In this document: positions 1 to 64,000 of the stretch, one piece after another
Position numbering within the stretch: the stretch's first letter is position 1
Layout of the letters: each line of letters starts with the position of its first letter
From: Anaerolineae bacterium
GTDB lineage: Bacteria; Chloroflexota; Anaerolineae; Anaerolineales; E44-bin32
NCBI GenBank assembly: GCA_011174825.1
Contig: DUEZ01000006.1
Span: 62,001-126,000, forward strand
Length of the DNA: 64,000 nucleotides
Direction: 5' to 3'
Notes under the pieces: model-generated
The model's input: only the letters and a program-made list of their open reading frames with translations
What the model was told of the DNA's origin: nothing
Databases searched by the model: none
Translations under genes and position numbers: made by a program

Positions 1-264
1 ATCAGTCGCCACAAGATCAGCCTCGCACTTATAAACCGTGTTCGAACAAGCCTACAAATACCGTGGAGACAAGTCGAGACTGATCTCGGGATTGAGTTGG
101 CCGGAATCGTTTCACCAGCGCCAGAACAGGCACATCAAGCTTCCCAGGGAACAATGCCTCTCGTCCTATCGCATCCCGACAGCTTGGTCAGTGACCAGAT
201 CAGAAAGCTTGCCCAGGGTGTTGCGGTTCACCTCCGCGCCGAAGAAGGGCGAGTCACTTCTTGA
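1..264 (+). CDS. C-terminal end of a MinD/CpaE-like P-loop ATPase (partial)
   Basis: An open frame enters from the left edge in frame 1 and stops at TGA 262-264, giving 87 residues. The sequence reads like the tail of ParA/MinD/CpaE ATPases: a hydrophobic strand followed by an Asn-Arg pair (ALINRVRT), a LGIELAGIVSPAPE stretch resembling the 'LG-pV-g-iP-dp' segment, then MPLVLSHPDS with a downstream helix (IRKLAQGV). The nucleotide-binding motifs lie outside the window, so the assignment rests on this tail only. The stop overlaps the TTG start of the sirtuin gene (TTGA), so the two are probably translationally coupled. It could be another P-loop family. Confidence 0.5.
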   Translation: MSRHKISLALINRVRTSLQIPWRQVETDLGIELAGIVSPAPEQAHQASQGTMPLVLSHPDSLVSDQIRKLAQGVAVHLRAEEGRVTS

Positions 265-1031
265 CAACCATGGTTCCGGATTCACGAATTTCACAAGCAG
301 CTCAACTACTTCAACAAGCGAAACATACTGTCGCGTTCACAGGGGCTGGGATTTCAACGCCATCTGGAATCCCCGACTTCCGCTCAAAAGGGTCAGGTTT
401 GTGGGAACGTTACAATCCGATGGAAGTAGCTTCGCTCTCCGCTTTCCGATACGACCCTGATAAGTTCTATAAGTGGATCCAACCACTTGCGCTTACCATG
501 ATCGAGGCTGAACCCAATCCTGCACATTTTGCGCTAGCACGTCTCGAAAAAGCTGGGCTCCTTGCTGGGATCGTCACGCAGAACATCGATGACCTTCACC
601 GCCGTGCGGGATCTGAGATTATATTCGAAGTTCACGGTCACTTGCGAGAGGCGACCTGCGTATCTTGCTACAGCTGTCATTCTACCAACGGTTTCATCGA
701 AGAGTTCATCAACACAGGAGAAACACCTCACTGCCCCGAGTGTGGCGGTGTCCTGAAACCAAACACTGTCCTTTTTGAAGAACAGCTTCCTTATGATATT
801 TTCATGGGAGCTGCGAATTTACTCTCTCAAAGTGACCTAATCATCATCGCAGGATCTTCACTTGAGGTGGTACCCGTTGCCTCCCTCCCAGTAGGACCAC
901 TAAATGCCGGTGCCCGTTTGATCATCGTCAACAACTATCCAACCTACCTTGATGAACGCGCCGATGTGATTTTCCGTGAAGATGTGGCGGTGGTTTTGCC
1001 GCGCTTAGTTTCCGAGGTCCTAGGTGAGTAA
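261..1031 (+). CDS. cobB: Sir2-family NAD-dependent protein deacylase (sirtuin)
   Basis: Sirtuins remove acetyl or other acyl groups from protein lysines, consuming NAD+ and producing O-acyl-ADP-ribose. The 256-aa protein has the NAD-binding GAGIS (28-32) and GIPDFRS (36-42), the TQNID motif (106-110), the catalytic His of EVHG (about 125), and two Cys pairs (133/136 and 158/161) for the structural zinc. Length is normal for a bacterial sirtuin. The start is TTG at 261, overlapping the previous stop; an ATG at 270 is an alternative. Its 3' end overlaps the following histidine kinase gene by 8 bases, so they are co-transcribed. Substrate preference (acetyl or succinyl) was not determined. Confidence 0.93.
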   Translation: MTTMVPDSRISQAAQLLQQAKHTVAFTGAGISTPSGIPDFRSKGSGLWERYNPMEVASLSAFRYDPDKFYKWIQPLALTMIEAEPNPAHFALARLEKAGLLAGIVTQNIDDLHRRAGSEIIFEVHGHLREATCVSCYSCHSTNGFIEEFINTGETPHCPECGGVLKPNTVLFEEQLPYDIFMGAANLLSQSDLIIIAGSSLEVVPVASLPVGPLNAGARLIIVNNYPTYLDERADVIFREDVAVVLPRLVSEVLGE

Positions 1032-2265
1032 GATGGAAGCCGACAGAACTGCTCGGGAGATCTCCGCGATCACCAATTATCCCCGTTTGCTGAAGCGGTA
1101 TGCACGTCTACTTGAAATTGCATCCGAATTGGTATCCGTGCTTGACTTGAGTACTTTGCTGCAGCACATTGTCGATGCTGCTCAAGAGCTGACTGAGAGC
1201 GAGGGGGCTTCACTCTTGCTCTACGATCCACAAACCCATCAACTCTATTTTCAGGCGGCTACAGGCCCTTTGAATGAACAAGAAAAACGAACCGCCATCC
1301 CGACCGAATCCAGTATCGCCGGTTGGATCTTCACCAACAATAAGCCATTATTAGTCGAGGATGCCAAGTCTGACCCTCGATTTTTCCGCGAAGTTGATGT
1401 GCTGACCCACTTTAAGACTCGTTCCATCCTGGGAGTCCCCTTACAAGCTAAGGAAAAAACCCTAGGAGTGATCGAGGTCGTTAATAAGCTGGAGGGCACC
1501 TTCCAGGAAATGGATCTCCGGCTACTGCAATCCTTGGCTGCTCAAGCGGCGATCGCGATCGAGAACACCCGGCTATTCCAACAAAGCGATATCGTGGCTG
1601 AAATGGTTCACGAACTCCGCACACCACTCGCTGCTTTGACGGCTGCGGCTCACCTGATTCAACGCCCCGAATTGGAGGACGACCAGCGGGATAAACTTAG
1701 CCGTACGATATATGGTGAGGTCCAGCGTCTAAACGAAATGGCGACCGATTTCTTGGATTTAGCGCGACTTGAATCGGGTCGAATATCCTTCGTGCGTGAG
1801 CCTGTTTACCTTGAAGGACTAATCCGCGAATGTTTGGAGATCATCCGCCCTCAAGCAGAAGCTGAGCGGATCACACTCGCAACAGAGATCGATCGTAGTC
1901 TGCAGCCTGTTCTAGGAGATCGAAATCGTCTAAAGCAACTTCTGCTTAACTTGCTTACCAACGCGATTAAATATAATCATCAGAGAGGCCAGGTTCTGGT
2001 TTCGCTTCAGAACGAGGAGGATGAGCTTCTACTTTCCGTCAAAGACACTGGAAAGGGCATCCCCCCTGAGAGCCTATCGCGTGTCTTTGATCGCTTTTAC
2101 CGGGTACCAGATCAGGAAACCGGAGCCATCGGAACGGGTCTCGGTCTGGCGATCGCTCAGAGGATCGCTCAAAACCATAACGGAATCATTGAAGTTGAAA
2201 GCGTGCTGGATCAAGGAAGCACTTTTACTTTACGATTACCTTTGGGAGCATCCGCAGAATCTTAA
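1024..2265 (+). CDS. GAF-domain sensor histidine kinase, soluble
   Basis: The 413-aa protein has an N-terminal GAF domain (about 35-185), a HisKA dimerisation domain with phospho-acceptor His196 in MVHELRTPL, and a HATPase_c domain with the N box NLLTNAIKY (about 313), G1 DTGKGIP and G2 GTGLGLAI. No membrane segment is visible, so it senses a cytoplasmic signal or a partner. No response regulator is adjacent; the partner is elsewhere or is one of the regulators near 33-38 kb. The start is GTG 1024, inside the end of cobB; ATG 1033 is an alternative. It converges with mutL, with only 16 bases between the ends. Confidence 0.92.
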   Translation: MSKMEADRTAREISAITNYPRLLKRYARLLEIASELVSVLDLSTLLQHIVDAAQELTESEGASLLLYDPQTHQLYFQAATGPLNEQEKRTAIPTESSIAGWIFTNNKPLLVEDAKSDPRFFREVDVLTHFKTRSILGVPLQAKEKTLGVIEVVNKLEGTFQEMDLRLLQSLAAQAAIAIENTRLFQQSDIVAEMVHELRTPLAALTAAAHLIQRPELEDDQRDKLSRTIYGEVQRLNEMATDFLDLARLESGRISFVREPVYLEGLIRECLEIIRPQAEAERITLATEIDRSLQPVLGDRNRLKQLLLNLLTNAIKYNHQRGQVLVSLQNEEDELLLSVKDTGKGIPPESLSRVFDRFYRVPDQETGAIGTGLGLAIAQRIAQNHNGIIEVESVLDQGSTFTLRLPLGASAES

Positions 2266-2281
2266 CCCGCTCCTCAATCCA

Positions 2282-3994
2282 TTAACCGCGCCGACCAAAC
2301 TGCTTCTCCAACGCCTCGACCGACAGATGGATCATCGTCGGTCTCCCATGGGGACATGTCCGTGGGGATTGGCACGCTTCCAAGTCTCGCAACAACTGCT
2401 GCTGCTCGACCAGTGAGAGAACCTGTCCCGCCTTAACCGCAGCGCGTTTGCACACCCGCGCTGCGAGACGCGCTTCAGTCTCCGCCATTAAAGGCGTTTC
2501 ATCCTCTTCAAAATCCTCCACAACCGATCTCAGAGCTTGCTCAGGCGCGACATTGGTTAACAGATCGGGTAACGATCTCACTCGGTACGTTCTCTGCCCA
2601 AAAGGTTCGATTTCAAAACCCAAGCGCTTCATGACCTCAAGGTTTTCCTCAAGGATCGCTGCTTGGGTTGGCGTAAATTCAATGGTTATGGGTTCCAAGA
2701 GAGCCTGGGATTCAATCTCCCCCTGTGTACTTGCTTCCATGAGAGCTTCGAACAACACACGCTCATGCGCAGCATGCTGATCAATGAGATACAATCCATC
2801 CGGACCCTCGGCAACAAGATACGAAGCACCGACTTGACCGATGGCGCGCAATAATGGCAAACCGCCTCCAGTTAAAGTTGGCTGCGCGCCTCGGATCGTC
2901 TCAACTTTCTCAATCTCCGTAGTTGACAGCGCCCAATCAGGACTTATCACTCGCGAACGATCTGCCTGACCCCAACCACGTTGCAGGTCGATGGCCGGCG
3001 GGGGTGTTTGGCCAAGAAGCGTAGCCCGAACGACTCGTTGTACGACAGAGAATACAATGTCCGGATTCCGAAATCGTATCTCGGCTTTTGCCGGATGCAC
3101 GTTGACATCTACATCACCTGGAGGAAGGTCCAGAAAGATGACGGCTAACGGATATCGTCCTACCATTAAAAGACCGTGGTAAGCCTGGGTTACTGCTGCT
3201 GAAAGACTCGCATCTTGAACATAGCGACCGTTGATAAAAAATGTCATCCCCCTCCTGCTTCCCCGATGGACTGAGAGAGGGCTGATGTATCCTTCAACTT
3301 TCACCGGTGCATCTGCTGTCGTTGAGAGCGCGATCATCTGACGAGCCGTTTCTATGCCAAATACAGCCGCTAATGTTTCGCGCGTTTTTCCACTACCCGA
3401 GGACTGAAAACCAACGCGACCCTCTTGTGTGAGCTTAAAGAGGACATCCGGATAAGCAAGGGCATATCGAGACACCAGTGAGATGATCCTGCGTCGTTCC
3501 GTTGTGTCCTTCTTCAGGAACTTTCTCCTGGCAGGCATATTGAAGAATAGGTCCCTTACCCTCACTAAAGTTCCCTGTGGTGTGCCAATAGAATGAGGTT
3601 CTCCTACTTGCCCTCCATCCACGATCAAGCGTGTTCCGTTGATTTCATCTACTGAGCGAGAGATCAATTCTATATGAGCCACTGCGCCAATGGAGGCAAG
3701 AGCCTCACCGCGAAAACCCAACGATTCGATGGCAAAAAGATCTTGCATCGTGCTCAGTTTCGAAGTGGCAAAGCGAGCCACGGCCAGCGGCATTTCCGCT
3801 GTTGGGATACCGCATCCGTCATCAGACACCTCTATGAGCTCACGTCCTCCTCCCTCGGTGAGGATTTCAATTCGACGCGCACCAGCATCCAATGAGTTTT
3901 CCAGCAGCTCCTTAACCACGGATGCCGGACGCTCAACCACCTCCCCAGCCGCAATGGCTAAGGCTAGTTCTTCAGATAATACTTTAATTGGCAA
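2282..3994 (-). CDS. mutL: DNA mismatch repair protein MutL
   Basis: MutL couples mismatch recognition by MutS to strand nicking and removal. The 570-aa protein has the GHKL ATPase motifs near the N-terminus (ELLENSLDAGA, DDGCGIP, ATSKL, GFRGEALASIG) and a shorter C-terminal dimerisation domain. The C-terminal domain carries DQHAAHERVLFE, matching the DQHA-x2-E-x4-E metal-binding endonuclease motif, and CPHGRP near the end. It therefore should nick DNA itself, as in bacteria without MutH. It is a single gene here, with no mutS next to it. The start at 3994 gives the usual MPIKVLSEE beginning. Confidence 0.96.
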   Translation of the reverse strand: MPIKVLSEELALAIAAGEVVERPASVVKELLENSLDAGARRIEILTEGGGRELIEVSDDGCGIPTAEMPLAVARFATSKLSTMQDLFAIESLGFRGEALASIGAVAHIELISRSVDEINGTRLIVDGGQVGEPHSIGTPQGTLVRVRDLFFNMPARRKFLKKDTTERRRIISLVSRYALAYPDVLFKLTQEGRVGFQSSGSGKTRETLAAVFGIETARQMIALSTTADAPVKVEGYISPLSVHRGSRRGMTFFINGRYVQDASLSAAVTQAYHGLLMVGRYPLAVIFLDLPPGDVDVNVHPAKAEIRFRNPDIVFSVVQRVVRATLLGQTPPPAIDLQRGWGQADRSRVISPDWALSTTEIEKVETIRGAQPTLTGGGLPLLRAIGQVGASYLVAEGPDGLYLIDQHAAHERVLFEALMEASTQGEIESQALLEPITIEFTPTQAAILEENLEVMKRLGFEIEPFGQRTYRVRSLPDLLTNVAPEQALRSVVEDFEEDETPLMAETEARLAARVCKRAAVKAGQVLSLVEQQQLLRDLEACQSPRTCPHGRPTMIHLSVEALEKQFGRRG

Positions 3995-4040
3995 GGAAAA
4001 CCTCCACTACGAATAAAGATTATAACCCTCGTGTCAGTGG

Positions 4041-4069
4041 TTGACACCCATCTGCCAGCACACTATACT
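4041..4069 (+). promoter_or_regulatory. Strong sigma-70-type promoter for the HAD hydrolase gene
   Basis: A perfect -35 TTGACA (4041-4046), a 17-bp spacer and a -10 TATACT (4064-4069). Transcription should start near 4076, leaving a leader of about 97 nt before ATG 4173. No obvious terminator or riboswitch fold was recognised in that leader. Confidence 0.75.
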
Positions 4070-4172
4070 GCCCCAAATCGTTCTTTAAGACAGGTTTCCT
4101 GTGAATCTTTGACCCAATCGATCTTCTGTACTCGGTGTCGTTGGAACCATGGATTGGTGATACTCCTCGCTT

Positions 4173-4853
4173 ATGTCTATCTATCGCATCCTATTCTTAG
4201 ATCTTGATGATACGCTCTATCCCAGCACTTGTGGTTTATGGCAGGCGATCGGTGACCGTATCATAACCTTCATGACGGATCGGCTGGACATTTCGTCACA
4301 GAAAGCGAATGAACTTCGCAAGGATTACTATCAGGCCTATGGAACCACGCTTAACGGACTCCGGCTACACCACAACGTGGATCCTTTGGATTACCTTGAT
4401 TTCGTCCATGATGTTCCCATCGACGCCTTTCTCCAACCTGATCCTGCGCTTCGTGAAATGTTAACCAATGTAGTTCAAAAGCGTGTTATCTTCACCAATG
4501 CCAGTTGCGATCACGCCGAGCGCGTACTCAACCGATTGGACATCGCGAAGCAGATTGACCAAGTGATCGATATCATCACCCTGGATTACCATAACAAGCC
4601 AGAACCTAGTGCCTACTCTCGTGCGCTATCGTTGACCGGAGAAATTGATCCATCGGCATGCTTGCTGGTGGATGACAGATCTAGAAATCTAATCCCCGGT
4701 GGAGCGATGGGAATGACCACTGTTCTCGTCGGTGAGGAAGATCCCGATCCGAGTATCGATTTCCAGATCAACATCATCACGCAATTGACTCACACTGTAC
4801 CCGGTCTCGATCATCTGGATAAGTGCACTGAAAGAACTACCCTCGAAGAATAG
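4173..4853 (+). CDS. HAD-superfamily hydrolase, pyrimidine 5'-nucleotidase-like
   Basis: The 226-aa protein carries all four HAD motifs: the nucleophile motif DLDDTLYP (about 10-17), motif II FTNAS (about 109), the motif III lysine in NKPEPSAY, and motif IV LLVDDRSRN. The DLDDTLYP form and the helical cap immediately after it resemble the SDT1/yeast-type pyrimidine 5'-nucleotidases, which dephosphorylate UMP or CMP. The exact substrate is inferred only from this similarity. It is cytoplasmic. A strong promoter lies upstream; the Shine-Dalgarno is weak. It heads a plus-strand run that continues with a small membrane protein. Confidence 0.82.
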   Translation: MSIYRILFLDLDDTLYPSTCGLWQAIGDRIITFMTDRLDISSQKANELRKDYYQAYGTTLNGLRLHHNVDPLDYLDFVHDVPIDAFLQPDPALREMLTNVVQKRVIFTNASCDHAERVLNRLDIAKQIDQVIDIITLDYHNKPEPSAYSRALSLTGEIDPSACLLVDDRSRNLIPGGAMGMTTVLVGEEDPDPSIDFQINIITQLTHTVPGLDHLDKCTERTTLEE

Positions 4854-4951
4854 GGAGGGGGAAATTTGTTGGTGTGTGCTAGGCCCGCACCACATATACC
4901 AATCCTCCTCTCGTGGTTGACTTTCTTCAGGGGAGTCATGGATGAAAGCAG

Positions 4952-5197
4952 ATGGACACGAATAATGGGCTTTTGATCGTCATAGCTATTGTCGCGCTGG
5001 TGATACTATTCAATATTGGCCTCGCACTTTCCTTCCTTCGTAACCGAGGTAAAGGGCAGATTTTTATATTTCAAGACACCTTGAAAAAGATGGCGAATCC
5101 GTGGAAAGATGAAGACGAGGCCTTATCTGAACTTCGAGAGAAGGTAGCCAATCTAGAATCGGATGATCATCAAAAGGGGCTGCATAATGAGTTCTGA
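4952..5197 (+). CDS. Small single-pass membrane protein, unknown function
   Basis: This 81-aa protein is not recognised. Residues about 4-28 are a strongly hydrophobic helix (LLIVIAIVALVILFNIGLAL), followed by a basic patch (FLRNRGKGQ) that would sit in the cytoplasm, then a charged helical tail with weak coiled-coil character (EALSELREKVANLES). Its 3' end overlaps the start of the CoA-transferase gene by 11 bases, which argues that it is a real, co-translated gene. A membrane scaffold or adaptor role is possible but unsupported. Confidence 0.6.
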   Translation: MDTNNGLLIVIAIVALVILFNIGLALSFLRNRGKGQIFIFQDTLKKMANPWKDEDEALSELREKVANLESDDHQKGLHNEF

Positions 5198-6011
5198 AAA
5201 AATCATTGATCTTAAGCAAGCCGTCGATCTTGTGCCGGACGAAGGATGTCGACTAGCGTTTGGAGGCGTGACCCTCTATCGTAGACCGATGGCTTTTGCA
5301 CTTGCACTTCTCGCCCGTTATCGAGCCGAATCACACCCGAACAATCTTACACTGCTTTGCTTTACCGCAGGTATAGAGAGTGATATTCTCATTGGTGAAG
5401 GAATGGTCTCCAAGATACGCACGTGTTATTTTGGTTTAGAGGGTTTCGGCTTGGCTCCACATTTCACTTCAGCCGCGGGCAAGGGTGGCATCGAAATTAT
5501 TGAAGAAACCGAAGCGAGCATTGCGTACGGTATCCGAGCCACGTTGGCTGGTATCGGCTTTATGCCCTCAACTGCGTGGCAAGGAACGGATTTACTAAAC
5601 CTACGTCCAGACGTCAAATCGATTAATGACCCGTACACTGGGCGGGAACTTACGGCCTTTCCCGCCATCGAATGTGATGTTGCGGTAATTCATGCTTTAG
5701 AAGCCGATCCTGAAGGGAATGCAATCATCGGAGGAAATTTAGGTGTGGATCGAGAGTTGACACTCGTGGCAGAGAAGGTCATCATCACCACAGAGAAGAT
5801 CATTCCTCAGCTGACCAAAGCGGATATCTTCGGCATTGTCGTCGACGCTGTGGTTGAAACACCTGGCGGTGCGTGGCCAACCTCCTGCCATCCGAATTAC
5901 CCCCTTGATGGTTTCGCGACGTTAGATTACACAGAGGCAGTGGGTAACGAAGCCTATGAGGATCTTATATCAACCTGGTGTCTCAAACATGGCATTAATG
6001 TCAACCGATAA
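5187..6011 (+). CDS. CoA-transferase subunit A (glutaconate CoA-transferase alpha-like), orphan
   Basis: Family I CoA-transferases move CoA between acyl groups and normally consist of A and B subunits. This 274-aa protein matches the A-type fold: a glycine-containing loop (CRLAFGGVTLYRRPMAF), a GLEGFGLAPHF segment, and the later EADPEGNAIIGGNLG and VDRELTLVAEKVIITTE strands. The ATG at 5187 is preferred over the upstream in-frame ATG 5163 because AAAAGGGG lies at good spacing before it. No B subunit is next to it: the next gene is a protease. In the glutaconate enzyme the catalytic Glu is on the B subunit, so this protein needs a distant partner or does something else. Confidence 0.82.
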   Translation: MSSEKIIDLKQAVDLVPDEGCRLAFGGVTLYRRPMAFALALLARYRAESHPNNLTLLCFTAGIESDILIGEGMVSKIRTCYFGLEGFGLAPHFTSAAGKGGIEIIEETEASIAYGIRATLAGIGFMPSTAWQGTDLLNLRPDVKSINDPYTGRELTAFPAIECDVAVIHALEADPEGNAIIGGNLGVDRELTLVAEKVIITTEKIIPQLTKADIFGIVVDAVVETPGGAWPTSCHPNYPLDGFATLDYTEAVGNEAYEDLISTWCLKHGINVNR

Positions 6012-6092
6012 TATCCGATTTTCATATTATTCTTATATTCCTATGGTATGTTTTCAACAATAAAGAAGTATTTGTTCAGGAGAGAAGATACG

Positions 6093-7373
6093 ATGTCGTC
6101 TCGTATGAAATGGATGATCCCCCTTGCACTGAGTGGACTGATCGGTGCAGTAATCATTTTCTCGGCAGGTATCGCTGTCGGTAGGGCGTATTCAGAGATC
6201 GATGATGATTCATCGGGTCTCGATAGAATCCTATCTCAATCAAGGACACCACCTCCTACCGGGACAACGATCCCAGTCCCAACGCCGTCTGAGGACTTGG
6301 AGGCCCTTTTTGAGCCATTTTGGGCATCGTGGGAGATCGTTCATGACGAATTTGTAGATCAGCCAGTAGACGACGTTGAGTTGATGCGCGGTGCGATTAG
6401 GGGCATGTTCGACTCGCTCGACGACGAACACACATCCTACATGGACCCCGATGAATACATGCAGGCGAATATCCCTCTGGATGGTTCTTATGAGGGAATA
6501 GGTTCTTGGGTCGATCCAGATGCTGAATTCCTCACCATCGTCTCACCCATGAAGGACTCTCCAGCCGAACGAGCAGGATTGAAACCGGGAGACGAGATCG
6601 TTGCAGTCGACGGAGAAGACATGACCGGTGTCGATGGGAACGTTGTGATCCGTCGTGTGCTTGGTCCTGCAGGTACGACCGTGCGACTTACGATACGTCG
6701 TGAGGGAGAACCTGAATTATTCGATGTTGAGATCGTGCGAGAAAGAATCGTCATCCCGAGCATTGAAAGTGAAATGCTTGAAGGGGAAATCGCATATATC
6801 CATTTGTTGCAATTCAGTACCGATGCAACGGACGACTTACGTGCAGCGCTGGAAACGCTCATGGCCCAAAATCCGCGTGGGTTAATTCTGGATCTGCGGC
6901 TCAATGGGGGTGGTTTTCTAACAACAGCAATCGAGGTTGCCTCGGAGTTTATAGCAGAGGGTGTGATTATGGTTGAACAATTCGGCGACGGGAGTGAGCA
7001 GATCTATGAAGCTGATCCTGGTGGGTTGGCGACCGAGATACCGCTCGTGGTTCTAGTTAACGCAGGATCAGCTTCCGCTTCGGAGATCGTCGCCGGTGCT
7101 ATCCAAGACTACGAACGCGGGTTGTTGGTCGGCGAAACGACCTTTGGCAAGGGTTCGGTTCAAAACTGGATCACCCTCCCCGGCGATAACGGTGCGGTAC
7201 GGGTGACCATTGCCCGTTGGTATACGCCGAATGGTCGGCAAATCCATCAAGTCGGTTTGGTCCCTGACATAGAGATCATCCCGACGGACGAAGATATTGA
7301 GGCCGATCGAGATGTTCAACTTGAAAAAGCTCTCGACTTGTTGATCACAAGTGGAGGTTCCACTCAAGATTGA
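6093..7373 (+). CDS. S41-family C-terminal processing peptidase (CtpA-like)
   Basis: A serine protease that trims or degrades proteins outside the cytoplasmic membrane. An N-terminal hydrophobic segment (LALSGLIGAVIIFSAGIAVG) anchors it, followed by a PDZ domain (SPAERAGLKPGDEIVAVDGE) and the S41 core. The catalytic Ser lies in NAGSASASEIVAGA and the Lys in GETTFGKGSVQ, both intact. The ATG at 6093 has AGGAGA at good spacing; the open frame extends upstream to ATG 6048, which lacks this. A metallopeptidase of the membrane follows 37 bases downstream, suggesting a shared envelope quality-control unit. Confidence 0.93.
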   Translation: MSSRMKWMIPLALSGLIGAVIIFSAGIAVGRAYSEIDDDSSGLDRILSQSRTPPPTGTTIPVPTPSEDLEALFEPFWASWEIVHDEFVDQPVDDVELMRGAIRGMFDSLDDEHTSYMDPDEYMQANIPLDGSYEGIGSWVDPDAEFLTIVSPMKDSPAERAGLKPGDEIVAVDGEDMTGVDGNVVIRRVLGPAGTTVRLTIRREGEPELFDVEIVRERIVIPSIESEMLEGEIAYIHLLQFSTDATDDLRAALETLMAQNPRGLILDLRLNGGGFLTTAIEVASEFIAEGVIMVEQFGDGSEQIYEADPGGLATEIPLVVLVNAGSASASEIVAGAIQDYERGLLVGETTFGKGSVQNWITLPGDNGAVRVTIARWYTPNGRQIHQVGLVPDIEIIPTDEDIEADRDVQLEKALDLLITSGGSTQD

Positions 7374-7410
7374 TCGTAAAAAAAAAGAGTATTCAGGAGG
7401 TAGTGAAAGC

Positions 7411-8121
7411 ATGTTTCTTTGGGATCCAACTTACATTGTCTATATGTTGCCAGGCTTCCTACTGGTCATGCTTGCCCAATTTTGGGTCAACTCAACATAC
7501 CGCAAGTGGAGTCAGGTCAGAAATAGCGGAGGCGTCAATGGCACTGAGGCAGCCCGCCGCCTACTCAGATATGGTGGACTGCATCAAGTCTCATTGGAGG
7601 GGTCTCGTGGAGCATTAAGTGACCACTATGATCCTCGTCGTCAAATCCTGCGTCTTTCACCTGGCGTTGCTCAAAGTGAGTCGATCGCGTCCTTAGCGAT
7701 TACAGCTCATGAGATTGGACACGCTCTGCAAGATAAAGATGAATACTTCCCACTCCGTGTTCGGGCGGCTCTAGTACCAGCCGTAAACATTGGGTCCAAT
7801 CTGGGTTTGATCATGATCATCATCGGTATTCTCATCCGAGGTGTGTTCGGAACCCAGTTGGCTTGGCTTGGTGTTGGGGCATTTGCTTTAGGTGCAATCT
7901 TTGCCTTGGCCACATTGCCTGTTGAGATCAACGCCTCTGCTCGTGCCCAAGCGCTTCTCACTTCGAGTGGATTGATCACATCAGAGGAAGAAAAACGAGG
8001 GGTTAAGGCCGTACTTAACGCAGCTGCTTTCACCTACATCGCTGCTTTAGCGGCCGCAATCCTCCAGCTTCTCTACTGGATAAGCATCGTTGGCGGTATG
8101 GGCGGACGTCGCAGAAAGTGA
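7411..8121 (+). CDS. Zinc-dependent membrane metallopeptidase, YugP family
   Basis: The 236-aa protein has an N-terminal membrane segment, the zinc-binding HEIGHALQD (HExxH) after ITA, then two close hydrophobic hairpins (LGLIMIIIGILI; LGVGAFALGAIFALATLPVE) and a C-terminal one (AALAAAILQLLYWISIVG). This order is that of the YugP / Zn_peptidase_2 family of membrane proteins. Residues VEINASARA, just after the second membrane segment, are conserved in the family and could give the third zinc ligand. ATG 7411 follows AGGAGG; the frame is open back to 7351 but that would overlap the protease gene. Physiological substrates of the family are not well known. Confidence 0.88.
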   Translation: MFLWDPTYIVYMLPGFLLVMLAQFWVNSTYRKWSQVRNSGGVNGTEAARRLLRYGGLHQVSLEGSRGALSDHYDPRRQILRLSPGVAQSESIASLAITAHEIGHALQDKDEYFPLRVRAALVPAVNIGSNLGLIMIIIGILIRGVFGTQLAWLGVGAFALGAIFALATLPVEINASARAQALLTSSGLITSEEEKRGVKAVLNAAAFTYIAALAAAILQLLYWISIVGGMGGRRRK

Positions 8122-8479
8122 CCAGATCAAACATCATAAGCGCCTCACTGTGGATTGCATGACCTAAGTATTTGTTCTACCTATCCAGAGGTCTATCCTG
8201 AGCTTGCTGAATAATTAAGTGGGGAGCCTAATCCATATATGGGCAATTCATGCCGTCTCGCACCCTGGCCGGTTCTCGCGGCACGAACGGTGAATTGCCC
8301 CAATATCTAGTTTTAAAGATGGTTATTCAGAAACAAATCAAAAAACATTGTAAGGGAGATTGGCCAGTCGCCTTTACTTCAACATGGACACTCGGTGTCA
8401 TCCTTTGATGCTTGACTAGGTTCGATGAGCTTCCTCAGCCTAACCTCCGCTTGATAATCCAACTCTCGAAAACCCCACT
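8122..8479. other. Intergenic stretch with one long dyad, no gene seen
   Basis: No open frame with a ribosome site is convincing between the end of the metallopeptidase gene and the NIL promoter. The only structured element I see is the 60-bp dyad at 8241-8300, listed separately. Confidence 0.5.
8241..8300. repeat. Long inverted repeat, REP-like
   Basis: GGGCAATTCA (8241-8250) and TGAATTGCCC (8291-8300) are perfect inverted copies, and an inner pair TGCCG/CGGCA (8251-8255, 8279-8283) extends the stem. No T tract follows, so it is not a standard terminator. It looks like an intergenic palindromic repeat; copy number in the genome is unknown. Confidence 0.6.
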
Positions 8480-8508
8480 TTGACACCCTTCAGCCCCAAT
8501 GTTAAAAT
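8480..8508 (+). promoter_or_regulatory. Promoter of the NIL-mgtE operon
   Basis: A -35 TTGACA (8480-8485), a 17-bp spacer and a -10 TAAAAT (8503-8508). The expected start of transcription is near 8515, giving a leader of about 57 nt before ATG 8572. That is too short for an M-box magnesium riboswitch. Confidence 0.75.
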
Positions 8509-8571
8509 CGAATTTCCAGGCGGAATCTAAATAGCCGACTATTGGCTTGTGCCGTATGCAGGGAGGCTTAC

Positions 8572-8796
8572 ATGCCCACTCGCACGCTACGCCTAATTTA
8601 CCCGCCCTCCCTTCTCCGCCGACCCATCCTTAATCAATTGATTCTTAGCTACGAACTCACGGTTAACATTTACCGAGCTCAAATAACGCTTGAGGAAGGC
8701 TGGCTTGAGGTAGAGGTTTTAGGTGAGGACCAAGTGATCGAAAATGCTATCTCTTGGTTAGAGAAAGCTGGCATCGAAGTAGTACCTATCGAGTGA
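8572..8796 (+). CDS. Stand-alone NIL domain protein
   Basis: This 74-aa protein is essentially a NIL domain, the ferredoxin-like alpha-beta fold found after ABC ATPases such as MetN and in some ferredoxins. The order TRTLRLIYPP, a helix LLRRPILNQL, VNIYRAQITLEEGWLEVEVLG and a last helix ending in GIEVVPIE fits. ATG 8572 follows GGGAGG; an upstream in-frame TTG 8542 adds ten residues with no ribosome site. It opens an operon with mgtE 13 bases downstream. In MetN the domain binds methionine; whether this one binds a small ligand and acts on MgtE is unknown. Confidence 0.8.
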   Translation: MPTRTLRLIYPPSLLRRPILNQLILSYELTVNIYRAQITLEEGWLEVEVLGEDQVIENAISWLEKAGIEVVPIE

Positions 8797-8809
8797 AGGG
8801 AGATCGTCG

Positions 8810-10162
8810 TTGGAACAGAAGGAGATCGACCTCACATTGGATGAAGTCAGGACAGCCTTAGAATCAGGAAATGTCCTAGATGCAATCGCGGCTCTTATCC
8901 GCTTGCATCCAGCCGATCGAGCTGAGGCTTTTTCCGACCTTGATGATGAAGACCAAGCTACTCTTCTCCCGCGTCTTGACATCTCGACGATGGCCGATCT
9001 GTTGGAAGAGCTGGAGGACGATGAGGCTGCAGATGTGGCCGAGGTGCTGCCCACTGAACGGCTTGCTGATGTCCTCGATGAGATGGAACCGGATGAAGCT
9101 GCTGATGTGCTTGGTGATCTGCCACCTCAACGAGTGGCGGAGGCATTGGCGGAGATGGAGGATGCCAATGAGGTTATCCCGCTATTAGGCTATCCTGACG
9201 AAACCGCCGGTGGCTTGATGACAACGTCCTACATCGCTCTTCGTCCACAGACTACTGCATTACAGGCCATCAGCTTCCTCAGGGAAATAAGCCCTGAAGA
9301 AGAAACCCCCTATTACTTGAATGTGATCGATCGAAACCGACGGTTGGTTGGAGTTGTCGGTCTTCGAGAACTGGTCATCGCTGAACCAGAAAAAAGGATA
9401 GAAACTTTCATGGACCCCAATGTGGTCCATGTCAGTGCTGATACAGACCAAGAAGAAGTAGCCCGTTTAATGGTCCGCTATGATTTAGCTGCTCTTCCGG
9501 TTGTTGATCCTACCGGTGTTCTGATGGGTGTCATTACCTACGACGATCTGGTGGACGTTCTCGAAGATGAGGCCACTGAGGATATCTATCGATTAGCCAA
9601 TGTATCCGATCCAGATCTCTCGATTAATAGTTCGATTGGCTTATCCGTTCGCCGCCGGCTACCATGGCTCTATCTTAATGCGCTCACGGCATTCTTCGCA
9701 TCTTGGGTAATCTCCCAATTTGAATCGATCATCGCTCAAGTCGCTGTCCTCGCGGTATTTCTCTCCGTTGTGGCTGGTCTTGGTGGTAACTCCGCAACCC
9801 AGAGTCTAGCGATCATCGTTCGAGCAATCGCACTTGGCGAATTGGAAATGGATGGAGCATGGCGCACTATCTTGAAGGAAGCAGCCATCGGACTCCTACA
9901 AGGGACATTCGTTGGTGTCGCAGCAGGTTTTGGAGTTTATTTATGGAAGGGAAATGCAGTGATGGGGTTGGTACTTGGATTAGCGCTTCTTGGGAATATG
10001 CTCGTTGCTGGAATCTTTGGGACACTTGTCCCTGTGGGGCTTAAAGTCTTGCGCCTCGACCCTGCCTTAGCGTCCTCCGTCTTGGTTACCGCTGTAACCG
10101 ATAGTGTAGGGTTTGCCCTCTTCCTCAGCTTAGCCATGATCTTTCTGCCCCACTTGAGATAA
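8810..10162 (+). CDS. mgtE: Magnesium transporter MgtE
   Basis: MgtE is a gated Mg2+ channel of the cytoplasmic membrane. The 450-aa protein has the acidic N domain made of short helical repeats (LLEELEDDEAADV, VLDEMEPDEAADVL), a pair of CBS domains (about 135-255: TTSYIALRPQTTALQAI and FMDPNVVHVSADTD), a plug helix and about five membrane segments at the end (from about 285). This is the complete, usual architecture; the cytoplasmic domains sense Mg2+. The start is TTG 8810, preceded by AAGGGAGA. The neighbouring NIL protein and the lipid kinase 3 bases downstream make this one operon. Confidence 0.96.
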   Translation: MEQKEIDLTLDEVRTALESGNVLDAIAALIRLHPADRAEAFSDLDDEDQATLLPRLDISTMADLLEELEDDEAADVAEVLPTERLADVLDEMEPDEAADVLGDLPPQRVAEALAEMEDANEVIPLLGYPDETAGGLMTTSYIALRPQTTALQAISFLREISPEEETPYYLNVIDRNRRLVGVVGLRELVIAEPEKRIETFMDPNVVHVSADTDQEEVARLMVRYDLAALPVVDPTGVLMGVITYDDLVDVLEDEATEDIYRLANVSDPDLSINSSIGLSVRRRLPWLYLNALTAFFASWVISQFESIIAQVAVLAVFLSVVAGLGGNSATQSLAIIVRAIALGELEMDGAWRTILKEAAIGLLQGTFVGVAAGFGVYLWKGNAVMGLVLGLALLGNMLVAGIFGTLVPVGLKVLRLDPALASSVLVTAVTDSVGFALFLSLAMIFLPHLR

Positions 10163-10165
10163 AAC

Positions 10166-11056
10166 ATGACCGCTAAAGTTATTTACAATCCGTATGCAGC
10201 ACGATGGAATGCACTTCGCCGCAAACCTGAAGTTGAGCAGACACTGCAAGCTGCTGGTATCGAATACGATCTTGTTCAATCCGAAACACCAGATCAGATT
10301 GTTGATTTAGCTGAGACAGCAGCACGAGAGGGGTTCAGTCCGATCATCGCCGCCGGTGGCGATGGCACGTTCGGTGAGGTGGTTAATGGACTTCACCGCG
10401 CCGACCAAGAAGGCGTGTTGGGTCCATTAGGTATCCTGCCCTTAGGTACAGCCAACGATCTGCCTGTCAACCTGAAGATGCCCCTTGATTTGACGGAAGC
10501 CGCTCGTGCCATCGCGGGTGGTAAAACCCGCCGCATTGATTTAGGCAAGGCGAACGATTGGGTTTTTGATAACAACTCCGCAGTCGGGCTCGAGCCATTG
10601 GTCACGATTTACAACATCCAGATGGTAAGGCTTCGAGGCGTGATACGCTATCTGGTGGCTGCCTTACGTGCCATCAACCAGAAGCCAGAATGGACGATGA
10701 GTCTGGAGTGGGATGATGGACGCTACGAAGGACCTGTTAGCTTGGTCTCAGTTGGAAATTGTCCCATCACTGGGGGAATCTTCCACATGGCTCCCGGAGC
10801 GGACCCAACCGACGGATTGTTAACCTTCGTCGTTGGCTACGCATCTACCCGCCGACGAATGCTTGGCCTCTTGCCAAAGGTGGTCAGGGGAACCCACATT
10901 CATGACCCTGCTGTTCAGCAATACCACACCCGTCGTCTCGCCATTCGTTCTGCCCCCGCCACACCGCTGCAGGTTGATGGCGAACTTCGAGGCACCGACC
11001 TCACAACAATCCAGTACAAAGCCCTCCCCGCACGGTTGGATATTATCGTTCCATGA
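10166..11056 (+). CDS. Diacylglycerol kinase-family lipid kinase (YegS/DgkB-like)
   Basis: The 296-aa protein matches the soluble DAGK_cat fold: an N-terminal strand KVIYNPYA, the nucleotide-binding GGDGTFGEVVNGL (about 72-84) and LPLGTANDLP (about 93-102), and a C-terminal beta domain ending in LQVDGELRG. Such kinases phosphorylate diacylglycerol, sphingoid bases or phosphatidylglycerol at the inner membrane face. The specific lipid cannot be read from the sequence. It sits 3 bases after mgtE and overlaps the YdjC-like gene by 4 bases. Confidence 0.9.
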   Translation: MTAKVIYNPYAARWNALRRKPEVEQTLQAAGIEYDLVQSETPDQIVDLAETAAREGFSPIIAAGGDGTFGEVVNGLHRADQEGVLGPLGILPLGTANDLPVNLKMPLDLTEAARAIAGGKTRRIDLGKANDWVFDNNSAVGLEPLVTIYNIQMVRLRGVIRYLVAALRAINQKPEWTMSLEWDDGRYEGPVSLVSVGNCPITGGIFHMAPGADPTDGLLTFVVGYASTRRRMLGLLPKVVRGTHIHDPAVQQYHTRRLAIRSAPATPLQVDGELRGTDLTTIQYKALPARLDIIVP

Positions 11057-11907
11057 CCAAAACGCTGATCATCAATGCGGATGACTATGGTCGATCACCG
11101 GGTGTATCAGCTGGTATCCGAGAAGCTCACCTCTCAGGTGTCGTCACCACCACAACCGTAATGACAAATCTACCCGGAGCAATTGAAGAGGTTGGAAGAG
11201 CTCGAGACGAATGTCCAACTCTTGGTCTAGGCGTTCACCTGAATCTCTCCACCGGTCCTCCCTGCGCCCCCGCTGAGGAGGTCCAATCTTTGCTTGATTC
11301 GAAGGATCGATTCTTGGACCGAGATACGATTCTGGCAGCTCCAGATCGTGTTGAGACCGTTCAAGTAGAAATGGAGTTTCGAGCACAAATTGAAGCCTTC
11401 CTTTCGACAGGCGCCTCACTCGACCATCTCGACAGCCACAACCACATCGTCGCATTGAACCTAGAGTTGTGGGAAATCTATATCATGTTAGCTGAAGAGT
11501 ATGGATGCGGTGTTCGCCCATCGTTCCCATCAGATGTTCCAGGTGAACTTCTTATCGCTATATATCCGCCAAATGCACTCACTTTCGCATCACAAGGCGC
11601 AATGGATCGGTTAAACTCATCCGAGGTCTGTTATCCTGATCATTTTCTTGCTAGCTTCTTCGGACCTGGTGCTACATTGGACAACTTGTTGTATCGTATT
11701 AACAACCTAGAACCTGGTGTTAGTGAACTGATGTGCCATCCAGGCCAAGTGGATGATACGTTACGAACTGAAAGCGGCTATGTTCGAGAGCGTGAAGAAG
11801 AACTCTCGATCCTAACCCACCATAGTGTTCTCAAAGCAGTTGAACAATCTAATATTCGCCTAGCTACGTATAGGGATGCATGGAACCCCCAAGCCAGAAA
11901 CTCGTAA
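11053..11907 (+). CDS. YdjC/ChbG-family carbohydrate deacetylase
   Basis: This family removes the acetyl group from N-acetylated sugars such as chitobiose. The 284-aa protein begins with the metal-binding INADDYGRSPGVS (Asp-Asp pair), then GLGVHLNLS, LDHLDSHNH (His ligands) and ELMCHPGQ near the C-terminus, all typical. There is no signal peptide, so it should be cytoplasmic. It lies in an operon with a lipid kinase and a methyltransferase, so a role on a sugar-lipid intermediate is possible, but this is inferred from neighbours only. Confidence 0.9.
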   Translation: MTKTLIINADDYGRSPGVSAGIREAHLSGVVTTTTVMTNLPGAIEEVGRARDECPTLGLGVHLNLSTGPPCAPAEEVQSLLDSKDRFLDRDTILAAPDRVETVQVEMEFRAQIEAFLSTGASLDHLDSHNHIVALNLELWEIYIMLAEEYGCGVRPSFPSDVPGELLIAIYPPNALTFASQGAMDRLNSSEVCYPDHFLASFFGPGATLDNLLYRINNLEPGVSELMCHPGQVDDTLRTESGYVREREEELSILTHHSVLKAVEQSNIRLATYRDAWNPQARNS

Positions 11908-12539
11908 GAGCAGCATTGCGTTTTTTCTTTGAAAAGCTTTACACAACCTTTGCATGGACTTACGATCTTGTCGCTTGGATATCTTCTATGGGTCAGTGGC
12001 GAGATTGGCAATCAGCTGCGTTAGAGGACCTGCCAGAAGGCGACATTCTTGAAATTGGTCATGGCACGGGTTACCTCGTCTTTAAGTTGATGCAATCGGA
12101 TCGTAAAGTCTTTGGAATCGACCCCTCGAGACAGATGACAAGAACAGCTAAAAAACGTTTACAGCGCAGTGGCTATCACCCCCTCATCATCCAATCAAAG
12201 GCTCAACGATTACCTCTCCCTCATGGACGTTTCTCGGCCATCTTATGCACCTTTCCCAGTGCTTACATCTTTGATCCCGCCACCCTAAGTGAGGCACATC
12301 GAGTGCTACAATCAGAAGGCATGTTCGTTATCGTCGGGTCTGTAAGGATAACGGGTAGAGGTCTTCACGATCGATTTGCAGCTTGGCTTTATAGGGTTAC
12401 AGGCCAAACGGGTGGATTTAAAAGAGGTTGGGACCAGCCTTTCCTAGATCATGGTTTTACAGCGCATTTGGAGGAAGTAACTCAGCAGCGTGCCATCGTA
12501 TTCAGGGTTATCGCGAGAAAAGAGCCGAAGATAAACTAG
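11880..12539 (+). CDS. Class I SAM-dependent methyltransferase
   Basis: The 219-aa protein has the SAM-binding motif I ILEIGHGTGYLV (about 55-66), the acidic end of strand 2 (VFGIDPSRQM) and LPLPHGRFSAILCTFP, as in UbiE-like enzymes. A start at ATG 11880 overlaps the deacetylase gene by 28 bases and is preceded by TAGGG. The acceptor molecule cannot be deduced. It is the last gene of the mgtE operon, followed by a 150-bp gap. Confidence 0.85.
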   Translation: MEPPSQKLVRAALRFFFEKLYTTFAWTYDLVAWISSMGQWRDWQSAALEDLPEGDILEIGHGTGYLVFKLMQSDRKVFGIDPSRQMTRTAKKRLQRSGYHPLIIQSKAQRLPLPHGRFSAILCTFPSAYIFDPATLSEAHRVLQSEGMFVIVGSVRITGRGLHDRFAAWLYRVTGQTGGFKRGWDQPFLDHGFTAHLEEVTQQRAIVFRVIARKEPKIN

Positions 12540-12692
12540 TTTGCACCATGCGTAACAGAGGCTTAGAATGGATGAGCCTTAAGCCTAAAGGTTCGCCATA
12601 ACGTCTAGTGTCTGCAGCTGTGTTGGATGGGTGCGAAAGAAAACGGAACTTAAGTAAATCTCAAGGATCTCTGTAGCAGTATTCTGGAGGGG

Positions 12693-13475
12693 ATGGTGAA
12701 ACAAACCAAATCGGGCGATCTGGTGATGATTGTGTCCCATGATCAAAAACGATACTTTATTCACTTGGAATCCGGGGGTGAACTTCAGACGCACCGCGGG
12801 GTGATGCAACATGACGATTTAATTGGCATCCCTTGGGGCTCAGAGATTCAAAGTCATCTAGGAATCAACCATTACCTCGTCGAACCGTCATTGCGGGATA
12901 TATTGCTCCACACAAAACGACGCTCACAAATCATCTTTCCAAAGGATATTGGTTATATTCTCCTCCGCCTCTCCGCTGGACCAGGTCAGACGATCCTCGA
13001 AGCTGGAACGGGGTCTGGAGCACTTGCCACTGCTTTCGCTTGGATCGTCGGTCCTGAAGGGAAAGTGATATCGTATGACAAAAGGGCGGACCTTCAAGAG
13101 CTAGCCCGCCAGAACCTACAACGTGTGGGGTTGGAGGGACGTGTTGAATTCCGAACGCGAGATATCTCTGAAGGATTTGATGAAAAAGATGTCGAGGCGC
13201 TCTTCTTAGACTTACCTTCTCCGCATTTATTTCTTTCTCAGGTTCAATCTACATTAAGTAATAACGGCAGATTTGGGGCCATCCTGCCTACTACCAATCA
13301 AGTGAGCGCTTTACTCGAAGCTCTTTCCCGTCATGATTTTGATCTCATCGATGTATGTGAAATTTATATCCGCTTTTATAAACCCGTCGCGGATCGATTG
13401 CGACCAACCGATCGAATGGTCGCCCATACAGGATATCTAATCTTCGCCAGACCGGTTATTCCTATGGCTGTTTAA
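12693..13475 (+). CDS. trmI: tRNA (adenine-58-N1)-methyltransferase TrmI
   Basis: TrmI methylates A58 in the T loop of tRNAs. The 260-aa protein has the N-terminal beta domain, then IIFPKDIGYILLRLSAGPGQ and the SAM site LEAGTGSGALATAFAWIVGP (about 105-124), with YDKR as the acidic loop, and the late LPTTNQVSALLEAL motif typical of the family. Length is usual. ATG 12693 is preceded by CTGGAGGGG at short spacing; GTG 12696 is an alternative. It stands alone, with a small hairpin over its stop codon. Confidence 0.93.
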   Translation: MVKQTKSGDLVMIVSHDQKRYFIHLESGGELQTHRGVMQHDDLIGIPWGSEIQSHLGINHYLVEPSLRDILLHTKRRSQIIFPKDIGYILLRLSAGPGQTILEAGTGSGALATAFAWIVGPEGKVISYDKRADLQELARQNLQRVGLEGRVEFRTRDISEGFDEKDVEALFLDLPSPHLFLSQVQSTLSNNGRFGAILPTTNQVSALLEALSRHDFDLIDVCEIYIRFYKPVADRLRPTDRMVAHTGYLIFARPVIPMAV

Positions 13476-13484
13476 CCAAACAGC
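13467..13484 (+). terminator. Weak hairpin at the trmI stop
   Basis: GCTGTTT (13467-13473), loop AACC, AAACAGC (13478-13484). The stem is 7 bp and no T tract follows, so termination activity is doubtful. Confidence 0.35.
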
Positions 13485-13570
13485 AGCCAAAATGTCAATG
13501 CGTAGAATTCCACCTAAGAATAATGACTGAGTTTGCGGACATCCCTTTTAGATTAACCAAAGGACAATGA

Positions 13571-14161
13571 ATGATGCCTATCTTTCGCAGACTAAGACGC
13601 AGACGGCCTTTCCCTACAGATCGAAGGTACCCAAGAGATCTCCCACCAGCTGCCCGTGAGGCACTGCGTCAACTGAAACAGGCTCACGAGTTAATGGAAC
13701 AAAACCAGCCTTCTAAAGCTGCTGCCATCTTTGATAAATTAGCCGAGCAGGGGTCAAAACGAGAAGCCCCACGTGCTCCTCAGTTATATCTTCAAGCCGG
13801 TCGAGCTTGGATCAAAGCAGGTGATATAGAACGCGGTGTGCAACGATTGAACACAGGTCTGGATTTGATGGTGCGGATGAAGCAACTTCGACGCCTACCA
13901 GTGGTCAGTCAGCGCATCCTAACTGAACTCAAGGAGCACGGTCTCACTGACCAGGCAGTGACCTTTGAGGCGAAAATAAAGAATCTGCTCGCTACATATG
14001 GATTATCATTAGCATCCGCTTCTACCCCCACCGAGAAACCTCAATTGCCAGCGAAGTGTTCATATTGTGGCGGAAACGTCCTGCCGGATGAAGTGGAGTG
14101 GTTCGATAATCAACAAGCGAGTTGCACCTATTGCGGTAGCATTCTCGAAGCTAAAACCTAG
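13571..14161 (+). CDS. TPR-like protein with C-terminal zinc ribbon, unknown function
   Basis: This 196-aa protein is not assigned to a named family. A basic start (FRRLRRRRPFP) is followed by helical repeats resembling TPRs (about 25-135: QAHELMEQNQPSKAAAIFDKLAEQ and LYLQAGRAWIKAGDIERGV). The C-terminus holds two Cys pairs, CSYCGG and CTYCGS, about 20 residues apart, a short zinc ribbon. It lies 9 bases before a Nudix hydrolase gene. The combination suggests a protein-protein adaptor. Confidence 0.7.
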   Translation: MMPIFRRLRRRRPFPTDRRYPRDLPPAAREALRQLKQAHELMEQNQPSKAAAIFDKLAEQGSKREAPRAPQLYLQAGRAWIKAGDIERGVQRLNTGLDLMVRMKQLRRLPVVSQRILTELKEHGLTDQAVTFEAKIKNLLATYGLSLASASTPTEKPQLPAKCSYCGGNVLPDEVEWFDNQQASCTYCGSILEAKT

Positions 14162-14170
14162 ACCATTCAG

Positions 14171-14740
14171 ATGCCAGAATTGCCAGACATTTTACGTAAG
14201 CAATTATCACCAGTGCCATCGCACATCAATTCTGAATCCTCCGCCCGTCCTGCAGCGGTATTGGTACCGATCTTCAACAAAGGGGGGATTTGGCACGTGC
14301 TCTATACACGACGGACTGAATCGGTTGAGGATCACCAAGGCCAGGTTTCATTTCCTGGAGGGGTAATCGAAACCAAAGACGAGGGTCCGTTGCAGGCAGC
14401 TTTACGTGAGACTGAAGAGGAAATCGGGATACAGTCAGAAGATGTCCACGTTCTTGGGGCATTGAAGCCAATGCCGACCGTCACGAATTTCATCGTCGTC
14501 CCTATAGTAGGCACGATCCCTTGGCCATATCAATTCAATCTCAACGAAGAAGAGGTCGCCTTGATCTTCAGCGTCCCATTGGATTGGCTGGCAAACCCGG
14601 ATAATCTCGAGATTAAAGAATGGAAACCAGAGGGTCCTTGGCCAAGTGTACCTGTCCATTTCTTTCGACCTTATGAGGGTGAAGTCATCTGGGGGGCCAC
14701 GGCTCGAATTACCGTTCACTTACTCGAAGTGTTGCGGTAG
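14171..14740 (+). CDS. Nudix hydrolase, CoA pyrophosphatase-like
   Basis: The 189-aa protein has the Nudix box FPGGVIETKDEGPLQAAL followed by RETEEEIGI (about 59-85), with one residue more before RE than the standard box, as seen in CoA pyrophosphatases (NudL type). It also has the upstream AAVLVPIF and YTRRTESVEDHQGQVSFPGG stretch typical of that subgroup. It probably cleaves CoA or a related nucleoside diphosphate derivative to phosphopantetheine and 3',5'-ADP. The substrate is an inference from the motif. It converges with rplY across a strong hairpin. Confidence 0.85.
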   Translation: MPELPDILRKQLSPVPSHINSESSARPAAVLVPIFNKGGIWHVLYTRRTESVEDHQGQVSFPGGVIETKDEGPLQAALRETEEEIGIQSEDVHVLGALKPMPTVTNFIVVPIVGTIPWPYQFNLNEEEVALIFSVPLDWLANPDNLEIKEWKPEGPWPSVPVHFFRPYEGEVIWGATARITVHLLEVLR

Positions 14741-14816
14741 CCGTATGAGTTGACATCATCGGAAGGATAAGCGCTAAGGTACTTACGATCATTCCTGGGC
14801 GTGGAAGGTATCAACA

Positions 14817-14849
14817 AGCATCCCGCGAGCTTGAAGCTCGCGGGATGCT
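14817..14849. terminator. Bidirectional hairpin between Nudix and L25 genes
   Basis: A perfect 16-bp dyad: AGCATCCCGCGAGCTT (14817-14832), one base, then its complement (14834-14849). It sits between convergent genes and probably ends transcription from both sides. T-rich sequence (TATTGATCATTATTCTT) follows on the plus strand. Confidence 0.7.
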
Positions 14850-14906
14850 GTATTGATCATTATTCTTCGAATACAAACATAATCTGGCGGTAGAAAATAT
14901 CCGATT

Positions 14907-15581
14907 TTATTCTTCTTCTGCTTTTTCCCCTTCTCCAACCTCTTCCTTCCTTCCGCGTTCGACAAGTTCGGGTTCCAATTCCGTTGGAATAAGTTCTTCG
15001 ATCTCTTCCTCTTCTTCGATTTCCTCTTCCATCTGGTACATCACGCGTACAAGAACCTCATCAGGGCTGGTTAAAACCTCCACTCCCTCACTGAAAAACA
15101 GATCTCCAACTACAATGGTGTCTTCAATTTCAACCAAGGGCTTAAGGTCGACCGTAATGCGATCCGGCAAATCTGATGGCAAAGCCTCAATTTCGATTTC
15201 TGTCAGTTCTGTGACCAGCACGCCGCCTTTTTCGCTGACAGCAGGAGCTTCACCGACAAGATCTACTGGAACTTCGGTACGAATGGTGACATCCATGGCT
15301 ACCTTTAAGAAATCGACATGCATCATATCTCTGCGTATCACATCGCGTTGGACATCGCGCACCAATACCTGATGTTGATCCTTATCGACGGAGAGAGACA
15401 CCAATGTAGAACCACTAACACCTGAAAGAACTTTGCTCGCCTCCCTCGCATCGAGCTCGATCGGCAGCGGTTCCATCCCAACCCCGTAAAGCACTGCTGG
15501 TAAGCGACCCTGCCGACGCAGAGCCTTGACTTTCTTACCAATGACCTCTCTTTTTTCCGCGTTTAACTTGTATTCGCTCAT
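14907..15581 (-). CDS. rplY: 50S ribosomal protein L25 (Ctc form)
   Basis: L25 binds 5S rRNA. The 224-aa protein has the N-terminal L25 beta-barrel (EKREVIGKKVKALRRQGRLPAVLYG) and the C-terminal TL5/Ctc domain (MDVTIRTEVPVDLVGEAPAV, ALPSDLPDRITVDLKPL), then a strongly acidic tail of Glu runs. This is the long form common outside enteric bacteria. Two adjacent ATGs exist; the second (15581) has better spacing to AAGGAGGG. It is the second gene after the beta-solenoid-like membrane protein on the minus strand, 77 bases away. Confidence 0.95.
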   Translation of the reverse strand: MSEYKLNAEKREVIGKKVKALRRQGRLPAVLYGVGMEPLPIELDAREASKVLSGVSGSTLVSLSVDKDQHQVLVRDVQRDVIRRDMMHVDFLKVAMDVTIRTEVPVDLVGEAPAVSEKGGVLVTELTEIEIEALPSDLPDRITVDLKPLVEIEDTIVVGDLFFSEGVEVLTSPDEVLVRVMYQMEEEIEEEEEIEELIPTELEPELVERGRKEEVGEGEKAEEE

Positions 15582-15661
15582 CATTTCCCTCCTTGGAAAC
15601 GCCTCTCACCCACCCTGGGTTACCCTCGTTCCTTGAGGCTCATCAAGCATCCTCTATCAAT

Positions 15662-16147
15662 TTATCGACGCCGGGCAAGCAACCTGAAGACCATAAAAAC
15701 CAATCCGATACCTATTCCCGACACCAGACCAGCAAGCAGGGCATCTCGAGTGTCCAGCATCGTTTCAACGGGTCCATTAACCTCACTGGCGAGTAAAACG
15801 ATCGAGCTACTATTCTCCATATTCACCGTTCGAGCAATCGTAAATCCGGCTCGAGAATCTTTCATCTCAAGGTTATCAGCAATTACCGCTCCTGTGCTGC
15901 TGCTATCGAGTGAAACTTCATCTCCTCGAGTCACAATTGCAGCCCCGCTCTTCAGCTCGATCTTTTCTCCATGGATCACCAACGCTCCCCCTACGTCCAA
16001 CTCCACTTCAGAGGCTAAGATCCGGTTGGCACCACCTTGAGAGACATGTACTTTTTCTGCCTCGATCGTATCGACCAACCCACCCCGCAGATCAACAACT
16101 TCAGCTTTCATCTCATCTTCTGACTGGTTCGTAAATGTCTCCGCCAT
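15662..16147 (-). CDS. Beta-solenoid-like repeat protein with C-terminal membrane anchor
   Basis: The 161-aa protein is not recognised. After a short acidic start it consists of about seven imperfect repeats of 14-17 residues, for example ILASEVELDVGGALV, IHGEKIELKSGAAIV, TRGDEVSLDSSSTGAV, IADNLEMKDSRAGFT. Alternating hydrophobic residues with a Gly/Ser turn suggest a beta-solenoid, somewhat like bactofilins. A membrane helix (ALLAGLVSGIGIGLVFMVFRLLARRR) with a basic end closes the protein, so the repeats are tail-anchored. ATG 16147 follows AAGAGGA; the frame extends five codons further to 16162. It precedes rplY. Confidence 0.7.
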   Translation of the reverse strand: MAETFTNQSEDEMKAEVVDLRGGLVDTIEAEKVHVSQGGANRILASEVELDVGGALVIHGEKIELKSGAAIVTRGDEVSLDSSSTGAVIADNLEMKDSRAGFTIARTVNMENSSSIVLLASEVNGPVETMLDTRDALLAGLVSGIGIGLVFMVFRLLARRR

Positions 16148-16257
16148 CTTATCCTCTTTCACACAGAAAAATAGGGCCGCCTCCCCACGTCGTAGGGGAC
16201 GCCCCGACGGTGTGTTTACGAATTCTACCGAGTGTTGCTACTTACGTCAATCTCGCG

Positions 16258-16286
16258 TTGACCCACTTTCTCCGCCATGTTAAACT
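16258..16286 (+). promoter_or_regulatory. Promoter for the anchored secreted protein-pth-mfd run
   Basis: A -35 TTGACC (16258-16263), 17-bp spacer, -10 TAAACT (16281-16286). The predicted start near 16293 excludes the TTG codon at 16293 as the translation start and fits ATG 16326. Confidence 0.65.
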
Positions 16287-16325
16287 AATCTATTGCCTAC
16301 TGTTCAACACGGAGAACCCATCATC

Positions 16326-17009
16326 ATGCTAGCGGTTTCTCGATTCACATTACTCATGTTGATCATCATCATCCCATTCATGTTCCCTCTGCAGGCGGAC
16401 GCCCAAGCACCTGGTTATGCGGATATCACGCATCCGGTTGCGGGTGAGGCGATTTTCGGCTTAATCACGATAGAAGGATCTGCAGATCACCCATCCTTTG
16501 TGTCCTATGAACTTTCTTTTGCCTATCAGCCAAATCCGGAAGATACATGGTTCCCGATCATGCAATCCATCCAAACCCCCGTCAGTGAAGGAAGGTTGGG
16601 AATTTGGGATACGACAGGAATCACGGATGGAACTTACCAACTTCGTTTGAGGGTTTGGCTCAAAAATGGAAATGCATTGGAAGCGTTCGTCCCAGACCTT
16701 CGTGTGCGAAATACCATACCAACAGAAACGCCTACCACAGTCATGCAAGTTGCGATTCCAAGTCCCTCCCTAATCCCGCTGACACAAACACCACGACCAA
16801 CGCCGATCCCTCCCTCCTTTAGTGATGGACGGGCCCATGTAGGTCGTATATTCGTTACAGGAGCTATTCTTGGTGGAGCAGGTTTATTGCTTATGGGTGG
16901 ATATTTATTTGTTCGGAGATCAATGAGTCTGCGATGGGCAAAATTACGCATGCGACGAATTCACTGGCGGTCTGAACGGGAACGAGGTGGACGAAGGCGG
17001 GACCAGTGA
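16326..17009 (+). CDS. Secreted, membrane-anchored protein of unknown function
   Basis: The 227-aa protein starts with a signal peptide (LLMLIIIIPFMFPLQADAQA) and has one extracytoplasmic domain (about 30-130, with DITHPVAGEAIFGLITIEGS and GTYQLRLRVWLKNGN) resembling an Ig-like or 'bacterial Ig' beta-sandwich. A Thr/Pro-rich linker (TQTPRPTPIPP) leads to a C-terminal membrane helix (FVTGAILGGAGLLLMGGYLFV) and a very basic cytoplasmic end. ATG 16326 is chosen because of GGAGA upstream and the promoter position. Its end overlaps pth by 4 bases from GTG 17006. Function is unknown. Confidence 0.72.
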   Translation: MLAVSRFTLLMLIIIIPFMFPLQADAQAPGYADITHPVAGEAIFGLITIEGSADHPSFVSYELSFAYQPNPEDTWFPIMQSIQTPVSEGRLGIWDTTGITDGTYQLRLRVWLKNGNALEAFVPDLRVRNTIPTETPTTVMQVAIPSPSLIPLTQTPRPTPIPPSFSDGRAHVGRIFVTGAILGGAGLLLMGGYLFVRRSMSLRWAKLRMRRIHWRSERERGGRRRDQ

Positions 17010-17599
17010 TGATTGAAACCCAAACAACGACCTACCTCATCGTTGGTCTTGGAAATCCAGGGAAAGCATATCGACATACGAGGCATAACGCGGGCTTCAT
17101 GCTGCTCGATCTTATCGCAGAGGATCTCAACCTTACCTTCTCGCGCCAGCAGGCACATGCGCTCTTCACGGATGGACTCTTCGAGGGAAACAAAGTTATC
17201 CTTGCTAAACCACAAACCTATATGAACGCCTCAGGCCGTTCCGTTGGCCTTTTAGCCCATTTTTACCGCATCGTTCCCTCTAATTTACTTGTCATTGTAG
17301 ATGATATCGATCTGCCATTGGGATCCATCAAATTGTTGCCAGCTGGCGGTTCCGCAGGTCACAATGGAATGCGATCAATCATCAATCATTTGGGAACACA
17401 GGAATTCCCGCGCCTGAGAATTGGTATTGGCCGTCCCCCGGGTCGGATGGAAGCGGCGGATTATGTTCTATTGGATTTCAAGCCAGGTGAACTTCCCGTG
17501 CTGGAAGACACCTTAAACCGAGCCCATCACTGCCTTCGCCTGTTCCTTCAGGAGGGTATTCTGGCAGCGATGAATTCCTGCAATGCGCCAATTACATAA
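17006..17599 (+). CDS. pth: Peptidyl-tRNA hydrolase
   Basis: Pth releases tRNA from peptidyl-tRNAs dropped by the ribosome. The 197-aa protein has GLGNPGKAYRHTRHNAGFM with the catalytic His, KPQTYMNASGRSVG, VIVDDIDLPLG, and GSAGHNGMRSI, all diagnostic. GTG 17006 is listed; ATG 17009 is equally possible. It overlaps the previous gene and is followed 2 bases later by mfd, an arrangement common in many bacteria. Confidence 0.96.
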   Translation: MMIETQTTTYLIVGLGNPGKAYRHTRHNAGFMLLDLIAEDLNLTFSRQQAHALFTDGLFEGNKVILAKPQTYMNASGRSVGLLAHFYRIVPSNLLVIVDDIDLPLGSIKLLPAGGSAGHNGMRSIINHLGTQEFPRLRIGIGRPPGRMEAADYVLLDFKPGELPVLEDTLNRAHHCLRLFLQEGILAAMNSCNAPIT

Positions 17600-17601
17600 C
17601 G

Positions 17602-20600
17602 ATGAATCTCTCCCCCCTACTTACCTATATACGTGAATTACCGGAATATAAACGGTTATGCCAGCTGCTGATCAAGAATGAGACGATTCCGCATCAGATC
17701 CGATTGCTGCGATCTGTTCGTCCCCCTCTTGCTGTTGCCTTGGCTCGTGACTTACGACGACCCGTCGTCTTACTTGTCCCACGCGCAGACCGCATGATTG
17801 CTCTAACTGAAGAGATTCCAGCCTGGGATCCTGAACTTAGTCTACTTACCTTCCCAGATCCGAATCCTTTATTCTATGAGCGTGCTGTTTGGTCACACAG
17901 TACAATTAGGCGTCGTGTGACCTGCCTCGCCTCGCTTACTGCTGATCGAATACCCGGTGGTTCTTCCAGTAACTCATTCGATCAGCCGAAAATCATCCTC
18001 GCGCCTGCTAAAGCCATCATGACGCGCACGATCCTCCCTCGAACTTTCATCTCTCAATCCCGCTGGTTGAAAGTAGGAGGTTTGATCCGCTTCGATCGGC
18101 TCGTCACCATGCTTGTAGATATTGGCTACACGCACACCAGCCTCGTCACCGAACCGGGTCAATTCAGTCGTCGTGGTGGGATTCTTGATCTTTGGCCCCC
18201 GACGGAGGGGAAACCAGCTAGGTTGGAGTTCTTTGGGGACGATTTAGATTCCATGCGCCTCTTTAACCCCAACTCTCAAAGATCGATTGATACACTGGAG
18301 GAAATCCTTTTAACACCGGCACGTGAAGGGCTGCCGCATCTATACCGAGAGGAGTGGGACGACCTGCTCCCACCAGGCGATCCCATTACAAGCCCTGTCC
18401 CTGATCCACTGCTCGAGTTCTTCCTTCCCTTAATGAACGGCGTCCCAACTGGACTGCTTGATTATCTCCCTCCAGATTCGATCATCCTGCTTGACGATCG
18501 AACCGTCTTTGAAGACGCAGTGAACGAATTGGAGGATGGCGCCCTGACTCAGCGGCAAGATCAAATACAGGCCGGCATAATATCCAAATCATTCCCTCTT
18601 CCGTATCTCACCCTGGCAGAGATCAACGATACTCTCGAAGATCGTTTGGCGATCGATCTTGGAATGGCCATAACCTCCGGAGAAGAAGACATACAATTGG
18701 CGGATTCCTTCACTCCCGGTCCTCGCTTTGGTGGCCAGCTGCGTCCCTTTATGGATCATCTCGTCGAACGTATCCTCCAGCATGAAACGATCGTGGTTGT
18801 CAGCCGACAAGCTCCCCGGTTATCTGAACTTTGGTCAGAAACCGATAAGCCAAGACCTGCGATAGAAATACTCCCGTCATCGCTTGTGCCAGGAGATCTG
18901 CATTTCATCCACGGTGCACTCTCCGAGGGTTGGCTCCTCGATGTTCCCGATGGCGAGCGAATTCATCTATTGACCGATGCTGAGATCTTCGGTTGGGTAA
19001 GACCGCGCCCTCGTCCCAGGCGCCGGAGGATCGCCGAAGCTCCAGAATCCGCGTACGCAGATTTGGAGACCGGGGATTGGGTCGTCCATGTCGACTACGG
19101 CATCGGGCATTTCGCCGGTTTGGTCGAACGGACACTTGAAGGTTTGAAAAGAGAATACCTTTTAATCGAGTTCGGTGGTGGAGATCAGCTTTATGTTCCC
19201 ATCCATCAGGCGGATCGGATCACTCGTTATGTCGGCGCAGATGGATCGGATCCTACCCCATCTCGACTTGGCACCCAGGAATGGGAGCGGGCTAAACTGG
19301 CAACCGGTAAAGCCGTCGAGGAGATCGCTCGTGAGCTCCTCGATCTATACGCTCGCAGGCAGACCATCCAAGGCTACGCATTTTCGGGGGATACACCGTG
19401 GCAGGGCGAGCTCGAGGCTTCATTTCCTTATGAAGAAACAGATGACCAGCTCATAGCTCTCGATGAAGTTAAACGTGATATGGAACACAGTCGCCCCATG
19501 GATCGACTGATCTGCGGTGATGTTGGCTACGGAAAGACAGAAGTTGCACTAAGAGCAGCTTTTAAGTCTGTGATGGACGGGAAGCAGGTTGTTATGCTCG
19601 TTCCAACCACCGTCCTCGCCCAACAGCATTTCAATACATTCCGCCAAAGGCTTGCCGCCTTTCCCGTTGAGGTTGAAATGCTTTCTCGCTTCCGTAAAGG
19701 ACGTGAAGCGACGCAAATCCTCCAACGTCTGACAAAAGGTGAGATTGACATCGTCATCGGAACACATCGATTGTTACAATCAGATGTTCAGTTTAAAGAT
19801 CTTGGTTTATTGATCATTGATGAGGAACAACGGTTTGGCGTGACACATAAAGAGTATCTCAAGCAATTGAGAACAGAAGTTGATGTGATCACATTAACCG
19901 CCACACCGATTCCACGCACACTGTTTATGGCCTTGGCTGGTGCTCGAGACATCTCAACCATTAACACCCCTCCAGAATCCCGTCTGCCCGTCCTCACTCA
20001 TGTGGGACCTTATGACCCGCGAATGATCAGACAGGCCGTGCTCCGTGAGCTTGATCGGGGTGGCCAAATTTATTTTGTACACAACAGAGTCCAAACCATC
20101 GAGACGATCAAGACCCGATTAAGTCGGCTCGTCCCTGAAGCCCTCATCATTGTTGCCCATGGACAGATGCCCGAAAAAGAACTATCCGTGGCGATGGAAC
20201 GCTTCGCCAATGGGGAAATCGACGTTCTCGTTTGCACCTCAATTATCGAATCTGGCTTGGATATTCCCAATGCCAATACACTGATCGTAGATCGTGCAGA
20301 TCGCTTCGGCTTAGCACAGCTATATCAGCTTCGAGGACGAGTGGGCCGTGGAGCTACCCAAGCGTATGCGTACTTCTTCCGACACCCTAGGTACCGTGCC
20401 ACAGAGGAGGCACTTTACCGACTGGAAACAATCGCTGAGCACTCACAACTCGGTGCTGGGTACGCGATTGCGATGCGTGACCTAGAGATCAGAGGCGCAG
20501 GTGATATCCTGGGGACCCGCCAACATGGACACATCTCAGCTGTTGGTTTCCACCTTTACACACGCTTGTTAGCTAGAGCTGTCCGACGTCTTAAAGATGC

Positions 20601-21072
20601 GTACAAGCTCGATTCACCTGAACCACCTAGCTTCCCCCACTTAGTCGAGCTGCTCCCAGTAATGATTGAACTTCCCCTTCCAAGCGCGATCCCTTCTGAT
20701 TACATTCCGGAACGAGAGCTTCGTCTACAGCTCTATCGACGAATGGCTGAAGTCCGTAGCCTGGAGGGCATTGGATCCCTTGCAGAGGAATTGAAAGACA
20801 GATTTGGGCCACTACCGATTGAGGTTGAGAATCTCCTTTACCAATTACGGATTAGATTATATGCAGTAGCAGCTGGCGTTGAATCAATCTCGATGGAAAA
20901 CGGACAACTTCTTCTACACTTGCCACGCGAGAAGGTTGATCTCAATGTCCTCAATCTTGGGGAGGACATCCGCCTCAGCAAACGAGGCCTATGGCTCGCT
21001 CGATCTGGTGATCAAGAATGGACCTCACGGCTGGTTGAGGTTTTAATCTCATTAGCATCTTCAGGAAATTAA
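17602..21072 (+). CDS. mfd: Transcription-repair coupling factor Mfd
   Basis: Mfd removes RNA polymerase stalled at DNA damage and recruits UvrA. The 1156-aa protein has the UvrB-like N-terminal part ([13 protein letters not shown]), the RNA polymerase-interacting CarD-like domain (about 490-570: [17 protein letters not shown]), the helicase motifs [14 protein letters not shown] (Walker A), [10 protein letters not shown] (Walker B, DEEQ), TATPIPRTL, and motif [11 protein letters not shown], plus the C-terminal TRCF domain. Length is normal and no frame break is visible. It immediately follows pth. Confidence 0.97.
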
Positions 21073-21273
21073 CGTCGTCGATCTGTTTTATTGTCCGACC
21101 ACTCCCTTCCACTTCATTTAGTTCCGCATTCAATGCCATAAATTTGCCCATTCGGCGAGCGGCTAAGATAAGATTGCAGCATGTTGAGCGATCAACCTCG
21201 CTGTTGCTCCACCAATTCCTGATGACGCACCTGTAATCTGTGTTACGTGGTTCGCTGAATACCTTCGTGCCAT
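21073..21273 (-). pseudogene. Remnant of a short-chain dehydrogenase/reductase gene
   Basis: On the minus strand an ATG at 21273, preceded by AAGGAA, opens 36 codons containing the intact SDR cofactor motif TGASSGIGGATARLIAQ, then hits TAG at 21163-21165. The similarity continues in another frame with ILAARRMGKFMALNAEL and VEGSGR, the usual second strand and helix of SDRs. The frame shift falls near 21168, where a few residues of the strand are also missing. The remaining 150-200 residues of the enzyme are absent, because the fragment runs into the 3' end of mfd. Confidence 0.75.
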
Positions 21274-21575
21274 CACAAATTCCTTCCCTTAGGGGATGTA
21301 AATTCTCAGAAGAATGCGATCAATCCTGCCAAATTCTATTACCCACCGGAATTAGCACACTGGACTTTATATGCCTCTCTCTAGGTCATCAAAATTCATA
21401 TATCTTAAAGAGGTAGCTCCCAGTGAGCTGGGAGCTCGCGGGGAGCTAAAAGACCTGATACGATTATCTTGGATAAGCGTTTCGCTGCGTCACGTCTGGG
21501 TCAAACTATACGCACAGCTGAGAACTCGAGTGAAACCATAGGTCGAGCAAGTCTATTAATTTAATGCCTTTAGGA
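21274..21575. other. Gap with a short GC hairpin
   Basis: Between the SDR remnant and the lipoprotein gene no coding frame is convincing. It contains the dyad AGCTCCCAG (21415-21423), loop TGAG, CTGGGAGCT (21428-21436), followed by a second GGGGAGCT half. It may be a terminator remnant or repeat. Confidence 0.45.
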
Positions 21576-22493
21576 TTAAATGTCCCCCCGGTATAGGATG
21601 ACAATTGAGATATTTGGTTGATTATTTGTATATTCGATTCCAATGGCTAAAGTACGCCAATCGTACCTGTTTCCGTCTTCAGGTGAGGGACGGTGGAACA
21701 CATAGAAATTCATGTTGCCCAACTCTATTGGCCAGATGGCGGCCTGGTTGGTCACACCTGCGATCATTTCATTGCATTTACTTTCCGGGGTAACGAAGAA
21801 GACATCTTCGATTTGGGGCAATATAATCTGTCGGAATGATCCAAGTATATGAAACTCACTACCCCCAAGAACACCCCAATCGATTTCGGTAAGGTCACTA
21901 AATAATCCATTCACTGAATTAGGGAGGAATATAACGTCAGGATTCCACCAGTCGTGGCGTATGACCAAACCACGTTCAGGGTGGACAGTGCGGTTTAACG
22001 CCTCAGCATCTTCATCGATGAGGCTCGAAACGAAAACCTCCAGCAAGTTGTTCACCCTTGCATCTTCACAGAATTGTGAGGGGAGGATATCTTCCGTCAG
22101 GTTCCATGCATTTACCCAACCTGTTCCCCCTGCAGGAGTATGAATCTCAACCCACGTTGAACTCCCTAATCGAGTGCTGCTACCTGTAAGCTTGATACCC
22201 CGTTGATCATATGCCAGCTCACTTACGGCAGTCCCAGAGATACCCGCCGGCTTACGGACGATGAGTGTTTCTTCACTACCTACCCAGACAACTGCGTATT
22301 GATCCGTTCCGATCTCAATTGAGGGAGACGGAGAAATCTGCAATTGTGGTTGGTTTGTTGGGGTGGGAAGAGCGACTGTTTTCGTACCAATTGGCACCAA
22401 TGTGCGCGTACATGCCGACAATAACAGACCTGATATACATAGGACACAAAATCTACTTACGATCCTACACCGAATGATGGATACCACTTTCAC
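21576..22493 (-). CDS. SH3-like lipoprotein of unknown function
   Basis: The 305-aa protein has a lipoprotein signal with lipobox LLSAC (Cys28), so it should be anchored on the outer face of the membrane. A Thr/Pro-rich spacer (ALPTPTNQPQ) precedes a domain (about 65-135) that looks like a bacterial SH3 domain: TLIVRKPAGISGTAVSELAY and STWVEIHTPAGGTGWVNAWNL, with the typical final W-V-N/Y. The remaining 170 residues are unassigned. SH3b domains usually bind cell wall or peptides. It follows lon on the same strand, with 128 bases between. Confidence 0.72.
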   Translation of the reverse strand: MKVVSIIRCRIVSRFCVLCISGLLLSACTRTLVPIGTKTVALPTPTNQPQLQISPSPSIEIGTDQYAVVWVGSEETLIVRKPAGISGTAVSELAYDQRGIKLTGSSTRLGSSTWVEIHTPAGGTGWVNAWNLTEDILPSQFCEDARVNNLLEVFVSSLIDEDAEALNRTVHPERGLVIRHDWWNPDVIFLPNSVNGLFSDLTEIDWGVLGGSEFHILGSFRQIILPQIEDVFFVTPESKCNEMIAGVTNQAAIWPIELGNMNFYVFHRPSPEDGNRYDWRTLAIGIEYTNNQPNISIVILYRGDI

Positions 22494-22621
22494 TTCATCC
22501 CTTAATATAGTTCACCAATTCTTCGACATCGAATTGTCAGTAACGATCTCGACGCCCTCGTCAGTTGATGTTGTTTTATGAAACAGTATGAACGTCGCCA
22601 ACAAACCGTAGAGCAATCCGA

Positions 22622-25051
22622 TTAGTCGGTCGATTCTTGAACCAAAGCCATCATGAGCACCTCATCCATGTGCTCGACCAATTGGATGTTCAACGCAGTT
22701 CTCGCTTGTCGAGGTAGTTTCACCAGGTCTTTATTGTTCTTCTCAGGGATGATCACCGTATTCAGCTTCAGGCGGTACGCTGCAAGTACCTTTTCACGAA
22801 TACCCCCAATCGGAAGAACCTTTCCCCGGAGCGTTATCTCTCCACTCATCCCCACATCTCTTCTTACCGGTATACCTGTTAAAACTGAGGCTAGCGCAGT
22901 GGCGATCGTAATCCCAGCGCTTGGTCCATCCTTGGGGATTGATCCCTCTGGAACATGAATGTGGATATCGGTCTTCTCAAAGATCTCAGGGTCGATATTC
23001 AGATCTTTGCTACGGGATTTGACGTAAGATAGAGCTGCCTGCGCTGACTCTTGCATCACATCCCCAATTTGCCCGGTGATTTGTAGGTTACCTTTACCTT
23101 CGATGAGGAGAGCCTCGATAGCAAGTGTATCACCCCCGCTCTCAGTCCACGCTAAACCTGTGGCAGTCCCGATCTGATCCTCCGTCTCGGCTTCGTGAGG
23201 TGTGATTTGAGGAGGTCCGAGTAATTTATGGAGCATATTAGGTGTGATACGTTTGGGCACCTTCTTCCCTTCGGCTCTACGCCGAGCAATCTTACGGCAG
23301 ATCTTGCCAATCTCACGTTCGAGATTTCGGACGCCGGCTTCCCATGTGTATTCGCGGATCACTGTCTTTAGGGCGTCTTCCGAGAAACTTAAATCGCCTT
23401 TGATCAATCCATTTTGCTCGACTTGACGGGGGACCAAGAATCTGCGGGCGATGATTAGCTTCTCCTCTTCAATGTATCCTGGAAATTGAATCACCTCCAA
23501 ACGGTCGAGCAAGGCAGGGGGGATTGGATCAAGCGTATTTGCCGTTGTGATGAAAAAAACTTGGGAAAGATCATAGGCAAGCTCAATGTAGTGATCCGAA
23601 AAAGCATGATTTTGTTCTGGATCGAGCACCTCTAAGAGCGAGGATGCCGGATCCCCACGAAAGTCTCGCCCAAGCTTGTCAATTTCATCAAGCATGAAGA
23701 GAGGATTTACGGTTTCGGCTCGCCTCATGGTTTGTAAGATCCGACCGGGGAGTGCGCCGATATACGTTCTCCGGTGACCACGAATCTCCGCCTCGTCCCG
23801 AATACCTCCCAATGAAATACGGATGAATTTACGTCCCAGTGAATCTGCAATCGATCGTCCCAGTGATGTTTTACCCGTCCCCGGGGGCCCAACAAAACAT
23901 AAAATCGGTTGACGTTGTTTTGTGGGCGCGAGACTCTTCACGGCGATAAACTCAAGGATGCGTTCCTTGGCTTCTTCAAGACCGTAGTGATCTTCATTCA
24001 ACACTTTTGCCACATGCTTGATGTCGAGGCTGTCTTGAGTCGCTTCAGACCAGGGTAAGCCCATCAGCCAATCAACGTAAGTACGGATGATGGACACCTC
24101 TGGAGAAATTGGCGGCATCTGGGAAAGACGTTGGAGTTCTTTAAGCGCCCGGACTTCTACCTCTTCAGGTAGATTGAGGTGCTGAACCCTCTGACGAAGT
24201 TCAGCAATCTCTTGTGTCCAAAGATCGGTCTCACCTAATTCGATTTGGATCGCTTTCATCTGCTCACGTAGATACAACTCACGCTGCGCTCTATCAACCT
24301 CACTCTGAACCTGACTGTGTATATGATCCTCTAACTCGAGGACATCTAATTCACGACCAAGTAACACACTCGTTTGCTGCAGCCGTTCTAAGGGATCGAA
24401 GGTTTCTAGGATCGTCTGACGTTCAACGATGGATAAAGTAAGTGCTGAAGCTATGAGATCAGCCAACCAAGCCGGATCTTCGATGTTTACGGCGTAGACA
24501 TAGGCTTCCTCAGGCAAGCTTCGATTCAATTGAACGCACTTCTCAAACAAGGTCAATACAACCCTCATCAGCGCCAGGGTCTCTTTCGTCCGCTCAGAAA
24601 TCTCCTCTATCGGTCGCGCACGTACCCGTAAATACGGTTTCGTTTGTACAAACTCGACAACTTCAACCCTTCGCCGCCCCTGTGTGAGGACCGAGATGGA
24701 GCCATCTGGAAGATGCATTAACCTCCCAACGGCTATCTCAGTACCAACAGGGTATAGATCATCGGGAGTCGGGTCTTCAGTTGCTGGATCATGTTGAGCT
24801 ATGGCGATCATGGTTTCGTTGTTAAGTGCTACCTCTTCGATGGCGATCAATGATGGATCATGGCTGACAAAGAGGGGGGTTACCATATTTGGATAGAGAA
24901 CAACATCCCGAAGCGGAAGCACCGCTCCCTCGATCAAACCTTCGTCATCGAGCAATGCATTCTTAATCTCGTAAAGTTCATCCACCCGCCGTCCCACTGA
25001 TCTTGTCCACTCTGTGGGGATTTGCGGCCAGCTAGACCAGTAACTTGTCAT
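22622..25051 (-). CDS. lon: ATP-dependent Lon protease
   Basis: Lon degrades misfolded and regulatory proteins in the cytoplasm. The 809-aa protein has the N-terminal LonN domain (AVLPLRDVVLYPNMV), a coiled region, the AAA+ module with GPPGTGKTSLG and MLDEIDKLG, and the protease domain with catalytic Ser in PKDGPSAGIT and Lys in LPIGGIREKVLAA. It is complete. Its start overlaps the folC stop by 4 bases (ATGA), so it is co-expressed with folC. Confidence 0.97.
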   Translation of the reverse strand: MTSYWSSWPQIPTEWTRSVGRRVDELYEIKNALLDDEGLIEGAVLPLRDVVLYPNMVTPLFVSHDPSLIAIEEVALNNETMIAIAQHDPATEDPTPDDLYPVGTEIAVGRLMHLPDGSISVLTQGRRRVEVVEFVQTKPYLRVRARPIEEISERTKETLALMRVVLTLFEKCVQLNRSLPEEAYVYAVNIEDPAWLADLIASALTLSIVERQTILETFDPLERLQQTSVLLGRELDVLELEDHIHSQVQSEVDRAQRELYLREQMKAIQIELGETDLWTQEIAELRQRVQHLNLPEEVEVRALKELQRLSQMPPISPEVSIIRTYVDWLMGLPWSEATQDSLDIKHVAKVLNEDHYGLEEAKERILEFIAVKSLAPTKQRQPILCFVGPPGTGKTSLGRSIADSLGRKFIRISLGGIRDEAEIRGHRRTYIGALPGRILQTMRRAETVNPLFMLDEIDKLGRDFRGDPASSLLEVLDPEQNHAFSDHYIELAYDLSQVFFITTANTLDPIPPALLDRLEVIQFPGYIEEEKLIIARRFLVPRQVEQNGLIKGDLSFSEDALKTVIREYTWEAGVRNLEREIGKICRKIARRRAEGKKVPKRITPNMLHKLLGPPQITPHEAETEDQIGTATGLAWTESGGDTLAIEALLIEGKGNLQITGQIGDVMQESAQAALSYVKSRSKDLNIDPEIFEKTDIHIHVPEGSIPKDGPSAGITIATALASVLTGIPVRRDVGMSGEITLRGKVLPIGGIREKVLAAYRLKLNTVIIPEKNNKDLVKLPRQARTALNIQLVEHMDEVLMMALVQESTD

Positions 25052-26448
25052 TTTACGCCTTCTTCAACATCCAATGGAATCGATCGTTCTCTCTTCTCCC
25101 AAGCGCTTAGGATTTCTCCAACGATGAATAAACTTCCTGTTGCAAGAACGACGCCTTCGGGCCACGTTTGTTTGAGAGCCAGATCGAGCGCAGCTTCAAC
25201 GTGCTCATCGATCTCCACTCTCAAACCATGGCTATGCGCAACGCGTGCCAGATCTTCAGGATCCGCTGCTCGTGGATGATCCGCCTGAGTGACAATCAGA
25301 CGAGACACGCGCGGAAGCAACTCGATTAACATACCAGGGATATCCTTGTCCGCTGAAGCCCCAAAAATCAGTGTCACCTGTCGACCCGGAAAAAAATCAT
25401 CGAGAGCAATTCGTAACTTCAACGCCGAATCTCGATTATGGGCGGCATCGACCACCAACACCGGATTGGTAGAAAGGATTTGAAATCGACCCGGCCAATT
25501 CGTTTCCCGGAAACCCTTCTGAATGACGTCCTCTCTCACCTCAAGCCCTTGAGTATTAAGGACCTGGATCGTCGCGTAAGCAACCGCTCCATTCACAACT
25601 TGGTGATGTCCAAGGAGCGGAATCCAGTAGCGAGGTGGAGCCCACTCTTCTCCACCAGCTGATTCAACATAAGCGTCCATCAAGGGCTGCTCAGCTGAAG
25701 ACCAGATATATAGGCTCTGTCCGCTGAGATCACGAGTGCCCGGTGAGTAAAGCCAATCACGTCCTACCAGGCTCAAGGGTGCGTCAAGTGAGTGAGCTGC
25801 ATCTTCAACCACACGTTCGGCTTCATGTTGTTGAGGTGCCGAGATCACTGGCACCCCCGACTTGATAATTCCAGCCTTCTCCCTGGCGATATCCGAGAGG
25901 CTTTCGCCAAGAAGATGCATATGATCATAGGAAAGAGACGTGATCACCGATGCCATCGGTGTGATCACGTTGGTGGCATCCAAACGACCCCCTAGCCCGA
26001 CTTCAAAGACCGCAACCTCAACCTCGTTCCGAGCGAAGCTAAGAAACGCGAGTGCAGTAATGATCTCATAAACGGTTAGTTGTTGGATGGCCTCGATATG
26101 CGGTTTGAGGATCCCAACAAGTTCGACTATCTCAGCTTTATCTATTTCATGGTCATCGACTCGAATACGTTCCGTGAAGCGTTGGAGATGAGGAGAGGTA
26201 TAGAGGCCAGTTTTATAGCCCGCTGCCTGTAAGATCGAAGCGATCATAGCCGAGACGGAGCCTTTCCCCTTCGTACCAGCGATATGAACGGAACGGTACT
26301 TCCGATGAGGATCCCCCAAGGCTTGGACTAAAGCATGGACACGCTTTAAATCAAGCACCTCGGGAGAATAGCGGTAACTTCGCTCAACACTATAATCGAT
26401 GTGGCTGTAAAGATAATCTAGGGCTTCTTGATATCGCTGTTCGATCAT
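25048..26448 (-). CDS. folC: Bifunctional folylpolyglutamate synthase / dihydrofolate synthase
   Basis: FolC adds glutamate to dihydropteroate and folates. The 466-aa protein has the P-loop IAGTKGKGSVSAMIASIL (about 57-74), TSPHLQRFTERI, the EVGLGGRLDATN motif and the C-terminal VVDAAHNRDSA and GASADKD. All are canonical for the Mur-ligase-like family. The coding start lies only 9 bases after a TACAAT -10 box, so the transcript should be almost leaderless. It is the first gene of the folC-lon unit. Confidence 0.95.
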   Translation of the reverse strand: MIEQRYQEALDYLYSHIDYSVERSYRYSPEVLDLKRVHALVQALGDPHRKYRSVHIAGTKGKGSVSAMIASILQAAGYKTGLYTSPHLQRFTERIRVDDHEIDKAEIVELVGILKPHIEAIQQLTVYEIITALAFLSFARNEVEVAVFEVGLGGRLDATNVITPMASVITSLSYDHMHLLGESLSDIAREKAGIIKSGVPVISAPQQHEAERVVEDAAHSLDAPLSLVGRDWLYSPGTRDLSGQSLYIWSSAEQPLMDAYVESAGGEEWAPPRYWIPLLGHHQVVNGAVAYATIQVLNTQGLEVREDVIQKGFRETNWPGRFQILSTNPVLVVDAAHNRDSALKLRIALDDFFPGRQVTLIFGASADKDIPGMLIELLPRVSRLIVTQADHPRAADPEDLARVAHSHGLRVEIDEHVEAALDLALKQTWPEGVVLATGSLFIVGEILSAWEKRERSIPLDVEEGVK

Positions 26449-26457
26449 GGACTGAAG

Positions 26458-26486
26458 ATTGTAACTTCCGCTCAGGAATGAGACAA
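26458..26486 (-). promoter_or_regulatory. Near-leaderless promoter of folC-lon
   Basis: On the minus strand: -35 TTGTCT (26486-26481), 17-bp spacer, -10 TACAAT (26463-26458), then 9 bases to the ATG. The transcript would begin about 2-3 nt before the start codon. Confidence 0.6.
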
Positions 26487-26536
26487 GGTTTATGAATTAC
26501 TTAATCGTAGCAAAGTGAAGTGGAAGATGTAGGTCA

Positions 26537-26564
26537 TTGCAGTGTCATCACTTGATGTTATAAT
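26537..26564 (+). promoter_or_regulatory. Promoter of the HNH endonuclease-like gene
   Basis: A perfect -10 TATAAT (26559-26564) with a partial -35 TTGCAG (26537-26542) at 16 bp. Transcription would start near 26571. This places the possible GTG start at 26542 inside the promoter and supports ATG 26590. Confidence 0.6.
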
Positions 26565-26589
26565 CCTGCGGAAATTGGGAGCCGCCCGG

Positions 26590-27093
26590 ATGAATGAACC
26601 GGTTCTTTTGCTTAACGCGAATTACGAACCTCTCAATGTCTGTACAACCCGACGTGCGTTGGGATTGCTTCAAACCGGTAAAGCAAGAATGCTGCTCAAC
26701 GGACGTGGTTATATTCGCACTGTACGGACTGCCTACCCCCGACCTTCGATTGTGCGACTTGGATATATGATTAAACGACCACGCCCACGTGTAAGGCTGG
26801 CCAAACGGGAAATCTTTCGCCGCGATAACTATATCTGTCAATATTGTGGCTCCAGGTCTAGTTCGCTTACGATTGATCATGTTGTTCCACGCCATCGCGG
26901 TGGAGACCACAGTTGGTCCAACCTTGTGACAGCATGTGAGGTCTGCAACCTAAAGAAAGGAGGACGTACCATCCAGGAGGCCCGCATGACTTTGCTTCGT
27001 TCACCTCAGGAGCCACGTGCGACCGCGCTTTACCTTTATGGCACGCACTTGGTGAGCAATCAGGATTGGCGTCCATACCTTGAAGGTTGGTAA
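26590..27093 (+). CDS. HNH endonuclease-family protein
   Basis: The 167-aa protein has the IscB/HNH_5-type core: CQYCGSRSS (first Cys pair), LTIDHVVPRHRGGDHSWSNLV (D-H and N) and CEVCNLKKGGR (second Cys pair), in the order of single-domain HNH proteins widespread in bacteria. Residues 1-50 (EPVLLLNANYEPLNV, RRALGLLQTGKARML) are the conserved N-terminal portion of this family. It probably binds or cuts nucleic acid; its biological role is not established. The ATG at 26590 is supported by GGGAG upstream and by the promoter. Its end overlaps the convergent gene by 34 bases. Confidence 0.88.
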   Translation: MNEPVLLLNANYEPLNVCTTRRALGLLQTGKARMLLNGRGYIRTVRTAYPRPSIVRLGYMIKRPRPRVRLAKREIFRRDNYICQYCGSRSSSLTIDHVVPRHRGGDHSWSNLVTACEVCNLKKGGRTIQEARMTLLRSPQEPRATALYLYGTHLVSNQDWRPYLEGW

Positions 27094-28265
27094 CCTCCTC
27101 CTTGTAGGGCTTCAATTGAGGCATAGATTCCCCCTGAGACAACCCCATATCCACCAGTAATAATCGGGATTGATGCCTGGCTCACGGCTTGTGTGAGCTC
27201 ACGCAACGCTGAGTCCGTGATCTGATCTTCCCACCCAAGATCGGCCGCAAAACGATTCGCGTTCGAAGGCCATATACCTCGGTGTGCCATCCAAACCCGT
27301 GTATCCCAGAGAACCCCATCAGCCATTTCTGAAAGCCTTCTTACAAAGGCCTCTGGCCCCCACGAGTCGATGAAAGCACCTACGAGCGATTGAACTTCAC
27401 CCCGTTCGGATCTTCCACTAGCCACCATACCTCTTTCCTCAGCAAACACACGAACCCAGATTTGCGTTTCTTGTTCAAGTGTCCGCCACACATGTGAAGA
27501 AGCCCTTCCGATGAGGACGAGAGCCCTTGCCGGTGTAACCAATACCTCGCGCATACGCTCGACACGCTCAAGAGCTCCCATTGGCGTCTGAGCAAGAAAA
27601 GATTCAAGATGTGAGCCAAGGTGTGGATGGCGATAGAGGAGGAGTAGATCAGTGGGGGTATCAATATCGGCACGAGTGGCCGCTGATGGATCAAGTGATT
27701 TGACCTCATAGCCGATTTCGTGATCAAGCACCCAACCAAGGGAGTTATCTGTTTGAAGTTTCTCAGCGAGTGAGATAATCGATCCCGCATGGTTGAGCAC
27801 GACCCAATCGCTAGAATGGTAATTATTCACAACTGCGGTAGGACGTTCAGCCTCCAACGCTAGGTCAAACACCTCTTGAAGTCGGTCGGTCGTCATCAGA
27901 GGCGCACTTGCTCCACCGAAGTAAGCTATACGTTGGAAACCACCCTCCTCCACCCAGCAAGTGAGTTCACGCCCGAAGTTAAAACTCCCTTTTGGTCTCT
28001 CCAACGCGATTCCGCCTATGGAGGACAAAACCTCCCTATCTTCTTTCTCGGCAGCAAACACATAGATTGGACCAACCACATTGATTGAAGAGAGGCGACG
28101 CAACATGTCAACTGCAGCTGCTCGACGTCCTTCAGCAAGCCATAACTCTGCGGGTGAGGAACCCGCCGGAGGTAACATAATTAAAACAGGGATTGGGTTT
28201 GACAAAATATACTGGACGGTAAACCAAAAAATCTTTTCTTGTTGATCTACCCTACGACATCTCAA
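27060..28265 (-). CDS. Uncharacterised protein, N-terminal half resembles a nucleotidyltransferase fold
   Basis: I do not recognise this 401-aa protein as a named family. The first half looks like a GT-A/MobA-CofC-type alpha-beta domain: IPVLIMLPPA, RIAYFGGASAPLMTTDRLQE, AVVNNYHSSDWVVL and ATRADIDTPTDLLLL, reminiscent of the '-DiDTp-Dl' strand of CofC/MobA-like proteins. The second half has a Rossmann-like opening (ARALVLIGRAS), a helical stretch, a DTRVWMAHRG segment and ends in ITGGYGVVSGGIY. The longest start is TTG 28265, overlapping the hpf stop; the real start may be an internal codon because no good ribosome site is seen. Confidence 0.6.
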   Translation of the reverse strand: MRCRRVDQQEKIFWFTVQYILSNPIPVLIMLPPAGSSPAELWLAEGRRAAAVDMLRRLSSINVVGPIYVFAAEKEDREVLSSIGGIALERPKGSFNFGRELTCWVEEGGFQRIAYFGGASAPLMTTDRLQEVFDLALEAERPTAVVNNYHSSDWVVLNHAGSIISLAEKLQTDNSLGWVLDHEIGYEVKSLDPSAATRADIDTPTDLLLLYRHPHLGSHLESFLAQTPMGALERVERMREVLVTPARALVLIGRASSHVWRTLEQETQIWVRVFAEERGMVASGRSERGEVQSLVGAFIDSWGPEAFVRRLSEMADGVLWDTRVWMAHRGIWPSNANRFAADLGWEDQITDSALRELTQAVSQASIPIITGGYGVVSGGIYASIEALQGGGYQPSRYGRQS

Positions 28266-28831
28266 GCAATTTCAGGTTCAATTAAGCCGAGTGTCCCGTC
28301 GCGTCGCCGATAGAGCACATTCACCTGATTTGTGTCTGCATTGAGAAAGATAAAGAAATCTTCATGGCCGAGTAGGCCCATCTGCTCGATCGCCTCACGC
28401 TCATCCATTGGTGTGAGCATAAAACGCTTCCTGCGGACAACAATCTCTTCTTCTTCTGACAGGTCTGACTCGGCCTCTGGAAGATCAACCAACACATCTG
28501 CTGCAGAACGCCCATCACCTCGCGCGCGCCACCGACGACCTTTGAAACGTTCGATCTGACGATGTATCTTGTCCAGGACGGCATCGACGGAGGCAAACAT
28601 GTCATCGGTTCGCTCTTCCGCACGAAGCAGAACTTTTTTGCCTCGAACGGTTATTTGTGCGACCTGTCGATCTTTTGCACTGCGAGCGGATTTGACGTAA
28701 GTCAAGTCCATTTGTGCAACTTCAAGCGAGCTCAAATACCGATCCAGTTTAGACACCTTCTTGGTTATGTAATCACGCAGTCGATCGCTAAGTTCCATAT
28801 TGCGGACGTTGATCACAACCTCAACTGTCAT
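28262..28831 (-). CDS. hpf: Ribosome hibernation promoting factor, long form
   Basis: Long HPF dimerises 70S ribosomes into inactive 100S particles in starvation. The 189-aa protein has the N-terminal S30AE domain (VINVRNMELSDRLRDYITKK, MDLTYVKSARSAKDRQVAQI), a charged linker rich in Glu and Arg, and the C-terminal dimerisation domain (VVRRKRFMLTPMDEREAIEQ, GHEDFFIFLNADTNQVNVLY, RRDGTLGLIEPEIA). ATG 28831 follows GGAG; a GTG two codons earlier is less likely. It lies 15 bases after comF on the same strand. Confidence 0.95.
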   Translation of the reverse strand: MTVEVVINVRNMELSDRLRDYITKKVSKLDRYLSSLEVAQMDLTYVKSARSAKDRQVAQITVRGKKVLLRAEERTDDMFASVDAVLDKIHRQIERFKGRRWRARGDGRSAADVLVDLPEAESDLSEEEEIVVRRKRFMLTPMDEREAIEQMGLLGHEDFFIFLNADTNQVNVLYRRRDGTLGLIEPEIA

Positions 28832-28846
28832 GTTCACTCCTTCGTT

Positions 28847-29599
28847 TTAGGTGTAAACCTTGCCTCGTGCGCGCCCCACGGTTAATCCATACACCGCTTC
28901 AGCCCCGGCATCCAGCAAAGCTTCAGCACATGCAGACATCGTCGCTCCTGTTGTATACAGGTCATCCACCACCAATACTCTCTGTCCTTGAATCTGTTGG
29001 GGAAAGCCTTGGAAAGCGCCTCGCACGTTTTGTAAGCGGGCTGTGGCATCAAGACCGACTTGTGATTTCGTATCACGGTTACGAATAAGCGCTTTCTCGT
29101 CGTGTCGAAGACCTAGGGTTTGAGCAAAGGGCGCGGAGATTAACGCTACCTGATTGAAACCACGTTGTAGAAGACGGGCCTCGCTGAGAGGTACCGGTAC
29201 CACCATAGTTACATCCCATTTCTCGCGTAAATAAAGCTCAGTCAACCACCCCGCTATCAACGCTGACACTTTCCTATTAGGGCGATATTTCATGTGAACG
29301 AGCGCTCGGGACAACGAATCTTCATACCATGCAAAGGATCGCACGATTAATGGTACGGGATAACTTTTGCATGCCAAGCATTGACTACGAGAGCGAAGAG
29401 GGAAACCACATTGAGGACACAATCGACCAGTTAATTTCATCACCGAACGCACGCAGTCATTGCACCAAAACTCTCCCGCCAACCCGCATCCAACGCAACG
29501 TGGAGGGAATAGAAGTGCAAGACCCGCCTCGAGCCAGCGTTGAGGCCAACGCCACCCAAGGCGGGAAATTTCAGAATTCACAAATGAACCATTCGCCAA
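28847..29599 (-). CDS. comF: ComF-family phosphoribosyltransferase-like protein
   Basis: ComF proteins take part in natural transformation after DNA uptake. The 250-aa protein has the N-terminal Cys-rich zinc region (CVGCGLAGEFWCNDC, CPQCGFPLRSRSQCLAC) and the C-terminal PRTase domain with the PRPP loop VLVVDDLYTTGATMSAC. The start codon appears to be TTG 29599 and has a weak ribosome site; an internal GTG at 29581 is possible. It lies directly after tadC, which fits pili and DNA uptake working together, but no comEC or comEA is in the window. Confidence 0.88.
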   Translation of the reverse strand: MANGSFVNSEISRLGWRWPQRWLEAGLALLFPPRCVGCGLAGEFWCNDCVRSVMKLTGRLCPQCGFPLRSRSQCLACKSYPVPLIVRSFAWYEDSLSRALVHMKYRPNRKVSALIAGWLTELYLREKWDVTMVVPVPLSEARLLQRGFNQVALISAPFAQTLGLRHDEKALIRNRDTKSQVGLDATARLQNVRGAFQGFPQQIQGQRVLVVDDLYTTGATMSACAEALLDAGAEAVYGLTVGRARGKVYT

Positions 29600-29626
29600 A
29601 CGGCAATGTAATAACCCCCCCTCAAA

Positions 29627-30565
29627 TTATCGCATAATTCCGCCCATCGGTGAAGTAAGTAGGAGCAACGCTGCTGGTCCGAGCAGAACGATCAAGATCG
29701 AGGGGAAGATCAAGCACCCAATGGGAAACACCATCTTGATCGGAGCCCTGTTGGCCTCCTCCTCAGCCATTTGCCGGCGTCGAACTCGCATATTGTCCGA
29801 CTGGATACGCAGCACTTTCGCCATGCTGACACCCAACTGCTCAGATTGGATAACTGCTGCCACAAAACTTGTGAGCTCGGGAACATCCAATCTATCAGAC
29901 ATGTCGCGCAACGCTTCACGCCGCAATTTCCCAAGACGGATCTCTTGCAGCACGCGACCAAATTCGAGCGACAGATCGTTCTCCCATTTCTCATGAACCT
30001 TACCCATAGCCGCATCAAAACCTAACCCTGCCTCAACACAAACGGTAAGCAGGTCCAGGGCATCTGGCAGCGATCGAAAGACCTGCTTTTGTCGGCTACT
30101 TATACGACCGCTCAACCACAGGTCAGGGAAGACCCAGCCGATAACAAAGAACAACACCGATAGACCGAGGCCCTGCAGCCAACTGCGTCCAGTAAGTGCG
30201 AAAACAGCGAAGACACCACCTCCAAAGAGAAAGGAGATGACGAGTTTTGTTGTAAGGAAGAACGCAGGGTCCAGTTGTTGTCCAGCCATTTCAAGCTTGC
30301 GTTTGGCGTTCATGAGTGTCGCCTGTGGAGTGAAACGTGAGGCGAATTCGCCAATCTTGTTGAAAATCGGCAAGAGGATACGTTCACTGAAACCCTGTGA
30401 AAGTTCGATCTCTTCCAGCGTCAATGGTTCATCAGAGATGGTGAGATCCGCGAGTCGTTCCTGGATAGGATCTGTAGGTTCAGGCGCGTTCATTCCCACG
30501 ACTACCAGGACGATCGCAAGGATCACAATAAAGAGGATAATCCCAATAATTATGATCGGCTCCAT
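29627..30565 (-). CDS. tadC: Tad secretion inner-membrane protein TadC (T2SS F domain)
   Basis: TadB and TadC form the membrane platform of the Flp pilus machine. The 312-aa protein has an N-terminal membrane helix (IIIIGIILFIVILAIVLVVVG), two central membrane segments, the T2SSF domain (about 165-290: LPDALDLLTVCVEAGLGFDAAM, EIRLGKLRREALRDMSDRL, IQSEQLGVSMAKVLR) and a last helix (PSILIVLLGPAALLLL). ATG 30565 is preceded by AAGAGGTG; the frame is open to 30592. It follows tadB. Confidence 0.93.
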   Translation of the reverse strand: MEPIIIIGIILFIVILAIVLVVVGMNAPEPTDPIQERLADLTISDEPLTLEEIELSQGFSERILLPIFNKIGEFASRFTPQATLMNAKRKLEMAGQQLDPAFFLTTKLVISFLFGGGVFAVFALTGRSWLQGLGLSVLFFVIGWVFPDLWLSGRISSRQKQVFRSLPDALDLLTVCVEAGLGFDAAMGKVHEKWENDLSLEFGRVLQEIRLGKLRREALRDMSDRLDVPELTSFVAAVIQSEQLGVSMAKVLRIQSDNMRVRRRQMAEEEANRAPIKMVFPIGCLIFPSILIVLLGPAALLLLTSPMGGIMR

Positions 30566-30639
30566 AGACTTACACCTCTTAAGCCCACCCAATCACCAAC
30601 AGAGTGAGCGAATATCCAACTCCTGCTACATAACCACTC

Positions 30640-31623
30640 TTAGATATCGATCGCCACAATTTTTTGTACCGCGACGAAACCGGTGACGATCAATACCCCA
30701 GCAAGTATGATCATCGGGATACCACACATCCGGTTCTCCTCGGTGAACAGTGTCATGATGTATTCACGGTTAAGCACGAAGAGCAACAAGACGAGGACGA
30801 TCGGCAATGCAGCGATGACCCAAGCTGTGGCTCTGCCCTGAGCGGTAAGGGCTGAAATTTGACCTTTAAGGCGAACACGTTCACGGATCGTATGAGAGAT
30901 CGTATCGAGGATCTCCGCCAAGTTACCACCGACTTCACGTTGCACATTAATGGCCGTCACCACCAAATCAAGATCGTCACTGTTTATCCGCCGCATCAAG
31001 TGATCAAGCGCTTCCTCCATCTGTAAGCCTAACTGCATTTCTTGTACTACACGGTGGAATTCAACCGAGATCGGCCTGGGAAGCTCACGGCTTACCGCCT
31101 CCATCGCCTGGAGGGTGGAAAAACCTGCGCGCAGACCGTTAACCATCAAATTCAGCATATCGGTCAGCTGATTATCAAATTTTTTGAGCCTGCTCCGTTG
31201 GGCAGCTTTAACGTAAAAATTCGGGACGGCATAACCAACGATCGCTGCCAAGATAGCGAACAACACATTGCCTCGTCCAGCGAACATCCCGATGATAGCA
31301 CCCAATCCTGCAGTTCCGATCCGCAGGGCGATATATTCAACGGGAAGGAATTTCAAGTCCGCTCGCGCTAGATTCCTGGAGATCCCCTCAAATAAATCGG
31401 TGCCTTCACCGAACCGATTAAAGAAATCCGCTACCGCGGGTCGACGGTCGATCGCTTGTTCAGCTGACTGTGGTGAATCGGTTAAAAGACCACCCGTTTC
31501 AGAATAACGCCCTAGACGTTCTTCAACAACAGAACGCTCTCCAAGAACGGATATCAAAACGCCGACGATGAGAACGAGCAAGCCGAGGCCCCCTCCAATC
31601 ATTAAAATCGTACTTGTATCCAT
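30640..31623 (-). CDS. tadB: Tad secretion inner-membrane protein TadB (T2SS F domain)
   Basis: The 327-aa protein has an N-terminal membrane helix (ILMIGGGLGLLVLIVGVLIS), a central hydrophobic pair, the T2SSF domain (about 150-275: LTDMLNLMVNGLRAGFSTLQ, VVQEMQLGLQMEEALDHL, INVQREVGGNLAEILDTI) and two C-terminal helices. The sequence is more TadB-like than TadC-like in the RAGFS region and its position just after the ATPase gene (2 bases between) is the standard tad order. Confidence 0.93.
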   Translation of the reverse strand: MDTSTILMIGGGLGLLVLIVGVLISVLGERSVVEERLGRYSETGGLLTDSPQSAEQAIDRRPAVADFFNRFGEGTDLFEGISRNLARADLKFLPVEYIALRIGTAGLGAIIGMFAGRGNVLFAILAAIVGYAVPNFYVKAAQRSRLKKFDNQLTDMLNLMVNGLRAGFSTLQAMEAVSRELPRPISVEFHRVVQEMQLGLQMEEALDHLMRRINSDDLDLVVTAINVQREVGGNLAEILDTISHTIRERVRLKGQISALTAQGRATAWVIAALPIVLVLLLFVLNREYIMTLFTEENRMCGIPMIILAGVLIVTGFVAVQKIVAIDI

Positions 31624-31625
31624 GA

Positions 31626-33035
31626 TTAATATCCACGCATTCGATCGCCCACACCAAAGATGGAAGCAGGCAGATTTATCCCGGATTGCTCAATTTTGTC
31701 GACGAATCTGGGACGCAATCCGGTTGGTCGAAGTCGACCGATCACCTTTCCGTCTTCGAACCCTGTTTGTTCGTATACGAAGATATCGGTCATCGTGATC
31801 ACATCCCCCTCCATCCCTTGTATCTCAGCGATGTGTGTCACCTTACGGGTACCATCCCGCATGCGTTCAAGGTGAACAACTAATTCCAAGGCAGATGCGA
31901 TCTGCTCACGGATCGCACGCACGGGCAGGTCCATACCAGCCATGAGAGTCATCGTTTCGATACGTGCTAGAGTATCCCGCGGGCTGTTAGAGTGCGCCGT
32001 GGTCATCGATCCTTCGTGACCGGTGTTCATCGCCTGGAGCATATCGAGGGCTTCTTCGGCGCGAATCTCACCTACGATGATACGATCGGGCCTCATACGT
32101 AGGGAGTTCACAACCAAATGCTGGATCGTGACTTCACCTCGACCTTCGATATTTGGCGGGCGAGATTCCAGGGTCACGACATGTTCCTGACGCAGCTGGA
32201 GCTCGGCGGCGTTCTCAATCGTCACGATACGCTCATCCGCGGGGATATATTGTGAGAGGACATTGAGCAATGTTGTTTTACCTGAACCGGTACCACCAGA
32301 AATGATGCAGTTGATCCTGGCGACGACACACGCTTTGAGAAATTCAACCGATTCAGGCGTGATGGTACCAAAATCGATCAGCTGCTGAACGGTGATGGGG
32401 TCGGCGGAGAACTTTCGGATCGTCAGCACCGGACCGACAAGCGAGATCGGGGGTATCACCGCGTTGACACGGGATCCATCGGGCAAGCGAGCATCTACAT
32501 AGGGACTCGACTCGTCGATCCGCCTTCCTAAAGGAGCGACGATGCGATCAATAATACGCATGAGATGATCGTCACTCTCAAATGATGCTGGCTCGCGAAG
32601 AATCTTGCCGGCACGTTCAATGTAGATTTGTTTTGCACCGTTGACCATGATCTCCGTGATTGATCCATCACTCAGCAAGGGTTCTATAGGACCAAGGCCG
32701 AGTATTTCAGCCACGATCTGCTCGAAGAGTCTCCGCCGTTCGGGACGAGAGAGAACGATATTCGACTCTGCGAGTATATTCTCGAACAGTTCCTCGATCG
32801 TTCGACGAACCTCGGCGGTTTGGCTGACATCCATTGAGGGATCAAGTTCGGCCAACAGTTTATTCTGAACCATGCTCTTCAAGTCATGGTATTTGTCCCG
32901 TTGGGCAGCACCAGGTGGCGCAACACGGCGTTCTCTCACCTGGCTTAAGCGTGTCGTGCCAGCAGTACTTGATGTTTCAGTTGGGGTTGCTGGGGTTTGA
33001 GCTTGTCCCTGTTCTATCCGTTTGAGCAGCGACAC
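31626..33035 (-). CDS. cpaF: Flp pilus assembly ATPase CpaF/TadA
   Basis: This hexameric ATPase powers assembly of the Flp pilus. The 469-aa protein has an N-terminal helical domain ([17 protein letters not shown]), the PilT/VirB11-like core with Walker [14 protein letters not shown] (about 243-255), the Asp and His boxes ([42 protein letters not shown]) and the usual C-terminal region. The start is GTG 33035, preceded by a strong AAGGAGGT. It is tightly linked to tadB. Confidence 0.95.
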
Positions 33036-33074
33036 AATCCAACCTCCTTACCCACTAAAGGATTTTTACCCACA

Positions 33075-34337
33075 TTACGACCGACTAAACAAGCGCGGAC
33101 GCTCTGCTTCACTTTCCTCAATCCCCACTTCGGATCTCTCAACAAGTCGTTGTTTTACCGCACCCAAAACCTCAAGAATCCCTTTTGCAGCTGGCTGCCC
33201 TTTATCTGCGATCAACAATGGGATCCCGCGGTTCACTGAAGTTGTCACAGTCCGCTCATCAAAGGGGACCTCGCCGTCGACTGTGCATTTGAGATTTTCT
33301 GCGATGGCTCCGGCTGTGATACCAGATCTCCGATCCATCTTATTGAGAACGAACAATGTATTTTCCCTCGGGAACTCCAGCACATTGAGTAGGTCGAAGA
33401 GTAAACGCGCATCTTTGATCGACGGTATCTCTGGCGTTGCGACAGATACCATAAGGTCCGCTAGATCTAAGACAGTGAGGGTAATATCGTCCATCGTGGA
33501 CCCGGTGTCGACGACGACGTAAGCGAAATGCTGCTTCAGATATTCTAATACCTTTCGGACTTGATCCGCATTGACCTCATCGGCCATCTCTGGCCTGGGA
33601 GGCGCAGCTAACACCCGCAATCCACTATCGTGCTGCAACAAGACCTCATCGACAACATCCACATCTAGCTCATTGATGCGAGACGCCAGGTCGACAAAAC
33701 TGTTCTTAGATTGTAAGTTCAAGGACACGGCGACATCACCGAACTGCAACGCGGTGTCTACTAATACGGCTGGTGTATCTGCCGTATCGAGCCCCACAGC
33801 GAGATTTGTAGCGATGATCGTACAACCCACGCCACCCTTCGCGCTATAAACAGCGATTAACTTTCCTTCCGGACCGATCCTATCTCGCCCAATAAGGGGT
33901 GGTAGAGGACCTGTCCCCTCCAGGATCTTTTGTTCATCCTTTGATCGCTTTGCTTCAACTGCGAGTGACCGTATTGCACTAATTAATTCATCGCCTGACG
34001 GAGGTTTAGAGATGAAGTCGCTGGCACCTGCCCGCATCGCTCGTCTTAAATAATCCGCTTCACTCTGCACTGATAAGATAACGATTTGTGCGAAGCGAAC
34101 GTCTCGTTTAATGGCTTCCGTAGCTTCGATACCATCCATATCCGGCATGTTGATGTCCATGATGACAACATCCGGCTCGGTATCACGCGCCATCTCGAGC
34201 GCTTCTTGACCCGAACGAGCAGCACCTACGACTTCAATATCTGGTTCGAATTGCAGAAGCTTGCGAATATTTTCGAGTGTCTCAGCGTGGTCATCAACGA
34301 TCAATACGCGGATGATCTCGTCCGCGGAATCCTGCAT
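33075..34337 (-). CDS. cpaE: CpaE-like pilus localisation protein: REC domain fused to MinD-like ATPase
   Basis: CpaE proteins place the Tad machine in the cell. The 420-aa protein has a response-regulator receiver domain (about 8-125) with canonical acidic pair VDDH, phospho-acceptor Asp61 in VVIMDINMPDMDG and Lys111 in SKPPSG, then a MinD/ParA-type ATPase with deviant Walker A SAKGGVGCTI (Lys about 167), VLVDTALQFGDV and VVVDTGSTMDD. Receiver domains of CpaE in other bacteria are often atypical; here all key residues are present, so phosphorylation is plausible. ATG 34337 follows GGAGG. It lies 39 bases upstream of cpaF. Confidence 0.9.
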   Translation of the reverse strand: MQDSADEIIRVLIVDDHAETLENIRKLLQFEPDIEVVGAARSGQEALEMARDTEPDVVIMDINMPDMDGIEATEAIKRDVRFAQIVILSVQSEADYLRRAMRAGASDFISKPPSGDELISAIRSLAVEAKRSKDEQKILEGTGPLPPLIGRDRIGPEGKLIAVYSAKGGVGCTIIATNLAVGLDTADTPAVLVDTALQFGDVAVSLNLQSKNSFVDLASRINELDVDVVDEVLLQHDSGLRVLAAPPRPEMADEVNADQVRKVLEYLKQHFAYVVVDTGSTMDDITLTVLDLADLMVSVATPEIPSIKDARLLFDLLNVLEFPRENTLFVLNKMDRRSGITAGAIAENLKCTVDGEVPFDERTVTTSVNRGIPLLIADKGQPAAKGILEVLGAVKQRLVERSEVGIEESEAERPRLFSRS

Positions 34338-34368
34338 TCAAACCTCCACAATCATCCAATATCTACGA

Positions 34369-35529
34369 TTACTGTTGCCCTTGAGGCACGATTTGGTCGT
34401 TTGGTAATACGGGTATAATGGGTTGTTCTATCGCTGGCTCAAGACCATAAGGTAATTTTGCGGGAACCGTGATGCTGTAATTATCAATCAGATACTGTAA
34501 AGAAACGGTCACGGTTTCCACACTCATTGTATCCCCAGGTGCACGTAACGTCAGCACGATATCCGCGCCAACCTTCATCGCCCAGTTCAATGCCAAGGCA
34601 TCCTGAGGGGTAACGATTAAGGTCACGATATCGGGTGTCGGAGGTAAAACAACCGCCTCCTCACCCTGTTGAGGCGGCGGAGCTCCAACCCCAGCTTCTT
34701 CTGTAGGTATGGCTACAATTTCTTCTTCGATATCCTCAAGGGGAAAGGTACCCACATGTAAGACGGTTGCTGCTTCGACCAGCCGTTGGGTTACCAAGCG
34801 CGGTCGTTGCTCCTCTGAAGGTATCGCGTAGATCTGTACATCTAAGTCTTCATTGGAAACGACTCTTCCAATTGGCGGTGGTTCTTCATTAGTGCATTCA
34901 AGACCCATCTCGGTTCTGGATACTCGATAGCATCCAGTTCCGGTGAGGATGTTCCCGTCGGAATCGACCAGCATAAGGTTCTGATCCGGCAGCATCGTTT
35001 GAAAATCAGGATTCAAATCGACCATCAGCATCGTGATCAGAACATCAACGGAGTCGCCACCACGAAGGGCATACGCAACTCCGGAAAGCCTGGTCATCGG
35101 AATGGCGATCGCGGTGTAACCTGGTGGGATTGCGATAGCAGCATCAGAGCCGGCCCCTAGCAGGTCCCCCGCCTTCTCAGTGATCATGGCTGTTGTGATC
35201 TGCATACCGCGAGCGATATCTATTCGCGCCCGACGTTCCACAACCTGACTAAACAAGGTATCCTCTTCCGTCCCTGCGATCCAAGTTTCGACCACCATGT
35301 CGGCGGGTAAATTCGTTAGAACGATGGCGTCTCTTGTTATCTCAGAGCCCCGAGCTATATCTTGGGCTGCAACGACGACCAAAACCATGTCAGAGGGGAC
35401 GATCACAACTCCTTCCTCAGTAGGCGTAGCTTCCACTTCTTCCCCGCCACGACCAATGAGTAGGTACGCGGCAAGTACACCCATGATCAGAATCAGGGCA
35501 AACAGGATCAACATTCGGCCTCGGCGCAT
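34369..35529 (-). CDS. cpaB: Flp pilus assembly protein CpaB (SAF domain)
   Basis: CpaB is a membrane-anchored extracytoplasmic component of the Tad machine. The 386-aa protein has an N-terminal membrane helix (LILFALILIMGVLAAYLLIG), an SAF domain (about 50-115: VVVAAQDIARGSEITRDAI, ARIDIARGMQITTAMI) and the RcpC/CpaB domain (GYTAIAIPMTRLSGVAYAL, GDSVDVLITM). A Pro/Glu-rich insert around 280 is probably a linker. The start ATG 35529 has AAGGAGG. It is separated from the pilin gene by a hairpin. Confidence 0.92.
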   Translation of the reverse strand: MRRGRMLILFALILIMGVLAAYLLIGRGGEEVEATPTEEGVVIVPSDMVLVVVAAQDIARGSEITRDAIVLTNLPADMVVETWIAGTEEDTLFSQVVERRARIDIARGMQITTAMITEKAGDLLGAGSDAAIAIPPGYTAIAIPMTRLSGVAYALRGGDSVDVLITMLMVDLNPDFQTMLPDQNLMLVDSDGNILTGTGCYRVSRTEMGLECTNEEPPPIGRVVSNEDLDVQIYAIPSEEQRPRLVTQRLVEAATVLHVGTFPLEDIEEEIVAIPTEEAGVGAPPPQQGEEAVVLPPTPDIVTLIVTPQDALALNWAMKVGADIVLTLRAPGDTMSVETVTVSLQYLIDNYSITVPAKLPYGLEPAIEQPIIPVLPNDQIVPQGQQ

Positions 35530-35653
35530 AGGGCCTCCTTTGCTACTAAGTCATCTGATAACTATTTTCGTGCGTATAATACCGTTTCCAGATTAAAAGT
35601 CAAGGCGGACGCCCTCGAGCACCTGATTTTGGCCGTGAGGTCAGGCGGCAAAG

Positions 35654-35674
35654 AGCCCTATCCAAGATAGGGCT
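35654..35674 (-). terminator. Hairpin between flp pilin and cpaB
   Basis: In the transcribed sense: AGCCCTATC, loop TTG, GATAGGGCT, then CTTTG. A 9-bp perfect stem directly downstream of the pilin gene; likely an attenuating terminator or stabiliser so that pilin mRNA exceeds that of the machine. Confidence 0.65.
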
Positions 35675-35727
35675 CCCGCAGGTTAGAACCAGTCGAGGCG
35701 TTGCCCTTCCTCAACGCCATCAGCTGC

Positions 35728-35874
35728 CTAGATGTTGCTCACGATGTTGCTGAACACGTTGCCGATGGCGGGCCCGAGTAGTGCTAAAATGACGATCACA
35801 ACGACGGCTACTAAAACAAGGATCAACGCGTACTCAACCAGGCCCTGACCTCTCTCCTTCGGAGCATATAGCAT
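35728..35874 (-). CDS. flp: Flp/Fap-type major pilin, 48 aa
   Basis: A short gene below usual ORF cut-offs. The 48-aa product starts with a short leader (MLYAPKERGQG), then LVEYALILVLVAVVVIVILA, the hydrophobic Flp domain, with the GQGLVEYALI sequence that is diagnostic for Flp pilins, and ends in GNVFSNIVSNI. The prepilin peptidase would cut after the Gly of GQG; that peptidase is not in the window. The gene has a perfect TATAAT -10, a strong AGGAGGTGA ribosome site and a hairpin after the stop, all consistent with high expression. It lies upstream of cpaB in the minus direction. Confidence 0.92.
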   Translation of the reverse strand: MLYAPKERGQGLVEYALILVLVAVVVIVILALLGPAIGNVFSNIVSNI

Positions 35875-35929
35875 ATTCTTTCACCTCCTTCCTGTTCCGT
35901 TTTGTCCGATACAAGATCAGACATGAATC

Positions 35930-35958
35930 ATTATATTTTTTGCTCATCCATTATTCAA
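35930..35958 (-). promoter_or_regulatory. Promoter of the Flp pilin gene
   Basis: On the minus strand: -35 TTGAAT (35958-35953), 17-bp spacer with an A6 run, -10 TATAAT (35935-35930). The expected start near 35923 gives a leader of about 49 nt ending in AGGAGGTGA. Confidence 0.75.
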
Positions 35959-36021
35959 TAGGACCTATTTCCGATGTAGAAATTGGCGTTCAATACCCAA
36001 AAAAACCCCAAAAAATTGCCC

Positions 36022-36050
36022 AAGGGTCTGTCTCCTTGGACTCGACCCTT
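36022..36050. terminator. Hairpin with T tract, upstream of the pilin promoter
   Basis: AAGGGTC (36022-36028) and GACCCTT (36044-36050), followed by TTTTTTC on the plus strand; on the minus strand GGGCAATTTTTT follows. It probably ends transcription from the two-component genes before the pilin promoter. Confidence 0.6.
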
Positions 36051-36140
36051 TTTTCTAAAAATATGTAGTATAGGATCTGTGTGACCTGCGGGGGGCTGTC
36101 AAAATGCTCTCGATATTGTCACCCAATCCGCTTGTCAGGA

Positions 36141-36173
36141 GTTGTTCAGTGAAGAATATGGTTACTGAACAAC
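36141..36173 (-). terminator. Hairpin just after the histidine kinase gene
   Basis: GTTGTTCAGT (36141-36150), a 13-base loop, ACTGAACAAC (36164-36173): a perfect 10-bp dyad starting 13 bases after the kinase stop on the minus strand. Without a T tract it may be a processing or stability element, or an operator site. Confidence 0.5.
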
Positions 36174-36186
36174 TACTCTCATGACC

Positions 36187-37236
36187 TCATTTTTCGATAG
36201 GAATCGTAAAGGCGATCCGAGTACCTTCCCCTGCTGCACTCTCGACATCCAATGTACCGCCAATCTTATCGATCCGGTTCCTTAAAGCACCTAAACCTTG
36301 TTTCTGGGCATCTTCGTCGGATTTAGTATCCGGGTTAAAACCCTTTCCATTATCCTCGACCGATACACGAATCAAACGTTCACCCATGTCCAACATGACC
36401 TTGGCTTGAGTCGCCTGAGCATGGTCGCGTATATTGATCAGAAGCGTTTGGATGGCGCGGAAAGTTAGGACCTCAATATGAGGTTCGATCCGTCGTTCGT
36501 TACCGGTAATGATAAAGTTAATATCGAGTCCAGTTTTTTCCTTGAGAGCCTCCGAGTACCGTCTCACGGTGGGCACGAGACCTAAATCGTCCAACATCAT
36601 GGGGCGTAAGTCAAAAATAAAATCTCGAACCTGGCCAAAGGTGGATGCGGCTGCTGTTTTTAAGCTGGATAGTTCTTCCTTCGCCCGTTCCTGGTCGGTC
36701 TCAAAGAGACGCATGGCGATCTCGGTCTTAAGGATAAAATTTGATAATGCCTGTGCCGGGCCATCATGAATCTGCCGGGAGAGTGTACGCCTTTCTTCCT
36801 CCTGTGCTTCGATGATCTGTTGAATTCCTGTCGACGCTTCGCCTTCTATGCCACCCAGATCTATGGATGACTTACCCTCCAGCAGATTTAGGGTTTTTAT
36901 TAAGTACTGTTCCAGTCGATTCAGGTGCGCCTCATCGCTTTGCAGCTTCTCAAGTTGGCCTCGCATGGTAAAGAGTCTTTGCTGGACATCTTGAAAAGCT
37001 TCATAGGTCGAACGGATGTCCTCTCGAGGGACAGTATCGAAGTTCGATTGGATCTGATGCAACGTGGCGATGATCGAGTCGTTTCGCTGGGCGAGCTTGT
37101 CAACTTCTCCTTGACTCTGCTCGACCAACAGCCCAATCTCAGTCGTCTCAGCGCGGATCTGATCTAATTCGTCACGAGTGAAGTTTATAAATGCTTCAAG
37201 CTGACCAACTTCCGCACCATTAGTAGCTTCGGTCAT
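36187..37236 (-). CDS. DegS-like soluble sensor histidine kinase
   Basis: The 349-aa protein has no membrane segment. Residues 1-120 are a long coiled-coil rich helical domain like the sensor part of DegS. A HisKA_3 domain follows with His157 in RRTLSRQIHDGPAQALS, then a HATPase_c domain (LLINIRDHAQATQAKV, VEDNGKGFNP, GLGALRNRI). It thus belongs to the NarL/DegS group. The gene follows a NarL/DegU-type regulator with 12 bases between, so the two are partners. It is directly upstream of the tad genes, so pilus control is likely but unproven. Confidence 0.92.
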   Translation of the reverse strand: MTEATNGAEVGQLEAFINFTRDELDQIRAETTEIGLLVEQSQGEVDKLAQRNDSIIATLHQIQSNFDTVPREDIRSTYEAFQDVQQRLFTMRGQLEKLQSDEAHLNRLEQYLIKTLNLLEGKSSIDLGGIEGEASTGIQQIIEAQEEERRTLSRQIHDGPAQALSNFILKTEIAMRLFETDQERAKEELSSLKTAAASTFGQVRDFIFDLRPMMLDDLGLVPTVRRYSEALKEKTGLDINFIITGNERRIEPHIEVLTFRAIQTLLINIRDHAQATQAKVMLDMGERLIRVSVEDNGKGFNPDTKSDEDAQKQGLGALRNRIDKIGGTLDVESAAGEGTRIAFTIPIEK

Positions 37237-37248
37237 AAAGTCTCCATA

Positions 37249-37941
37249 TCATTTGCGTGTATCTTGTAAGCGTACCCACCCGTGGCGTAGTGCATATACC
37301 GCAGCCTGTGTCCGATCTTCTACATCCAGTTTATGCAAAATGGATGTCATGTGATTCTTCACTGTCTGATGACTGATCCCTAATCGAGCTGCGATTTCTT
37401 TATTACTCATCCCTCGGGTGACATATTGCAGGATTTCCATCTCCCGCGGTGAAAGCGGTGTAAACGCTTCCACGTCGCCATCTAGATGGGGACGACGTAC
37501 AGTTTCCACACCACGCGAAAGCCACTGTTCCAAACCAGCACCATCATAAACTTGATCACCGACGACATAAAAACCCATGGCTACATGCCGAATGATATCC
37601 ACCAACTTTCCGGCTTCTACATCTTTCGAGCAATACGCTGCTGCTCCTGCCCGAAAGGCATGCAGCACTTGTTCAACGTCGTCGTATGCGGTCACCAAAA
37701 TTACAGCGGTGTTCAATCTCTCCGCCAAAATTTGACGAGTGACTTGCATGCCGTTCATGTTTGGAAGGTTGACATCGACCAGCGCAACCCGAGGTCTTAG
37801 CTCGCGCACAAGCTGTAACGCTTGATCGCCGCTTGTGCCCTCAGCCAGGACCTCCAAATCCTCCTCCGCATCGAGTACATTGCGTACGCCTTCGCGGAAA
37901 AGCGGATGATCGTCAACAATGATGAGTCCAATCTTATCCAT
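37249..37941 (-). CDS. NarL/DegU-family response regulator
   Basis: The 230-aa protein has a receiver domain with phospho-acceptor Asp56 (VALVDVNLPNMNG), conserved acidic residues IIVDDHPLFREG and a C-terminal LuxR-type HTH (about 165-225: LSPREMEILQYVTRGMSNKE, GISHQTVKNHMTSILHKLDV). ATG 37941 follows AAGGGGTGG; the frame also has TTG 37947. It pairs with the adjacent kinase and is the probable regulator of the pilus cluster and perhaps of the upstream glycosyltransferase gene, from which it is separated by only 64 bases. Confidence 0.95.
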   Translation of the reverse strand: MDKIGLIIVDDHPLFREGVRNVLDAEEDLEVLAEGTSGDQALQLVRELRPRVALVDVNLPNMNGMQVTRQILAERLNTAVILVTAYDDVEQVLHAFRAGAAAYCSKDVEAGKLVDIIRHVAMGFYVVGDQVYDGAGLEQWLSRGVETVRRPHLDGDVEAFTPLSPREMEILQYVTRGMSNKEIAARLGISHQTVKNHMTSILHKLDVEDRTQAAVYALRHGWVRLQDTRK

Positions 37942-38005
37942 AAGCAATCCACCCCTTTTAGGACAGCGGCGAGTATAGCATACTCAAGGTTCAAGGTGCA
38001 AACCC

Positions 38006-39487
38006 CTACGGGCGCCAACGATAGACCGCTATATTCTCCCCTCCAGCCTCAATACTAAAGGTTGCATCTGTAGTGTAGATCAGTTCAGCATGTTCCACCA
38101 GCGTGGGATACCATCCCGGGAAAGTCATTATGTAATCAGCGCCTCGAGCATCTAAGAATTTCGCTAAAGCTACTTCGTCGCGCAGGATCGGGATCACCTC
38201 CGGGGAAACCAAACCCGCCATATCAACCAACGCCCTCTTGCCAAAATATCCAAGAGCACCGATGTCATGCGCAGCGATCAACGCTTCGTCTTCCGTGTGG
38301 GTTGATATCCAGCGTGAAGCTGCAACCATCTCGGTTTCAATAATCGCGACGTCCTGAGCATACGCCCGAGCACCTAAGCACCAGAATGCCAATGTCAACA
38401 TTGGAAGAGCGATTAGCCATGCGCGAGAAACGAGCCTTTGCGACATTGATTCCGCAAACGGTTTCACCCACATTCTCATTCCATCCATACCAAGAACCAT
38501 AACCACTGGGATTATTGGAATCGCGTACCTTCCATGTTGATAGGCGACGGGAAGACGTAGTGCATACGCTCCAATATAAAAAACAACCCAAATGAGCGGT
38601 GCCATTCGCCACCATAACTTTTTACGGACTTCAGTAAAGATCAGGAGAATCAAGCCAGGCAACAAAAGAGCGCTTCCACCAACGAATGTCGGGGCAAGTT
38701 GAGCCCAAAAACGATAGACAAATGGGATCTCTCTATGGATCTCATATTCAGCTTGTTTAGCATAAAACGTCGTCGGCCATAATTCATTTGAAAGTGAGTA
38801 GTTGAATGCCATATAGGGACCAATGAAAAACAGCACGCCAATCGCAACCACAAGCAATCGAGTCAGGCTTCTCCGGAATTGAGTTGCGTTCAGGAAATAG
38901 GAATGCCAGGCAACCGGTATGAGCAGGGAAAGTGCATCTGGACGAAACCATACACCGAGACCGATCAACATCCCCATTCCGAGCGGGTTCCAATTTCGGC
39001 TATCGAGCCAGAAGAACACAATCATGAAGAGTAAGATAAGCGCGATCGTTTCCATGCCTGAAGCTGATGTCCAGACCAAATGCCACTCGATCGTCAGAAG
39101 TATTGCAGCAAAGAACCACCAACGTCTTGATGCACCGCTCCGTTGTGTCAACCAATATCCGAAAACCCACGCAGAAATCACCAGAAGCAGACAGCCAAGG
39201 GAATAACTCCACACTCGAGGCTCAATGCCTAACCACCTCCCTACAGCTAACATCACAGTCCAGAGTGGCGCAGTTGAACCGGAGCTCGGTTGTCCAGAGA
39301 GAAACGCCCATTCACCATTTTCAACCAAGTTCCGGGCATAGGTTTGGTGAATCCAGGCATCATCGAGCGGTAGACCGAGGCCGAAAGTACGATCGCTCAC
39401 CCAAAGAAAACCGCCAACCGAGATCGCCGCGATCACGAATACCACGGCTGCTTTCCCTGTAATCCGTTGGGACAACCGCCCGATCAT
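38006..39487 (-). CDS. GT-C-fold membrane glycosyltransferase-like protein
   Basis: The 493-aa protein has about 11 membrane segments. The first extracytoplasmic loop carries the acidic motif LPLDDAWIHQTYARNLVENG, the DD/DE position where GT-C enzymes such as GT39 and ArnT bind their lipid-linked donor. The C-terminal soluble part contains AAHDIGALGYFGKRALVDMA and GADYIMTF, shared with the gene at 49760. Donor and acceptor are unknown. It overlaps the next GT gene by 4 bases (ATGA), and follows it in one transcription unit. Confidence 0.8.
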   Translation of the reverse strand: MIGRLSQRITGKAAVVFVIAAISVGGFLWVSDRTFGLGLPLDDAWIHQTYARNLVENGEWAFLSGQPSSGSTAPLWTVMLAVGRWLGIEPRVWSYSLGCLLLVISAWVFGYWLTQRSGASRRWWFFAAILLTIEWHLVWTSASGMETIALILLFMIVFFWLDSRNWNPLGMGMLIGLGVWFRPDALSLLIPVAWHSYFLNATQFRRSLTRLLVVAIGVLFFIGPYMAFNYSLSNELWPTTFYAKQAEYEIHREIPFVYRFWAQLAPTFVGGSALLLPGLILLIFTEVRKKLWWRMAPLIWVVFYIGAYALRLPVAYQHGRYAIPIIPVVMVLGMDGMRMWVKPFAESMSQRLVSRAWLIALPMLTLAFWCLGARAYAQDVAIIETEMVAASRWISTHTEDEALIAAHDIGALGYFGKRALVDMAGLVSPEVIPILRDEVALAKFLDARGADYIMTFPGWYPTLVEHAELIYTTDATFSIEAGGENIAVYRWRP

Positions 39488-41076
39488 CTTGATCCTGACT
39501 CCAACATCACCTTCAACAGGAAGATTTCACGACCTGCCGAATCGTAGAAGGTCGCTTCGTTTGCCAACCACGGGATCGAGGTTGGCTCATCATATAGCAT
39601 TGCCAAATCAGGTGGATGATTAACGTCGAGCACCACCCAGTCTACCTGGTAACGCTCGATCACGTCTCGCAATGTATCCAGCGTGCCATTAGGAATGACG
39701 ACGCTTTTTAAATTTGTCGCGAGGTAAAAGCCCGGAGGGTTGTTGACCGCCACAACTGCAGGGGAAGCACTAAGCTTCTGGAGTTGATCTCCAACCTGAT
39801 CATATGTTCTCAAACCAGATTCCCACCGGGGTTGGTTCAATTCTGGTCCAATAGCTTTTGACCAGAGGAGAACACCGGTAAGGATAATGACGATCGCGAT
39901 TACGCTTGAACCGAGGACCACCATCGCCTCTCGTCGATCCCACCCTCGTACCTTTGCCCCCCAATGGATCGCAGCTTCAAGACCTGCTGGAACGAGCGCC
40001 CAAAGGACTGGCATCACCGCTACACCGGAATGGAAGAAACCGCCACGGGAACCCGCGAAGGGGAAAACAAAACTCATCACAAACAAAAGAATAACAAGGT
40101 AGAGGATTGCTATGCGCGTAAGCGGATGGCTTCGAAAGCGATAAGCGCCCAAAACCATGAATGGGCTAAGAAAAACGATTCCATTTTCTATTAGCAGCCG
40201 TTGCGTATTCACCCATAGCGCTTCTAATCGTGCTCCAAGGATCGACGTGAATCCGGAACCTATCCAACGGGTGGAGGTTAGGATGTTCCCGGGATATGCA
40301 AACAGTTCGTCATAAGATAACAACCAGAGAGCCCGGTCGTTCCCTGGTGGGAAAGGTTGCCCGACGATGAGAATGTTCCTCACCCACCAAGGTCCAATAA
40401 GCAGAAGATAACCGAACAGTAGACCTATGAAGGCATGTGCTTTTTTCTGATCGGTCCACTTTAACGTGATAAATGCTGGTATCAGCAACAGAAAGCCATC
40501 CGTGCGAATCAAGTGAGCCAACCCTATAAGAAATCCAACCCCAACCCACCGCAGACCACTTGGCCGACGGCTTACCTCTACCATCGTCCAGAGCGCTCCG
40601 CACCCAACCCATGCGTACAAAATAAAGGTATCAGATGTAAGCAGAAACGGCAGGTAAAACCCAGAAAAAATAGCCAGCAATCCTGATCGCCATGCCCACC
40701 CCTGATTCCCATGTAAATAAATGGCCAATAGAGCTGTCAATATAGGCAAAGTGATTGTGAGGATCAGGAAAGGAATCTGGGCTGACCGGAAACTTGTTCC
40801 AAAGACCATCATCGAACCGGCTGCTACGATCGTTGTAAACGGCATCCAGTATAAATGAGACGGATGAGGTATTCCGATAGGATCGTCGAGATAATTCCAT
40901 AAGTAGGGTTCTGTTAATCCTTCTCCTTCCACGACCCTCAATGCCGTGGAGAAATAATAATCAGCGTCCATATAGCCCGGTGTTCGAACCCAAATCGCTG
41001 CGCCAAGGTTCACAACGAGCCCAATGACCAGTAAAGCGATGATCCAGCGGTTAGAGTATCTAGCGAGTGAATTCAT
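39484..41076 (-). CDS. GT-C-fold membrane glycosyltransferase-like protein
   Basis: The 530-aa protein has an N-terminal membrane helix (WIIALLVIGLVVNLGAAI), a first loop with the acidic pair in PGYMDADYYFSTALRVVEG, about 10 further membrane segments and a C-terminal soluble domain of about 110 residues (AVVAVNNPPGFYLA, VDWVVLDVNHPPD). The layout equals that of GT39/GT83 relatives. It overlaps both neighbours (4 bases with 38006, 17 bases with 41060), so all three are made from one mRNA. Substrate unknown. Confidence 0.78.
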   Translation of the reverse strand: MNSLARYSNRWIIALLVIGLVVNLGAAIWVRTPGYMDADYYFSTALRVVEGEGLTEPYLWNYLDDPIGIPHPSHLYWMPFTTIVAAGSMMVFGTSFRSAQIPFLILTITLPILTALLAIYLHGNQGWAWRSGLLAIFSGFYLPFLLTSDTFILYAWVGCGALWTMVEVSRRPSGLRWVGVGFLIGLAHLIRTDGFLLLIPAFITLKWTDQKKAHAFIGLLFGYLLLIGPWWVRNILIVGQPFPPGNDRALWLLSYDELFAYPGNILTSTRWIGSGFTSILGARLEALWVNTQRLLIENGIVFLSPFMVLGAYRFRSHPLTRIAILYLVILLFVMSFVFPFAGSRGGFFHSGVAVMPVLWALVPAGLEAAIHWGAKVRGWDRREAMVVLGSSVIAIVIILTGVLLWSKAIGPELNQPRWESGLRTYDQVGDQLQKLSASPAVVAVNNPPGFYLATNLKSVVIPNGTLDTLRDVIERYQVDWVVLDVNHPPDLAMLYDEPTSIPWLANEATFYDSAGREIFLLKVMLESGSR

Positions 41077-42589
41077 AGATTAATAAATCATTATACGTAC
41101 GCAGGTCGATCATGCTAAACCTCTCAAAGAGCCATGATAAATGTGGGTGACTCGGCTGTCCGATGGAGGCGTATTCTTCGATGGCTCGCTCGAAAACGAC
41201 AAACCATACATGATTTGCAGACCCTACCGCAGAATCCAAATCCGCCACGGGAAAAATACCCATGGCAAGCTGGGATCCTGGCGCAAATGTGTCATTAGGT
41301 GATCCTGGCGGGTCAGCGATGAAATCTTGAGATAGCCCTGGCTGATAGAAGTGCATCGGGAAATAACTCAGTTTGTTATCGTGGATGATGACATCACCCT
41401 CCTCGATGGTGACCACAAGATCATCCGACGCAGCTTGAAAGGGTGAACGTGGGAAACTCTCAAAAGTATATTGTGATGGCAAGCTAATAAGCCCAGGGAG
41501 GATGATAAGCAGGCACATGGTCAAAGCGATCACTCGATTGTTTATCTCACTAACAACTCGCCCTGCAAGCATGTAATATGTCAATGATGAAAGCATTATC
41601 GCGCGCGGGACAAACAACGGACGCATGAGGTAAGACGCGATGAATAAAAGCAACGCCGGTAGAAGCGTGACCGCCAACAAGGAATGAATTACCCGATTTC
41701 CTTTTGCGACCTTCACAATCTCATAAAAAACCAATGTCATGGCAAGTAAGCTAGTGAAAACTGCAATCGGTAGAAACCAATCAGGCAGAGGTAGGTTCGT
41801 GTGAAAAGCGATAATGGTCTGGAGAATTTCACGCAGCCCAGGCTGGGGTGTCCAGAAAGCGGTCTGGATTTTCTCGATTTGCATCGGTACAAAAACCAGC
41901 CAGGGCAACCACAATACTCCGATCCCAATCTGGGCGATCACAAGACGACATAAAAACCGCCACTCCCGTCGAAATATGAGGAGTATGTTTGGCGCGATGA
42001 TGGAGAAGACCGCCAAATTGTGAGAATACATTGCTGCCGTGCCACACAGAACGAGCCCGATCCAGTTACTCCAAGGAACACGATCCGTACCTCGCTCATC
42101 CCAAAGGCGCAAAAAGAAAATGAAGTATGCGAACAAAGCGAAAGCCAGAAGCGCATACATCCGAATCTCCTGAGCGTGGTAAATCTGCAAGGGAGAGACA
42201 GCTGTGAACAGCGCTGCCCAAAAACCAGCACGTTGAGTAAACCACCGCGATGTTGCTATATAGACAAGAACGACGATTCCTAAGCTGAATACGATACCAA
42301 GGGTGCGTAAGAACCACACTTGGCTGCACAGAAACATCCATCCCTTCAGGAGAAAATAATACAAAGGAGGCATGGTATCGGCAGCTGTCCCCTCAATGAT
42401 GTCACCCAAAGATTGTCGTGAAAGGAAAATGCTAAACGCTTCGTCGTACCATAAGGGTCTCGTCTGTAATTTTGGGATACGCAGGATGAGTGAGAGAGGC
42501 AAGAGGAGAAAGACAAGCACCCTCCAACTAGGCCGCATAATGGCATTTGGAATATTATTTATACCGTCGACCAATCTCCCCAGGATCAT
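41060..42589 (-). CDS. GT39-like membrane glycosyltransferase
   Basis: The 509-aa protein shows the most typical bacterial GT39/PMT_2 pattern of this cluster: an early membrane helix, then KLQTRPLWYDEAFSIFLSRQ with the Asp-Glu pair of the first loop, and TMPPLYYFLLKGWMFL. A YHAQEIRMYALLAFALF segment follows, as in protein or lipid mannosyltransferases that use polyprenyl-phosphate sugars. About 11 membrane segments precede an extracytoplasmic tail. A downstream ATG at about codon 18 is an alternative start. It is the first gene of the overlapping trio. Confidence 0.85.
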   Translation of the reverse strand: MILGRLVDGINNIPNAIMRPSWRVLVFLLLPLSLILRIPKLQTRPLWYDEAFSIFLSRQSLGDIIEGTAADTMPPLYYFLLKGWMFLCSQVWFLRTLGIVFSLGIVVLVYIATSRWFTQRAGFWAALFTAVSPLQIYHAQEIRMYALLAFALFAYFIFFLRLWDERGTDRVPWSNWIGLVLCGTAAMYSHNLAVFSIIAPNILLIFRREWRFLCRLVIAQIGIGVLWLPWLVFVPMQIEKIQTAFWTPQPGLREILQTIIAFHTNLPLPDWFLPIAVFTSLLAMTLVFYEIVKVAKGNRVIHSLLAVTLLPALLLFIASYLMRPLFVPRAIMLSSLTYYMLAGRVVSEINNRVIALTMCLLIILPGLISLPSQYTFESFPRSPFQAASDDLVVTIEEGDVIIHDNKLSYFPMHFYQPGLSQDFIADPPGSPNDTFAPGSQLAMGIFPVADLDSAVGSANHVWFVVFERAIEEYASIGQPSHPHLSWLFERFSMIDLRTYNDLLIYEFTR

Positions 42590-42673
42590 GAATTCCCCTG
42601 TCCTACGTTTGATTTCCCTTCAACGTGAAGTTATATCAGTCCAATTGCTATCCACCGTATCTACCGCACCTTA

Positions 42674-44668
42674 TCAAGGTGTTAACTCATAGAGTAAATA
42701 GGCGTCCCCGAAGTTCTTAACTAAGGTCATATGCTGATCCTGCAAACGTTCCAGTTCTGACCAATCCTCTTCTGTGAAGGGATCAACTCCTTTTTGCTTC
42801 AATGTCTCTACACCGAGTGCGTAAAGAAGAACATGGGACACTCCCTGTTCTTGCCAGGTTCGAGCCAGGTTTGCTGATGTCCCTCCTAACCCACGAGCGT
42901 GGTACCAAATATCCAATATCCCATCAGGAAGACAGCGATCGGGAGGACAGTAATAACTGCGGGGTTCAAATAGGAAAAGAACCTGGGAACCTTCCGGCAA
43001 GTCTCGTACTTCTTCCACAGCAGCGAAATACCAACCCAGTCGATGGTAGAGATAATCCTCTTCCGACATTGCTCCGGCCAGCACAGGCATGTCCTGATTC
43101 TGAAGCGTATCTAGACCGGTTTGCAATGCGGTCAAGATTAACACCAGCCCGATGAATACTCCTAGGATTCGATGAATGGAAAACAACCTCCATTCAATGG
43201 AACGGAGCGATTCATAAGCTGCAGCAGACAAAACAGCTAAGAGCGGTAAAGCTGGGAAGAGAAAGCGAGGTTGGACCATCAGCCTAGAGACGGCAGCTCC
43301 GTACAGCCAAGCTAAATAGATCACAAGCGACAGAATAAGCGCATCACGAAGCCAGATGCGATGTCGATGATCTTTCCAACGGACCACGATCAGGGGCACG
43401 AACAGAATGAAAAGCGGTCCGAAAGTGGCATGCCAGGTCTTGGCGCCCTCCGCTCCAACGAGGGTCATGATGAAGGGCGCTACCAATAGCTTCCAAGGAG
43501 CTGTGTAAAGCAACCCTGTACCTGGTTGACTATACCAGTATGAGCGGATCTCATCCCATCCAAGACCACCGAAGAAAAATGGGTAGGTTGGATTCCCAAC
43601 TAAGATGAAGTTTTTTATGAGCCAAGGCACACTTACGAGGACAGCGGGGAGTCCGAACACGATCAGATTCCTCAATCCCTTGCGTGGCTGAGCAATGAGA
43701 ATTAATACAACCAATCCCATCCCAATCACAACCCCGGTGTATTTCGTGCCAAAGGCGAAACCTGCCGAAAGCCCAGCAAGGACCAGGAAGGACCTTTGCT
43801 CCGTCTTTTTCCACTGCATCAAAGCGGAAAAGCCGGTAGCCGTATAAAAAATGGTGGCAACATCGATGTATGCCCAACCCATCATCAGCGGGTATGTGGT
43901 CGCGGTTAACAGAATTGCGCACGCCAGCCAACCTGCGTGGCTGCCAACTATTTTTTCACCCCAACGCCAAACCAAAAGCAAGGTCAATATACCGAAAAAC
44001 CATTGTAAAACCGCAGCGGCCCTCGGAGAACCCAACATCATCACCCATGTGTTGAGCATCTCCATCCCTTGCGGGTATCCCGTTTCGGGTATCTGTGGGG
44101 TCACTTCTAACCATCCAGAGGCGATGTTTATCTTTGGTCCGGTTAGGTGATAAAGCAAGGCATCCCACGCTGTCGGCGGGGTCAAGGCACTTACGAAAGC
44201 CGTGATGACCATAAAGATCACAAAGGCTCCTAACCAGACCTCTCCTCGAGATCGTGGTTTTAGCCCTCGTATCTCTTCGAGCAGATCATGACACCAATCA
44301 AGAATATCGCGATGTGTAATGAGAGAAATACCGAGCAAAACCGCCCAAGCTACGATAGTATGAAAACCTCCAAGCAAACCCAGTACTAACCAAACCAAAC
44401 CAAGCCATCCCAAACCCAGACCAATCTCCATCGCTAGCGATTCAATGGAAGTTGAATTACGCCAAAGGTTTAATCTAGCAAATAACGTTCTCCCCACTGC
44501 TGCTCCAGCCAAAATCACCAACCCAGCTGACACCATTCCCCAAAGGGTTTTCCCTATCGCCATAACTTGGTCAATGTGAATCGGCTTATGGAAAACGTAG
44601 TAGACCAGGAGTGTGACAAACGCCCAAGTTAGTACAAGGCCTACGAATACAGCTTTCTTGGCTCTCAT
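42674..44668 (-). CDS. Large GT-C-like polytopic membrane protein
   Basis: The 664-aa protein has about 14 membrane segments. Its first large loop follows LTPPTAWDALLYHLTGPKIN, with Asp near the position of the GT-C acidic motif, and PQIPETGYPQGMEMLNTWVM. The C-terminal soluble part has VLFLFEPRSYYCPPDRCLPD and GVSHVLLYALG, similar in plan to the other proteins here. A precise family was not recognised. It lies 84 bases upstream of the trio and is possibly in the same transcription unit. Confidence 0.7.
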   Translation of the reverse strand: MRAKKAVFVGLVLTWAFVTLLVYYVFHKPIHIDQVMAIGKTLWGMVSAGLVILAGAAVGRTLFARLNLWRNSTSIESLAMEIGLGLGWLGLVWLVLGLLGGFHTIVAWAVLLGISLITHRDILDWCHDLLEEIRGLKPRSRGEVWLGAFVIFMVITAFVSALTPPTAWDALLYHLTGPKINIASGWLEVTPQIPETGYPQGMEMLNTWVMMLGSPRAAAVLQWFFGILTLLLVWRWGEKIVGSHAGWLACAILLTATTYPLMMGWAYIDVATIFYTATGFSALMQWKKTEQRSFLVLAGLSAGFAFGTKYTGVVIGMGLVVLILIAQPRKGLRNLIVFGLPAVLVSVPWLIKNFILVGNPTYPFFFGGLGWDEIRSYWYSQPGTGLLYTAPWKLLVAPFIMTLVGAEGAKTWHATFGPLFILFVPLIVVRWKDHRHRIWLRDALILSLVIYLAWLYGAAVSRLMVQPRFLFPALPLLAVLSAAAYESLRSIEWRLFSIHRILGVFIGLVLILTALQTGLDTLQNQDMPVLAGAMSEEDYLYHRLGWYFAAVEEVRDLPEGSQVLFLFEPRSYYCPPDRCLPDGILDIWYHARGLGGTSANLARTWQEQGVSHVLLYALGVETLKQKGVDPFTEEDWSELERLQDQHMTLVKNFGDAYLLYELTP

Positions 44669-44804
44669 TACAATCTGTCGCTCAATGTCCTACTTGCTCT
44701 GCTGCGGCAGGGGTTCATAGATTTACACCTGATCCTTTTCCTTCTTCCGTCAGACACATTGTGGGAAGAAACCCACCTACATGATCGCAACACATATCCT
44801 GCTG

Positions 44805-46025
44805 CTATACCCGTAAAGATGGGGCTCGTACAATCCACCACCTAGACCACCACAAACCAAATAGACAAAGGATCGGAATGGGAAGATACATAATGTCGTT
44901 CTCGATATTCCCTTCAATCGAAATCAGGAAGAGAGCCCATAAACCGATAAGCACCAGAAACAATGAAAATACGATTGCGATCCTTCCATTTTTGCCCCAG
45001 CGTTGATCCCATGCGCTGAAAATCATGGCCAAGGCTGGTAAAAGCACGACATAATGGGTTGTGGCGGTCCTAAGGGGGATGATGTTGGTTATCACAATCG
45101 TTATAGCTGCCGTCCATTGGAACCAACGATCACCTTTGCCCATCGCAGCTACCCATTCCCAGAAGAGGTACAACATCAGAAACACTGTAAGACCAATTTC
45201 CAGGTTCTTTGATGCAGCTGGAAACACTCCGGCAATAATAGAGACAGGCGTTGGATTGGTGGTCCAACCCGAATAGTCGTTCATCTGTCGAAGCCAAAGC
45301 AGAGGCCAATCTCCGATCAACAGAAGTGATACACCGATTAAAACAACAACCGCACCAACCATCCACGATATGAGAACCCACCGTTGAGCTCTAAGCGCCC
45401 AGAGAAATACAAATGGAATGAGAAGAATTGCCATATGCGGTTTCGCGATGCACAGACCAAATAAGACTCCTGCCAAGCTATCCTGACCCTTTTGAATGGC
45501 AAGCAATCCTCCTACCATAAGGAGCGCCTCAATGACTGCAAATTGACCACCGATCACCGCTCGAAAACCGTGGTACCAGCCTACAGAAAAGATCATCAGC
45601 ATGATTAACAGTTTTTTGGAAGGTTTCCATCCAACCAATTGGACACTCATTATGGCTAAGAAGGGTAAACCAATCTCCAATAAGGTCATCCACGCTGCTC
45701 GGGCAAGAGGAAAGGGAAGCAATCCAAAAGGTGCGAAAAAAAGCATCGCAGGCAACGGATAAACAAAATGTGCCACGTCCTCGCCAATCGACGGATCAGC
45801 GGGGCGCCCATAAATCATCATTTGACCAGCCATGCTTACTTGGGGATCGTAGGGATTAATGCCTTTCACCACCCAGTAATGGGCTCCTGTCCACCGAGCG
45901 AGGAACTCATTCCCTCCTGGCGATTGTAGTGCAAATCGATAATTTGCTACGACGAGGCCAGATAACATCACCAGCACGAGAAATATCAGAACCAACCGAA
46001 ACCATGCGGATGAGTAAAAATTCAT
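44805..46025 (-). CDS. GT87-family (DUF2029) membrane glycosyltransferase-like protein
   Basis: The 406-aa protein fits the GT87 family, which includes mycobacterial polyprenyl-phosphate-mannose-dependent alpha-mannosyltransferases. Features are FLARWTGAHYWVVKGINPYD (first loop), YPLPAMLFFAPFGLLPF, LFGLCIAKPHMAILLIPF and AIIVITNIIPLRTATTHY-like late segments, with about 10 membrane helices. There is no large soluble C-terminal domain, unlike the neighbours. It may use a polyprenyl-phosphate sugar, an inference from the family. Confidence 0.8.
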   Translation of the reverse strand: MNFYSSAWFRLVLIFLVLVMLSGLVVANYRFALQSPGGNEFLARWTGAHYWVVKGINPYDPQVSMAGQMMIYGRPADPSIGEDVAHFVYPLPAMLFFAPFGLLPFPLARAAWMTLLEIGLPFLAIMSVQLVGWKPSKKLLIMLMIFSVGWYHGFRAVIGGQFAVIEALLMVGGLLAIQKGQDSLAGVLFGLCIAKPHMAILLIPFVFLWALRAQRWVLISWMVGAVVVLIGVSLLLIGDWPLLWLRQMNDYSGWTTNPTPVSIIAGVFPAASKNLEIGLTVFLMLYLFWEWVAAMGKGDRWFQWTAAITIVITNIIPLRTATTHYVVLLPALAMIFSAWDQRWGKNGRIAIVFSLFLVLIGLWALFLISIEGNIENDIMYLPIPILCLFGLWWSRWWIVRAPSLRV

Positions 46026-46041
46026 ATCATGCCTCTCGTCT

Positions 46042-46080
46042 CACGCCTCGCGTTTCACGCATCACGTTTCACGCATCACC
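46042..46080. repeat. Heptameric tandem repeat, CACGCAT-like
   Basis: Five and a half units with a 7-bp period: CACGCCT, CGCGTTT, CACGCAT, CACGTTT, CACGCAT, CACC. It begins 16 bases upstream of the GT87 gene start. It may be a microsatellite or part of a dispersed intergenic repeat. Confidence 0.65.
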
Positions 46081-46184
46081 AATAATCTCACACGATTAAC
46101 CTACTCGGTTTCAACATGATCATTCACGGTTTCTATCAATGAAAAAGACCAGCCTAAAGATCGGTTAACGTAAACGCACTTTTA

Positions 46185-47645
46185 TTACCGTGTTAAGACC
46201 ACCGCCATTTCACCTTCGTAGCGTATTTCCCATCCGGCATGTTCTAAGAAAAATGCCAGTGGTGCCCTAGGCTCCAAGAGCACAACCCTGATACCATATC
46301 GATCAAGGTATCCCTCCCATCCAGGTTCAGCGAGCCAAGCCTTGAGGTAACCCTCTAGGACTTCATCACCAAAGAGATCGGTTCGGCCATCGACAAAACT
46401 AAGGTAATCTGGAAACAAATCCCAGATCACATATCCTCCCCAGTTGTACGAGTTAAATAGTGAACCAAGATCAGGATGTTCGCGGAGATAAGCGACCGCA
46501 TCTACAGGTACCTGACCTGCTATAGCGTCTCGATTAACCTGGTCGCTGAGAGGAATGGTAATTTTCATCAAAGCCGCCAACGCCAGAATGATAAACAGGA
46601 TGAGGTTAATTTTCCGTGCTATCGGTTCTGGGAAGTCAGGCGGACGCGCTTGTTTTTCAAGAAGGGGTTTCACTACTGCGTTGCTTTGTCGAGCAAGGAT
46701 CGGTGCCGCGACCAATGCAAAGGTTGCTATGTTACGTGCAGCCAGTAAACTCAAGCTAGCAAAACCTACTAATAATAAAAGATCAGACGCACGTTTTCTT
46801 TCTCTAGAAAGCGCCAGTGCTACACTACAGAGCATCAACATCCACAAGAAAGGTTGAACCTCAAGGCGATGAAAATTCGGTGATTGCCACTCCTCGATGT
46901 ACTCCTGTAAGACACCGACTGAAACCGTCTTGAATGGATAAATAACCATCTGTGGACCATGTGGATTTATAGAGACCGCTACAGCGCAAACCAACCCTAT
47001 GATCACGAGCGTACGAATTTTGATGATGTGATCGCGCACAACCTCAGCATTGACTTGAGGGCGCAAGCGTGCATCCAACACCAATTCTACAATTTCTCCA
47101 AAAAGGTAAGCTCCAATGAGTAAGAATCCAATGGCGAACCCACCATGCAAGTTGCTCCATAGTGCCATCAATGGAGGGAGGATCCATATACGACGGAGTT
47201 GCCCTTTGTCCGCCTGTGTAAGGCTCCACAAGAATATCGCTGAGAGGGCAAAGCTAAAGATCTGAGGGCGCGCTGACCAATATACAGCTGAGACGGTTGC
47301 TGCCAAGATTAAAACAAAAGCACGCATCAATGGCGGTGCATCAAGTAAAGGCCATATGAACACAAAGGCGATGACCACCATGATCGCGGTAAAGAGGTTT
47401 AATCCAGCGAATCCTAATGTATGAAAGACGCCATAGAGGATGACTTGCGCTAACCAACCCGGATAGATCCACGGCTCTCCTTGCTTTGTCAGAGAAAAAG
47501 GATCCGTGCGCAGAATCTCACCTTTCTCCAACATCCATGAACCAGCACGTAAGTGCCACCATGTATCCGTATCTACCGCAACTCTTACAGCCATGGCGAA
47601 TACGGCAAGAAATGAGATCCAAACAACGAGTCGACGAAAGCTCAC
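46185..47645 (-). CDS. GT-C-like polytopic membrane protein
   Basis: The 486-aa protein begins with a membrane helix followed by VDTDTWWHLRAGSWMLEKGE, an acidic loop motif at the usual GT-C position, then DPFSLTKQGEPWIYPGWLAQ and about 10 membrane segments. The C-terminal soluble domain contains NSYNWGGYVIWDLFPDYLSF, VDGRTDLFGDEVLEGYLKAW and YGIRVVLLEPRAPLAFFL. These motifs occur in a group of uncharacterised bacterial membrane proteins I cannot name. The start is at 47645, 158 bp before the GT87 gene. Confidence 0.7.
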   Translation of the reverse strand: MSFRRLVVWISFLAVFAMAVRVAVDTDTWWHLRAGSWMLEKGEILRTDPFSLTKQGEPWIYPGWLAQVILYGVFHTLGFAGLNLFTAIMVVIAFVFIWPLLDAPPLMRAFVLILAATVSAVYWSARPQIFSFALSAIFLWSLTQADKGQLRRIWILPPLMALWSNLHGGFAIGFLLIGAYLFGEIVELVLDARLRPQVNAEVVRDHIIKIRTLVIIGLVCAVAVSINPHGPQMVIYPFKTVSVGVLQEYIEEWQSPNFHRLEVQPFLWMLMLCSVALALSRERKRASDLLLLVGFASLSLLAARNIATFALVAAPILARQSNAVVKPLLEKQARPPDFPEPIARKINLILFIILALAALMKITIPLSDQVNRDAIAGQVPVDAVAYLREHPDLGSLFNSYNWGGYVIWDLFPDYLSFVDGRTDLFGDEVLEGYLKAWLAEPGWEGYLDRYGIRVVLLEPRAPLAFFLEHAGWEIRYEGEMAVVLTR

Positions 47646-48121
47646 TGATCAAACCACCTGATTGACAATCCCACCATGGAGCGCCCCCTTGAAATTGGGG
47701 TATCTGAAAATAATCTATTACTGTGGACGCATTCTCCCCATCAGCAGGTGCAATTTCGAATCCAGTTTGTTCCTTACCGTACGACCTTTACTCAAGAACC
47801 TCAATGTCACTTATGGGCTAACATAAAAATCGTTTTCACCGTACTATACCCATTCGCCTTCCGACCGCAACTCCCTTTATCGTTCGCTATCTCACAGATA
47901 TCTCCGAAAAAGAAAAACCACATAATCGTGAGCGGAACGTTCTGTACTAAAGAATAACTCCCGTGAAAAGTTCAACCATGCGAAGAGGGTCGGTATATGT
48001 GGGGGTGCGAGTGGAGCCCTCACCCTCATATATACCGACCCATCGTTGCGCTTGGAGCGTAGTTTTGCCGGTGCACTCATGAATGACAACAGCTAGGAAG
48101 ATAAAGCAAGAGGGGAGTACA
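47646..48121. other. Intergenic stretch with one long dyad
   Basis: Nothing coding is supported. An open frame at 47676-47957 has no ribosome site, and its sequence shows no domain or regular composition. The notable item is the dyad at 47987-48041, listed separately. Confidence 0.5.
47987..48041. repeat. Long inverted repeat
   Basis: GGGTCGGTATAT (47987-47998) and ATATACCGACCC (48030-48041) are perfect inverted copies, and inside them GTGGGGGTG/CACCCTCAT extend the stem with one mismatch. The loop is about 14 bases. It would fold as RNA or cruciform DNA but has no T tract. Confidence 0.65.
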
Positions 48122-49693
48122 TCATGGAGAATTGATCTCAAGCCCCAGATCAGTTGGTGTGACGACTTTAGAGAGCCGGTAGAAGATCTGGTAATCCCCG
48201 ATTTTCGCCTCTTGCCAATGTACATTCAACCCTTTAAGGGATGACCTGATGTGGTCATCAAGCTCAGGATGATGAGTCGTGATGTAAGCCACCCGGTCAC
48301 TTAATGCGACCTGATCTTCATATGGTCCATATCGACTGTCTCTACGTGTGTAACGGAAATCCAAATGGTATGGAAGATAGGGCACAAAGATTAGTTCTTC
48401 GTTCGACAGAAATGCTAATGGGTAGGATACCCAATAGTTAGAATAACCTCGCCTCTCTCCTTGATCTGTTAGAAAGGCAACCAACGCGTGATCCTGACTA
48501 TGGTCGATCTGGGTGGTTGCGTTGAATTGGGTCGTTATTCCGGGTGGTTTCTGAAATGCAGATTCGACTGTTCCCCAAAGGTTGAACCCTAGAAGACCAA
48601 TCAAGACGAGCATTCGTAACCACCTCCGATATCGCCCTCTGAGATCTAACAGAAAATCTGTCACGATTAGTGCAATCGGAACGGCTAATGGTAGGAAATA
48701 CCGACCTGATGGATCTGCTCCAAAGGGGGTAAGAATAAACCCAAGAATCAGTGTGATCACAAGACCGATCATTACATAACGACCCATACGACCAGGTCCT
48801 GGTCTTTGCAAATTGAGAATCCCGTGGCCTATGATGATCAACCAAAGCACCAAAGCAATAGGCATAAGCGGGAGACTCAACCATCGAATCTCCCAAGGTG
48901 GACGGAATCCGAGGCTGACAGTGCTCCCGAAAAGTAGCAAATTGGTGATACGAGACCCTATCGCTGTCAGAGGATCCGTAGGGGACGCGCCAGCGATCGC
49001 AGAACCAGCAAGCTCCTGAAGAAGATTACCTTGGCCTTGGGATAGTCCCCATACCAACCACGGGGACACACCTATCACAGCCGCGCTGATGAGACCGAGG
49101 ATCTTCTTCTGCATATCACGTCGATGATCCAATCCCCTCATGCTCCATAAAATCAATCCGGCTGTAGGTATCGTGTAAACCAGTGTCAATCCAAAGACCC
49201 AGAAACCAAACCCTGCCAAGAAGCCCCATGCCACATAGGGCCACATCTCCCCTTCTGTTTTGGCTATGCGCAGCGCAAGCATGATCAGCAAATTCCCGAT
49301 CAAGAGCGCCTCCCCATATCCCCCGAGGGAAATCGTCGTATACAGTGTGACATTTACCGTCGGAATTGCCATCAGAAGGCCTGCGAAAAGCACCCCCTCC
49401 GAAGCGCCCAATATCTTCTTAGCCAAATACATGGTGGTCAGTACGGTCCCGATGTAAAGCAGGATTTGCACGACACGGATGACGATGACCTTCTGACCAA
49501 AAATCACAAAGCCCAGGGCTACGAGAGAGGCGTCGAAGCTACCCATGTACGCCTGACCATAGAAAAAAACAGGCCAGCGACCGTCCAGAATATGTCGGGC
49601 CATCAAGCCAACAATAGCTTCATCTGCGTTGAAAGGAAAAGAATCAAGCGCCAGTAGTACAATTTTTAAAGCAATCGCGATCAAAATCACCAC
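48122..49693 (-). CDS. GT39-like membrane glycosyltransferase
   Basis: The protein (about 523 aa from the chosen start) has a first membrane helix, then LDSFPFNADEAIVGLMARHI with the Asp-Glu pair, YGQAYMGSFDASLVALGFVI, about 11 membrane segments and a soluble C-terminal part with SNYWVSYPLAFLSNEELIFV. The frame is open to TTG 49879, but that would overlap the divergent gene by 120 bases and adds a hydrophilic, non-conserved-looking head. I therefore place the start at GTG 49693 after GGCGGGG, near the membrane helix. The exact codon is uncertain. Confidence 0.75.
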   Translation of the reverse strand: MVILIAIALKIVLLALDSFPFNADEAIVGLMARHILDGRWPVFFYGQAYMGSFDASLVALGFVIFGQKVIVIRVVQILLYIGTVLTTMYLAKKILGASEGVLFAGLLMAIPTVNVTLYTTISLGGYGEALLIGNLLIMLALRIAKTEGEMWPYVAWGFLAGFGFWVFGLTLVYTIPTAGLILWSMRGLDHRRDMQKKILGLISAAVIGVSPWLVWGLSQGQGNLLQELAGSAIAGASPTDPLTAIGSRITNLLLFGSTVSLGFRPPWEIRWLSLPLMPIALVLWLIIIGHGILNLQRPGPGRMGRYVMIGLVITLILGFILTPFGADPSGRYFLPLAVPIALIVTDFLLDLRGRYRRWLRMLVLIGLLGFNLWGTVESAFQKPPGITTQFNATTQIDHSQDHALVAFLTDQGERRGYSNYWVSYPLAFLSNEELIFVPYLPYHLDFRYTRRDSRYGPYEDQVALSDRVAYITTHHPELDDHIRSSLKGLNVHWQEAKIGDYQIFYRLSKVVTPTDLGLEINSP

Positions 49694-49747
49694 GGCTGCA
49701 TAGGGCGCCCCGCCAACTAGCGACTTTCCTGCGTTTAAACTGATCGG

Positions 49748-49753
49748 TATAAT
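49748..49753 (+). promoter_or_regulatory. -10 box just upstream of a glycosyltransferase start (leaderless)
   Basis: TATAAT at 49748-49753 lies 6 bases before ATG 49760. The expected transcription start coincides with the start codon. No good -35 is seen. The sequence around it (GGTATAATGC / GCATTATACC) could serve as a promoter for both directions. Confidence 0.5.
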
Positions 49754-49759
49754 GCTACG

Positions 49760-51274
49760 ATGCGATTGAAGCGATCGTTTCAACTCGAGATCCTCATCGT
49801 CCTTGTTGCGCTGGCTGCACGTATTGTTCCTGGCCCTCGCACAATTGATGACGCCTATATCACCTTTCGCTATGCTCAAAATCTTCTCAACGGATACGGG
49901 TTTGTTTATAACCCCGGTGAAGCCGTGCTTGGGACGACAACTCCGCTGTATACGTTACTTATGGCGGGCTTGGGTTTGTTATTCGGTGGTTGTCAAGCTC
50001 CCTTCCCAACCCTCGCATTACTAGTGAATGCAATCGCTGACGGTCTCACATGTTGGTTGCTGATTCGGTTAGCTGAGTCTCTCGGATTCCGTCGTGCTGG
50101 GTTAGCAGCCGCAGCAGTATGGGCAATTGCACCCTGGTCCGTAACCTTCTCTATCGGTGGTATGGAAACGAGTCTCCTTATCCTATTTGGAATGGCTACA
50201 TTTTACTTTTATTCAATCGATAAGCCAGTCATCTCAGCGTTATGTGGCAGTCTAAGCCTTCTTACACGACCTGATGCTCTCCTGCTTCTCATTCCCCTCA
50301 TCATTGAACGCATCCGACGCTCGATAACATCAAACCAAAGCCCTTCATCTCCACTCCCCATAACGATACCTGAAGTCGGTGTCTTCGTGGTTCCTCTAGC
50401 GGTATGGGGCACATTTGCTACAGTGCTCTTTGGTCATCCCGTACCACTCTCGGTTGCGGCGAAAAGCGCGGCTTATCACTTGCCCTCTGAAGCTGGGATT
50501 GTCCGGCTGCTTCAACACTACGCGACACCCTTTCTTGGTTCTGAAACCTTAGGAACATGGTGGATAGGAGTTGGTCTGATCCTCTTTCCGGTTCTTTTTG
50601 GATTGGGTGCGATTAAGGTCCTTCGTGAGAAATCCTATGCATGGCCCATCCTCGTTTATCCTTGGTTGTATTTGCTCACATTTTCTGTCGCTAATCCCCT
50701 GATCTTTCGTTGGTACCTCACACCGCCCCTTACGATCTATTTCCTCGGTATTTTTCTTGGCGGCGAGCGTCTAGCTTGCGATTTGAAATCAAAGCTACCT
50801 ACCATTATCCTCACTGCCGTTGCTCTTTCCCTAACCTTCCTTGGTTGGGTTCTCCGACCTGACCATGGCCCAGACCGTCCAGCCCCAGAAATGGCATACA
50901 TTCAGTTAGAACTACATTACCAAAATGCGGCAATAATCCTGCAGGATCACATTCAACCTGGTGAAATGCTCGCGGCAGGTGACATCGGCGTATTAGGCTA
51001 CTATACGCAGGCTCATATATTGGATACCCTTGGATTGATCACTCCACAGGCTACGGAGTATTACCCCTTGCCCGATAGCGCGTATGTTGGCAATTACGCT
51101 ATTGCATCTGATCTCATCACGGATTACAAACCTGACTTTCTCGTCTTTCCAGAAGTCTATGGTCGTAGAACCCTATTAGAAGATCCAAATTTCCTCGGGA
51201 GCTATGATCTATTGAAAACGATTCCCTCCGACATCTATGGATCTCACGGAATATTGATCTACATGAGACATTAA
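49760..51274 (+). CDS. GT-C-fold membrane glycosyltransferase-like protein
   Basis: The 504-aa protein starts at ATG 49760. The first loop has PRTIDDAYITFRYAQNLLNG and FVYNPGEAVLGTTTPLYTLL, the acidic motif of GT-C enzymes of the GT39-like type. About 11 membrane segments follow and the C-terminal soluble domain contains AAGDIGVLGYYTQAHILDTL, GLITPQATEYYPL and YKPDFLVFPEVYG, clearly paralogous to the C-terminus of the gene at 38006. It is divergent from the GT gene on the minus strand and ends in a hairpin before rpoD. Confidence 0.82.
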   Translation: MRLKRSFQLEILIVLVALAARIVPGPRTIDDAYITFRYAQNLLNGYGFVYNPGEAVLGTTTPLYTLLMAGLGLLFGGCQAPFPTLALLVNAIADGLTCWLLIRLAESLGFRRAGLAAAAVWAIAPWSVTFSIGGMETSLLILFGMATFYFYSIDKPVISALCGSLSLLTRPDALLLLIPLIIERIRRSITSNQSPSSPLPITIPEVGVFVVPLAVWGTFATVLFGHPVPLSVAAKSAAYHLPSEAGIVRLLQHYATPFLGSETLGTWWIGVGLILFPVLFGLGAIKVLREKSYAWPILVYPWLYLLTFSVANPLIFRWYLTPPLTIYFLGIFLGGERLACDLKSKLPTIILTAVALSLTFLGWVLRPDHGPDRPAPEMAYIQLELHYQNAAIILQDHIQPGEMLAAGDIGVLGYYTQAHILDTLGLITPQATEYYPLPDSAYVGNYAIASDLITDYKPDFLVFPEVYGRRTLLEDPNFLGSYDLLKTIPSDIYGSHGILIYMRH

Positions 51275-51346
51275 TCCCGCATAGTGAGCACAGTTCCGCC
51301 AATTGATCCAAGGATGCATGTGGAATAAATCAAGTAAGTAAAAGAG

Positions 51347-51376
51347 AACCGCCTTGCTCAAATGAACAAGGCGGTT
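51347..51376. terminator. Bidirectional terminator between a GT gene and rpoD
   Basis: AACCGCCTTG (51347-51356), a 10-base loop, CAAGGCGGTT (51367-51376), followed by AAGTTGTTTTAATCG on the plus strand. It separates convergent genes. Confidence 0.8.
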
Positions 51377-51407
51377 AAGTTGTTTTAATCGTGCTTACCT
51401 TCGCGAT

Positions 51408-52691
51408 TTATTCCCGAAGGTAATCGACCAATTTTCGACGGTGCCCTGGATGTCGCAGTCTACTCAGAGCTTGGGCTTCGATTTGGCGCACCCGTTCCCG
51501 CGTGACACCCATTTTTCGTCCCACTTCTTCTAAGGTGTAGTTCTGCCCATCTAAAAGACCATACCTCAATTGGAGAATCCGGACCTCCCGTGGAGGCAGG
51601 TTGTGCAGCACCTCTCGGAGATGCTCTTTCAGCATATGTTGCGTAACCATCTCAGGCGGCGCAGGAGCTTCTTCATCCTCGATGAAATCCCCAAGGACTG
51701 AATCCTCCTCCTCATCCGTTGGGGTTTCCAGCGATAATGGCCTTCGGGCTACTTGGATCATATTCTCAACCTTCTTCGGAGGCACATCAAGCTCGTGGGC
51801 AAGTTCTTCCGTTGTCGGGGAACGGCCCAGTTTCTGCGTGAGTTGATGAGACACTCGTAAAAGTTTGTTGATCTGATCGCCCATGTGAACTGGTACACGA
51901 ATCGTGCGTCCTTGGTCAGCGATAGCTCGTGTCACAGCCTGGCGAATCCACCATGTCGCATATGTAGAGAACTTATGCCCTCGGCGATAATCGAACTTCT
52001 TTGCCGCCCTAATCAGGCCGATGTTGCCCTCTTGGATGAGATCAAGGAAGGGAACACCGCGACCCATATATTTCTTAGCAACACTTATAACCAAACGTGA
52101 ATTTGCTGTGATCAAATGTTCACGAGCGGCCCAACCGTCCTCAACAAGCAACTGTAACTCTAAGCGACGTTTGTTGGATACCCGATCTTTGGCCAACTCT
52201 TCTCGTGCTTCTCGACCTCTCTCAATACGCTTGGCAAGCATAACCTCCTCAGCTGCTGTGAGGAGTGGTACGCGGCCCACTTCCTTGAGATAAAGCCCAA
52301 CGGTATCATCCGTGTCAACGGCAGCGAGATGGTTCTCCTCCTCAATATCGTCACCCGCCCCATCCTTATCCCCCAAATCTAAGTCTTGGTCAGGATCACC
52401 GTCTGGAGGACCATCGAAAATTTGGATACCTGCGCTTAGCAAAGCGGCGTAAGTATCCTCCAATTGATCAATATCCCGCTCGACCTCAGGAAAAAGGACC
52501 AGGATATCATCAATGGTTACGTACCCTCGTTCTTTTCCGAGCTCAATCAACTGGTCGATTGCTGGATGATCCTCATCTGCTACCAAAATTTCATCGGTTA
52601 CAGCCTGCACCATGCGTGCTTCAAGATCGGGCTCTTTCTTGCCCTGTTGTGTTTTTTTTCTAATTTCCGACACCTTTCTCACTTTCGCCAT
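51408..52691 (-). CDS. rpoD: Primary-type RNA polymerase sigma factor (RpoD)
   Basis: Sigma-70 directs RNA polymerase to promoters. The 427-aa protein (from ATG 52691) has a short acidic region 1.1 ([20 protein letters not shown]), region 1.2 ([22 protein letters not shown]), region 2 with the core-binding and -10 recognition parts ([60 protein letters not shown]), region 3 and region 4 ([40 protein letters not shown]). The frame is open to TTG 52784, but that head does not match the family. The consensus promoters found in the window fit such a sigma factor. Confidence 0.95.
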
Positions 52692-53171
52692 AACTAAATC
52701 AACAAACCCCCATGTCGATAAGCCTAAACTTTTCCTCTCAGATTTTGTCACGTACTTCGATTTAATCAGTACCTTACAACACAAATATTAACTTCACACT
52801 AACAAACAAATCGACGATTTTCCTTCGGTATATCTACTCTTTCCAGATCAACTGGTTCACGCGTGTCTTTGAATAAATGAGAGCATTAAAAATACGACCG
52901 CTGGCTAGAAAAAGTAGTACATGTGTGGGTGTGGGCTTCGCCCACACCCACATGAAAACCCATACCTTGTTTATTCTCGAACGTATTTCAAACGGTCGTG
53001 AATAAAAAGCACTGCGGCCGTTGATTACCAGGCAGCATGTGCTCCTAGTCCATTATCCGAATGCAGTACCTAGGTAACACTATACATAAAAAAGGGCATC
53101 GGAGTCAATAAGCAACCGTGATTTTCATTAAATATTCATTTTCGAAAAATGCGGGTCGCCGGATATCTTGC
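52692..53171. other. rpoD upstream region with one dyad
   Basis: No coding frame is supported between rpoD and the pyrophosphatase promoter. A 29-bp hairpin at 52924-52952 is listed separately. A possible rpoD -10 (TAATAT near 52785) was not backed by a -35. Confidence 0.45.
52924..52952. repeat. GC-rich hairpin
   Basis: TGTGGGTGTGGGC (52924-52936), loop TTC, GCCCACACCCACA (52940-52952): a perfect 13-bp stem in the middle of the intergenic region of two divergent genes. It is too far from either stop to be a terminator of rpoD or the pyrophosphatase. Confidence 0.65.
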
Positions 53172-53200
53172 TTGACACTACATTGTTCGGTCTGTACAAT
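53172..53200 (+). promoter_or_regulatory. Strong promoter of the membrane pyrophosphatase gene
   Basis: A perfect -35 TTGACA (53172-53177), 17-bp spacer, -10 TACAAT (53195-53200). The start near 53207 leaves about 39 nt before ATG 53246, containing TAGGAG. Confidence 0.8.
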
Positions 53201-53245
53201 CGGCTCGTTTCCTTCACTGACAATTTCGAATAGGAGCGCATACAA

Positions 53246-55591
53246 ATGTATTTCATGGAAGGTTTGACAACCTTTGAACAATATGCCATTTGGGGAGTGC
53301 TTGGAGTAGCAATCCTCGGTTTGTTCTACGCCATTTTCCTAAGGTCACAGATCCTTCAAGAGGACAAAGGGACGACAAAGATGCAGGAGGTTTGGAGCGC
53401 CATTCGGGACGGCGCGAATATTTACCTCAATCAACAACTGAGGTCGATCTTGCCTTTAATTGCTCTCCTCACCCTGGCGTTATTCTTCTCCGTCTACATC
53501 GTCCCTCCGACCCATGAAGCCTTGGAACGATTTAGCACCATGGATGAAAACTCTGTACGGTTGATCATTGGTTTAGGACGAGCGATAGCATTTATTATGG
53601 GAGCCGGATTTAGTCTTACCGTAGGTCAGATCGGGATGCGAATGGCGGTACAAGGAAACGTTCGGGTTGCGTCAGCTGCTCGACATTCGTTCGGTGATGC
53701 TCTCCGCATCGCTTATCGTGCTGGCACCATCACTGGTATGCTCACCGATGGTCTTGGCCTTTTTGGCGGTACGATCATCTTCATCCTATTTGGTATCGCC
53801 GCGCCGGACGCTCTGCTCGGCTTTGGTTTCGGCGGAACGCTGCTCGCCCTATTCATGCGCGTCGGTGGAGGGATTTTTACCAAAGCTGCCGATGTCGGTG
53901 CAGACCTGGTTGGAAAAATCGAAGCCGGCATCCCTGAGGATGATCCACGCAATCCAGCAGTTGTGGCGGATCTAGTAGGTGACAATGTTGGAGATTGCGC
54001 AGGCATGGCGGCCGATATTTTTGAATCCTATGAGGTCACCATTGTATCGGCGTTAATCCTCGGGTTAGCTCTATGGCGTATTAGCGGTCATCTGCACTGG
54101 ATTATCTATCCCCTTCTCGTGCGAGGCATTGGTGTCCTTTCATCGATCGTTGGCACCTACGCCGTCCGGAGTGAGCCAGGCGAGAGCGCGGATGCAATGA
54201 AAGCGATCTTTCGTGGCTTCCTTACCTCAGCTGCGATCTCGATCGTCCTCTTCGGCCTGGTAGCCTACTTCTACATGCCATCCGTACCTGGCGGATGGTG
54301 GCGCCCCTTCCTAGCAACGACGGTAGGAGTTGGCTTGGCTATTTGTATCGATCGTATGACCGAATACTTCACCAGTTCACACAGTCCGCCTGTCCAAGAG
54401 ATCAAGAAGGCGACCAGCACTGGACCAGCGACGACCATCCTTTCTGGTATCGCCCTGGGTTACGAATCGAGTGTATGGGCGATTGTGGTCATCGCCATCA
54501 CGATCTTCGCATCGATCGTCATCTTTGGGACCGTCCCTGGCATCGAAGGCGCAGATCAGGTCTCCTACATTCTGTACGGTGTAGCGATGACCGGGATTGG
54601 TATGTTGACCCTCACTGGCAATAACGTGGCGATGGATTCCTACGGTCCGATCGCCGATAACGCCAACGGCATCGGTGAGATGTCCTGGCAGGACATGGAC
54701 GATGAGGAAACGAGAAATGCGAAACAAATCATGGCCGACTTAGATGCTGTCGGAAACACGACAAAAGCCATCACGAAAGGTGTTGCCATTGGTTCAGCGG
54801 TCATCGCCGCAGTCTCGCTTTTCGGTTCCTATCTTGTTGATGTGAGCCGTGCACAAGCGAATATCGGTATTCCTCTCGCGGAGCAAATACATGCGGTAGG
54901 GATACGTATCGACATGCCACAGGTTTTCGTTGGTATGCTGATCGGAGGCGCCCTGCCCTGGCTATTCTCATCCTTTACGATCAACGCAGTCAGTCGAGCA
55001 GCTGCGCTAATCGTAGAGGAAGCTCGTCGTCAATTCGACCTGGGAGTACTTGAAGGCAAAGTAAAGCCCGATTACAGTCGGCCAGTTGCGATTTCAACTA
55101 CCGCAGCTCAGAAGGAGCTTGTCTCCCTCGCCCTGTTGGGCGTAATTACGCCAATCCTTGTCGGACTGGTGCTCCAGGTTGAAGCGTTAGGAGGCTTTCT
55201 CGCGGGGATCATCCTCTCTGGGCAATTGTTGGCAGTTTTCATGAACAACGCCGGCGGCGCATGGGACAATGCGAAAAAAGCCATCGAAGATGAAACCTCG
55301 GACCCCAGCAAAAACCTCGGCAAAGGTTCTGAACGACACATCGCAGGTGTTGTGGGCGATACCGTGGGTGACCCAATGAAAGATACTGCAGGCCCAGCTT
55401 TGAATCCGATGATTAAAGTGGTTAATTTAATTTCTGTGATCATCGCACCGATTGTCGTCCAGTATCAGCCGTTAGGGATCGTCGGCTGGACAATCGTTGC
55501 CATTCTCCTGGCCATACTTGGTCGGGCGATCATCCAAAGTAAGCGACCAGCGCCAGAGATAAAGGCTGGGAGCAACGCAGCAGATGACTAA
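53246..55591 (+). CDS. hppA: K+-independent membrane-bound proton-translocating pyrophosphatase
   Basis: This enzyme hydrolyses pyrophosphate and pumps ions across the membrane. The 781-aa protein has the family active-site signatures DVGADLVGKIEAGIPEDDPR, NVGDCAGMAADIFESYEV and the late GDTVGDPMKDTAGPALNPM, plus the usual 15-16 membrane helices. The GNTTKAITKG motif (about 502-511) has Lys and Thr at the two positions that set cation requirement. Family knowledge says this combination marks K+-independent H+ pumps. The start codon is ATG 53246 with TAGGAG upstream. It probably conserves energy from biosynthetic pyrophosphate. Confidence 0.96.
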   Translation: MYFMEGLTTFEQYAIWGVLGVAILGLFYAIFLRSQILQEDKGTTKMQEVWSAIRDGANIYLNQQLRSILPLIALLTLALFFSVYIVPPTHEALERFSTMDENSVRLIIGLGRAIAFIMGAGFSLTVGQIGMRMAVQGNVRVASAARHSFGDALRIAYRAGTITGMLTDGLGLFGGTIIFILFGIAAPDALLGFGFGGTLLALFMRVGGGIFTKAADVGADLVGKIEAGIPEDDPRNPAVVADLVGDNVGDCAGMAADIFESYEVTIVSALILGLALWRISGHLHWIIYPLLVRGIGVLSSIVGTYAVRSEPGESADAMKAIFRGFLTSAAISIVLFGLVAYFYMPSVPGGWWRPFLATTVGVGLAICIDRMTEYFTSSHSPPVQEIKKATSTGPATTILSGIALGYESSVWAIVVIAITIFASIVIFGTVPGIEGADQVSYILYGVAMTGIGMLTLTGNNVAMDSYGPIADNANGIGEMSWQDMDDEETRNAKQIMADLDAVGNTTKAITKGVAIGSAVIAAVSLFGSYLVDVSRAQANIGIPLAEQIHAVGIRIDMPQVFVGMLIGGALPWLFSSFTINAVSRAAALIVEEARRQFDLGVLEGKVKPDYSRPVAISTTAAQKELVSLALLGVITPILVGLVLQVEALGGFLAGIILSGQLLAVFMNNAGGAWDNAKKAIEDETSDPSKNLGKGSERHIAGVVGDTVGDPMKDTAGPALNPMIKVVNLISVIIAPIVVQYQPLGIVGWTIVAILLAILGRAIIQSKRPAPEIKAGSNAADD

Positions 55592-55651
55592 CACTTTGTT
55601 TTCTTATTGACACGAAATCCTTTGAAGATTTTCTTCTTTTGGATGGATCCC

Positions 55652-55690
55652 CAAAGCTTCTCGATACCAGGATGAGATCGAGAAGCTTTG
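55652..55690 (+). terminator. Terminator of the pyrophosphatase gene
   Basis: CAAAGCTTCTCGAT (55652-55665), an 11-base loop, ATCGAGAAGCTTTG (55677-55690) then TGTTTACC. A 14-bp stem 60 bases after the stop codon. Confidence 0.75.
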
Positions 55691-55807
55691 TGTTTACCGG
55701 ATTTTGTGCAGTTGGAATGGGTAATGAAACCTATCCGCTCCTTGAAGAAAACATCTGGTCCGACTCAATCATCAAAAGGGTTTGGGGCATCCCTTTCCTA
55801 ATCAACA

Positions 55808-55813
55808 TATAAT
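55808..55813 (+). promoter_or_regulatory. -10 box 11 bases before a GT-C gene start
   Basis: TATAAT at 55808-55813 precedes ATG 55825 by 11 bases. The transcript start would fall about 5 nt before the start codon, so little room exists for a Shine-Dalgarno. A -35 is not clear. Confidence 0.5.
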
Positions 55814-55824
55814 ACCTGCCTTAG

Positions 55825-57660
55825 ATGATGCACAAACTATTCTCCAGTGAATCAGGCCGTGTCCATGGTTTGGCGATCGCCTTCTTTGTCATCCTGACGT
55901 TAACCGTAACATGGCCGCTTGCTCTGCACATCAACGATCGAGTGCCAGGCTGGTTTATTGCTGATAATTACGAGTACTTATGGAAGATGTGGTGGTTTAA
56001 ACACGCTCTTCTCGATCTCAATCAGAGCCCTCTCACTGCACCTCATATCTTCTATCCGCAAGGTTTCCAACTGGCTCACGCTGAACTGTCGCCCCTTCAC
56101 ACTGTAATTGGGCTTCCATTGACATGGCTATGGGGTGAGATCCCAACCTACAACCTTTTCGCGATGCTTTCATTTATCATCACAGGGTGGGCTACTTTCG
56201 CTCTCGTGCGGCGATTGACAAATAGCAATTGGGCTGGTCTTCTTGCGGGTGTGCTGCTGTCTCTCACACCTTATCACGTCGTCCGTTATGGCGGAATAAT
56301 CCCCTTGGCGTCCATCGAAGGGATCCCTCTCTTTTTCCTAGGATTGGAACTCTGGTTTTCGGAACGTCGCTTCCGCTGGACTGCCGTAGCTGGAATCGGC
56401 TTTGTATTATCTGCTTGGGCTTCCATATACTACGCGGCAGGATTGCTCCTTCTCGGACCAATCTACGCAGTTGTACGCATGAGACCGCTCAATCAATCTC
56501 TACGCGACCGACAGAACTGGATCTCGATAGCGATCCTGGTACTCGTAGCAATTCTCGCGCTCGGACCCCTATCAATACCCTACATAAGACTCAACCGTCA
56601 AGTAGATCTTTCCATTGCACTAGATGAGGTCGATTTTTGGTCAGCGAGTGTGAGTGATTACGTCATACCTTCCGGGCTTCACCCATTATGGGGCGAATGG
56701 GTGCGAGGGAATCTTCTCTCGGTCTCCGATGAATACCCACAAATTGCGCTTGAATTTATCCTCAGTGCAAGTTGGATCGGTCTCCTATTCGCAGCCTATG
56801 GTTGGCGGCGGAGTCCTTCCTCTGCTAGACAGGCCATCTTCTGGCTATTATTTGCAGCCACCATTCTTAGTTTGGGACCGAGATTGCATTTAGGTAGGCA
56901 TCCTGTGGTTTTGCCGACGCCTAAGTCCATTACCGATGGGTTTCATCGATTGATGAATTCGCTTGGTGCGTTACTCCCCTCCGGAGAGAATTATCAACTC
57001 CTTGAAACTGATGGGGTTACGATCCCCTTGCCAGCATTAATCGTACGTTGGCTTCTCCCACCACTCCAAGGTATGCGTGCATGGAACCGATATACGATCT
57101 TTGCGATCATGGGTTTATCCCTGCTAGCCGGCTTGGGTTATGCTGCCTGGGTGACACAAGAACTCGCCCCGCCCTCATTCGTAAAAGAATTGCGGCAGCG
57201 TCGAAAGCATATAGCTGGTGCTGTGGTTTTATCACTTGCGTTATTCGAGCTATGGCCAGGACGGATCCCTCTGCAACCCGTCCAATCTCGACCTGTGGAC
57301 GAATGGCTTGCAAGACAGCCGGATCAGTTCACCATCATGGAGCTTCCACTTACGAGTGCTCTGAGTGCCCCGCAGATGCTATATACCCGTTACCACGGCA
57401 AACGAATAGCTTTTGCCTATGGAACATACTTTCCCTATTGGTACCGTCAGGAATTTCCTGAGTTGTCAAACTGTCCAGATAGCGCATGCCTCGAACTCCT
57501 CCAGAGTTGGGATGTCAAATATCTTCTGCTCAACCGAGAAGCTCTTCCTGAAGACTCTCAGCTTGAAGCAGCACTAAATCAAACCGCAGAACTGAACCGT
57601 ATTGTGGTGTTCGATGAGATGATCGTCTATCAATTACTCAAGCCGGGGGAAGGCGAATGA
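55825..57660 (+). CDS. GT-C-like large polytopic membrane protein
   Basis: The 611-aa protein begins with a membrane helix (LAIAFFVILTLTVTWPLAL). The first loop has VPGWFIADNYEYLWKMWWFK, with Asp-Asn in place of the acidic pair, then APHIFYPQGFQLAHAELSPL. About 11 membrane segments and a C-terminal soluble domain (DEWLARQPDQFTIMELPLTS, WDVKYLLLNREALPE) follow. The resemblance to the other GT-C proteins lies in topology and loop position, but the family is not certain. It stands alone, ending in a strong hairpin. Confidence 0.65.
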   Translation: MMHKLFSSESGRVHGLAIAFFVILTLTVTWPLALHINDRVPGWFIADNYEYLWKMWWFKHALLDLNQSPLTAPHIFYPQGFQLAHAELSPLHTVIGLPLTWLWGEIPTYNLFAMLSFIITGWATFALVRRLTNSNWAGLLAGVLLSLTPYHVVRYGGIIPLASIEGIPLFFLGLELWFSERRFRWTAVAGIGFVLSAWASIYYAAGLLLLGPIYAVVRMRPLNQSLRDRQNWISIAILVLVAILALGPLSIPYIRLNRQVDLSIALDEVDFWSASVSDYVIPSGLHPLWGEWVRGNLLSVSDEYPQIALEFILSASWIGLLFAAYGWRRSPSSARQAIFWLLFAATILSLGPRLHLGRHPVVLPTPKSITDGFHRLMNSLGALLPSGENYQLLETDGVTIPLPALIVRWLLPPLQGMRAWNRYTIFAIMGLSLLAGLGYAAWVTQELAPPSFVKELRQRRKHIAGAVVLSLALFELWPGRIPLQPVQSRPVDEWLARQPDQFTIMELPLTSALSAPQMLYTRYHGKRIAFAYGTYFPYWYRQEFPELSNCPDSACLELLQSWDVKYLLLNREALPEDSQLEAALNQTAELNRIVVFDEMIVYQLLKPGEGE

Positions 57661-57696
57661 TTTCTTGATAGGGGGATGGGTCCCCCTATTAAGAAA
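57661..57696 (+). terminator. Strong hairpin directly after the GT-C gene
   Basis: TTTCTTGATAGGGGGA (57661-57676), loop TGGG, TCCCCCTATTAAGAAA (57681-57696): 16 bp with a single G-T pair. It begins immediately after the stop codon and probably ends transcription. Confidence 0.7.
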
Positions 57697-57800
57697 GTAT
57701 ATATCGTTTATAGATGCGATTAATATCACGCCCTCTCTGGATCATCAAGCACAGGATGAAGTACAAAGGAATTGGGAAATTCTTGATCATTTGGCAGTTT

Positions 57801-57808
57801 GCTAGAAT
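57801..57808 (+). promoter_or_regulatory. Extended -10 just before the GT39-like gene
   Basis: TAGAAT (57803-57808) is preceded by TGC, the extended -10 signature, and lies 9 bases before ATG 57818. The transcript would be leaderless or nearly so. Confidence 0.5.
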
Positions 57809-57817
57809 GCTGACCCC

Positions 57818-59329
57818 ATGAATCGTAACAGAATCGCTACCCAAATTGATGCAAAATCTCAAGAGACCAATCGAGGAATGTTTTCAAGGTTCTCATCTCA
57901 CTGGATCACACCCTCGATCATCTTCTTCCTGGCGATCTTCCTTCGGCTGTACCAGTTGAGCACTCCAAGTTTATGGCTTGATGAGACACATACTTGGTGG
58001 TTTACACGACTTCCGTGGAACGATTTCTTCCAAGCTTTACGAGAGATCGGTGTTCACCCTCCGCTCTACTTCACAGCAGAAAAAATAATCACTAGTTTCG
58101 TCGGAGATAGTGAATTCGGATTGCGGATATTGTCCGTGGTGACGGACCTCGGATCCATCCTTGTGGTTATGCAGATCGGACATATAGTTGGTGGTAGGCA
58201 GGGATTGATCGCTGCCGGATGGTTCTGGGCATTCCACCCGATGACGATCTGGTACGCACGGGAAGCCAGACCTTACTCTATGGCAATTTTTTTCTCGACC
58301 TGCGTAGTGTATGCTTACCTGGTGCTTCAGAAACGCAAATCTTTTCGGATTGGGTTGTATGGATTTATCTCGCTATGTCTTGGAATGCTCACCCACTATT
58401 TTGTGTGGCTTGTTGGGTTTGTACTTGTCCTGAAAGCTCTCACGGAATTCCGCCGTGATCCGCAGATATTCAGAAGGTGGGCTCTAATATTTATCACGGC
58501 ATCGATGCCCGTCGCAACATGGCTGGTCTGGTTCTTTCAGCTACCCAATCCGTCACTTGGGATTGCCTGGATTACACAACCGAGAATTCAAGAACCTTTG
58601 ATTACGCTTTGGAATCTTATGTCCGGGTTTGGTGGCGAGGCCTCTGTCGCAACCTGTATCTTTGGGATAATCGTAGTCTGTCTCACCAGTTCTTCCTTTT
58701 TCACGAAGGAATCCAGACCGCTAGCAGTAAATTTCTTTCTTGTGGGAGTGATCCTACCCCTTGCGGGCATCTGGTTTGTATCTCAACGTCGTCCGGTATA
58801 CATGGATCGCTACTTCTCAGTGCTCCTCCCCTTCATCATTGTGCTTATTGGAATTGGAGGTAGACAAGTTTGGTATAAACTCCAAGTTAGTCTACAAGGC
58901 TTCTCACACAATACACCCACAAAGCTCGTTCTCCTGATACCTTTAATCATTGGATTCATCGCAGGGTTTCAAGTTCATGAGAGTCAGACGTATGCGAAAG
59001 AGAATTGGCGCATTCTCGCAGAAAGATTGATAGATATAGGCGTGTCCCAACAACCTGTGTGGCTTACGGACACCGAAGCTATGACTGCACTGGAGTACTA
59101 CCTCACGGATCAATATGCACATCTAGAATATACAAGTTCCTCGCAGTGTCATGGTTCGTGCTGGTGGATCCTTCGCCGATCGTATACCGCGACGCATGCA
59201 TTCTCACAAGCTGTTGCCTCACCAGGTCGCTTGGATGAGATTCAAACGCCCGATGGATGCAGCGTTGAGCGTTATTGGCAGGATGATTCAGGTCTTGAGT
59301 TGTGGGACGTTCGTTGTGAGCAACTGTGA
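57818..59329 (+). CDS. GT39-like membrane glycosyltransferase
   Basis: The 503-aa protein has a first membrane helix, then LSTPSLWLDETHTWWFTRLP with the Asp-Glu pair of the first loop and GVHPPLYFTAEKIITSF. The segment AFHPMTIWYAREARPYSMAI matches the family pattern of PMT_2/GT39 enzymes. About 11 membrane segments precede a C-terminal extracytoplasmic domain. Such enzymes transfer sugars from polyprenyl-phosphate donors to proteins or lipids; the acceptor here is unknown. It is close in plan to the gene at 41060. Confidence 0.85.
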   Translation: MNRNRIATQIDAKSQETNRGMFSRFSSHWITPSIIFFLAIFLRLYQLSTPSLWLDETHTWWFTRLPWNDFFQALREIGVHPPLYFTAEKIITSFVGDSEFGLRILSVVTDLGSILVVMQIGHIVGGRQGLIAAGWFWAFHPMTIWYAREARPYSMAIFFSTCVVYAYLVLQKRKSFRIGLYGFISLCLGMLTHYFVWLVGFVLVLKALTEFRRDPQIFRRWALIFITASMPVATWLVWFFQLPNPSLGIAWITQPRIQEPLITLWNLMSGFGGEASVATCIFGIIVVCLTSSSFFTKESRPLAVNFFLVGVILPLAGIWFVSQRRPVYMDRYFSVLLPFIIVLIGIGGRQVWYKLQVSLQGFSHNTPTKLVLLIPLIIGFIAGFQVHESQTYAKENWRILAERLIDIGVSQQPVWLTDTEAMTALEYYLTDQYAHLEYTSSSQCHGSCWWILRRSYTATHAFSQAVASPGRLDEIQTPDGCSVERYWQDDSGLELWDVRCEQL

Positions 59330-59452
59330 GGGAAGCTTCAATGCTTATGTTCTTGATCCGGTTTCATTCTCAACATCTCATTACTGAAGGATTAATAAAA
59401 GTTCTTTGATAACCCGCTGTAATAGAAGGGATTTGAAAGGTAGACGATTAGA

Positions 59453-60487
59453 ATGAAAAACCTCATCGCTTACACCGTCGTGTCCTCACCGGAACATAAT
59501 CTTGCTGGTCACCCGGAGAATCCGCGTCGCTTTCAACATTTCAGTCGACTTGCGGACTCCCCCCTTTCTGAAAAACTTCTTCGAATAGAACCTCAGGTAG
59601 CTCCAATGCCAGTTGTCACTGCAATCCACCCACAATCCTACGTTTCAGCATTGGAGCAAGCTGCTTCTCAAGGGCCGGGATTTCTCGATCATGGAGACAC
59701 TTATGTCACCACAGCTTCATACCAGGCTGCACTTGAAGCTGCAGGAGGGGCAATTGAGGTCGTCCAAGCAGTCATCGAAGGTCAAGCCAGAAGTGGTTTC
59801 GCGCTCATAAGACCCCCAGGACACCACACCTCAGCTACGCGTCCATCGGGTTTCTGCTTACTCAACAATATCGCTATTGCTGCCCGTTATGTCCAGTCGC
59901 TCGGATACAAACGGGTGATGATCTTTGATTTTGATGTCCACCATGGCAATGGCACCCAAGATCTTTTCGAGAAGGATCCAAGCATCTTATACATTTCAAC
60001 ACATCAATATGGTATCTATCCTGGAACAGGTTCGATACACGAAACTGGCTCTGGTGAAGGAAGTGGTTCGGTTGTCAACATCCCTCTCCCTGCTCGCGCT
60101 GGAGATCAAGCTTTTAACGCTATCACCGATCAATTGATTGAACCCATCGCTAAACGTTTTCAACCAGATATTCTTCTAATCTCTGCAGGATTCGACGCTC
60201 ACTGGAATGATCCGCTTGCCAGCCTGCAATTATCAACCACAGGATACAATCAACTTGGCACTTCTTTGTTCCTTATGGCTGAGGAATTATGCGAAGGCAA
60301 GATCGTTTACTTCCTCGAGGGAGGATACGATCCAGATGATTTATGGGACAATGTTCTTGCCATTCTCTATTCTCTGGCGAAAGAATCTCTTCCTGTAGAC
60401 CGTTTGGGATCAGCTCCTTTTCCCGAAGAAAGCATTGATCATATTGTTGAGACCCTTCAAATCCTTCATGGCATCAAACCTTTGTGA
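59453..60487 (+). CDS. Histone deacetylase-family amidohydrolase
   Basis: This zinc-dependent family deacetylates acetylated amines: acetylpolyamines, acetoin-related compounds or protein lysines. The 344-aa protein has HPENPRRF, ALIRPPGHHTSATRPSGFCL (about 118-138, the paired His), IFDFDVHHGNGTQD (about 160-173, zinc ligands), SAGFDAHWNDPLA (about 244) and FLEGGYDPDD (about 286). All catalytic residues are present. The substrate cannot be read from the sequence. It stands as a single gene upstream of the TPR/Trp-Leu repeat protein. A sirtuin is also in the window, at 261. Confidence 0.93.
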   Translation: MKNLIAYTVVSSPEHNLAGHPENPRRFQHFSRLADSPLSEKLLRIEPQVAPMPVVTAIHPQSYVSALEQAASQGPGFLDHGDTYVTTASYQAALEAAGGAIEVVQAVIEGQARSGFALIRPPGHHTSATRPSGFCLLNNIAIAARYVQSLGYKRVMIFDFDVHHGNGTQDLFEKDPSILYISTHQYGIYPGTGSIHETGSGEGSGSVVNIPLPARAGDQAFNAITDQLIEPIAKRFQPDILLISAGFDAHWNDPLASLQLSTTGYNQLGTSLFLMAEELCEGKIVYFLEGGYDPDDLWDNVLAILYSLAKESLPVDRLGSAPFPEESIDHIVETLQILHGIKPL

Positions 60488-60547
60488 CTCAAATATCTCG
60501 ATATTACGCTGATCGAATGTTAAAAAAATCTACTACTCTAGTCCCGC

Positions 60548-60576
60548 TTGCGCAAAAGTTTTATCTAAGGCATACT
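60548..60576 (+). promoter_or_regulatory. Weak candidate promoter of the TPR/W-L repeat gene
   Basis: TTGCGC (60548-60553), 17-bp spacer, CATACT (60571-60576). Only three and four bases match the consensus hexamers, so this is tentative. A GAGGTG ribosome site precedes ATG 60594. Confidence 0.35.
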
Positions 60577-60593
60577 ACTTGCGAGGTGCCATT

Positions 60594-63500
60594 ATGGCAG
60601 AGATAAGTTTGCGCGCCTACGTTAAAGAGATCGATCATCTCGTCGAACAAGAACAACTCGATAGGGCGATTGCCCACTGTCGTCATATCCTTGACACCTA
60701 TCCCAAACACGTCGATACATATCGGGTCTTAGGAAAGGCTTACCTTGAAGCTAAACGCTTTGGAGACGCAGCAGATATCTTCCAACGCGTTCTCTCAGCT
60801 GTACCCGATGACTTCGTATCACATATTGGGATGGCTATCGTTCGTGAGGACGAGGGAAATCTTGATGCAGCTATATGGCACATTGAGCGTGCCTTCGAGA
60901 CCAATCCTGCCAATCCTGCTATTCAACAAGAATTACGTAGGCTCATTGGGCGTCGTGATGGGCTCGAACCGCATAAAGTACGTATGACGCGCGGTGCCTT
61001 GGCCCGAATGTATGCGCATGGCGAACTCTACCCTCAGGCAATTGCTGAATTAACCTCAGCGCTGAAGGATGATTCAGATCGACCAGATCTCGAAGCTCTA
61101 CTGGCAACCATGTACTGGCGATCCAACCAAGATGTCGAAGCGGCAGATGTATGCAACCGCATCCTTACCAAACTTCCACACTGTCGAGAAGCCAATCGGA
61201 TTTTAACCGCCATCCTCCAGAATGACAATAAGATGGATGATGCGAAGCTATACCATCGAAGATTGGCAGCATTGGATCCTTACGCTGCTTTCGTTGAAAC
61301 AGCAAATATTGATCCACAAACTGTGGACGAGAGCATGGTTCGTCTTCAGAAATTGGAATGGCAACCCGGAAAGCCCATGCCAGCAGTCGAACCAGCACAA
61401 CCCGAGTGGGCTGCTTCATTAGGTGTGGATTTAGGTGAAGAAGAACCAGAAGAAGCGATTGTACCTGAGGATGAGGAAAAACCTTCTTGGCTCAAAGATC
61501 TCGAGAAGCCCATAGAACCAGTCGAAGCAGAAGAGCTAGCAGAATCCTTTGAGCCGAGCATAGAACCGACACCTAGCCCAGAGCCGACGGCAGAAGCTGA
61601 GATCCCCGATTGGATGCGAGAAGCTGGTTGGCAAGAACTGACTGGCGAAGCCGTTGAGGCTCCCATTTCATTTACGGAGGAAGAGTTGTCAGCACTTGAA
61701 AAAGGTGAACCGTTACCTGAGGGAGAACCAGAAGAAGAAGGTGAACTCGCGCCAGCCGACATCCCTGGTTGGTTACAGGATATCGCCCCACCAGAATCAG
61801 AACCAACCACCCCCGAGCCTGCTGGTATCGTGGAAGGTGAATTTGAGGCGAGAGAAGACGAAGATATTCCAGATTGGTTGAGCGAGATCGACGAAGATAT
61901 AGCAGAGATACAACCGGAGATAGAAGAACTCCCTTCAGTAGTACCTGAAATTCCTGTTGAGGGGACGGTTGCAGAGATCATAGACGACATGGTGGTCGAT
62001 GAAGCTGTACCTGAAGAAGCAGAGTTGGTTGATGAGAAAGGTACTGGTGGGCTGCCTACATGGCTCGAAAGTGAGACACCAGGCGCGACGACGACCATCG
62101 TCACCTGGCTTGGTGATCGAGAAATCCCCGATATGGGCGCGCTGTCAGATGAGATCCCCGAGGATCTTGAAGAGGCACGCCCTAGTGAACCCGTCAGTGA
62201 AAAAACGGAAGAAGTGGAAGAGGAAATTCCTTCATGGCTTGCAGAGCCCGAACTAGAGGGCGAGGAAGTTGCCGACGAAGAAGCCGCACTACCTTGGCTG
62301 GCGAAGATCTCGGAAACAGCTGATCAAGTGGAAGAAGAAGCCGTAGAAGATGTGGCGCCTGAACCAGTCGAACCTATTGCCGTGGACGAAGCACCATCTT
62401 GGCTCGCTGAGATACCAACTGAAGAGGAACCAGCAGCTGCTGCCCCAGAGGATTTTGAACCTGCAGAAGCTGAAGAAGTTCCGTCCTGGCTGGATGAGAT
62501 AGCTGAGGTCGCTACCGAAGAGATTCCCGAACCAGAAGTGGCTGTTCCAGAAGTTATCGAACCTGTCGATGAGGAAGAAGCCCCATCGTGGCTCGCCGGG
62601 ATCGCTGCCGAAGAGATTCCCGAACCAGAAGCCGCTGTTCCAGAAGTTATCGAACCTGTCGATGAGGAAGAAGCCCCATCGTGGCTCGCTGGGGTGGCTG
62701 AGGTCGCTGCTGAACAGGAACTACCTCCCGCACCCGAGGAGGCGCCCGCGGAACTTAAACCTACTCCTGCGGTGTCAGAAGACGATGTTCCGGATTGGTT
62801 GAAATCCATATCCGAGCCAGGTCTTGAACCTTCTGTCGCATCAACGCCTATTGAAGAAGGACCTGCATGGCTCGAGGGCATTGCAGAGCCTGAGGCTGAA
62901 ATCCCTTCCGAAGACCTCCCGATTCCAACCCCCGAAGCTCCGGAATGGCTGAAAGGTATTGCGGAACCCGAGGCGGAAATGGATCTTACCGAAGAAATAG
63001 CGGCAGCACAGGAGGCACCAGGTTGGCTATCCGGGATCGCTGAACCCGAAATTGCAGAGGAACCTGCTGGAGAGGCTCCGGAATGGATGCAGGAATTTAC
63101 CGATGCAGCAGAAGAAGAGCTCGAACCAACAGTAGAGGAACCAACCCCCGAAGAACCTGAAGTGATCGAGGCCAGGGTGGATATTCCTGAGGTGGCAGAA
63201 CCCCTGATGGAACCGGAAGCAGAAAGAGTGCTTCCAACTGAAACCGAGCATCCCGCCGAAGTGGTTTCTGGTGAGGAACTGGATGATGACGAAGTGCTTG
63301 GTTGGTTAGAAGGGCTCGCTGCTCGACAAGGTGTAGAAGAAGAAGAATTGATCACAACCCCGGAGGAGAGATTGAGTGAACTACCCTCCGAAATTGAAAA
63401 ACCACTAGAAGAGGCCGTGGTTGAAGACATTGACATTCCGGAAGAACCTGAAGAGAGCCTGGAATGGCTCGAACGTCTTGCCAGCGAACGTGGACTCGAC

Positions 63501-64000
63501 ATCGACATTACCCCTCCAGCCCCAATTGAAACAGGTGAAGTGGAAGTTGTAGAACCTGATGCTCCTGAGTGGCTCGATCAATTGGCAACCCAGCCGATCC
63601 CGAAGATTACACCCGAGCTTGAGGCCGAGATCCCAGACTGGCTAGCCGAGGAAGAGGTCGTTGAACCCGCTGAACCTGCGGTTGAACCTACCCCACCTCC
63701 TGAAGCGGTCGTTCCTACTGAACCTCCCCCACCAGAGCCCACCCCAGAACCGGTAGCCGAGGTCGAGCCTGTCGCACCTCCGGAACCGGTTACTTTTGAA
63801 CCCCCACCCGAAGCCCCACCAGCTGCGGAACCGATAGATCTTGAGCCTGAGATTGAAATTGAAGCTGAAATCCCTCCTCCTCCGGAGCCGGTTGCCTTCG
63901 AACCAGAACCCGAAATTCCACCCGCCGTCCCCCCTACGGTAGAAGAGATCCCCGTTGAACCTATCAGTGTAGGACCCCCTGCTGAGCCGTTGGCTATCGA
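60594..64000 (+). CDS. TPR protein with long acidic tail carrying 21 Trp-Leu/Met motifs (partial at 3' end)
   Basis: An uninterrupted frame from ATG 60594 (GAGGTG upstream) to the end of the window, at least 1135 residues. Residues 1-245 are TPR-like helices (LDRAIAHCRHILDTYPKHVD, RVLGKAYLEAKRFGDAADIF, NLDAAIWHIERAFETNPANP). From about 290 the chain is Glu/Pro/Ala-rich, predicted disordered, and holds 21 W-L or W-M motifs spaced about 34 residues apart on average, mostly of the form P-x-W-L (IPDWL, APSWLAGI, APEWLKGIAEPE). After the last motif (about residue 1015) a Pro/Glu-rich stretch continues to the edge. There is no signal peptide or membrane helix in the visible part. I do not recognise a named family for the tail. 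The TPRs probably bind a protein, and the motifs another. Confidence 0.85.
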   Translation, partial: MAEISLRAYVKEIDHLVEQEQLDRAIAHCRHILDTYPKHVDTYRVLGKAYLEAKRFGDAADIFQRVLSAVPDDFVSHIGMAIVREDEGNLDAAIWHIERAFETNPANPAIQQELRRLIGRRDGLEPHKVRMTRGALARMYAHGELYPQAIAELTSALKDDSDRPDLEALLATMYWRSNQDVEAADVCNRILTKLPHCREANRILTAILQNDNKMDDAKLYHRRLAALDPYAAFVETANIDPQTVDESMVRLQKLEWQPGKPMPAVEPAQPEWAASLGVDLGEEEPEEAIVPEDEEKPSWLKDLEKPIEPVEAEELAESFEPSIEPTPSPEPTAEAEIPDWMREAGWQELTGEAVEAPISFTEEELSALEKGEPLPEGEPEEEGELAPADIPGWLQDIAPPESEPTTPEPAGIVEGEFEAREDEDIPDWLSEIDEDIAEIQPEIEELPSVVPEIPVEGTVAEIIDDMVVDEAVPEEAELVDEKGTGGLPTWLESETPGATTTIVTWLGDREIPDMGALSDEIPEDLEEARPSEPVSEKTEEVEEEIPSWLAEPELEGEEVADEEAALPWLAKISETADQVEEEAVEDVAPEPVEPIAVDEAPSWLAEIPTEEEPAAAAPEDFEPAEAEEVPSWLDEIAEVATEEIPEPEVAVPEVIEPVDEEEAPSWLAGIAAEEIPEPEAAVPEVIEPVDEEEAPSWLAGVAEVAAEQELPPAPEEAPAELKPTPAVSEDDVPDWLKSISEPGLEPSVASTPIEEGPAWLEGIAEPEAEIPSEDLPIPTPEAPEWLKGIAEPEAEMDLTEEIAAAQEAPGWLSGIAEPEIAEEPAGEAPEWMQEFTDAAEEELEPTVEEPTPEEPEVIEARVDIPEVAEPLMEPEAERVLPTETEHPAEVVSGEELDDDEVLGWLEGLAARQGVEEEELITTPEERLSELPSEIEKPLEEAVVEDIDIPEEPEESLEWLERLASERGLDIDITPPAPIETGEVEVVEPDAPEWLDQLATQPIPKITPELEAEIPDWLAEEEVVEPAEPAVEPTPPPEAVVPTEPPPPEPTPEPVAEVEPVAPPEPVTFEPPPEAPPAAEPIDLEPEIEIEAEIPPPPEPVAFEPEPEIPPAVPPTVEEIPVEPISVGPPAEPLAI
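62515..62700 (+). repeat. Recent 93-bp tandem duplication inside the W-L repeat tail
   Basis: Units 62515-62607 and 62608-62700 are nearly identical at the DNA level over 93 bp (31 codons), each encoding EEIPEPE-AVPEVIEPVDEE and APSWLAG. Differences are a few bases only. This shows in-frame unit duplication as the way the tail grows. Confidence 0.85.

Follow-up and report, generated by a model that had tools for sequence, protein, structure and literature searches.

A TPR protein of Anaerolineae with a disordered tail repeating a Pro-x-Trp-Leu motif: a candidate multivalent adaptor-scaffold

The window analysed here is a stretch of 64,000 nucleotides from an Anaerolineae bacterium (G000:C59:62001-126000), at the end of which lies a gene encoding a large TPR protein. 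The plus-strand reading frame had been described as open from 60594 to 64000, and an ORF check of the window bears this out, with an ATG at 60594 and the frame open to the window end. Beyond that end the gene stops at G000:C59:126718, the equivalent of window position 64718, such that the product is 1,374 amino acids long. The long open reading frames on the minus strand are probably composition shadows of the Glu/Pro-rich coding strand. The features of the gene that fall within the window are as follows.

60594..64000, plus strand: TPR-tail-TPR gene, ATG at 60594, stop outside the window at the equivalent of 64718
60594..61379, plus strand: N-terminal TPR head, residues 1-262 (Pfam, AF2, dN/dS)
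61380..63713, plus strand: predicted disordered, Glu/Pro-rich tail with motifs, residues 263-1040 (composition, AF2)
61482..63644, plus strand: W[LM] array of 21 motifs, the PxW[LM] form accounting for 17; the first Trp is residue 299 and the last is residue 1016 (motif counts, profile, pair comparison)
61662..61706, plus strand: PISFTEEELSALEKG, residues 357-371, an isolated stretch with a loose resemblance, judged by eye, to the PFSL repeat of the other-class orthologues described below
63291..63524, plus strand: pair of Pro-less class-II motifs resembling WLExLAxxQG, with their Trp at residues 904 and 958 (sequence)
63714..64000, plus strand: start of a Pro-rich tract linking the motif array to the C-terminal TPR, which itself lies outside the window (sequence, Pfam)

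The head (residues 1-262) is a TPR domain, matching Pfam TPR_19 at 1.2e-17 and modelled by AF2 with a pLDDT of about 97 across residues 1-260. It leads into a Glu/Pro-rich tail of ~1,000 residues as a whole, Pro-rich after residue 1040, whose disorder is judged from its composition and from AF2 confidence, the pLDDT between motifs being mostly below 60 in the modelled part. A preliminary description, made from the window sequence, had proposed just such a head and tail, and both are indeed present, but the protein continues beyond the tail. Following the gene to its stop, as was advised there, revealed a second, C-terminal TPR module of about 85 residues (Pfam TPR_19, 3e-6; TPR_11, 1.5e-6), and AF2 confidence is 93-98 for the head and this module alike. 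As to whether the C-terminal TPR stacks on the head, a few fold alignments span residues 1-782, but at 16-21 A rmsd. Pfam and NCBIfam returned only TPR for this protein, plus one sub-cut-off repeat match in the tail (E 0.18); in other words, neither collection holds a family that covers the tail; a match to a known family of different function had been named beforehand as one that would speak against the reading of the tail as a ligand. The bacterial TPR families of NCBIfam (PrsT, MamA, PilW and others) resemble the head in their TPR repeats and leave the tail uncovered, and as equivalogs all score far below cut-off, the best being PrsT with 70 bits against a required 312.

Between residues 281 and 1040 the tail contains 22 Trp, of which 21 stand in W[LM] and 17 in PxW[LM], the same counts as first reported. 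These are far above those of 2,000 composition-preserving shuffles, in which W[LM] occurs 1.7 times on average (maximum 7) and PxW[LM] 0.24 times (maximum 3). The spacing, given earlier as fairly even at about 34 residues, has a measured mean of 35.9 and is more regular than chance, with a CV of 0.41 where random placement gives 0.92; P is 5e-5, rising to 0.014 when a 12-residue exclusion is imposed. The background is likewise as had been described, rich in Glu (25%) and Pro (19%) and poor in other aromatics, with 0.9% Phe and no Tyr. The consensus of pooled motif profiles is [ED]-[LIAV]-P-[DE]-W-[LM], followed by a less marked preference for a hydrophobic residue at +4; such a residue stands at W+4 in 16 of the 21 W[LM] motifs. 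EDIPDWLSEIDED and EAPSWLAEIAE are examples of the motif. In the AF2 models short helices start at the W motifs and the linkers are of low confidence. The Pro-less class-II motif, WLExLAxxQG, looks like a longer helix, and the PISFTEEELSALEKG stretch is modelled as a helix with a pLDDT of about 85.

Comparison of close relatives shows that the motif is maintained. Tail identity in close pairs amounts to no more than 47-78%, with up to half of the non-motif tail positions changed, and yet the Trp and Leu of the motifs are almost all retained: in five pairs the Trp and Leu kept number 21/21 and 21/21, 13/14 and 13/14, 14/14 and 14/14, 14/14 and 13/14, and 13/13 and 12/13, and in a sixth 17/21 and 16/21. 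For the four pairs close enough for a dS estimate, dN/dS is 0.03-0.08 in the folded ends and 0.18-0.31 in the tail. Since the motif residues are kept while the tail around them diverges, the motif is under selection. Trp is, however, a generally conserved residue, and therefore its retention alone is no proof of binding.

A scan of named genomes found relatives encoded in 306 stretches, mostly from MAGs. The 79 loci that were kept come from Anaerolineae and Chloroflexi MAGs and from Anaerolinea thermolimosa, Levilinea saccharolytica, Bellilinea caldifistulae and Ornatilinea apprima. Of 61 relatives, 54 were found to have the head, almost always as one copy and at 35-92% identity, and head, tail and C-terminal TPR co-occur across the family (the set of complete proteins is defined by a loose C-terminal signature and may include one or two truncated ones). 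Readable tails among the relatives carry 2-26 PxW[LM], vs well under one in shuffles, counts which may be affected by the collapse of repeats in MAGs, from which most of the genomes come. What becomes evident is that the architecture and the motif persist throughout the order, and that the TPR-tail-TPR gene is near-universal and single-copy in a large, mostly uncultured bacterial group. Its neighbours include ndk at 31 of 41 loci, rsfS at 26 of 41 and a histone-deacetylase-family gene at 19 of 41, the labels of these clusters being taken from their members in locus L002. Two kinds of protein deacetylase flank the TPR-ndk pair, in the form of histone-deacetylase-family and Sir2-family genes (window 59453-60487; L002 5278-5997).

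The same folded ends occur elsewhere with a different tail. In families f31, f41 and f70, from genomes of another class (as assigned through a kinship listing alone), the head and C-terminal TPR are kept, and the tails, of up to 1,800 residues, contain almost no W[LM]; they repeat instead PFSLxELGLSxEEIAxL, in up to about 30 copies. A profile of this repeat matches only the TPR protein in those genomes. The preliminary description had taken the loss of Trp with retention of the rest as evidence against its reading of a multi-copy short linear motif as a multivalent ligand. Within Anaerolineae no such loss is found, and the conservation of Trp-Leu in a fast-evolving, predicted disordered tail is in keeping with that reading; between the classes the motif is replaced and the folded ends stay, and thus the scaffold is not tied to PxWL. 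Two different repeated motifs on the same folded ends constitute a natural experiment. A same-class orthologue (L250, genome G146) has a tail that repeats another Trp motif, ADWRADLRETTEALLAE, in place of PxWL, possibly a third tail motif. Three of the other-class tails (L240, L242 and L244, the three tested) contain an embedded sigma-70 region 1.1-like domain (PF03979, E 7e-8 to 3e-6, above cut-off).

Within its own genome the motif is not confined to the TPR protein. By profile and pattern searches, repeated matches occur in exactly two proteins, the TPR protein and a zinc-ribbon protein with a transmembrane helix; the remaining matches in that genome are single, with E above 1. This second carrier has 740 residues, comprising a zinc ribbon, a Glu/Pro segment with PxWL, a transmembrane helix and a further domain. 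It resembles the TPR protein in its repeated motif, its Glu/Pro-rich segment and the genomes in which it is found, and differs in lacking TPR, in its zinc ribbon, transmembrane helix and further domain, and in its operon. Neither this carrier, nor the C-terminal TPR, nor the replacement of the motif figured in the preliminary description, as none of them can be read from the window. The gene order is conserved: DUF6754, a membrane protein, the zinc-ribbon/PxWL protein, a membrane protein and a MutL-family protein (L092 5015-12191; L123-L127; L267-L272), to which some genomes add a KOW/RnfC_N-like protein. In the open-access literature we found no paper on DUF6754, and both the zinc-ribbon/PxWL/TM family and the DUF6754-MutL operon appear to be undescribed. 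A PDB sequence search with the MutL-family protein gave no significant match, and its candidacy as a relative of FtsA was rejected, the profile comparison being insignificant (1% probability).

The pair of TPR and zinc-ribbon/PxWL proteins recurs in relatives, although the cases in which both families have PxWL come from a small number of independent lineages, and the PFSL class is an exception. In six other-class genomes the zinc-ribbon orthologues hold 14 to 63 PxWL copies, and in other-class genomes the TPR protein has lost the motif, from which it follows that a common partner is not obligatory. Two zinc-ribbon-family proteins (L267 3705-8273 and L269 4398-8855) carry 63 and 49 copies in near-identical tandem units, which suggests a recent expansion. 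Some zinc-ribbon orthologues have no PxWL, and in some the zinc ribbon itself is absent or unclear; in the two PxWL-less cases where the TPR protein is comparable (G077, and G193 with a short tail) the TPR protein is also without PxWL, the comparison being thin in G074, G186 and G162. Conversely, in genomes of family f36 no zinc-ribbon protein was detected although most of their TPR proteins carry 3-7 PxWL, which speaks against a strict pairing.

The tail displays the features of a multivalent short linear motif, namely many copies, in a chain predicted to be disordered, kept by selection. The reading that we favour, at a probability of roughly 0.55, is that the protein is a multivalent adaptor-scaffold, the WL helices of which serve to collect a partner in the cytosol, probably one common with the membrane protein. 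Two folded TPR modules bracket a long, predicted disordered tail displaying about 5-30 copies of a putatively helix-forming [DE]-[ILVA]-P-x-W-[LM]-x-x-hydrophobic motif. Each copy would dock in a hydrophobic pocket of the partner, and many weak copies would gather it by avidity; the TPR ends would bind something else, or each other, and thereby place the assembly. Because the motif is common to both proteins, the zinc-ribbon protein of the DUF6754-MutL operon probably holds this partner at the membrane as well. Bacterial scaffolds built of many copies of one short motif are, to our knowledge, few. The preliminary description knew of no named bacterial system with this motif, and none was matched here either; nor did we find, among open-access papers, one on such a TPR-tail-TPR protein.

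The nearest working analogue found is PEX5, the eukaryotic peroxisomal import receptor, which combines TPR with a disordered region holding several Trp-based helical WxxxF/Y motifs that bind membrane-associated PEX14 (PMC8086558). Both proteins have a TPR domain, and the motif described here often has a hydrophobic residue at W+4. A fold search with the head returns TPR structures, those of PEX5 among them, a match that is to TPR in general. In PEX5-type receptors the TPR groove serves to bind cargo by its C-terminal targeting peptide. The differences are, however, substantial, in that the present protein is bacterial, has TPR at both ends, Pro at -2 and up to about 30 copies, and position +4 is mainly Ile, Leu, Ala or Val rather than Phe or Tyr. 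As the tail does not follow WxxxF/Y, the protein is not filed as a PEX5.

With regard to the partner, the strongest lead is offered by a likeness to the conserved FtsZ C-terminal peptide (DIPAFLR), with Trp in place of Phe, as both sequences follow an acidic-aliphatic-Pro-x-aromatic-Leu pattern. The FtsZ peptide is a ligand of FtsA (PMC5832921). The gene for FtsA lies next to ftsZ in the present genome, and the FtsZ tails of these genomes, D-[IVL]-P-[APT]-F-L-R, are close to the PxWL of other-class zinc-ribbon proteins, [DE]-[VLI]-P-[ADS]-W-L-[RQ]. A specific form of the adaptor reading would thus have PxWL dock, as a mimic of the FtsZ tail, on FtsA or another receptor, both PxWL proteins then regulating or anchoring the division machinery. 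We consider this unlikely. The aromatic is Trp in every copy of the motif and never Phe, whereas in FtsZ it is always Phe and never Trp, and the Arg that follows Leu in FtsZ is missing from most copies in the present protein, both of which argue against a simple identity with the FtsZ tail. Moreover, FtsZ bears its peptide once, at the end of a tubulin-fold GTPase, which the TPR-tail-TPR host is not, and a likeness over six residues may arise by convergence where the background is of low complexity. More tentatively than the adaptor reading, if less doubtfully than direct mimicry, PxWL may be a recognition code in wide use among Chloroflexota. A single receptor, which may be one that reads FtsZ tails, would then recognise both the zinc-ribbon protein and the Anaerolineae TPR hub. 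The other class would have re-coded its hub tail with PFSLxELGLSxEEIA to suit a different receptor, the scaffold's folded part being fixed and the motif exchangeable. The genome itself has two FtsZ genes (L090 and L091), with tails NDLDIPAFLRRR and DNLDLPAFLRKRVSIG, and several relatives also have two.

Short peptides are known ligands of TPR grooves, and the motifs could instead dock in those of the protein itself, in cis or between molecules, driving homotypic assembly. In the N-terminal half of the head, Y43, K48, E52, R84, W95, H96 and R121 are invariant in Anaerolineae and different where the tail is of the PFSL type, as self-binding would have it. These differences also follow phylogeny, though, with which any co-variation of head and motif is confounded (it was rejected as a test on that ground), and L250, which has no PxWL repeat, keeps several of these residues. 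Given, further, that AF2 gave no confident docking of motifs on the head and that the zinc-ribbon family has the motif without TPR, we give self-binding about as little weight as FtsZ mimicry. Least probable of all is that nothing specific is bound and that a low-complexity tail has grown by duplication, with Trp-Leu kept as a generic sticker or through repeat homogenisation, for while near-identical tandem units in some homologues (DGLPDWLDELAD in L077; the arrays of L267 and L269) show that duplication does multiply the units, tandem repetition is not the rule among the tails, their linkers vary as Trp and Leu stay in place, and an unrelated second family has the same Pro-x-Trp-Leu pattern.

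On the adaptor-scaffold reading, a receptor for PxWL, once found, would open two conserved families and the DUF6754-MutL operon together. A ComEA-like helix-hairpin-helix lies within at least 10 Anaerolineae tails, ahead of the C-terminal TPR (L156, L158, L161, L164, L172, L184, L185, L189, L194 and L201), and a helix-hairpin-helix is found also in the tails of L072, L073 and L077. In the two tails tested the match to HHH_3 has E values of 1e-16 and 1e-20, and some members with such tails may contact DNA. A caspase-like protease domain is joined to distant homologues of the head, with 19-26% identity, in L312/G162, L314/G087, L317/G178, L318/G210 and L330/G077; the L330 piece, the one tested against Pfam, matches Peptidase_C25 at 1e-12, and sequence similarity places the remaining four with it.
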